Below, piece by piece: positions 1-28,738 of a stretch of DNA of 28,738 bases. How positions within the stretch are numbered: the first letter of the stretch is position 1; each line of letters begins with the position of its first letter. The stretch comes from a virus, in IMG/VR virus record IMGVR_UViG_3300027881_000058, positions 1-28,738 of that record; one strand, 5' to 3'. Made by a program: the position numbers and the translations under genes. Under the pieces are notes generated by a model, which searched no databases, had not been told where the DNA came from, and worked only from the letters and a program-made list of their open reading frames with translations.

Positions 1-1
1 T

Positions 2-412
2 ACTGCCGGCAGCACATTGAACCGCGGCCTCCGCGTAGCGAAAGCACGCCAAGGTGTTATGAACCGTGGTGAAAGTGCGATACGTAACCAGCGCCTGAAA
101 GATCGGTTGCAGCTTGCCAGAACAGGTATGAACCGCAAGGGGCAGGCACTGCGGCTTCAGTCACTCGGCCAGCAAATCCGCTCCGGTGTTGACATCGGTG
201 TGCAGGGTGCGAAGGACGACGCGCGTGCCTCCACTGCAGGACTGATCGGCACAGGTCTCGGCGCCGCCGCAGGTGTCCTCCGCCAGAACAAACTGAACAA
301 CGATTCCTACTTCGACTTCGGTAAGAAGAACCCCGACCCCTTTGACGTGAATACGTTGAGCGGTGACGAGTTCATAGGTGCTGAATTCAAGCCACAGCCG
401 GGGTTAGCATAA
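2..412 (+). CDS. Virion-associated protein, C-terminal part (partial)
   Basis: The frame is open to the left edge, so this is the end of a gene that starts outside the window; the first in-window start-like codon (TTG at 17) is not a credible start. The visible 136 residues are basic and repetitive at first, with MNRG or MNRK appearing three times, then have a Gly/Ala-rich hydrophobic stretch (about residues 80-95) and an acidic, Asp/Phe-rich tail. The stop overlaps the next start as TAATG, which suggests coupled translation. Its place just before the large internal virion proteins fits a small ejection or core protein in the position of T7 gp14, but no family motif is recognised, so the role is inferred from context only. 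Confidence 0.6.
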   Translation, partial: TAGSTLNRGLRVAKARQGVMNRGESAIRNQRLKDRLQLARTGMNRKGQALRLQSLGQQIRSGVDIGVQGAKDDARASTAGLIGTGLGAAAGVLRQNKLNNDSYFDFGKKNPDPFDVNTLSGDEFIGAEFKPQPGLA

Positions 413-1263
413 TGCCACTCATGGGTTTCAATCTCGATCAAGATCATGTGAGAACTGCGATGGCTCGTTCGCGCCGTGTGCACAATGACATCCCCTTCAC
501 AGGTGATCCGAACCGTGTCGGCTCGGAGCTGGAAGCCAAGGGTCTGAATGAATTCAAGGACGCTAGCAGGCGCTTCGAGGATGTGACGCAGTCTGTCGTC
601 GACGAGTCCAACCAAGTTGGCCTCAGGCAGGCAGTCAATCAAGCCGGTACGCGATCGGGAGAAGCATTCGCTGCACAGGAAAACGCCATAGTGCGCCGAC
701 AGAAAGGGTTGGGACTGAACCTCTCCGATCGCCAGCAGAAGGCACAGACGCGTAAGTTGAACCTCACGCGGGAGCTTGCGAAAGCCAGCGCTAAAGGATC
801 GACGCGCCGAGGCTTCCGTGACCGCGCAGATGCAGCCCGCCGAGGCGCAGGCGCCTTGGAAGATCAGGCCTTCGCCATCGAGTCGAGTGCAGAAGTTGGT
901 CTCGCGAATGCAGCGGGGCAGGAACAGGTTCGCCTCGCACAAGAGCGGGCTGCTAAGAAGCAGTCACGCAATGCTATTATCGGATCGGTCATAGGCCTCG
1001 GTGCCATGTTCCTGTCCGATGAGAATGTAAAACTCAGTAAGCGGCCTACAGCTTCACTGCTCGACAAGCTGAAGAAAGTCCGCGTGGAGCAATGGAAATA
1101 CAAGGGTGAGGACGCAGATCACATCGGCCCATACGCGCAGGAATTCAATGACACGTTTGGGGTAGGTCAAGACGACAACTCTCAGATCTCAGTGCTCGAC
1201 GCCCTCGGTGTCACGCTGGGCGCTGTCAAAGAATTAAACGAGAAAATAGATGACCACGCGTAA
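412..1263 (+). CDS. Virion protein with C-terminal S74-like intramolecular chaperone domain
   Basis: This 283-residue protein has a charged, Ala/Arg/Gln-rich, probably helical N-terminal 190 residues. From about residue 199 it resembles the peptidase S74 / intramolecular chaperone domain of tail fibres and spikes: a short hydrophobic segment, then FLSDENVK, a helix with LLDKLKKVRVEQWKYKG, then the HIGPYAQEF box and a final helix ending in KELNEKI. In fibres this domain helps trimerisation and often cuts itself off. Here it sits on a short protein between two candidate ejection proteins, so it may be a structural remnant or a folding aid, not a fibre tip. The start overlaps the previous stop (TAATG), and the end overlaps the next gene by 14 bases. 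Confidence 0.72.
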   Translation: MPLMGFNLDQDHVRTAMARSRRVHNDIPFTGDPNRVGSELEAKGLNEFKDASRRFEDVTQSVVDESNQVGLRQAVNQAGTRSGEAFAAQENAIVRRQKGLGLNLSDRQQKAQTRKLNLTRELAKASAKGSTRRGFRDRADAARRGAGALEDQAFAIESSAEVGLANAAGQEQVRLAQERAAKKQSRNAIIGSVIGLGAMFLSDENVKLSKRPTASLLDKLKKVRVEQWKYKGEDADHIGPYAQEFNDTFGVGQDDNSQISVLDALGVTLGAVKELNEKIDDHA

Positions 1264-3253
1264 CGTACAAGCAGGACTTACTGGATTCATCCAAGCGTTC
1301 AGCGCAGTTGACGCTGTGGGTTCACGGCGCCGACGAGAGAAGCTTCTCGATGAGCGGCTGGAAGATGAGCGCGCCTTCCGCGCACAGCAGGTTGAGTTCC
1401 AACAGTCGGCTGAGGACAGGGCACAAACTGAGTTCGATGAGACCAGAGAAGCCAAAGAGAGACGTAGGGCAGGCGATGCCATTGGACTAGACCCAGCCTC
1501 TACTAATGCGCAGCTGAGAGAAGCAGCTCAGTGGAGCGCAGTTGCACAGCAGAAATTGCTGGAGCGACAGTCGCGAGCAGAAGGGACTGCCGCCCTCGGT
1601 GCCATAGGTGATGCGCAACTCGCGGCGCGTCAGGTAGCGGGCTCAGTAGATGGGGCTCGTGGCGAAGACACTGAGCAACTTAGTGGCTTATCTACTCAGG
1701 TTGGAGCTGCTCAGTTACCCGGTGACATAGCTGCTACGAGGAAGATATCCAAAGCTGAAATAGCACGGCAGCGCGGCGAAGGTGGCCCGACGCTGTTACC
1801 TAACGCAGTAGAGGCAGTAAGTGGGCTCCCCGGACTCCACGTCGACATGCCAGCTGACTTCCTGACTGGCGCCGAGATCACGGAATTTGGCAGGACCAAC
1901 CCTGATGAGGCAGCGGCCATTCGTCGCCGGCAGAAAGCTGAGCTTCTTGAGGTTGACCCACGTGACGGCACAGCAACACCAGACTTTCGTGCAGCGAAGG
2001 CAGCGGGCGCTGAATTGCGATGGGTCGAAGCGCTCGACGCTAATAACGTCGCGGGCGATCAGCAGCGCCAGCTCATCAAGGAAAACCCGACTGCAGCCAC
2101 GGCGCAGTATTTCGAAGCGCGCAACTCCCTCACACCAGAGACAAGGCGTGCCACTGACAAAATGATGAAGCCAGCCGTAGAGCAGTCTATGGCTGAGCAG
2201 CGTATGATATTGGATGCTCCCGACGCTGACCCCACATCACAAGATTCAAGGCGGGCGCGCACCGCATACTCACGTGCGCTCGCCGTAGACCACGCGATCG
2301 TCACCGGCTATGACCCGGCGAAGGAAGTCGGCATCCGCGCCACAGGTATCCCCAGCGGCAACGAAGAGCTTGGTGAGGATTTCAAGGGGCAGCTTGAGAC
2401 TGGCCCACGTACAGACGGCATGATCTCAGATAACAAGCAGCGGCAGGCTACATCGCAGCTGATCCGTGACTATGCTAACCCGACCAAGAAAGCGTCACCG
2501 CAGCAGCTCAAGAACTTGTACATCGCTGTGCAGGCAAAGCTGATCACCCCCGAACAAGCAACGTGGGCGTCATGGCACGGTGGCCAACTGCCGGGAGCAA
2601 TGCCCGAGCACATCGTGGTGCCCAAGGGCTCTACGCTGATTGCGAAGGATAGCCGAGGGAACTTCCGCCTCATTCATTCCGGTGCAGTGACTGATCGGCA
2701 GATGAACGAGATGTCTCCGAGCAGCCGGATAGCGCTCAAGACTCACTTCGATCAGTTCAACACCGCGGACGACGACAAGCGAGGTGCGCGCTACCAGAGT
2801 GCCTTCATGGAATTCCTGGGACGCACGCGCAACGTAGCGAGCAGCCAAGGCATAGACCTCAGCAGCGACATTGATTTGGTTCAGCTTGCTGCGCGCTTCC
2901 ACGCTGTGTCTATGTTCAAGCGGGAATACGATGAGAACTTCTGGGAGTTTGGACCAGACTTTTTCGGCAAGCGCGACGACTACGCCGAGCACTTCGACGA
3001 GTTCGACGCGTCTGTGTACGGCACCAAGGTCGACGACTTCCTAGCTGCCAAGCACAAAACGATTCTCGACGAGTTCAGTCACATCAACGTCAATCCCATT
3101 CAGGGCGGCGGCATCGATGCTGCCGGCTACCGACAGGCACTGAAGTTCGATAACCCACCGGCGTATGCGGAGCTTAATCGCCGCGTTCCATCCGATACTG
3201 ACCTTGCGGCGCTCATGCTAGAAGAGGCGCAGCGCCAACAGCTAGAGCAGTAG
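1250..3253 (+). CDS. Large internal virion (ejection-type) protein
   Basis: This 667-residue protein shows no catalytic motif that I recognise. Residues about 24-76 are very rich in Arg, Glu and Gln (SRRRREKLLDERLEDER and onwards) and look like a long coiled coil. The rest is mixed alpha-helical with Ala/Asp/Gln-rich segments and no membrane span or signal peptide. Size, composition and position between a small virion protein and a 1855-residue protein match the T7 gp15-like slot, whose products enter the cell envelope during genome ejection. That is inference from gene order. The start overlaps the previous gene by 14 bases, and the next gene begins 3 bases after the stop. Confidence 0.65.
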   Translation: MTTRNVQAGLTGFIQAFSAVDAVGSRRRREKLLDERLEDERAFRAQQVEFQQSAEDRAQTEFDETREAKERRRAGDAIGLDPASTNAQLREAAQWSAVAQQKLLERQSRAEGTAALGAIGDAQLAARQVAGSVDGARGEDTEQLSGLSTQVGAAQLPGDIAATRKISKAEIARQRGEGGPTLLPNAVEAVSGLPGLHVDMPADFLTGAEITEFGRTNPDEAAAIRRRQKAELLEVDPRDGTATPDFRAAKAAGAELRWVEALDANNVAGDQQRQLIKENPTAATAQYFEARNSLTPETRRATDKMMKPAVEQSMAEQRMILDAPDADPTSQDSRRARTAYSRALAVDHAIVTGYDPAKEVGIRATGIPSGNEELGEDFKGQLETGPRTDGMISDNKQRQATSQLIRDYANPTKKASPQQLKNLYIAVQAKLITPEQATWASWHGGQLPGAMPEHIVVPKGSTLIAKDSRGNFRLIHSGAVTDRQMNEMSPSSRIALKTHFDQFNTADDDKRGARYQSAFMEFLGRTRNVASSQGIDLSSDIDLVQLAARFHAVSMFKREYDENFWEFGPDFFGKRDDYAEHFDEFDASVYGTKVDDFLAAKHKTILDEFSHINVNPIQGGGIDAAGYRQALKFDNPPAYAELNRRVPSDTDLAALMLEEAQRQQLEQ

Positions 3254-3256
3254 CCC

Positions 3257-6200
3257 ATGGCTATTAACGTCTCTGACTTCGTAAGTCCGGAGGCTCTGTC
3301 GCAAGCCGCGGAGCCGGGGCCACTGCAGGATCCTGGCCAGTTGCCAACCGGTGGCCTGAACGTGGCCGACTTCGTCAACCTTCCCGCACCACCTAGTCTG
3401 GACAAGAATCTGTTTGAGGACTTTGGCAGTGGACTAGCTCAAGGCCATGAAGGGCTGGTAGCTGGATTCAAAGGTGTGGCATTCCTCCTCGGCCGTGAGC
3501 TGGGCCTCGAAGGCATTGAGCAGTTCGGACTCAAGGGGTTCGAAGCTGCGCAGCTTAAGGGCTCCCAGAACCAAGCATCCGTAAGCTCGCTCGCAGAGAT
3601 CGAGGACAAAGGGGACTTTTTCCAATGGGCGGCACAGGGGCTCGGGCAGGCCTTGCCGTCTCTGGCCCTGATGATGACAGGTGGTGGTATTGGCGGCGCA
3701 GTGGCTCGCAAGTCAATAGAGACAGGCATAAAAAGGACACTCGCTCAGCAGATGCGTAAGCAGCTGTTGGGTAAAGGATTCTCCAAGGCAGCTGCGGACG
3801 ACGCTGTTACGCGTGCCTTCCAGTCACAGTTTGCCAAGAAAATGCTGATGGACGGCATCACGAAGGGCACACCGAACGCTGAGCTGATGTCTGTCGCTTT
3901 CCGTAAGGGAGCGGCCCACGCAGTCCTACCGTCCTCTGCGTTGCCCCAGATTGGACATGTGGACATAGAGCTGCATGAGGCTGGCATAGACGCGGGCCTC
4001 ACGTCGATCCTCGCTGGCACCGCAGCAGGCGCTCTGGATGCGATCCCGGCCTTGAGGCTGATGAAAAAGATGTTCCCCGGCGTCGCCCCGAGCGTCGCCA
4101 AGTCCTACGTGAGGGACATAGCGGTGGCTGCAGGGAAGCAGAAGCTGATTGAGGGCTCCACAGAAGGCGCTCAAGAAATGATCGCCATTGCTGCGCTCGC
4201 TTACCACGACCCTTCATTCGACCCGACCTCTCCAGAGAGCATGATGAGAGTCGCTGACGCCGCAGCAGTCGGTGCCTTGGTTGGTCTCGTAACTGGCGCA
4301 GGTGCACAGGCGTTCGGTGGCCGTGCTAGGACTCCGTCGACCCCACGTCCACGTAAGAAGGGAGAGGCGAAGCGACTCATCCCCTCCTTCAAATTCGAGG
4401 AAGAAAAGCCCGCCGCTCTGCCGGAAGGCTTTAACCCGGCCGACAACACGTTCTTTGATGAAGTGCGTGGCCGCGTCAATGCCGCCGTAGGGAGCGTGCT
4501 TGACCCAATATTTAATTCAACACGTGATCAGGCACAGGATGCGCTGGACGGGTTGGACACAGGCTTCAAGGGACAGCTGAACAAGGTGGGGAGCAAGATC
4601 TCCGGCCTCGTCGACAAGATACAAGGGCGCTTCATTGAAGCACACCGTGACCAGATCGATACGATCAGGCAGTTCGCCTCAGATACGGCGCAATCTATAT
4701 ATGAGAGCGCCAGCACATTGACTGACCCGAATGCTCGCGAGGCGTTCGTGGAGCGTGGGCTCTTCAACCTGCGGGAGAAAGTGCATGCGCTGACTGAGCC
4801 GCTCAAAAAGAAAGCCCAGTTGTCAGGGCAGAGTTTCCAGCAAAGCGTCGACTCCTTCGAGGACTTGGGCGAGTTGATCGACAAGCAGCAGCAGAAAGAG
4901 TTGCAAGAGGAGGAAGAGGCCTTTGAGCCGAGGGAGGGGCATGAAGTGCCGGTCAGGTACACCTTCGGCAAGGACAATACAGGCGGCATCAACACCGAGA
5001 ACAAACTGTTCGACGCAGTGGATCCTGACGCAGCTGTCGGATGGCAGACCAAAGAGCTTGCCCTTCGACAGCTGAATAAGCTCAGAGCGCAGTTCCCAAG
5101 CGTGTCCAAAAGCGCGTGGGCGCTCAAGCAGCTGGCAGACGGCAAGTGGGTAGCTGAGGTTGCGACCTCTGAGGGCAACAAGCTCCTGACTCAGGACGCT
5201 CAGTTGAATTCAGCGATCGAAGAGGCGCGCGTGATCGCACGTGGCAAAGAGAAGCCTGGTCGACCGCGAGGCAAGATAGAGTCAGTCCGCACTCCGGGCA
5301 AACAAACAACTGTCGATCTGCGGCGTCTGGCAAATGTCGGCCGCACTCTCAACGAGCAGGCTGTGACACTGAGGCAAGGACTGATCACAGCTTTGGGCCG
5401 TATATTCGAGCGGGGCGGGATGACTCGCGGGCAGTTCCTCAGGGCAGTTCGCACGTACGATAAGGCGTTCCCGAGAGAGAAGGCCGACGCTACTAAATTC
5501 AACATAGGTAAGCGTGGAGAGGACGCTGACGTGCGCTTGCGTGATGACATACGTGAACCACGTGACCGCAAGAACATCGCCCGTAACCGAGAGCTTGAGG
5601 GTAACCTTGTCGGTCCCGAAGACGCACCTGAAGGTGACGCGCGCATACAAGTTAAGCTCCCGTTCAGAGATCCAAAGCTAGGCCCTGTAACAGCCGAGGA
5701 GGTATTGGGGCGGCGAGAGGGCAAGCAGCTTGTCGACACCGACTCTGCCGCAGACGATACCAGTTTGGCGGGCAAGACACCGAGTGAGGCGCAGGAAGCA
5801 CGGCGCGCTGCACGTGAAGCGTCAGTGCCCAAGGCAGACACCGAGGTATCGCAAAGTAAAGATCGCGGCAACATAAGAACGGAGACGAAGGACAAGCCGC
5901 AAGTAGAAATCATTACCAGCGGTATATCAACCGAGCTGGAGTTGGGTGCAGAGCTGGTCGCACTTGTTAAGCGCTTCACAAATCTGCTGACAAATAAAAA
6001 GACGCGCGTAACTATCGTTGAAACCAAAGACATGAACGTCGTTGAGAATCATCCAAATTCTTCTGAGCGATTGAGAGACATGACGGGCACGATCGACTTC
6101 ATGATCATGGAAGCTATATCGCCCGCGTCAGTGATCTACGATGCTGAAACAAACGATGTCTTCATCTTCATCAATGACCTCTCGCGAAACAAAGCCCAGA

Positions 6201-8824
6201 CCGTGGGATTTCTTATGCACGAGCTTGGTCACGTCGTACACTTCGATACGTGGGCACACCTAAACAAAGCAGAGCAAGACTCCTTATGGAACGCGTTCAA
6301 AGCAGACGTCGAAGCAGGACGCACTACTGGTGGGGCGCTGCAGGGTCAGGCTGCTATTGAAGGATTTGAAAATCTTGTTGATCCAGATACGCCGTCGGCA
6401 CTGTCGATATTCGAGTTCCGTGAGTGGATGGCCGACCAGTTTGTTTTATGGACAACTGGACGTAGCAAACCTCGCGGTGTGCTTAAAACATTCCTCGAGG
6501 AATTGGGCGCAAAACTCAAGCAACTCTATGATTACATTCAACAAAATCCAGGACGTATGGGCAAGTTGAACGAGACTTATGCACAGTTCGCAGATGCGGT
6601 TGCGAGGAAAGCTGTTGGGTTAAATCCCCCCGGAGTAAATTACTTTGTGCGTGAAGGACCTGCTGGACGCGGGCTCAAAACGATAATGACCCAGATGGTG
6701 GCGGACCTACCAATCACAGACCTGACCGACATCGACGCAGCGATGGCCGAGCTAGCCGCGCTTGAAGAGGCCGATGCCGATATCATTGCTAGCGGTGTTG
6801 TTGCTATACCAGTTAACCAAAGAGCACAGTTGCAGAAACGCATTGCCAAGTACCCACAGCTCGTAAAAAATGTACAGGTGTTTAACAAGTGGGTGAAGAA
6901 TGCGTGGGACCTGATACTGTCGCCGGCGACACACACCATGCGACAGATTGGTATCCGCGTTCCCGTCGCGAATGAGATCGCAAACATCTTTGGGCGCAAC
7001 ATCGGTAAGCCCAAGGACTCGCAGAATTACCACGACCGAACATCACAGATGAACGGCTCGTGGAGCGAAAAGTTTTTTATCATAACCAAAGGCATGACGC
7101 CAGCACAGAAGGAATCACTTGCTCGCAGGCTGCAAGCCCTCGACGGTACAAGCAACAAGCCGGAGACGTTGCGTGAGCAGCAGATGCGGAAGTTCTTTGA
7201 CGACATGCTCGTGTATATACGTGAGTCTGGTCTGCCTGTAGCGAAGGTCAAGAACTACTTCCCGCGCGCGTTCAACTACGAGCTGCTCACGCTGGACGAG
7301 AATGAAATAGTTGCACACCTGCAAAAGAACCACGGCATGTCGCTGGACAATGCTCGTTCGTTCTACCAGTCAATGTCGTCACCAGAGATGCGAGCAGACC
7401 AAGCACTCGGTGAAACAGCGCCAGCATTCAAGGCCATGAGGTCTCGTACTCTGACGGATTCCTTCTTCGACAAGTATCAGAGCGACACGCTCGATGGCAT
7501 CGTAACAAACTACATCAACTCCGCAGTCAAGCGCGCTGAGTACAACAGGTTCTTGGGAGAGAAGGCCCCACGTGGTGCCACTCGTGCAGACGACCTTAAG
7601 AAGAGCACGTGGGATCCGAAGGGCAAGCTGAACAGGTTCATGCTAAAGGCAAAAGATCAGGGCGCAACGGCGGACGACCTCAAGACCATGGGCATGTACA
7701 TCGATGCTCAGCTCGGCATGCTCGGCCGCGATAACAAGATCGCTAAGAAAGGGCGCACAGCCATGGCTGCCATGGTCGCCTACCAGAACATGCGTGTTCT
7801 CCTATTCACCGTGTTCGCATCATTCCCTGACTTGATGGGGCCATCTATCCGGGCAGGCAGCATGACAGACGCGTTCAAGAGCCTCTCAGGTAAGATGTGG
7901 ATGCTGATGCAAACAGATACTGACCTCGCAGACATGGCACGCGCGTACGGAATCATCTCGCGCGAGGCGTCGAACCACATCATGACAGAGTACGTGGACA
8001 ACCACTTCATGCCCCCCACACTGCGCAGAATGAACGAGGCCTACTTCAAGTGGACCGGACTGAACTGGTACACTGACTTCACGCGCAAGATGGCGCTGGC
8101 TGTAGGCGTTGACTACGTGAAGAACATGGCTCGCCGCTCCGCGGATCCGAGCATAAGATCGCGCGAGCGAATCAAAGCGCAAGCCGCGCTCAAGGAGCTG
8201 GGGCTCACCAAGCAAGCTGTCGAAGCGTGGGTAGCAGACGGCGAGCAGGTGTGGGGCAGCCAGGCATACACCAAGACCGGCAAGGCTGCGCGAGCAGACC
8301 AAGCTGTGTCTGAGTCCCTCGTACAGTTCGTCAACGAATCAATTATGCGGCCGAACGCATCACAGCGGCCGATCCTGGCTTCACACCCGAACGCCATGCT
8401 CGTGTTCCACCTGAAAGGATACATGTTCTCCATGTACGAGGTCGTGGTCAAGCGCATGATGCACAACTTCAATTTGTCCAGCACTGACTACCAGTCTGCG
8501 GCGGCGCTCATGCCGGCGGTCGCAATACTCGGCCTGACAGCTGTTGGGTTGGAGCTGCGTGAGCTGCTACAGTATGCCTTCACCGGGCGCACCCCTCCGA
8601 CCGACAGGATGGGTGGCTTGGAGTACGTTGGGACTTTGGTGGACCGCAGTGGACTACTGGGACAGAGCCAGATGGCATTCGACGGGGCCAGCGGCGACCT
8701 CATGTTCCTCGGCGGGCCGGCGATAGAACAGATCGGCAGCGCAGTGATGAATCCAAGCAGATTCAAGCTGTCCAGGGCTACGCCTGTGCTCAGTCAAATG
8801 CCCTCGCTGCGACAGTTCCTATAA
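3257..8824 (+). CDS. Giant virion protein with HELGH zinc-metalloprotease motif
   Basis: At 1855 residues this is the largest gene in the window. It has several visible zones. Gly/Ala-rich hydrophobic stretches near residues 130-150 and 335-355 could touch or insert into membrane. Residues about 400-900 are charged and probably coiled. HELGH lies at residues 988-992, inside FLMHELGHVVHFD, a zincin zinc site, with Glu1053 and Glu1056 in FEFREWMADQF as candidate third ligands. The C-terminal third is helical and ends with a hydrophobic zone near 1750. It occupies the T7 gp16-like slot but I see no transglycosylase motif; a protease may take that role. The conserved-looking stretch around residues 1685-1730 recalls large polyvalent phage proteins (LPD families); this is a tentative match. 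The metalloprotease zone is AT-richer than its flanks. Confidence 0.75.
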   Translation: MAINVSDFVSPEALSQAAEPGPLQDPGQLPTGGLNVADFVNLPAPPSLDKNLFEDFGSGLAQGHEGLVAGFKGVAFLLGRELGLEGIEQFGLKGFEAAQLKGSQNQASVSSLAEIEDKGDFFQWAAQGLGQALPSLALMMTGGGIGGAVARKSIETGIKRTLAQQMRKQLLGKGFSKAAADDAVTRAFQSQFAKKMLMDGITKGTPNAELMSVAFRKGAAHAVLPSSALPQIGHVDIELHEAGIDAGLTSILAGTAAGALDAIPALRLMKKMFPGVAPSVAKSYVRDIAVAAGKQKLIEGSTEGAQEMIAIAALAYHDPSFDPTSPESMMRVADAAAVGALVGLVTGAGAQAFGGRARTPSTPRPRKKGEAKRLIPSFKFEEEKPAALPEGFNPADNTFFDEVRGRVNAAVGSVLDPIFNSTRDQAQDALDGLDTGFKGQLNKVGSKISGLVDKIQGRFIEAHRDQIDTIRQFASDTAQSIYESASTLTDPNAREAFVERGLFNLREKVHALTEPLKKKAQLSGQSFQQSVDSFEDLGELIDKQQQKELQEEEEAFEPREGHEVPVRYTFGKDNTGGINTENKLFDAVDPDAAVGWQTKELALRQLNKLRAQFPSVSKSAWALKQLADGKWVAEVATSEGNKLLTQDAQLNSAIEEARVIARGKEKPGRPRGKIESVRTPGKQTTVDLRRLANVGRTLNEQAVTLRQGLITALGRIFERGGMTRGQFLRAVRTYDKAFPREKADATKFNIGKRGEDADVRLRDDIREPRDRKNIARNRELEGNLVGPEDAPEGDARIQVKLPFRDPKLGPVTAEEVLGRREGKQLVDTDSAADDTSLAGKTPSEAQEARRAAREASVPKADTEVSQSKDRGNIRTETKDKPQVEIITSGISTELELGAELVALVKRFTNLLTNKKTRVTIVETKDMNVVENHPNSSERLRDMTGTIDFMIMEAISPASVIYDAETNDVFIFINDLSRNKAQTVGFLMHELGHVVHFDTWAHLNKAEQDSLWNAFKADVEAGRTTGGALQGQAAIEGFENLVDPDTPSALSIFEFREWMADQFVLWTTGRSKPRGVLKTFLEELGAKLKQLYDYIQQNPGRMGKLNETYAQFADAVARKAVGLNPPGVNYFVREGPAGRGLKTIMTQMVADLPITDLTDIDAAMAELAALEEADADIIASGVVAIPVNQRAQLQKRIAKYPQLVKNVQVFNKWVKNAWDLILSPATHTMRQIGIRVPVANEIANIFGRNIGKPKDSQNYHDRTSQMNGSWSEKFFIITKGMTPAQKESLARRLQALDGTSNKPETLREQQMRKFFDDMLVYIRESGLPVAKVKNYFPRAFNYELLTLDENEIVAHLQKNHGMSLDNARSFYQSMSSPEMRADQALGETAPAFKAMRSRTLTDSFFDKYQSDTLDGIVTNYINSAVKRAEYNRFLGEKAPRGATRADDLKKSTWDPKGKLNRFMLKAKDQGATADDLKTMGMYIDAQLGMLGRDNKIAKKGRTAMAAMVAYQNMRVLLFTVFASFPDLMGPSIRAGSMTDAFKSLSGKMWMLMQTDTDLADMARAYGIISREASNHIMTEYVDNHFMPPTLRRMNEAYFKWTGLNWYTDFTRKMALAVGVDYVKNMARRSADPSIRSRERIKAQAALKELGLTKQAVEAWVADGEQVWGSQAYTKTGKAARADQAVSESLVQFVNESIMRPNASQRPILASHPNAMLVFHLKGYMFSMYEVVVKRMMHNFNLSSTDYQSAAALMPAVAILGLTAVGLELRELLQYAFTGRTPPTDRMGGLEYVGTLVDRSGLLGQSQMAFDGASGDLMFLGGPAIEQIGSAVMNPSRFKLSRATPVLSQMPSLRQFL

Positions 8825-8826
8825 GG

Positions 8827-9174
8827 TTGCAGCCCCTTACAGTACATAGGAAACTACCACTATGGCCAACGGAAACGGAAAAGCATCAGTCCTCGATATC
8901 GCCCACCGCATAGGAATATGGGGCGGGATGATCGCGATGTTCATCTACGTGCTGAACATTGGGCAATGGGTAGGTGCCGCTGACGAGAAGTTCAAGGACG
9001 CCGAGACTGTGGAGGAGAAGCAGGATGCTCTCATACTACAGGTCAATACTGTAGCCGTTCTCCAAGCAACGCAGACCACAGCCATCGAGGCCAATAAGAC
9101 AGCCATCGAGACCAGCAGGAAGGAGATCCTGGAAGCCATTAAGGAGGCGAACGAGGACTAGCTATTGCAGCCCC
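8827..9174 (+). repeat. TTGCAGCCCC repeated in two adjacent intergenic gaps
   Basis: The 10-base string TTGCAGCCCC is present at 8827-8836, just after the 1855-residue gene, and again at 9165-9174, just after the next gene. Both copies lie immediately behind a stop codon in short intergenic gaps. It could be a small regulatory or processing motif, or chance. The 9162-9222 gap also contains a seven-codon ORF (start at 9194) ending just before the next start. Confidence 0.25.
8862..9161 (+). CDS. Small membrane protein with one span and coiled coil, holin candidate
   Basis: The 99-residue product has one hydrophobic segment at about residues 17-36 (IGIWGGMIAMFIYVLNIG), flanked by a polar N-terminus, followed by an acidic and Ala/Glu/Lys-rich helix with TAIEANKTAIETSRKEI, likely a coiled coil. 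The start follows TAGGAAA with good ribosome-binding spacing. One-span proteins with a cytoplasmic or periplasmic coil occur both as class III holins and as virion-associated membrane proteins. Distance from the endolysin (1.5 kb) makes the holin idea only one of two options; the 59-residue protein at 12071 is the other holin candidate. Confidence 0.65.
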   Translation: MANGNGKASVLDIAHRIGIWGGMIAMFIYVLNIGQWVGAADEKFKDAETVEEKQDALILQVNTVAVLQATQTTAIEANKTAIETSRKEILEAIKEANED

Positions 9175-9222
9175 CAGCGCTTTGAGAGACAATCATGCCT
9201 ACATTTACAAAGGACTAAGACA

Positions 9223-9696
9223 ATGACGTCGTTATCCCCGAACATTCTGCTCGACAGAGCTATCCAAGAGCGTATCGCTACTGCTCTGGAAACCTATCCG
9301 GCTCAAGTTGGCGCTGGTGGATTCACTGTTTCGTATGTCTTCCCCGCAAAGGACTTCGGCGCTGGCTGGACTGAAGATATTCAAAGCCCCGCTGGGCTCC
9401 GCGGCAAAGTTATGAACGTCGTGCTGACTAACGTCACGGAAGCGTTCGTAGGCACCACCTCAGTAGGTCCGGTCCTCGTTGGCATACAAGGCGGGGACGC
9501 TGACGCTTACGCAATCAGTGAAGCAATGACTGCGACGCTAAGTATAGCCAACGCAACTGAGAACCTGTCTGTTAGGATGGGCGTTGTTGGGGTGATCCCC
9601 GCCGCCGATGACATCCTCGTAACCGGCCCCATAAACGTCGGTGGCGCGATCACCGGCATCTGTGATGTCACAGTCACAATCAAATACTTCGTATAG
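9223..9696 (+). CDS. Virion surface-type protein, first of three tandem paralogues
   Basis: This 157-residue protein begins a run of three related genes. Shared blocks are an N-terminal LDRAIQERIAT helix, a FTVSYVF-type strand, DFGAGW, a GLRGKV block, an NVTEAF block, VLVGI, a late IPAADDILV block and a C-terminal VTVTIKYFV strand. The pattern suggests a mostly beta protein with a short N-terminal helix that may anchor it to a partner. I do not recognise a named family. Placement among virion genes suggests a capsid-decorating or tail-surface protein. The ribosome site is AAAGGA, 8 bases before the ATG. Confidence 0.75.
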   Translation: MTSLSPNILLDRAIQERIATALETYPAQVGAGGFTVSYVFPAKDFGAGWTEDIQSPAGLRGKVMNVVLTNVTEAFVGTTSVGPVLVGIQGGDADAYAISEAMTATLSIANATENLSVRMGVVGVIPAADDILVTGPINVGGAITGICDVTVTIKYFV

Positions 9697-9705
9697 GAAA
9701 CGATC

Positions 9706-10200
9706 ATGTCCACATCAGTTGATATCCAACTAGACCGAGCCATTCAGGATCGCATTGCTACTGCTCAAGAAGCTCGTACGCGTGACGACGGTCGAGGCGC
9801 CTTTAGCATCACTTACAAATTCGGCAACGCCGCAGCCATTGACTTCGGCGCTTCTAACACTTCAGTAATTGCCCCTCCAGCTGGACTCCGCGGCAGGATC
9901 GTATCGTGTGACGTCTATGACGTCACAGAACTGTTCAACGACTTGGCGGGCGCGGGCGCGCAGGGCGCCCACGTGCTGGTTGGTACTGCAGCTGATACCA
10001 ATAAATACGCCTCGATACCGAATGCCACCACTGGTTTTGTCGAACTGGCTGCAGATGCAGGTGCAAACTTCGCTATCACTGACGGCGTGACGACTGTACT
10101 GCCTGCTGATACTGACATCTTGGTTTCATTCATTCAGTCTAATCACGCTGCGCCAGCTGGCAAAGCGTCCGTCTCACTCACAATCAACTTCTTCGTATAG
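9706..10200 (+). CDS. Virion surface-type protein, second tandem paralogue
   Basis: This 164-residue protein aligns by eye with its neighbours over the whole length: LDRAIQDRIATAQE, FSITYKF, DFGAS, AGLRGRIVSC, DVTELF, HVLVGT, VLPADTDILVSF and a final VSLTINFFV. It has a longer middle loop (Gly/Ala-rich around residue 85) than copy one. The ribosome site TAGGAAA includes the stop codon of the previous gene, so translation is probably coupled. Function is unknown beyond the virion context; divergence between copies implies the duplication is old or under diversifying selection. Confidence 0.75.
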   Translation: MSTSVDIQLDRAIQDRIATAQEARTRDDGRGAFSITYKFGNAAAIDFGASNTSVIAPPAGLRGRIVSCDVYDVTELFNDLAGAGAQGAHVLVGTAADTNKYASIPNATTGFVELAADAGANFAITDGVTTVLPADTDILVSFIQSNHAAPAGKASVSLTINFFV

Positions 10201-10209
10201 GAAAATACA

Positions 10210-10701
10210 ATGGGTAGCACAGGATCACAATTCGGATCAGCCGCAATCATCACCGATCGAGCGATCCAAGAACGAATCGCCACATCGGTTGAAGCTCAAT
10301 TGGGCGGCACGCCGCTATACAGCGAAGTGGATGCATTCACCATCACGTACATCTTCCCCGCTCAGGACGTTGGCGCAGGCACCAAGACCGAACTCATCGA
10401 GGGTGTCGAAGGATTTCGTGGTACAGTCAGAGCCATCACCGTCTACGAGTGTACTGAGCTGTACTCTGGCGATGACGCCTATGTTGATATTGGTATCGCA
10501 GCTGGTAACCTTGATGCCTACATCGACGGCGCGGACTTCGGCGTTGCATTGGCTGTGGGCGGGTCACTTACATTGGACCTTACTGCTGGTGTGACTGGCA
10601 CGATTCCAGTCGGCGAGAACATAGCCTGCACGTTCGCTACCCCTGATACAGGCTCTGATGGTATCGCGACCTACGCAGTAACGATCCAGTACTACCTATA
10701 G
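10210..10701 (+). CDS. Virion surface-type protein, third tandem paralogue
   Basis: This 163-residue product has the same framework: ITDRAIQERIATSVE, FTITYIFPAQDVGAG, GFRGTVRAITV, ECTELY, VDIGIAAGNLDAY, GTIPVGENIACTF and a final YAVTIQYYL. It differs from the other two by a longer N-terminus and an acidic middle. The TAGGAAA ribosome site again overlaps the previous stop. As the last of the array it is followed 12 bases later by the endolysin. No catalytic residues are evident; a structural role is inferred. Confidence 0.75.
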   Translation: MGSTGSQFGSAAIITDRAIQERIATSVEAQLGGTPLYSEVDAFTITYIFPAQDVGAGTKTELIEGVEGFRGTVRAITVYECTELYSGDDAYVDIGIAAGNLDAYIDGADFGVALAVGGSLTLDLTAGVTGTIPVGENIACTFATPDTGSDGIATYAVTIQYYL

Positions 10702-10713
10702 CGCGTACATGAC

Positions 10714-11154
10714 ATGGCCTTCAACAGAGCCCGGCTTGAAGATCACATCAAGCGAGCCGAGGCTCCTGATGGTAAGGCCATTCGCTTCCCTTATGAGGAC
10801 TCTGTTGGGCTGATCACGATTGGTTGGGGCCGGAACCTTGATGGTAAGGGGCTCAGCCTCAAAGAGTGCCAGCTCCTGTTCGACAACGACCTCCACGACG
10901 CCCTCCAAGGTGCCGCCCTGCTCCCATATTGGGAACAGCTTGATGGCCCACGGCAGATGGTGGTCGTGGATATGATCTTCAACCTCGGGTTGACCCGGTT
11001 CTTGAAGTTCATAAAATTGAATAAGGCACTGCTAATTCAAGATTATTTGCGCGCGGCCCACGAAATGCTGGACTCAAAGTGGTACACTCAGGTTGGCCGA
11101 CGAGCCAAGAAGCTAAGACGAATCATGCTCACAGGAGAGTGGACAGATGGCTGA
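10714..11154 (+). CDS. Endolysin, GH24 (T4-type) lysozyme
   Basis: This 146-residue protein is a muramidase of the T4 lysozyme family that cuts the peptidoglycan sugar backbone. The catalytic triad is visible as Glu16 (KRAE), Asp29 (FPYEDSVG) and Thr35 (LITIGWGRNL), with the typical Asp-x5-Thr spacing. MVVVDMIFNLGLTRF and YTQVGRRAKKLRRIM match the later helices of the family. No signal peptide or SAR segment is seen, so it should wait in the cytoplasm for a holin. It overlaps the next gene by 8 bases. The ribosome site is poor; coupling to the upstream paralogue is likely. Confidence 0.92.
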   Translation: MAFNRARLEDHIKRAEAPDGKAIRFPYEDSVGLITIGWGRNLDGKGLSLKECQLLFDNDLHDALQGAALLPYWEQLDGPRQMVVVDMIFNLGLTRFLKFIKLNKALLIQDYLRAAHEMLDSKWYTQVGRRAKKLRRIMLTGEWTDG

Positions 11155-11338
11155 CGTAAGAGATAAAGTCAGGAAGAAACTAAGAATCGACGTTGCTGAA
11201 AAGCAGACTAAAGCTGCTGTAGATGCTACGAGGAAGAAGCTGAGAATCGACGTTGCTGAGAATAAGCTGGAGGCAATGCTTGCCAAGCTTAAGAAAAAGA
11301 AAAAGAAAAAGCACGGCGGACCAAGAACAGGAAGGTAG
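11147..11338 (+). CDS. Small Lys-rich protein with duplicated motif
   Basis: This 63-residue, very basic protein contains RKKLRIDVAE twice, 20 residues apart, and a tail with eight consecutive Lys before HGGPRTGR. The first half looks helical and amphipathic; the tail could bind nucleic acid or membrane. It starts inside the end of the endolysin gene, with AGGAGAG upstream as a ribosome site, and its stop lies in the ribosome site (AGGTAGGAA) of the next gene. Function is unknown; a head-associated or packaged basic peptide is one possibility. Confidence 0.65.
   Translation: MADVRDKVRKKLRIDVAEKQTKAAVDATRKKLRIDVAENKLEAMLAKLKKKKKKKHGGPRTGR
11171..11262 (+). repeat. Two near-identical 32-base direct repeats
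   Basis: The segments 11171-11202 and 11231-11262 differ at only a few bases and lie exactly 60 bases apart in the same frame. They encode the two RKKLRIDVAE motifs of the Lys-rich protein, so this is an internal coding duplication. Confidence 0.8.
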
Positions 11339-11343
11339 GAACA

Positions 11344-11643
11344 ATGGCTGACTTAAAGAAAGCACTTTCGGGTATTGCATCCAGCACGGATAGAATCGCT
11401 GCGTTTGACGCTGCCGAGGAGGCTGAAGTCGAGGCTGTTGATCCGATCGATGTTGCGGATCCGCAAGTAGTTGAAGAGGGCATAGGGATGGGCGTGCCCG
11501 CGTTCAACAGTGCAGACGCTGCAAAAAGGCAGATGCTCCTGAACAGGATGAAGGCTCTTAAAGCGCGCCCCGACTTACAGGCCCGCATTGCTTTGCAGAT
11601 CAAAGCAATGGACGATGCTGCAAGGGCTCTCGCAGCTGAATAA
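11344..11643 (+). CDS. Small acidic-to-helical virion-region protein, unknown
   Basis: The 99-residue product has an acidic middle (AEEAEVEAVDPIDVADPQVVEE) and a helical, basic C-terminal half with AAKRQMLLNRMKALKARP and AMDDAARALAAE. It has no membrane span or known catalytic motif. It lies between the Lys-rich peptide and the capsid-cement-like protein, so an assembly or head role is possible but unproven. A ribosome site TAGGAA sits 4 bases before the ATG. Confidence 0.7.
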   Translation: MADLKKALSGIASSTDRIAAFDAAEEAEVEAVDPIDVADPQVVEEGIGMGVPAFNSADAAKRQMLLNRMKALKARPDLQARIALQIKAMDDAARALAAE

Positions 11644-11652
11644 GGAGACACC

Positions 11653-12066
11653 ATGGCAGACTTATCACCAGCAGCGGCAAACATAGTTGCTGACTACCAA
11701 GCAAAGATCAAGACAGGCGTAGCCGCCGAAGCAATCAGTGCAGGCGAAGCCCTGTATATTGACTCGACCGACGACGACGAGCTGGCGCTGGCAAAGCACG
11801 ACGGTACTGAGGCTGAGGCCCAGGCTGTAGGCATTGCTATTGCTGATGCAGCTAACGGTGCCACCGTGACGTACATCACGGAAGGCGAGCTAGCACTCGG
11901 CTCCATACTGACCGCCGGTGTGGTCTATGGGCTGAGCGCGACGTACGGTGCTGTCGCTCCGATCACAGACACTGGCTCTTCTGACTACGTGACCGTCCTC
12001 GGTGTGGCGAAGTCGGCCGGAACCCTAGAAGTCAAGATCATCATCAGCGGCGCCACTCTGGCGTAG
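11653..12066 (+). CDS. Capsid decoration (cement)-like protein, DUF2190-type
   Basis: This 137-residue protein has the look of small phage head-decoration proteins of the DUF2190 group: GEALYIDSTDDDELALAKHD near residues 30-50, then AVGIAIADAANGATVTYIT, GSILTAGVVYGLSATYGA and a C-terminal VLGVAKSAGTLEVKII. These are short beta strands with Gly/Ala turns. The family binds to the outside of capsid shells. The ribosome site AAGGAGA is strong. Assignment rests on overall pattern, so the family name is likely but not certain. Confidence 0.68.
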   Translation: MADLSPAAANIVADYQAKIKTGVAAEAISAGEALYIDSTDDDELALAKHDGTEAEAQAVGIAIADAANGATVTYITEGELALGSILTAGVVYGLSATYGAVAPITDTGSSDYVTVLGVAKSAGTLEVKIIISGATLA

Positions 12067-12070
12067 TCTC

Positions 12071-12250
12071 ATGAGCTTCCGAGAAAAGCTCAATTCCCGC
12101 AAGTTGTGCATGGCAGCGGGATGCATCCTCATAGCCACTGTGTTACTTGTCGCTGAGAGCATAGAAGCTGAGCACTGGGTCACCGTGGTGATCACCGTGG
12201 CCGGCGCATACATGGCAACCCAAGCATGGGTGGACAAAGGCAATGGCTGA
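12071..12250 (+). CDS. Two-span small membrane protein, holin candidate
   Basis: This 59-residue ORF starts 4 bases after the preceding stop. It has a basic N-terminus (MSFREKLNSRKL), a first hydrophobic segment (CMAAGCILIATVLLVAESI), a short polar turn (EAEH) and a second segment (VTVVITVAGAYMATQAWV), ending in DKGNG. Two spans with a tight turn fit a class II holin, which would release the endolysin encoded 0.9 kb upstream. The spanins follow 0.6 kb downstream, which supports a lysis role. The ribosome site is weak and coupling is assumed. The other candidate is the one-span protein at 8862. Confidence 0.65.
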   Translation: MSFREKLNSRKLCMAAGCILIATVLLVAESIEAEHWVTVVITVAGAYMATQAWVDKGNG

Positions 12251-12280
12251 GAGAAAAACTTGACGACGTGAGAAAATAAC

Positions 12281-12889
12281 ATGAATATATTTAAGAAATT
12301 GCTTTACATCCTCAGCTGGATACCACTGGGCATCCTGAACTTCGCACTGCTCTTGGTGGGCATCCCCATTGTCGCGCTCTTCGCTGGCCTTGACCAGACA
12401 GAGTGGCCACGCTGGACGTGGCTCTGGCAGAACGAGGAAGACGCCGGCGAACCGTGGTGGTACATAAAGAGATTCCCTGATGGCTCCCCTTGGCTGCGCA
12501 TACGCCTCGGTGAGAACATGGGGGGCTTCGATCCGAACTACCTGATCGTGTTCGCCCGCCACAACAAGTGGGTACGCCAGTGGAAGTATTCAGCGTTCCG
12601 CAACCCGGTCAACAACCACCGCTTCCTAATCACAGAGCCAACGGAATACAATTCAGTCGGTCACCCCGGCGCGTTCGAAGCTGAGCCGCAGACGCTACTG
12701 CTAGGGAAGAGACGCTCGTGCTCGGGCTGGCGATGGTCAGGGTTCTTCGCAGGGTACAAGCGTACGTGGCTCAAGGGTCCTGGAAAATACTCAGAGATTT
12801 ATTTTGGTTGGAAGGTGGGCAGCGAAGTGCCCGGCTTAGGATTTACGGTGCAGCTGCGATTCAATCGAGACTACGTGGCGTATTTATAA
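12281..12889 (+). CDS. Membrane-anchored Trp/Arg-rich phage protein (DUF7338-like?)
   Basis: This 202-residue protein has a hydrophobic N-terminus of about 35 residues (LLYILSWIPLGILNFALLLV and following) that could form one long or two short spans, then a soluble part very rich in Trp, Arg, Phe and Tyr (WPRWTWLWQNEED, KWVRQWKYSAFRNP) and a C-terminal RFNRDYVAYL. It resembles a phage protein family that I recall as DUF7338, function unknown; I hold this loosely. It ends with TAATG overlapping the i-spanin start, which ties it to the lysis genes. Confidence 0.65.
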   Translation: MNIFKKLLYILSWIPLGILNFALLLVGIPIVALFAGLDQTEWPRWTWLWQNEEDAGEPWWYIKRFPDGSPWLRIRLGENMGGFDPNYLIVFARHNKWVRQWKYSAFRNPVNNHRFLITEPTEYNSVGHPGAFEAEPQTLLLGKRRSCSGWRWSGFFAGYKRTWLKGPGKYSEIYFGWKVGSEVPGLGFTVQLRFNRDYVAYL

Positions 12890-13311
12890 TGAGTAAAATC
12901 ATAGGGTTGCTGTTCAAATCCGCAATTGGTCGCTGGGTAACTGGGGGATTAGTCATTTTGTTACTAGGTAGCGCGGGGCTGATGTGGCATAATCACAAGC
13001 AGGGATTGCGCGAAGAAGGAAAACAAGAATGCATACAGGCAGTCAACCAAGAAACTCTTACGATACTGCAGGAACAGCTTGCCGCGGAGCGGGCTGTAAA
13101 TGTAGAGCTAGTGAAGTTGGGTGTCGCCAGAAACGCTGTGAATGCGGAGGCGACTGCCCGACACCGAAGTGCGGAGGCCAAGGTGTCGGAATTGAAAAGA
13201 CAAATAGCGGAGCAGGAACAGAATGATGAACCATACAATGCGTGGGCTAACACTCCTCTTCCTGCTGGTGTTGCTGCAAGGCTGCAGCTCCTCAGCGCCG
13301 GAGATAATTAG
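12889..13311 (+). CDS. Rz: i-spanin (Rz-like)
   Basis: This is the inner-membrane spanin subunit, 140 residues. An N-terminal span lies at about residues 16-33 (WVTGGLVILLLGSAGLMW), followed by a periplasmic coiled coil of about 80 residues with heptads, and a C-terminal segment YNAWANTPLPAGVAARLQ that matches the classic Rz ending. The start is set by the TAATG overlap with the previous stop; the frame is open further upstream but that part overlaps the previous gene. With the o-spanin it fuses inner and outer membranes at the last step of lysis. Confidence 0.9.
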   Translation: MSKIIGLLFKSAIGRWVTGGLVILLLGSAGLMWHNHKQGLREEGKQECIQAVNQETLTILQEQLAAERAVNVELVKLGVARNAVNAEATARHRSAEAKVSELKRQIAEQEQNDEPYNAWANTPLPAGVAARLQLLSAGDN

Positions 13312-13501
13312 AGTTCCATACGAGAGGACTATCGTTGAAAAAGTCTACGCCCCCGAAGCGCTTCTGGAACCGTGCGCCGTCCCTGACTTGGTTGCGCTCG
13401 AAACCAACAAAGATATTGAGACCGCCCTCGGGGAAGCTATTGTTTCTCTCGAAACGTGCAACAAGGATAAAGAGCGCATCCGAGAGTGGGAAGCCGAGTA
13501 A
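13223..13501 (+). CDS. Rz1: o-spanin (Rz1-like outer-membrane lipoprotein)
   Basis: This 92-residue protein starts within the i-spanin gene in another frame and runs past its end, the normal overlapping spanin arrangement. A lipoprotein signal is clear: MMNHTMRG, a hydrophobic core, then the lipobox LLQGC with Cys21 as the lipidated residue. The mature part is short, begins with SSSAPEIIRVPYERTI and ends in a charged helix. CAGGAACAG before the ATG serves as ribosome site. It is longer than lambda Rz1 and not especially Pro-rich. Confidence 0.86.
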   Translation: MMNHTMRGLTLLFLLVLLQGCSSSAPEIIRVPYERTIVEKVYAPEALLEPCAVPDLVALETNKDIETALGEAIVSLETCNKDKERIREWEAE

Positions 13502-13504
13502 GCC

Positions 13505-14032
13505 ATGAATTTCGTTAGGGATTTCTGGGACATCATCTGGGAAGTTCTCGGGTGGTTCCAAGTGATCACGTTCCTCGACGAGTGGGAAGAAGGCGTTGTC
13601 CTCCAGCGTGGCATCTACCGTCGCACTGTGAAGAAAGGCTGGTGGCTGCACTGCCCACTAGAGATCGACGAGTTCCACACGATGAACGTCAGGCCCACTG
13701 CCATGGAGCTGGCAGAGCAGGCACTCACGACGCGCGACAACAAGAAGATCATTTGTCGCGGCGTACTCATGTGGGCCATCTTCGATATCAAGAAATGCAT
13801 CCTCGACGTGGAGGATGCCAGCGACTCACTCAATGATCTCGCTGTGGGTATCATCCAAGAGCAGGTTGAGATGCAGGACTGGGGATATATCCGGAGCCCT
13901 GAGTTCCGTGCTGACGTGAAGAAAGCACTGCAACGACACGCTCGTGTGTGGGGTATCAGCGTGAAGAAATTCAAGTTCCAAGACCTCGTCTTGGCTGACT
14001 CACACAAGGTATTCGGAGGACTGGCAGAATGA
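13505..14032 (+). CDS. SPFH/Band 7 (stomatin-prohibitin-HflC-like) domain protein
   Basis: The 175-residue product has a hydrophobic, Trp-rich N-terminus (FWDIIWEVLGWFQVI) likely to lie in or on the inner membrane, followed by a Band 7 pattern: EEGVVLQRGIYRRTVKKGWW, then FHTMNVRPTAMELAEQALTTRDNKKI, RGVLMWAIFDIKKCI, AVGIIQEQVEMQDW and a C-terminal GISVKKFKFQDLV. These match the beta strands and final helix of the SPFH fold. Host members (HflK, HflC, QmcA) make cage-like rings around membrane proteases. The phage copy lacks the long coiled coil of host proteins, so it may be a minimal form. It follows the o-spanin by 3 bases and overlaps the next gene (ATGA). Confidence 0.82.
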   Translation: MNFVRDFWDIIWEVLGWFQVITFLDEWEEGVVLQRGIYRRTVKKGWWLHCPLEIDEFHTMNVRPTAMELAEQALTTRDNKKIICRGVLMWAIFDIKKCILDVEDASDSLNDLAVGIIQEQVEMQDWGYIRSPEFRADVKKALQRHARVWGISVKKFKFQDLVLADSHKVFGGLAE

Positions 14033-14313
14033 GATTCAGGCGGCGAGAGCCCTACCGGTGGCGCAAAGGCGACTGGTTCCTCGACAAGAAGTCCAAGAAG
14101 GTACGCACGTGGCCACTGAAGCTGGGGATCATCCTCCTTGGCGGCTACAGCCTGTTCATGACAGGCAATGAGATCTACCGAGCGGCCAACGAAGAGGGCT
14201 ACGAGCGAGGGATCAATAAAGGCTACCGGGCGGGCCACAAAGCGGGCCAAGAGTCAGTGGCGTGCCCACAGCCGTGGCAGACAAGTATGGCAGCCCCTGC
14301 CATAATCGACTAA
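14029..14313 (+). CDS. Small one-span membrane protein, unknown
   Basis: The 94-residue protein has a very basic N-terminus (RFRRREPYRWRKGDW), one span at about residues 29-46 (PLKLGIILLGGYSLFM), and a soluble part with Gly/Tyr-rich repeats (EGYERGINKGYRAGHKAGQE). Positive residues before the span predict the N-terminus inside. The gene overlaps the SPFH gene by 4 bases (ATGA), so the two are probably made together and may act as partners in the membrane. Function is unknown. Confidence 0.68.
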   Translation: MRFRRREPYRWRKGDWFLDKKSKKVRTWPLKLGIILLGGYSLFMTGNEIYRAANEEGYERGINKGYRAGHKAGQESVACPQPWQTSMAAPAIID

Positions 14314-14346
14314 GCTCTCTATAGGTAACCCACCGGACAAATTAGC

Positions 14347-15135
14347 ATGGCCAGAAATAAAGCAGGATTCAGTATCAACTCACTCGACCCCAGGTTGCTC
14401 GCTGCGGCTGGCCGTGTCGATGGCGTCACATCTATTGTTACGCAGGGCGTTAATGCAGCCGTAGGCACAGCGTATGAAGACGTGTGGATACCCGGCGGGA
14501 CGTTGGTTCACTTGACCGCGGCCACTGTTCTTGAGCTGGCGTCGTCTGATAACACACAGGACAAAGCCGCTGGTGCAGGCGCACTCACCGTGCAGATAAG
14601 GGGCTGGGATGGCGACTATGCGGAGCTGAACGAAACGATGACGATGAACGGCACCACGATGCTAACCACCACTGGTTTGTTCTTGGGCGTTAACTCTGCG
14701 CGGGTCCTGACTGCCGGCTCCGAGCTAGATCCCAAGGGCATTATCGATATCGCTGATGACGCCACTACTTGGGTAGCTGGTGTCAACCAAGACGCCACTA
14801 AGACTGTGGCATATCTCCCCGCTGGTGCCGTCGAGACGCAGCAGGCCTTCTACATGGTGCCTGCCGGCTTCACCGGCTACCTGACTGGCGTGCATGTGAC
14901 CCCAGCGCCCGGCAAAACTATAACGTACCGCTTGCGGGCGTACGACTTTGCAGGCTCCACCGAGCGCACGGTGCACGAAGGTGTCGTGCCCGACGGCATC
15001 GAACTTGACAAAGCCCTCCCATTCATACCAATCGCTGAGAAGACTCTGCTCCGCTTACAGGCCAAAGTGAGTGCCACCACTGCTTTGGTAGCAGGTGGAT
15101 TCGAAATGACTTTGATAGACAACTCCAAGGTATAA
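14347..15135 (+). CDS. Virion structural protein, beta-rich, unknown
   Basis: This 262-residue protein starts with MARNKAGFSINSLDPRLLAAAGRVDGVTSIVTQG and continues with Gly/Thr/Ala-rich beta strands (LTVQIRGWDGDYAELNETM, FTGYLTGVHVTP, GGFEMTLIDNSKV). No catalytic motif or signal peptide is seen. Proteins of this sort in phage late regions are usually head or tail surface components. It is followed 3 bases later by the first of two small paralogues, which suggests that the products assemble together. The name is contextual. Confidence 0.68.
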   Translation: MARNKAGFSINSLDPRLLAAAGRVDGVTSIVTQGVNAAVGTAYEDVWIPGGTLVHLTAATVLELASSDNTQDKAAGAGALTVQIRGWDGDYAELNETMTMNGTTMLTTTGLFLGVNSARVLTAGSELDPKGIIDIADDATTWVAGVNQDATKTVAYLPAGAVETQQAFYMVPAGFTGYLTGVHVTPAPGKTITYRLRAYDFAGSTERTVHEGVVPDGIELDKALPFIPIAEKTLLRLQAKVSATTALVAGGFEMTLIDNSKV

Positions 15136-15138
15136 GGC

Positions 15139-15435
15139 ATGTCAGAAGTAATCGCAATTGCCACGACCGTAACCACGGACACGAACACAGACTACACAGT
15201 TCCGATGGCCTACGGTCACCCGGAACTATTTCTGCAGGTCGATATCAGCGGCACGTATACCATACAGATCCTCGGCAAGCTGCATGCAGACGCCTCATAC
15301 GTTGAGGTCGTTGCAGCGGCGACGGCCAGCTACATCCAGCCAATTGCGTTCATGCCGTACCTGCGTATCACCACTTCGGGAGGAGCCGACACGCCCATCA
15401 TGAGCGCGTGGATTATGATCGGAGACACACCGTAA
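15139..15435 (+). CDS. Small beta-rich virion protein, first of a pair
   Basis: The 98-residue protein shares its framework with the next gene: a short N-terminal strand, then VPMAYGHPELFLQVDISGTY, IQILGKLHADASYVEV, QPIAFMPYLRITTSGGADTP and a C-terminal MIGDTP. The pattern is a small beta sandwich with no catalytic residues. A surface or decoration role is likely given the surrounding genes. The stop overlaps the next start (TAATG). AAGGTATAAGG lies just before the ATG. Confidence 0.7.
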   Translation: MSEVIAIATTVTTDTNTDYTVPMAYGHPELFLQVDISGTYTIQILGKLHADASYVEVVAAATASYIQPIAFMPYLRITTSGGADTPIMSAWIMIGDTP

Positions 15436-15728
15436 TGGAAGTAATCACGGTCGTAGATGCCACAGTTGATGACGAGACCAACGACGTCACGTTGCCGACT
15501 GCCTATGAGCACTCGGAAATGATTATTCAGGTCGAGATCTCAGGCACGTTTACCGTGCAGGTGCTCGGCAAGATACACGCGTCAGCCACGTACATCGAGC
15601 TGATCGCTGAGGGGACAGTTAACGTACTCCAACCGCTGGCGTACATGCCGTACATCCGCGTCATCACTTCGGGCGGAGCCGCCACACCTATCTGTAGCGT
15701 GTACGCACTGATTGGCGACGCCCCATAG
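15435..15728 (+). CDS. Small beta-rich virion protein, second of a pair
   Basis: This 97-residue protein is a clear paralogue of the one before, with LPTAYEHSEMIIQVEISGTF, VQVLGKIHASATYIEL, QPLAYMPYIRVITSGGAATP and a final LIGDAP. I start it at 15435 because that ATG overlaps the previous stop (TAATG) and aligns with the start of the first copy; the frame is open nine codons further upstream inside the neighbouring gene. The pair is probably a tandem duplication. Confidence 0.75.
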   Translation: MEVITVVDATVDDETNDVTLPTAYEHSEMIIQVEISGTFTVQVLGKIHASATYIELIAEGTVNVLQPLAYMPYIRVITSGGAATPICSVYALIGDAP

Positions 15729-15741
15729 CAAGGGGGGGATC

Positions 15742-16470
15742 ATGCCTCTCACCTTCACAGTAGCTCGTGGCCTTACCCGAGAAGTGACCCGAAGCCTCAC
15801 TCGTGCTAGCGGTGGCGGCGGAGCCAGCCCCTTTGACAGCGTCGTGTTGCTGCTCGACTTCGCTGGGGCCGATGAGGCGACAGACATTACCGACCTGTCC
15901 AACTCTGCGCACGTAGAATCAATGGACGGGGCGGCTCAAGTAGATACCGGCCTGACGTTCTTGGGTGAGAACACTATACTCTCTCTTAATAACGCCGACG
16001 TAATAGTGTACCCGGACTCAGCGGATTGGGATTTCGGCACTGGCGACTTCACTATAGAATTTGGGTGGTACTTCGCCGGTTCAGTTCCGGCTTGGGCGGC
16101 ACCTATGGGTGGTGGATCAGGTACTACCGGGTGGAGCATAGTCCATCAGAACGGGATACCGCAAATCCGATGGACAAACGGAGTTACCTTAGTTAAGACA
16201 GAGACTTGGGCACCTGTGCATAGCACTTGGTATCACTTCGTCGTTTGTCGAGAAGGTACAAACTTGCGCATCTTCGTAGATGGTGTGCAGCTAGGCACCC
16301 CGACTACGGACTCTACTAACATCACCGGAGCGACCGGCTTGCACCTCATGGAACAGCTCGCCGCTACCAACACATTCGACGGGAGCATAGGCGCTGTCCG
16401 CATCGCTAAAGGGCATGCGTTCTACACAGAGAACTTTACCGCTCCCACGGAATTCTACCCAACCTCCTAG
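15742..16470 (+). CDS. LamG/concanavalin-like lectin-domain virion protein, copy 1
   Basis: This 242-residue protein has a short N-terminal lead-in (TREVTRSLTRASGGGGASPF) that may attach to the particle, then a LamG-type jelly roll: VVLLLDFAGADEATDITDLS, WDFGTGDFTIEFGWYF, TWYHFVVCREGTNLRIFVDG, and a final IGAVRIAKGHAFYTENFTAP. These are the hallmark strands of phage LamG proteins, which often bind glycans. The start at 15742 follows an AGGGGGGG ribosome site; an upstream in-frame ATG lies inside the previous gene. It is probably a receptor-binding or decorating protein. Confidence 0.82.
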   Translation: MPLTFTVARGLTREVTRSLTRASGGGGASPFDSVVLLLDFAGADEATDITDLSNSAHVESMDGAAQVDTGLTFLGENTILSLNNADVIVYPDSADWDFGTGDFTIEFGWYFAGSVPAWAAPMGGGSGTTGWSIVHQNGIPQIRWTNGVTLVKTETWAPVHSTWYHFVVCREGTNLRIFVDGVQLGTPTTDSTNITGATGLHLMEQLAATNTFDGSIGAVRIAKGHAFYTENFTAPTEFYPTS

Positions 16471-16480
16471 AGGGCCAGCT

Positions 16481-17215
16481 ATGTCCCTCACCCCACCAGT
16501 GACGCGCTCACTTACTCGGGAAGTGACCCGAAGCCTCATTCGTGCGACCGGCGGCGGCGGCGCCAGCGATCCCTTTTTTGACAACGTCGTGCTGCTGCTT
16601 GACTTTGCGGGGGCCGACGAAGCCCAAGCGGCTACTGACCTGTCCAACAGTCCCCACGTAATTACTTTCAGCAGCGACGCCGAACTCGATGCTGACCTGC
16701 CATTCATAGGCGAGAACAGCTTACTTTTACCAGGATTCGATGAGCTAACTGCTCCCAACCACGCTGATTGGGATTTCGGTACTGGCGACTTCTGCATTGA
16801 GTTCGGCGCCAGATGGGCAGCGGAGACGATCCCTGGGGACGTGGTTATATCGGGCTCTGTGCCTTCTACAAATCCCGGCTGGTACATATACGCAACCGGA
16901 ACCACGCTGCGGCTAACGGTAAACAACGGGATCTTAACGCAGGAAAATCACGGGATGACAGGACAAACGTGGTACCACCTGGCTGTGTGCCGGATAGGTA
17001 CGGACTTACGAATGTTTGTCGATGGCGTACAGATCGGTAGCGGTGTCACAGATTCTACCAATATTCTACAGTCGTCGGGTGTGCTAATGATAGGCGCCTT
17101 GCAGGAGCACAACGCTGCGATGGATGGCAATATAGGAGCGCTACGCATAACCAAGGGCGCAGGACGGTACGCAGAAAACTTCACTCCGCCGACAGAATTC
17201 TACCCCCGCTCCTAG
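16481..17215 (+). CDS. LamG/concanavalin-like lectin-domain virion protein, copy 2
   Basis: This 244-residue paralogue of the preceding gene keeps the lead-in (LTREVTRSLIRATGGGGAS) and all LamG blocks: VVLLLDFAGADEAQAATDLS, WDFGTGDFCIEFG, TWYHLAVCRIGTDLRMFVDG and IGALRITKGAGRYAENFTPP. Loops between the strands differ most, as expected when binding specificity has changed while the scaffold stayed. The start at 16481 has GAGGG upstream that overlaps the previous stop. Two lectin-like proteins side by side could recognise two glycans. Confidence 0.82.
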   Translation: MSLTPPVTRSLTREVTRSLIRATGGGGASDPFFDNVVLLLDFAGADEAQAATDLSNSPHVITFSSDAELDADLPFIGENSLLLPGFDELTAPNHADWDFGTGDFCIEFGARWAAETIPGDVVISGSVPSTNPGWYIYATGTTLRLTVNNGILTQENHGMTGQTWYHLAVCRIGTDLRMFVDGVQIGSGVTDSTNILQSSGVLMIGALQEHNAAMDGNIGALRITKGAGRYAENFTPPTEFYPRS

Positions 17216-17250
17216 ACGAAACCCTCAGGATGTAGTAGTGTTGGGGGGTA

Positions 17251-17670
17251 ATGAAAAAGCTCACTCAAATCGTCATAGCTATTCAGTTTGTGCTGATGCT
17301 GGCTCACTGTGCAACCTCAACCGACGAGCTGTACAGCGAGTATACTGCCTGTCGCGATCAGACCCTGCATCCCAAGATAACTGAGGCCGGCATCGTCATG
17401 GTCCACAAAGATGGCACTCCCATCATGGTGTACGATACAGGCGCTTGCTCTGACGAACTGGTCAAGTGGGAAAAGGCCCACGCTATGAAAGAAAAGCGTC
17501 GGCGCGAACGAGAGGCCTATCAAGCTGCAGTAAACGCTTGTGGTGATAACCAAGCGCTGGTCTGTTATTCACGTGGTGCGACGAAATGTATTGGCAGAGA
17601 CGGGCGCCTTGATTCACGCTGCGTTTGCGAATGCCAGAACCCACGCGCTCTATTTAATGGCATTTGGTAG
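17251..17670 (+). CDS. Cys-rich putative lipoprotein, last late gene
   Basis: The 139-residue product has a signal sequence (MKKLTQIVIAIQFVLMLAHC) with a lipobox-like ending LAHC; His at the -1 position is atypical, so lipidation at Cys20 is probable but not certain. The mature part has many Cys (TACRDQ, TGACSDE, NACGDN, LVCYS, TKCIG and a CVCEC cluster) that could form disulfides in the periplasm. GGGGGG before the ATG may be its ribosome site. It may act in lysis or superinfection exclusion; neither can be shown here. Confidence 0.7.
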   Translation: MKKLTQIVIAIQFVLMLAHCATSTDELYSEYTACRDQTLHPKITEAGIVMVHKDGTPIMVYDTGACSDELVKWEKAHAMKEKRRREREAYQAAVNACGDNQALVCYSRGATKCIGRDGRLDSRCVCECQNPRALFNGIW

Positions 17671-17700
17671 GCCCACGGACAGTCACTAAGTAAAAAATTT
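17671..17700. other. Convergent junction with AT tract
   Basis: The late plus-strand arm and the minus-strand arm end head to head, separated by only 30 bases. The gap holds AAAAAATTTTT, which reads as a U-run on both strands, but I see no GC-rich stem next to it, so it is at best a weak two-way terminator. Confidence 0.4.
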
Positions 17701-17907
17701 TTAAGCGGCCGTTGGCGTTGGGGGGATGTCAGTGTCAAACTCTTCATCTTCCAGTACAGGCATCACTTTCAGGAGTTTGGTGGTGGGGGTACCATCAGGT
17801 TTGTTGCCCTGCTTCTGCAGGTGACGAGCTATCTTGTCAGCCTCTTGTATGTTGTCTGCGTCGATGATCCGCTCGTGTGGGAGCAGTAGGTGAACTGTGT
17901 ACTTCAT
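17701..17907 (-). CDS. Small phage protein, unknown
   Basis: The 68-residue protein starts as MKYTVHLLLPHERIIDADNI, then a helix EADKIARHLQKQGNK, a basic link and an acidic tail EDEEFDTDIPPTPTAA. This looks like a small alpha/beta protein with a disordered end. It is the last gene of the minus-strand arm and overlaps the methyltransferase-like gene by 4 bases (ATGA), so it is co-translated with it. No function is apparent. Confidence 0.6.
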   Translation of the reverse strand: MKYTVHLLLPHERIIDADNIQEADKIARHLQKQGNKPDGTPTTKLLKVMPVLEDEEFDTDIPPTPTAA

Positions 17908-18455
17908 GGGTTGGCCTCCCGGAATGCTTTGCAGAATCCTGGCGGTGAGGCGGCGCGCAGGTTCGCTCGCTCCGGACCCGGAGCCATATTGTGCATCTTG
18001 GATCCTTCGGTGGGTTCAACCCACGCTGATTGTAATTTGATAGGCATGACGTACTTGCCCCACAGACACGTGCGCTTGGTGTAGGGGTCGCCATACTCAT
18101 TGGGCTGGTACGTGTGTTGCCACGGTCCCAGCCATCTTGTGAGGCGCCCGACGGGGTTCTCTAACACCCACCACTCGGGGTCGTGCACCATAATGATCCG
18201 CATGCATGCGTCGACGAGGGCCAGACCTTCCAGCAGGGGAGCTTCGCCTTTGTCCTTCCACCATCTAGCTCCGCTGCCCGCGAATTCAGTGCACATGGGT
18301 TGGGCGATGACCCCATGAACATTTGTCGTACGTTCGAAGAGCCGTACATTTGCTCGGGGATCGCGCTGAAGATCCACATAGACAACTTCGTACTCGTCTT
18401 CATACTGTCCTCCCCATACTCCAGTGCGGTCGCAGAGCGATAGGATCTTCTTCAT
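17904..18455 (-). CDS. Cytosine-C5 DNA methyltransferase-like protein
   Basis: This 183-residue protein resembles the short phage relatives of C5-cytosine methyltransferases. ILSLCDRTGVW (residues 4-14) stands where motif I would be, VVYVDL is the next strand, Cys55 in AQPMCTEFAGSGARWW is the likely catalytic Cys, and WVLENPVGRL (residues 97-105) replaces the ENV motif. The usual Pro-Pro-Cys is Pro-Met-Cys, and I see no full target-recognition domain, so specificity or even activity is uncertain. It may protect the phage DNA or modify bases. It is joined by ATGA overlaps to the kinase before it and the small gene after it. Confidence 0.7.
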   Translation of the reverse strand: MKKILSLCDRTGVWGGQYEDEYEVVYVDLQRDPRANVRLFERTTNVHGVIAQPMCTEFAGSGARWWKDKGEAPLLEGLALVDACMRIIMVHDPEWWVLENPVGRLTRWLGPWQHTYQPNEYGDPYTKRTCLWGKYVMPIKLQSAWVEPTEGSKMHNMAPGPERANLRAASPPGFCKAFREANP

Positions 18456-18982
18456 GACCGGATGTCATCCAAAACTGTTTGCACCGAGGCAGCTAGGTCG
18501 TCGAGCGTTCCAACGTTTTTGATCGTGTACACACCGACCATGTACTGATCGAGTCCACGTTCCGACGGGTGCTCTACACCGAGTCCTGCACCAGGACGAA
18601 CAACTTTTATGATGTGCCCTCCAAGTGATTGGATGCGCAGTGCCTCGTTGTCGAAGCGCACGTCAGTAACTGCTAGGTTCTCGTTGAGTGCTTGCGGCTC
18701 TGTCAGTAACCGGTCTATCCACATGTCCTCGTGTACGCATAGGCGCCCCCACTCAGTACCGATGGTCTGCGCCAGCTGCCGTGGTGACTTGCGGTACAAC
18801 GGAATCTCTGTCTCTCTCCACACCCGGTCGTCCCACAGATCTATGTGTTTGTTGAGCAGCTTACAGATCATTTCCTTGATAGGGTAAGCGAGCGCCAACA
18901 GCGCGTAGCCGTGGTTGTGCTTCAAGATTGTTCCAACAGCGTCTTTCCCCGAGCCAGCTTCGCCGGCAAGTCCAATCAGCAT
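18452..18982 (-). CDS. Deoxynucleoside monophosphate kinase-like P-loop protein
   Basis: The 176-residue protein opens with MLIGLAGEAGSGKDAVG, a P-loop (GEAGSGKD, residues 7-14), followed by ALAYPIKEMICKLL, the acidic WDDRVWRE, a QTIGTEWGR segment and VTDVRFDNEA. This is the pattern of T4 gene 1-type dNMP kinases, which feed dNTPs to phage replication. AAGGAG lies 8 bases before the chosen ATG. The frame is also open for 49 codons upstream, to an ATG that overlaps the previous stop, but that stretch does not look like the family. Confidence 0.82.
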   Translation of the reverse strand: MLIGLAGEAGSGKDAVGTILKHNHGYALLALAYPIKEMICKLLNKHIDLWDDRVWRETEIPLYRKSPRQLAQTIGTEWGRLCVHEDMWIDRLLTEPQALNENLAVTDVRFDNEALRIQSLGGHIIKVVRPGAGLGVEHPSERGLDQYMVGVYTIKNVGTLDDLAASVQTVLDDIRS

Positions 18983-19125
18983 TCTTATTCTCCTTATAGC
19001 TATACATAATAGCGTGTGCTGTGTACATTTAGGTTGACAGACCTCGTTCCACACTGACGAAGAGTATTCTTCTCGGTCTGCCAGGCACGGCAAGTAGCTC
19101 TTACTGTGGCACGCCGTGTTGCCTC
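18983..19125 (-). other. 143-base gap before the kinase, open in the kinase frame
   Basis: This stretch has no separate gene. It could be an untranslated leader or an N-terminal extension of the kinase, because an ATG at 19129 overlaps the previous stop (ATGA) and the frame has no stop down to the kinase ATG. I favour a leader because the kinase ATG has its own strong ribosome site (AAGGAG). No clear sigma-70 promoter was found. Confidence 0.4.
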
Positions 19126-19497
19126 TCATGAAATGGTTTGTCTATCTTCGTTCCATTCTGCGGACTTGATCTTCATGTAGCCAGCGAGCTGGATACCTGA
19201 TCGTGCTCTCGGCTTGGGCTTCATACACGCGGCCCATACGCGAGCAACTACGATGTCTTCACAGGCTGTGAAACGTTTCAGGTACTCCTCGCACTCTCCC
19301 CAAGATTTTAACACATGCCAGCCGGATTGATAAGTGTGCCCAGAGGACTGCTTGCCGGGGTTACATACCGTCTTCTTTACAGCGCGAAGCGTCTTGTCCA
19401 GAGCGAGGGTGCGGCTCCCGTGGAAGCCGTGGAACAGCGTCTTCGGCTCACCGCCGGGGCCGACACGCAGCAGGCGAAAGGCTGGGCGTAATCTCAT
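19126..19497 (-). CDS. Small basic phage protein, unknown
   Basis: The 123-residue protein is basic, with a Pro/Gly/Arg-rich start, then GWHVLKSWGECEEYLKRF, a CEDIVVARVWAACMKPKPRAR block and IQLAGYMKIKSAEW. The middle GWHVLKSW...EYL element recalls small phage proteins of unknown role. It lies between the DUF932 gene and the kinase, in the same direction, and its ATG overlaps the stop of a 15-codon ORF. Confidence 0.62.
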   Translation of the reverse strand: MRLRPAFRLLRVGPGGEPKTLFHGFHGSRTLALDKTLRAVKKTVCNPGKQSSGHTYQSGWHVLKSWGECEEYLKRFTACEDIVVARVWAACMKPKPRARSGIQLAGYMKIKSAEWNEDRQTIS

Positions 19498-19541
19498 GAC
19501 GCTGCCCAGTACGCTTGGTCGAGGAAATCGTGAGCACCCAT
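19494..19541 (-). other. Possible 15-codon coupled mini-ORF
   Basis: An ATG that overlaps the DUF932 stop (TAATG) starts a frame reading MGAHDFLDQAYWAAS, whose TGA overlaps the next ATG (ATGA). It may be a leader peptide that hands ribosomes from one gene to the next, or chance. Confidence 0.3.
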
Positions 19542-20563
19542 TACGCTGCGACCTTCAATGCCTTGGCGAATGCCTGCTTCTTCAAGCGGGCGCCATCCCC
19601 AAAGGCAGCTGAGTTGAACCGGGTGCCATTGTTCTGTGCACGTCGGCCGTGGTCCGTGAAGTAGGACACCGCGTTGACCAGACCCCAGGTTGTGTTCTTC
19701 GAGGTCATGTACTGCGAGCCGGGAGCTGACTCGTAGAACGAGAGCAACTTCTTGACGTTCTGCAGCTGCTTGCCTTCTGCAGCTTCGTCCTCTGTCACAC
19801 CCATCAGCTCCAAGAAGAACTCGATGGCCTGCTTCTTCGTCACTCTGTAGTCAGCCAGCTGGATGACGTTGTCTTGGAATTGTGACCAGCCTGCAGTCAG
19901 GCCAAGCTGTCCTTTCACGTCCGCTGATACGAACTCAGTGGTGTGGGGAACGCGCACGATACCCTCTGTCTGGTTCTCTCCGCGGGATAGCGAGAAGCTC
20001 AGCGTGTTGTTACACACGACGCGGATCGAAGTGAACTGTGCAGTGGTCGCCGACGAGCCATCGTAGCTGGTAGTAAGCAGCAGGTACGCGATCATTTGAT
20101 CCAAGCCCTTGAGCTTGAACTCCTTCCCTGTCTCTGCGAGCGCCCAGATGCGTTTGCCGTCAGCTAGTGCGCCAGCGGTGTGCATCTTGAAGCCTTCGTC
20201 CTTCACGAGGGATTCGAAGAACTCCATGCACTCCCTCGGTTGGATCGGCTTATACCGGTCGCTAACGATGGACAGACATGCGTCCACGTCGTCACGGACC
20301 AGCGCCTTGCGACCCTTGATCGGCATGTGTTTCGGAGGTATAGCGGGCGTTCCAAGGTCCGCATCGAATATGCCCGGAACTGCCTCGACGAACGGTGTCA
20401 CCCATCCTACCGGGCGTTCAAGCACGGTGTAGTTGAGACCAGCTGCGATGATCCACTGATCGATGGTCTGATCAGGTGGCATTACCGTTCCGTATCCGTG
20501 CCACGGCTTCTCGCCTGTATAGGCTATCGCCGGCGCATTTTTCGTAAAATCCAAGTCATGCAT
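19541..20563 (-). CDS. DUF932 (TIGR03299-type) phage/plasmid protein
   Basis: This 340-residue protein has the marks of the DUF932 family found on phages and plasmids: the opening DFTKNAPAIAYTGEKPWHG, a long central part with RDDVDACLSIVSDRYKPIQP, AFEEL-like helix replaced here by CMEFFESLVKDEG, then LLLTTSYDGSSATTAQFTSI with VVCNNTLSFSLS, and a C-terminal GLVNAVSYFTDHGRRAQNNG with Asn/Arg residues conserved in the family. Molecular function is not settled for this family; a link to DNA replication or repair is supposed from gene context. A good ribosome site AAGGAG stands 8 bases before the ATG. Confidence 0.88.
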   Translation of the reverse strand: MHDLDFTKNAPAIAYTGEKPWHGYGTVMPPDQTIDQWIIAAGLNYTVLERPVGWVTPFVEAVPGIFDADLGTPAIPPKHMPIKGRKALVRDDVDACLSIVSDRYKPIQPRECMEFFESLVKDEGFKMHTAGALADGKRIWALAETGKEFKLKGLDQMIAYLLLTTSYDGSSATTAQFTSIRVVCNNTLSFSLSRGENQTEGIVRVPHTTEFVSADVKGQLGLTAGWSQFQDNVIQLADYRVTKKQAIEFFLELMGVTEDEAAEGKQLQNVKKLLSFYESAPGSQYMTSKNTTWGLVNAVSYFTDHGRRAQNNGTRFNSAAFGDGARLKKQAFAKALKVAA

Positions 20564-20605
20564 GAGAGTTTCTCCTTTCGGTTGTAAATTTTGTCGTAGT
20601 TATCA

Positions 20606-21340
20606 TCATACTGTTGCTTCGGGCATTTGCGGGGTCGGCGCTTGCTTGTCTTGCCCATGCTCTATGAACCTCTTCGTGCGGTTACCGTGGGCCTGGATGA
20701 CGACATTTGATCTAAGGCCTCTTCGACCGCCATCACAAGTCTTGCATGCGATGCAGGCAAGTAGGTGGTTGGCTTCATCCGAGGCGGGGCAGGTAACTTC
20801 GTTATGAAGCTCTCTATCTCCGGCCAAGCTAGATACTCTAAAGGTACGCCACCCGCGCTCGATAGCAGCTCTTCCATCCTCGATCGAATCGCAGCTGGCC
20901 ATACAGAAGTGTTGATAGCGGTCATCGCAGTACTTCCAGGCGTGAGTGTATCCGGTATACATATCCACATCTTTGGTGATCTCCTCAAGAGTTGATAAAG
21001 GAAGCGCGGCTGGGTCACCGTACGCACCTAAGCGTAGTGCTTTCCCCTGCAACAGCAGCGGATCATACGGTGGGTACGAGCCACGCTTCCAAGCTGCCCA
21101 GACCGACCGCGGTCCTTGAAAGGCTTGTACATAGCACCACTTGTTGCGGGCGGGGCAGTCGCCGCACACCGATGCGTCCTTACCGGACTTCACCGCGTGG
21201 TGTGGTGCTTCGTCTTGATGCAGGATCCATAGCTGAGCCATAGCTCCTGTTTTAGGGTTACTACTTGGTGACGTCAGGCCAGTGATGATCCCAACTATAG
21301 GGTCACCGTTGAGCATAGAAGGACCGTCGTAGACAATCAT
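20606..21340 (-). CDS. Cys-cluster phage protein, possibly metal or Fe-S binding
   Basis: The 244-residue protein begins MIVYDGPSMLNGDPIVGI and contains two Cys groups: C59, C62 and C69 (CGDCPARNKWC) and C184, C196, C199 and C202, plus C138, C146 and C150 between them. The part GPRSVWAAWKRGSYPPYDP followed by LRLGAYGDPAALPL is characteristic of a widespread phage family of unknown role (I recall the name DUF7227, unsure; related in layout to Gp88-type proteins). The many Cys and the alternating strand-helix order suggest a barrel with metal or Fe-S clusters, perhaps a radical-SAM relative, but no classical CxxxCxxC is present. I start at 21340, 9 bases after GGAG. A strong terminator lies just upstream. 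Confidence 0.72.
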   Translation of the reverse strand: MIVYDGPSMLNGDPIVGIITGLTSPSSNPKTGAMAQLWILHQDEAPHHAVKSGKDASVCGDCPARNKWCYVQAFQGPRSVWAAWKRGSYPPYDPLLLQGKALRLGAYGDPAALPLSTLEEITKDVDMYTGYTHAWKYCDDRYQHFCMASCDSIEDGRAAIERGWRTFRVSSLAGDRELHNEVTCPASDEANHLLACIACKTCDGGRRGLRSNVVIQAHGNRTKRFIEHGQDKQAPTPQMPEATV

Positions 21341-21357
21341 TATTATTATTCTCCAGA

Positions 21358-21385
21358 CAAAAAAATGCCCCGCCGAAGCGGGGCC
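21358..21385 (-). terminator. Strong intrinsic terminator
   Basis: On the minus strand, GCCCCGC - TTCG - GCGGGGC forms a perfect 7-bp GC-rich stem with a stable UUCG tetraloop closed by C-G (plus-strand 21367-21384), followed by A and seven T (21365 down to 21359). A second small hairpin, GGCAC-ACCG-GTGCC (21402-21415), lies just upstream at the stop of the previous gene. It should end transcripts coming from the right, 18 bases before the next gene starts. Confidence 0.92.
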
Positions 21386-21414
21386 AGTCGTACCGGCGGG
21401 GGGCACCGGTGTGC

Positions 21415-21612
21415 CTAGCCGCTCTCAATGGCAGCCTTGACAAATTCTGCTCCTTCTTTTGTACTGAAGTCACCTATGCAGATGTACGTCAGATTTGCTA
21501 GCTTGCCGAACAGTGACCAGAAGTCAGCTAACTCTGCAGCGCAGGTTTCGCAGCATTCTCCAAGGTCAATGAGCGGACGAATTTCGTACGAGATAAATCG
21601 CTGAATCGGCAC
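21415..21612 (-). CDS. Small phage protein with CxxC, unknown
   Basis: The 65-residue protein has MPIQRFISYEIRPLIDLGE, then CCETCAAELADFWSLFGK and ANLTYICIGDFSTKEGAEF. CCETC could bind a metal. A GTG start is used, with GAAGG ten bases upstream that overlaps the previous gene's end. The strong terminator follows its stop. Function unknown. Confidence 0.6.
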   Translation of the reverse strand: MPIQRFISYEIRPLIDLGECCETCAAELADFWSLFGKLANLTYICIGDFSTKEGAEFVKAAIESG

Positions 21613-21619
21613 CGTTTTT

Positions 21620-21895
21620 CTACCTTCTTAGTATGTTTGGATCGATGGATTGGCGTTCTCGAATGGAGGCGGCGGTGGCACCCAACGTCGGGTGGGACAC
21701 AAGCTTTCTCCGGCGATCTTTGCGCTCTTTCGGAATGGTGAGTAGATACTCTTCCAGCTCATCCAAGGCAGCTTGTGCCTCGATGAACGTTGGGTAGTAT
21801 CCTTTTAGGTACGCAACCTTGTTGTGGTATTTCCTTACGCGGAAGCGCTGCTTGGGCGCCTCATACCAGATCCCTCTGGGCAATATAGTTGTCAT
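21620..21895 (-). CDS. Small protein with AP2/Arm-like DNA-binding look
   Basis: The 91-residue protein opens RGIWYEAPKQRFRVRKYHNKVAYLKGYYPTFIEAQAALDEL. A three-strand sheet with Trp, Arg and Lys followed by a helix (EAQAALDELEEYL) is the layout of AP2-like or integrase Arm-type DNA-binding domains. The C-terminal part is basic (KERKDRRRKL) and may add contacts. The start overlaps the SspA-like stop (ATGA). DNA binding is inferred from the pattern only. Confidence 0.62.
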   Translation of the reverse strand: MTTILPRGIWYEAPKQRFRVRKYHNKVAYLKGYYPTFIEAQAALDELEEYLLTIPKERKDRRRKLVSHPTLGATAASIRERQSIDPNILRR

Positions 21896-22377
21896 TGTAC
21901 TGCTTCCCTGTACGCTGGCCGAGCGACCAGCTTCTTCCTATAGTTATCGACACGGGTAGGCAAAGCCTTTGGTAGAGCGCTGCTCGTTTGTAGCCAAGCA
22001 CCGGCGTATACATCCGCGAGGGAGAACTCACGGCCGACGAGGTACTCGTTTCCTCGTAGCATTGAGTCGAGGTCAGACACTATGCTGTGTCCGTTCTCAG
22101 TCTCACGTATCAGTGTGCAGATCTGTCGGATCTGACCGCGGAGTTGCGGATCAGATGGCAACAGCTCTTCGCCGGGGTACCTCTCTTGCAGGTACTGTAG
22201 CACTACATTGTGGTCGAACAGCGCAAGGCTCCTATCCTGAAAGTATGGAAGCCGTACTGTGTTTCGGGGGCTCGCAATGAGCGTCCTGATAGCAACGGGG
22301 CATTCTTTTTCCAGTGCTATCCATCGGAGAACTACTGAGTCGAACGAGTCCTCGTCAGTGTAGAGTGTGGCATCCAT
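21892..22377 (-). CDS. SspA-like / GST-fold protein
   Basis: The 161-residue protein matches the layout of stringent starvation protein A. The thioredoxin-like half has a strand at the start (ATLYTDEDSF), PVAIRTLIASPRNTVRLP, and FDHNVVLQYLQERYPGEELLP; the helical half has PQLRGQIRQICTLIRETENG and EYLVGREFSLADVYAGAWL. The paired RYP...LLP and FSLADVY elements are the strongest marks. E. coli SspA binds RNA polymerase, represses some promoters and is needed for phage P1 late transcription. The copy here is about 50 residues shorter, and the region of the PHP surface motif reads ERYPGEELLP, so activity may differ. The glutathione-binding Cys/Ser is not obvious. Confidence 0.78.
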   Translation of the reverse strand: MDATLYTDEDSFDSVVLRWIALEKECPVAIRTLIASPRNTVRLPYFQDRSLALFDHNVVLQYLQERYPGEELLPSDPQLRGQIRQICTLIRETENGHSIVSDLDSMLRGNEYLVGREFSLADVYAGAWLQTSSALPKALPTRVDNYRKKLVARPAYREAVQ

Positions 22378-22382
22378 GGGGG

Positions 22383-22793
22383 CTACTTTAACACAGGGGG
22401 CTGTATTTCGCCAAGCAATTCAACCAAGCGGTTCGCAATATCCTTCGTAGATACCGCTCGCGCGAGGAAACCTCCCTTGGATATAGTCGATCCTTTCCAC
22501 GATAAACCTTCCAGAAAAACGTGGCCTTCCGATGAGCCGATCAAAACACCGACGTGCCGGCCCTCCAAGTATCTCTCTTCTAACCACTGCGATTGCAGTG
22601 TAGTCAGAAGCTTCTCCGGCTGAATCACAGCAGGTAAAGACTTCAGATATTTGTTTTCCATCCACAGGTCTTGCTCCGAGCCTGAGAGCCAGGCGTCTGG
22701 CACTCCCTGAACAAAGTTCAGGTTGAGTTTCAGCGCGTACACTCGTGGTACGAGTTTCTTGCGCAGTGATTGCCAGAAGCCTGACTCATTCAT
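22383..22793 (-). CDS. PD-(D/E)XK superfamily nuclease
   Basis: The 136-residue protein has a nuclease core: GFWQSLRKKLVPRVYALKLN, then GVPDAWLSGSEQDLWMENKYL, where P32-D33 and E46-x-K48 make the PD...ExK motif, and a C-terminal helix. This fold is found in VRR-NUC and Holliday-junction-resolvase-like enzymes, so the substrate may be a branched or double-stranded DNA end. No clear ribosome site is present, and a structured leader lies directly upstream. It precedes the SspA-like gene by 5 bases. Confidence 0.74.
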   Translation of the reverse strand: MNESGFWQSLRKKLVPRVYALKLNLNFVQGVPDAWLSGSEQDLWMENKYLKSLPAVIQPEKLLTTLQSQWLEERYLEGRHVGVLIGSSEGHVFLEGLSWKGSTISKGGFLARAVSTKDIANRLVELLGEIQPPVLK

Positions 22794-22796
22794 AAT

Positions 22797-22915
22797 AAGT
22801 GAGACCTAAGTAGCCCTGTGCACCGTTATCTACTCACTTGAGTTCTAGGGTAAGGTCTCGTCCCGCCATCAAAGGGTAGGCGTCCCCATATCTGAGGTGT
22901 TTAATCCCTTGATGA
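22797..22915 (-). promoter_or_regulatory. Structured leader or small RNA region
   Basis: This 119-base gap between two genes can fold strongly on the minus strand. The first stem pairs CATCAAGGG (22912-22904) with CCCTTTGATG (22877-22868). The second pairs GAGACCT with AGGTCTC (22859-22853 and 22807-22801); inside it are CCCT-AGGG and ACTC-aagt-GAGT. Another inverted pair, AAGTGAG (22797-22803) with CTCACTT (22833-22839), competes with it. Such rival stems suggest a regulatory leader for the nuclease gene, which lacks a ribosome site, or a processed RNA. It does not fit a tRNA. Confidence 0.45.
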
Positions 22916-23614
22916 CTAGCTTCCTTTGGTTTCCAAGTCGATCTTGCGTGTCAGCATGTCCGACCAGCGTTCCTTCAGTGCCCATGCTAAGTTGACATCG
23001 TTGTGCTTACTGACAAACGAGAACTGTAACAGCGGGTACGACTGGTGCTTGTCGAACTGCACCTTGGTGATCACCTGCACTGGCAGGAGACCATGCTCAT
23101 TCTTCAACCTGCTGACGTAGGAGTCGAAGTTCTTGAGGCCACCCGGTGACACATACATCGTCATGGGCTCAGTGTCTTCATCGAGCTTCGCCGGTGCGAC
23201 AAGCAAGCGACGCTGGTTCTTGCAAGCCTTGCCTCTGCCTGTCGGTGCTGAGCCCCATTCGTTCTGCGGGCAAGTCTTACAGTCCTTTCCTTGAGGCCCT
23301 TCTACCGTGCCATCCGGCACCAGCAGACCGCTCTCTGGTTTGTCACGCCCAATCGCAAAGCAGTTGGGCTGCTGTGGATTACCCGCGTTGTACACGCCGG
23401 GGTAGTGACACATGAACCAGATGAAATCAAGGACCACCACTTCTATCGGGCCGGGTTCAGACTGCCCGTCTGGCAAGGTGAACTTCTTGTCCTTGAGTTG
23501 AATCTTGTTGGATGGAAGGGCGCCGAGTTGCTTGCCCTGTTCCGCCAGCTCTTTCTTGATCTGGTCCTCGACACTTACTGGGAGGTTCTTCGTCTCTTCT
23601 TTTGGTTTACTCAT
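22916..23614 (-). CDS. Cys-cluster protein, candidate DNA-binding replication factor
   Basis: The 232-residue protein has a charged N-terminus, then a central part with IEVVVLDFIWFMCHYPGVYN, C85 (QPNCFAIG), and the Cys group KDCKTCPQNEWGSAPTGRGKACKN (C112, C115, C131). Later strands LLVAPAKL, PMTMYVSPGG, VQVITKVQF and LLQFSFVSK would fit an OB-like fold with a zinc site. Its place beside a helicase and nucleases suggests a single-strand DNA-binding or recombination role, but I cannot show it. It overlaps the upstream small gene by 4 bases (ATGA). Confidence 0.66.
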   Translation of the reverse strand: MSKPKEETKNLPVSVEDQIKKELAEQGKQLGALPSNKIQLKDKKFTLPDGQSEPGPIEVVVLDFIWFMCHYPGVYNAGNPQQPNCFAIGRDKPESGLLVPDGTVEGPQGKDCKTCPQNEWGSAPTGRGKACKNQRRLLVAPAKLDEDTEPMTMYVSPGGLKNFDSYVSRLKNEHGLLPVQVITKVQFDKHQSYPLLQFSFVSKHNDVNLAWALKERWSDMLTRKIDLETKGS

Positions 23615-24024
23615 CCGGCTTTCCTCAGTGAAATTGTTCGCTGCTCATAGGCATCAATGCCTGGTATCTTCTCGCCCGAGGAGTTAAGCTCTCGGAACGC
23701 CGCTGCCGCGGGTCTACGTTGTAGCAAGTGAAATCCTTGGGTGTCGACAATGTGTTGCCACAGAGCATCCCAGTCCACTACATTCGGAAGGATAGTCTTT
23801 GTTATTGTCGCAGTCCCATCGTCACTTGCGGCCTGCTTCATTCCTTGACTGTCCAATCGCTGGAGTAGTTCCATTTCCAAGGAGCGCCACTCTGCGATCA
23901 GGTCCTTGTCCCGGCCGGAGATGCGCCTTCGCTCATCCCGTACTGAGACCATGCGTGCGATTATATCACCCGTTGACAGGGGTGTCATGTCTTCTTCTTG
24001 TTTCTTTTCAACGGTTTCGGCCAT
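23611..24024 (-). CDS. Small coiled phage protein beside the helicase
   Basis: The 137-residue protein has a charged helix (IIARMVSVRDERRRISGRDK and on to LIAEWRSLEMELLQRL), then a short strand part (TATITKTILPNVVDWDALW) and a C-terminal helix (GFHLLQRRPAAAAFRELN). It looks like a coiled coil joined to a small alpha/beta domain, as in several phage replication-module proteins of unknown role. AGGAG stands 6 bases before the ATG and includes the helicase stop codon. It overlaps the Cys-cluster gene (ATGA). Confidence 0.65.
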   Translation of the reverse strand: MAETVEKKQEEDMTPLSTGDIIARMVSVRDERRRISGRDKDLIAEWRSLEMELLQRLDSQGMKQAASDDGTATITKTILPNVVDWDALWQHIVDTQGFHLLQRRPAAAAFRELNSSGEKIPGIDAYEQRTISLRKAG

Positions 24025-24033
24025 CGTTATCTC

Positions 24034-25443
24034 CTAGGTCTGTAAAAGGTCCAGCAGCAGCTGCATGGACGTGAGCTTCTTGCCCAGCTTGGCGTAGACG
24101 TTCTCGTCGTACGTATTTCTGGCAATGATATGGATGGTCTCTGTCTTCCGTGTCTGCCCGGAGCGATAGATCCTATGGTTGAGCTGCTTGTAGAACTCAG
24201 CATTGTACGTCGGCGACGTCCAGATGGTGGTCGTTCCCTTGGTCAGTGTCAGCCCATGCCCCCCGGACTGAGGGTGAGCATAAATGTCGTCGATCTCACC
24301 GGCTTGGAACAAATTGACCGCTTCGATGCGGTGCTTGTCAAGGACAGTGCCGTCTATTATCCGGTACTTGCGGCCACGTTTGGTCGCGGCCTTCTCTAGG
24401 CCCAACCTCTGATGGCGCCAGTTGAACGCAACCACGCACTGCTCTCTGGCCTCAGCCAGATCCATCACCAGCTCGTAGCGCCCGTCGTCGAGGACCACGT
24501 GGGGGTTCTCGCTGTCCGGGCTCAGCAGGTTGGTGTACACAGCGCCCGACGCTATCTGCATGAGCTTCTGATGTACCGCTGAGGCATGTACTGCGGTCAG
24601 CAGCTGCCCACTGTCGAGGAGGGTAGCAGCCATGTCGACCATGCTGTCGTAGTGTTTGCGTAGTGCCGGCGGTAGGTCGATGTAGTACTCGGTCACCTTG
24701 TTCGGGGGGATGTCCACGCACTCCTCAAACTTGTGTCGGATGGAGAACGCGTCGATGCGATCGTAGACCACGACCTCTGAGCCTGCCTTGTCTTCCCATG
24801 TAAGGTGGTTGATGCTTGGCCCCGTCTGTCTTGGCTCGCACACGATCGATCGGAACTTCCAGAAGCTCGTGCCCAATGCCTTTCCATCGTCCAAGAGCTT
24901 GACCTGGTGCCACAGCTCGGTGATTGAGTTCGGGTTGGGTGTGCCGGTCATGCACTCTCGATACTGCATCTTCTTGGCCAGCCCATAGGCTGCCTTGGAG
25001 CGTTGCGTGTTGGCGTGCTTGTACGCTGTGCTCTCGTCGATGATGATCGTGTCGAAGTCATCCCAGTATTTCTTGGGGATGTTCTTCGTGTTCAGCAGCC
25101 ACTTGGCAGCATCGTGGTTGGTGATGTAGATGTCGACGTCGTGATCTAGAAAGGCCTTCTTGCGGTTTGTGGCATAGGCGACCATGTACGACGTGCCGGG
25201 GAAGAACTTGTCGATCTCATTCCCCCACGCAGGCTGTAGTATAGACTTAGGAGCGAGTACCAAGCATTTTTTGCCGCCAGCAGTGCGCCTCTCGATAAAT
25301 GCAGCAAGTGCCGGCCGCGTTTTAGCAGTGCCAGGATCTGAAGTGTCGAAAAAGCGGTCCTGTTCGCGTAGTAATGCAAGCGTCTTGTTTTGGTGTTCAT
25401 AGTAGGGGGGTATCTCCCTGATAAAATCTTTGATGTTAGCCAC
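24034..25443 (-). CDS. SNF2/DEAD-like superfamily 2 helicase
   Basis: This 469-residue ATPase has the SF2 motifs in order: YYEHQNKTLALL (Q-like), Walker A DPGTAKTR (residues 36-43), CLVLAPKSIL (Ia), DTIIIDESTAYKH with the DES box at 136-138 (Walker B), TGTPNPNS (III), then a second lobe with QCVVAFNWRHQRL, SGGHGLTLTKGTTTI (V) and QLNHRIYRSGQTRKTETIHII (VI). This is the SNF2-like phage group that unwinds or remodels DNA and often works with recombination proteins. I favour the GTG start at 25443 with GGGAG upstream and TAGTG overlap; an ATG at 25464 would add seven residues but lacks a ribosome site. Confidence 0.9.
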   Translation of the reverse strand: MANIKDFIREIPPYYEHQNKTLALLREQDRFFDTSDPGTAKTRPALAAFIERRTAGGKKCLVLAPKSILQPAWGNEIDKFFPGTSYMVAYATNRKKAFLDHDVDIYITNHDAAKWLLNTKNIPKKYWDDFDTIIIDESTAYKHANTQRSKAAYGLAKKMQYRECMTGTPNPNSITELWHQVKLLDDGKALGTSFWKFRSIVCEPRQTGPSINHLTWEDKAGSEVVVYDRIDAFSIRHKFEECVDIPPNKVTEYYIDLPPALRKHYDSMVDMAATLLDSGQLLTAVHASAVHQKLMQIASGAVYTNLLSPDSENPHVVLDDGRYELVMDLAEAREQCVVAFNWRHQRLGLEKAATKRGRKYRIIDGTVLDKHRIEAVNLFQAGEIDDIYAHPQSGGHGLTLTKGTTTIWTSPTYNAEFYKQLNHRIYRSGQTRKTETIHIIARNTYDENVYAKLGKKLTSMQLLLDLLQT

Positions 25444-25937
25444 TAAAAGTCTCCCTCGGCACATTGCAGTGCGACCAGCCCTTCCTCACGCCACATGTTT
25501 ACGACGCGACCCCTGTCTTCGAGAGCAATCGTCGGCACGAGTACGTTCTTTGGTAGAATAATTCTCCCTTCACGCATGTCGCGGAGCCACGTTCGTTTTA
25601 TCTCAGTGTCAGCCGTGTGGTCCCCGTGCTTGCGCATGAGGATCAGGTCCCAGGGAATTTTGTACTTCTCCAACCACTCGATCGTCTGCTCCCGCACCAA
25701 AGAACTTCGCCCCGTAATCAATATTATCCCCCACCCCGCGGCTCGTAACGTACGCACGAGCGCGCAGGTAGGTTCAATTGGATCGTCCTTGTCCATGTTC
25801 GCGTAGAAGGAGTCCCAGTCTGCTTTGAAGGTGGCCTCCTTGTCGCTTTCGAACTGCGTGATAAAGTGTAGCCGCGCAGAACAGTCAGCGATCGTACCGT
25901 CTATGTCGACGATTATTGTTGGCTTTGGCTCAGTCAT
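25443..25937 (-). CDS. HAD phosphatase, polynucleotide kinase 3'-phosphatase-like
   Basis: The 164-residue protein has all HAD motifs: motif I DIDGTIAD with D11 and D13, motif II ILITGR (T75), motif III with K114 (TEIKRTWL), and motif IV ALEDRGRVVNMWREEGL with D141. The last block closely matches the 3'-phosphatase half of T4-type polynucleotide kinase/phosphatase (FDDR..VV.MWR). The kinase half is absent. It would remove 3' phosphates from DNA or RNA ends. The ATG at 25937 follows AGGAG by 5 bases; a GTG two codons earlier is less likely. The stop overlaps the helicase GTG. Confidence 0.86.
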   Translation of the reverse strand: MTEPKPTIIVDIDGTIADCSARLHFITQFESDKEATFKADWDSFYANMDKDDPIEPTCALVRTLRAAGWGIILITGRSSLVREQTIEWLEKYKIPWDLILMRKHGDHTADTEIKRTWLRDMREGRIILPKNVLVPTIALEDRGRVVNMWREEGLVALQCAEGDF

Positions 25938-25939
25938 TC

Positions 25940-26506
25940 TCACTCCTTATAGAAGGCGTCCCACACATGCTCTTCTATTATTTCAAGACCATCAAGTACA
26001 GCAGTGCAGGCAGCTGCTAGCTCGGGGCTTTTGGGTCTGTACAGATAGGGCTCGTCTCCTCGGCTGGGGGTGAACTCTTGTCCTTCCCTGCGTTCAGCAG
26101 TATCTCGACCAGCTCTGCCTGCAGTCCCCGGCGAACCGTGCCCAGCTTCGCTAGGAGGGTGATCTCCGTTTCCTGCAGCTCTTCCAGCTCCGCCATCTTC
26201 TCCAGTGCTGCTACTGACTCCGCTGGTACGTCGGCCGAGACTTTGCCGGTCAGGAAGTCGTTGATCTCTTCCTGCCCTGCGTCGCTCTCCAAGAGCGCGA
26301 TGAATTCCTTCGAGTCCTCCGGACCCAGCTCCACTGCTTTCATTCCCATGTTGTTCTCCTGCTTGTATTAACGTTTGAATGTGTCCTTCGCACAACTTAG
26401 TAACTTCTTTCCGAGATACCATGCGGCAATTCTCGGCACCATCTAGCGAATTCGCTAAGTGATCTCGTTCTAAGTCACTAAGTTCGATGTGAATTATTGT
26501 TTTCAA
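25940..26506 (-). CDS. Long ORF overprinted by a nested gene, unknown
   Basis: The frame codes for 188 residues. A TTG start at 26506 has GGAG 7 bases upstream. Residues 1-50 read like a small folded protein (MKTIIHIELSDLERDHLANS followed by VSRKEVTKLCEGHIQTLI). From about residue 53 to 150 the chain is low-complexity, rich in Gly, Arg, Ser and Glu, which is what one expects of an off-frame reading of the nested gene. The last 35 residues (PELAAACTAVLDGLEIIEEH onward) again look real, and the TGA is 3 bases from the next ATG. Either this is a true overprinted gene with a disordered middle, or only its ends are real. Confidence 0.5.
   Translation of the reverse strand: MKTIIHIELSDLERDHLANSLDGAENCRMVSRKEVTKLCEGHIQTLIQAGEQHGNESSGAGSGGLEGIHRALGERRRAGRDQRLPDRQSLGRRTSGVSSSTGEDGGAGRAAGNGDHPPSEAGHGSPGTAGRAGRDTAERREGQEFTPSRGDEPYLYRPKSPELAAACTAVLDGLEIIEEHVWDAFYKE
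26017..26349 (-). CDS. Nested acidic coiled-coil protein, unknown
   Basis: The 110-residue protein (MGMKAVELGPEDSKEFIALL and onward) is acidic and helical, with a likely coiled coil (EKMAELEELQETEITLLAKL) and a Ser/Pro-rich end. AGGAG 6 bases before the ATG gives it a good ribosome site. It lies wholly inside the 188-residue frame on the same strand. A slippery CCCAAAA three codons before its stop (Pro106-Lys107) could shift ribosomes by -1 and append 29 residues, giving 136 residues that end just before the next gene. Function unknown. Confidence 0.7.
   Translation of the reverse strand: MGMKAVELGPEDSKEFIALLESDAGQEEINDFLTGKVSADVPAESVAALEKMAELEELQETEITLLAKLGTVRRGLQAELVEILLNAGKDKSSPPAEETSPICTDPKAPS
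26029..26035 (-). other. Candidate -1 ribosomal frameshift heptamer CCCAAAA
   Basis: On the minus strand the sequence reads C CCA AAA in the frame of the nested gene, a perfect X XXY YYZ slippery site at codons 106-107. GAGGAG lies about 20 bases before it, further than the usual stimulator distance, and a short AGCAG/CTGCT hairpin can form after it. Shift by -1 enters the frame of the 188-residue ORF. Confidence 0.5.
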
Positions 26507-26538
26507 AACTGGTCTCCAATTTTACAACTTTTTCTGTC

Positions 26539-26799
26539 CTAGGGGGGGCTGTTTTTAGTGACCTGCTCCCGCATTAGTTCTTCGACTTCGTCGATGACTG
26601 CTTCCGCCTCTGAAAATAGCGCCCATGTGCCCACAAGAGAGTCTTCCATCTCTTCACCCAACGGGTACAGGTCAACGACGACACCTTCGTCCGTACGTCG
26701 TACGTACACGCTGATGTTGTCAACAGTGATCCATACTGAGGTGTGCTCTTCTTTGAGCACATAGTCTGACTCGCCTTCACGTTTCAGTGCTTTGCTCAT
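26539..26799 (-). CDS. Small acidic phage protein, unknown
   Basis: The 86-residue protein shows KEEHTSVWITVDNISVYVRR and GVVVDLYPLGEEMEDSLVGT, a short beta hairpin followed by a helix (EAEAVIDEVEELMREQ). It is acidic overall. Its start overlaps the previous stop (ATGA). Downstream, a 32-base gap contains the ribosome site of the TTG-started ORF. Such small alpha/beta proteins often act as host-takeover factors, but no specific role is visible. Confidence 0.68.
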   Translation of the reverse strand: MSKALKREGESDYVLKEEHTSVWITVDNISVYVRRTDEGVVVDLYPLGEEMEDSLVGTWALFSEAEAVIDEVEELMREQVTKNSPP

Positions 26800-26981
26800 G
26801 GTCTAAATCCCTTCGTGAGTTCCCTGTATTCAGCTTTTGCTCGCTGCTCGATGTCTTTACAAAAGTCGAAGTCCAATGTGCCGCCAGATTTAAGGCGCTC
26901 TTGTATGTTCGGACCATAATATCGATCCCACAAAAGAAACCACGTAATCTGAAGTGGTGTCATCTGCAGTATGTCAATCAT
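26796..26981 (-). CDS. Small phage protein, unknown
   Basis: I start this 61-residue protein at the ATG that overlaps the previous stop (ATGA at 26978-26981). It reads MIDILQMTPLQITWFLLWDR, then YYGPNIQERLKSGG and a helical end (CKDIEQRAKAEYRELTKG). Its own stop also overlaps the next start (ATGA). The frame is open further upstream, but that part overlaps the previous gene. Confidence 0.6.
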   Translation of the reverse strand: MIDILQMTPLQITWFLLWDRYYGPNIQERLKSGGTLDFDFCKDIEQRAKAEYRELTKGFRP

Positions 26982-27187
26982 GCCGACAAGTCCATCAGTG
27001 TCGGCCGCGTGAAGCCCGGTGGGTGCATCTTCGCTATCCACTTGCGTTCCACTTTGGTGACGTCGTTTGAGATCTCGCAGTCAACGTCCACGGATTGCTT
27101 GGTGCGCTCCGCGAGGGCACTTGCGTAGTTTGCAGCGTTCTCAAATCTAGTGAATGTCGTGCCCGCGACTATGTATTTTGTCGTCAT
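26978..27187 (-). CDS. Small phage protein, unknown
   Basis: The 69-residue product reads MTTKYIVAGTTFTRFENAAN, then a helix YASALAERTKQ, VDVDCEISNDVTKVERKWIA and a Pro-rich end. A strand-helix-strand order with few charged patches is visible but no known motif. AGGAG lies 7 bases before the ATG, and the gene opens a chain of three coupled by ATGA overlaps. Confidence 0.62.
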   Translation of the reverse strand: MTTKYIVAGTTFTRFENAANYASALAERTKQSVDVDCEISNDVTKVERKWIAKMHPPGFTRPTLMDLSA

Positions 27188-27207
27188 GATTTGCTCCTGT
27201 GCTCAAT

Positions 27208-27227
27208 ATCGCTACACACGTAGCGAT
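27208..27227. promoter_or_regulatory. Perfect 8-bp hairpin or operator
   Basis: ATCGCTAC - ACAC - GTAGCGAT is a perfect inverted repeat with a 4-base loop, 21 bases before the gene that starts at 27187. It has no T-run after it, so an operator or mRNA stability element fits better than a terminator. Confidence 0.5.
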
Positions 27228-27285
27228 TTGTAAGAAGTTGCGGCGGATGCACAGCTTGGCATATGAAACGCTCGGGATGGGGCGC

Positions 27286-27349
27286 GGAGAGGACCAAGCT
27301 GCGCGGTACGTATACGACGCCGCCGCGCGCCGACGGAGGTTTCCTCTCC
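27286..27349. repeat. Nested inverted repeats in the 27188-27349 gap
   Basis: GGAGAGGA (27286-27293) pairs with TCCTCTCC (27342-27349), and inside it GCGCGG (27301-27306) pairs with CCGCGC (27323-27328). The whole could form a long stem-loop directly after the stop of the 154-residue gene. No U-run follows on the minus strand. Confidence 0.45.
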
Positions 27350-27814
27350 TTACAAGGTGTTGAACGTGTCCTCTTTGAAGTCGGCCGGGTTGAACGCGGC
27401 GAACTCTTGCAGCGCTATTAATGCAGCGTGTTGGTCACCAAGCACGATTGCATCTTCGACAGCATTTGCTTTTTCGTTGACTATGTCTCGTAGCCTCGAA
27501 TAGGCTGCAAACTCTGCGTCGTACCGAGTTTTCTCAGCTGTTCGCGCTTTGGCGAATGCATACTCGAGAACGATGCTTTCAAAGTTTGGTTTACTGTAGG
27601 AAGAAGTTTCCTGTGAGTACTGATCTGCCCACTCTTGTGCGAATCGTTGCAGCTGTACGCCGGAAAACTTTACTTCACCAGTACGTAACCCATTGACCAA
27701 GTCGCGAGTGTTGTACGCCTTTTGGTTTACAGGAGCTTTACCGATCAGGTTAGCCTTTATACTACGTACGCGTGCTCGTGCGTGGTCAATTTGACCCATC
27801 ATCATTTTAGGCAT
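27350..27814 (-). CDS. Helical phage protein, unknown
   Basis: The 154-residue protein begins MPKMMMGQIDHARARVRSIK and contains a loop VNQKAYNTRDLVNGLRTGEV, then long helices (SIVLEYAFAKARTAEKTRYD, AAYSRLRDIVNEKANAVEDA) and an acidic end. It is probably a small alpha-helical bundle. The ribosome site AAGGA lies within the end of the previous gene, and the start overlaps its stop (TAATG). No catalytic motif is seen. Confidence 0.68.
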   Translation of the reverse strand: MPKMMMGQIDHARARVRSIKANLIGKAPVNQKAYNTRDLVNGLRTGEVKFSGVQLQRFAQEWADQYSQETSSYSKPNFESIVLEYAFAKARTAEKTRYDAEFAAYSRLRDIVNEKANAVEDAIVLGDQHAALIALQEFAAFNPADFKEDTFNTL

Positions 27815-28002
27815 TATGCTATTCCTTTCGTTATTTTAGGCTTTTCGCCAAGTAAGTTGCCCGGTTTTATGCCGCTCCGGGCTAGCTGCTTCGAATTCAG
27901 ATAGAAACAAACCTGATAATTTCCCAACGTCTTGGACTTTGCAGGTCTTACTCGCCAGTACCACCGCCCAGCGGCCCCAGGTTGTTCCATAAGTGACTTC
28001 AT
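27814..28002 (-). CDS. Small basic phage protein, unknown; start uncertain
   Basis: With the ATG at 28002 this gives 62 residues: MKSLMEQPGAAGRWYWRVRP, then KSKTLGNYQVCFYLNSKQLA and a basic end. Strands rich in Trp, Tyr and Arg suggest nucleic-acid or protein binding. A GTG at 28032 would add ten residues, but neither start has a good ribosome site. The tRNA ends about 24 to 54 bases upstream, so the mRNA 5' end here may come from tRNA processing. Confidence 0.55.
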   Translation of the reverse strand: MKSLMEQPGAAGRWYWRVRPAKSKTLGNYQVCFYLNSKQLARSGIKPGNLLGEKPKITKGIA

Positions 28003-28055
28003 CGTTAGCGACTTATAGATTGTCCACGCCACTACATGGACAGCCGATTCGGATT

Positions 28056-28141
28056 TGGTGTAGAGGGAGGGAGTCGAACCCCCACGGATGAACCGACCAC
28101 GGGGTTACAGCCCGGTACCCTTCCTATTGGGTGTCCTCTAC
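28056..28141 (-). tRNA. tRNA-Tyr (anticodon GTA)
   Basis: The 86-base RNA folds as a class II tRNA. Acceptor GTAGAGG pairs with CCTCTAC; D stem ACCC/GGGT; anticodon stem CCGGG/CCCGT with loop CTGTAAC (GTA anticodon, Tyr); a 15-base variable arm with CGG/CCG; T stem GGGGG/CCCTC with loop TTCGACT; and A-CCA encoded at the 3' end. The first anticodon-stem pair is a C-T mismatch. The first base of the tRNA is the last base of the TAG of the nuclease gene, so the RNA must be cut out of a shared transcript. Confidence 0.95.
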
Positions 28142-28738
28142 TAGACGCCCCATTTGCAGGAGCTATCGCCGTGCTGCGGGCCGTATGGGCACCACATGCA
28201 CGTGATCTTGTTCGGGTTGGGTGGGAACTCTTCCGCGGTCGTCATCTTGAGGGCGCGCTCGTTCCACGAGGGGAGGAAGCGCATCGCCTTCTCTCTGGTA
28301 TAGTATTTGGTTGTGCGTGTGCTGGGCGGATGATCGAGATAGATGAACTCCACGTTGCACTCTTCCAGCGTTGGGTATCTCATGAACGAGCCCAACACGT
28401 AGAGCATGCCCTGCTGGCTGTGAGAGACCTCGTTCCCGAACTTCTTGCCAGACTTGTAGTCCGTGGGCGTCGCTGAGGTTGGCAGTTTGAAGCCAAGACC
28501 TCTAAGGGCATCGGAGTCAGGATCTATTTTGTAGTCGTCGTAGATGAAGTTATCGAGCTTCATCCGACACCACACGTCTTTGTCGAACCACCCTGTGGGC
28601 TCCCAGTCGATCGTGAAGCCCCAGTTCTCTTCCAGCTCTACCTCACCGTTGTTGTACTTGCCCTTCAGACCCTGAAAGTAAGCAGCATACCGTGTCATTT
28701 CTTTGGTGAGGGCAGCTTCGCCCTTTACGAACGCTTCG
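28141..28738 (-). CDS. Cas4/RecB-like PD-(D/E)XK nuclease (partial)
   Basis: The frame is open to the right edge, so the N-terminus is missing; a Met at 28698 is internal because EAFVKGEAALTKE before it fits the fold. The visible part has a nuclease core with CRMKLDNF and ATPTDYKSGKKFG (Asp...Asp-x-Lys), QGMLYVLGSFMRYP, and a C-terminal CMWCPYGPQHGDSSC with three Cys as in the Fe-S cluster of Cas4/AddB-type exonucleases. A fourth Cys may lie outside the window. It would process DNA ends in phage recombination. Its stop overlaps the tRNA by one base. Confidence 0.84.
   Translation of the reverse strand, partial: EAFVKGEAALTKEMTRYAAYFQGLKGKYNNGEVELEENWGFTIDWEPTGWFDKDVWCRMKLDNFIYDDYKIDPDSDALRGLGFKLPTSATPTDYKSGKKFGNEVSHSQQGMLYVLGSFMRYPTLEECNVEFIYLDHPPSTRTTKYYTREKAMRFLPSWNERALKMTTAEEFPPNPNKITCMWCPYGPQHGDSSCKWGV

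Follow-up and report, generated by a model that had tools for sequence, protein, structure and literature searches.

This locus, a small open reading frame lying inside a longer frame on the same strand with a slippery heptamer just before its stop, raises the question of whether its two frames represent overprinted genes, one gene extended by -1 frameshifting, or a gene whose frame has been broken. The window analysed is the whole stretch of DNA of the virus record IMGVR_UViG_3300027881_000058 (positions 1-28,738; 28,738 bases), in which structural genes occupy the left part on the plus strand, while the minus strand carries the early genes, between about 28,700 and 17,700. The long frame runs on the minus strand from TTG 26506 to TGA 25942-25940 (188 aa). 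On the same strand, the nested ORF, a 110-aa orphan gene (26017-26349), extends from ATG 26349 to TAG 26019-26017 and carries AGGAG six bases before its ATG, which confirms the arrangement and the good ribosome site described in the earlier note. The CCCAAAA heptamer (26029-26035, minus strand) is indeed found three sense codons before the nested stop, and is in the register of the nested frame, which reads through it as GAC CCA AAA GCC CCG AGC TAG. The -1 frame stays open across the heptamer and past the 0-frame stop, to the TGA at 25940. A -1 step at the heptamer would join 107 and 29 residues into a product of 136 residues ending at TGA 25942-25940. The 29 added residues were correctly announced, whereas the distance from this TGA to the ATG of the next gene (25937) is two bases and not three; the unshifted TAG leaves 79 bases, in line with the gap of about 80 bases initially noticed.

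With regard to the genomic context, the phage appears podovirus-like, with the Pseudomonas phage KPP25 as a distant relative (the helicase shares 37-38% identity with that of KPP25, and up to 62% with the best IMG/VR loci). The gene next to the nested ORF codes for a HAD-type phosphatase of the PNKP family (25443-25937, minus strand; Pfam HAD_PNKP 3.5e-24, phrog_415 2.3e-38), and a SNF2-type helicase gene (24034-25464, minus strand; phrog_62 3.9e-105) served as the anchor for finding relatives, yielding 80 loci. On the far side of the nested ORF from the phosphatase, the gene at 28141-28698 (minus strand) belongs to a stretch widely matched among related loci and, judging from its place upstream of the helicase, probably corresponds to the RecB-like exonuclease of these relatives. 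Gene content between exonuclease and helicase differs in L017, L020 and KPP25, and the zone is therefore variable. Small orphan genes fill it (25443-28032, minus strand), their content differing in each related phage examined, and a tRNA-Tyr gene (anticodon gta; 28056-28141, minus strand) lies directly 3' of gene 28141-28698 and borders the variable zone on its upstream side.

For coding potential, given in bit per codon, 40 other ORFs of the window served to train a codon model. The nested frame scores +0.27, the genes of the window ranging from -0.05 to 0.33, and its GC content by codon position (0.67/0.40/0.73) agrees with this frame being the coding one. When folded with AlphaFold2 from single sequence, its product is predicted with a mean pLDDT of 81 to form helices at residues 10-21, 23-33 and 43-90, the latter a long coil, followed by a disordered C-terminus. 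The nested 110-codon ORF is the coding frame, and represents an ordinary small accessory gene.

The surrounding frame might nevertheless be translated from TTG 26506, the nested gene being then a second gene within it. A GGAG is present seven bases before this TTG, 188 codons are open, and of 482 comparable stretches of 110 codons only one has an open -1 frame. However, across the nested stretch the long frame scores about -0.3, as is typical of an off-frame reading, and the amino-acid composition of this middle part is worse than that of 95% of shuffles. The openness of the middle is explained by the codon usage of the nested gene, in which only 4.5% of codons end in T, against a reference of 17.6%. 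Selection against stops in the overlapping frame was ruled out as the cause of this bias, since T-ending codons are scarce also where no stop would arise (5 vs 11.0 expected, and 0 vs 5.7 expected in stop-making contexts); furthermore, the long frame is still open in 19% of permutations of the nested gene's own codons. T-ending codons occur at 0.3-0.4 of the expected rate in the small genes 14029-14313 (plus strand), 26978-27187 (minus strand) and 26017-26349 (minus strand), the last being the nested gene itself. The front part of the long frame (26350-26506, minus strand; 52 codons) is AT-rich (41% GC) and has a chance of 0.023 of being open, but is no better than shuffled DNA in codons (p = 0.49) or amino acids (p = 0.17); it may be a small ORF or an untranslated leader. 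A poor fold is predicted for the 188-residue product as a whole (pLDDT 42, AlphaFold2 from single sequence), and coding constraint on both frames, as in an overprinted pair, was not found. The off-frame statistics, the depletion of T-ending codons and the poor fold therefore leave an overprinted 188-residue protein unsupported, and we consider this option of the earlier note very unlikely. Its description of the long frame holds for the off-frame middle and for the coding-like tail analysed below, but not for the front.

The tail (25940-26035, minus strand), consisting of 31 codons and a TGA in the -1 frame, has no ATG, GTG or TTG of its own near its start. It scores 0.11 bit per codon, a value reached by 1% of shuffles and below which 27% of true coding stretches fall, and the 25 codons past the TAG average 0.19; the p-value of its amino-acid composition is 0.002. 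With only 31 codons, this coding signal is modest, amounting to about 3 to 5 bits. As a control, we searched 349 gaps in related loci, each 40-150 bases long and flanked by genes of one strand, for gap-filling off-frames of at least 20 codons, using a crude gene finder (longest non-overlapping ORFs) on loci of which many are mutually related. In 43 of the 49 frames retrieved an ATG, GTG or TTG is present, and these frames probably represent small genes. The other six are start-less, their best score is 0.03, and none is as gene-like as the tail. Given this rarity, the tail probably belongs to the upstream nested gene, either through -1 slippage or as a piece severed by a one-base indel.

Two other origins of the tail can be considered. 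The nested gene could simply end at its TAG, followed by a non-coding spacer carrying the ribosome site of the next gene, and indeed the Shine-Dalgarno sequence of the phosphatase, AAGGAG, falls within the final two codons of the tail. Gaps of 42-189 bases exist elsewhere in the same gene row, and the shortness of the coding signal and the lack of any tail homologue (best E of about 7) are in keeping with such a spacer, which we nonetheless judge unlikely, as it would make accidents of both the heptamer and a composition with p = 0.002-0.01 that no start-less control frame in 349 gaps matches. Alternatively, the tail could be a separate mini-ORF of 34 codons initiated at CTG 26044-26042, which is in the tail frame and has a GAGGAG (26061-26056, minus strand) 11 bases upstream; in related phages, gap-filling frames are usually small overlapping genes. 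Yet these start with ATG, GTG or TTG, CTG starts are rare, and the GAG GAG doubles as an ordinary Glu-Glu pair encoded by the nested gene, making this explanation highly improbable. All weights given to the different readings are a matter of judgement, with a slight remainder kept for others.

A coding-like tail combined with a heptamer in register makes a frame change near the end of the nested gene likely, and to this extent the frameshift and indel options raised earlier stand, slippage and break carrying similar weight. With regard to the heptamer, A/T-type motifs in register are present in the last six codons of 2.2% of 1771 genes of related phages, a share that rises to 6.4% when the last 22 codons are considered. 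Apart from C CCA AAA, the genes of the window have no A/T-type heptamer at 250 codons or less from a stop. Among 1119 genes, 11 have both a heptamer at most 12 codons from the stop and a -1 frame that continues for 20 codons or longer; in none of them does this extension end at the next gene. In E. coli, C_CC.A_AA.A shifts above 0.10% without stimulators and falls within the V_VV.A_AA.R class, counted among the most efficient motifs (PMC4066793). The slip position lies in the predicted disordered C-terminus of the nested product (AlphaFold2), past the long helix.

No helper signals were detected around the heptamer. Downstream, RNA structure does not exceed that of shuffles (folding z = -0.25; 40-base hairpin p = 0.5), and 81% of shuffles did as well in a crude pseudoknot search. 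Upstream, there is no correctly spaced Shine-Dalgarno, the lone candidate being the GAGGAG mentioned above, which ends 20 bases before the heptamer instead of about 10. Judged by codon likelihood, the frame could switch anywhere between about 26083 and 26020, a plateau whose best points, 26077 and 26056, exceed the heptamer by 2-3 bits.

These features also fit a gene that was formerly continuous and has been broken by a one-base mutation, or by an assembly error, in the run-rich segment leading up to the TAG, the heptamer being incidental. Such a break accounts for a coding-like tail without a start, could have occurred anywhere between 26083 and 26020, where the likelihood optima are upstream of the heptamer and C and A runs are present, and would be tolerated in a hypervariable accessory zone; the lack of stimulators at the heptamer is likewise expected. 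It also has the higher prior, since a survey of prokaryotic frame transitions counted 4010 pseudogene clusters and only 146 recoding clusters (PMC3711429). On the other hand, the heptamer must then be a coincidence (2-6%). Where related phages align, the conserved genes of the window show no other frame break, which argues mildly against poor assembly. We regard a broken gene as a real possibility, albeit one that we would not assume.

Homologues that could separate slippage from breakage were sought widely. No relative of the nested gene, the tail or the front was found among phages or in contigs of viruses and genomes, near-identical records having possibly been left out, nor at the 80 helicase loci or at 80 phosphatase loci; searches with the fused product were likewise empty. 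The nested gene, tail and front gave no match in PHROGs, Pfam or viral structures, and none was obtained in Rfam. The few matches that did emerge were rejected: those to the WDAFYKE pattern in genome contigs are unrelated proteins, the best match of the tail, phAPEC8 gp109 (the E of about 7 cited above), was treated as chance, and so was a match of the front in L009/L010, located inside a larger gene. Lacking both relatives and helper signals, a slip is here indistinguishable from a one-base break.

We tentatively favour -1 slippage at C CCA AAA, giving the nested gene a C-terminal extension, as the best single explanation, without claiming it to be probable. It draws on the exact register of the heptamer, its 2.2% background, the coding-like tail, the shift-prone motif and the disordered slip region; against it count the absent helpers, the lack of relatives, the variable orphan-gene zone and the likelihood optima upstream of the heptamer. 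In this scenario, a minority of ribosomes would move back by one base at C CCA AAA, add 29 residues and halt two bases before the phosphatase ATG, so that a 136-residue form would be produced beside the 110-residue form. The shifted ribosomes may be delivered to the phosphatase start. We infer the occurrence, rate and use of the slippage from the sequence, and the site can reasonably be taken, from this one sequence, as a candidate for -1 frameshifting, short of demonstrated recoding. A further proposal, that an accessory gene without structural role uses a functional -1 frameshift to set two C-terminal forms and to link recoding with the expression of a polynucleotide-phosphatase gene, appears doubtful.

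In bacteria and phages, -1 programmed frameshifting of the X_XXY_YYZ class is known from IS3-family transposases and dnaX, and its stimulators, a downstream structure or an upstream Shine-Dalgarno, are usual but not obligatory. The present locus resembles this class by its heptamer in 0-frame register near the stop, its open -1 frame and its coding-like extension, but differs by having no stimulatory structure or well-spaced Shine-Dalgarno, and by being known from one sequence. Another precedent is the lambda-type tail assembly chaperone gpG/gpGT, discussed in PMC10885494, which is made by frameshift and likewise involves a short gene prolonged in the -1 frame. In contrast to that system, the surrounding genes here are early-strand genes (exonuclease; phosphatase and helicase) and not tail genes, and the product is predicted to be a small coil; no tail assembly chaperone match was found for it in PHROGs or Pfam. 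The locus can also be compared with frame-disrupted accessory genes (the pseudogene class of PMC3711429), with which it shares a single frame switch of the coding signal in a run-rich stretch, the perfect in-register heptamer being the difference. If the slip is real, it would be an instance of recoding away from the tail-chaperone genes, where phage frameshifts are usually annotated, and would show a shift moving the termination point next to a downstream start. If the frame is broken, the case cautions that recoding is not established by finding a slippery heptamer next to a stop in just one metagenomic record.

Other overlaps are present on the plus strand of the window. A gene for an Rz-like spanin (12718-13311), whose true start is probably near 12889, is overlapped by a small Rz1-like lipoprotein gene (LLQGC; 13223-13501), forming an ordinary overlapping lysis pair. 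In addition, two neighbouring genes (15712-16470 and 16415-17215) are tandem paralogues, both matching one and the same stretch of shared baseplate-wedge-like families, including phrog_3545.
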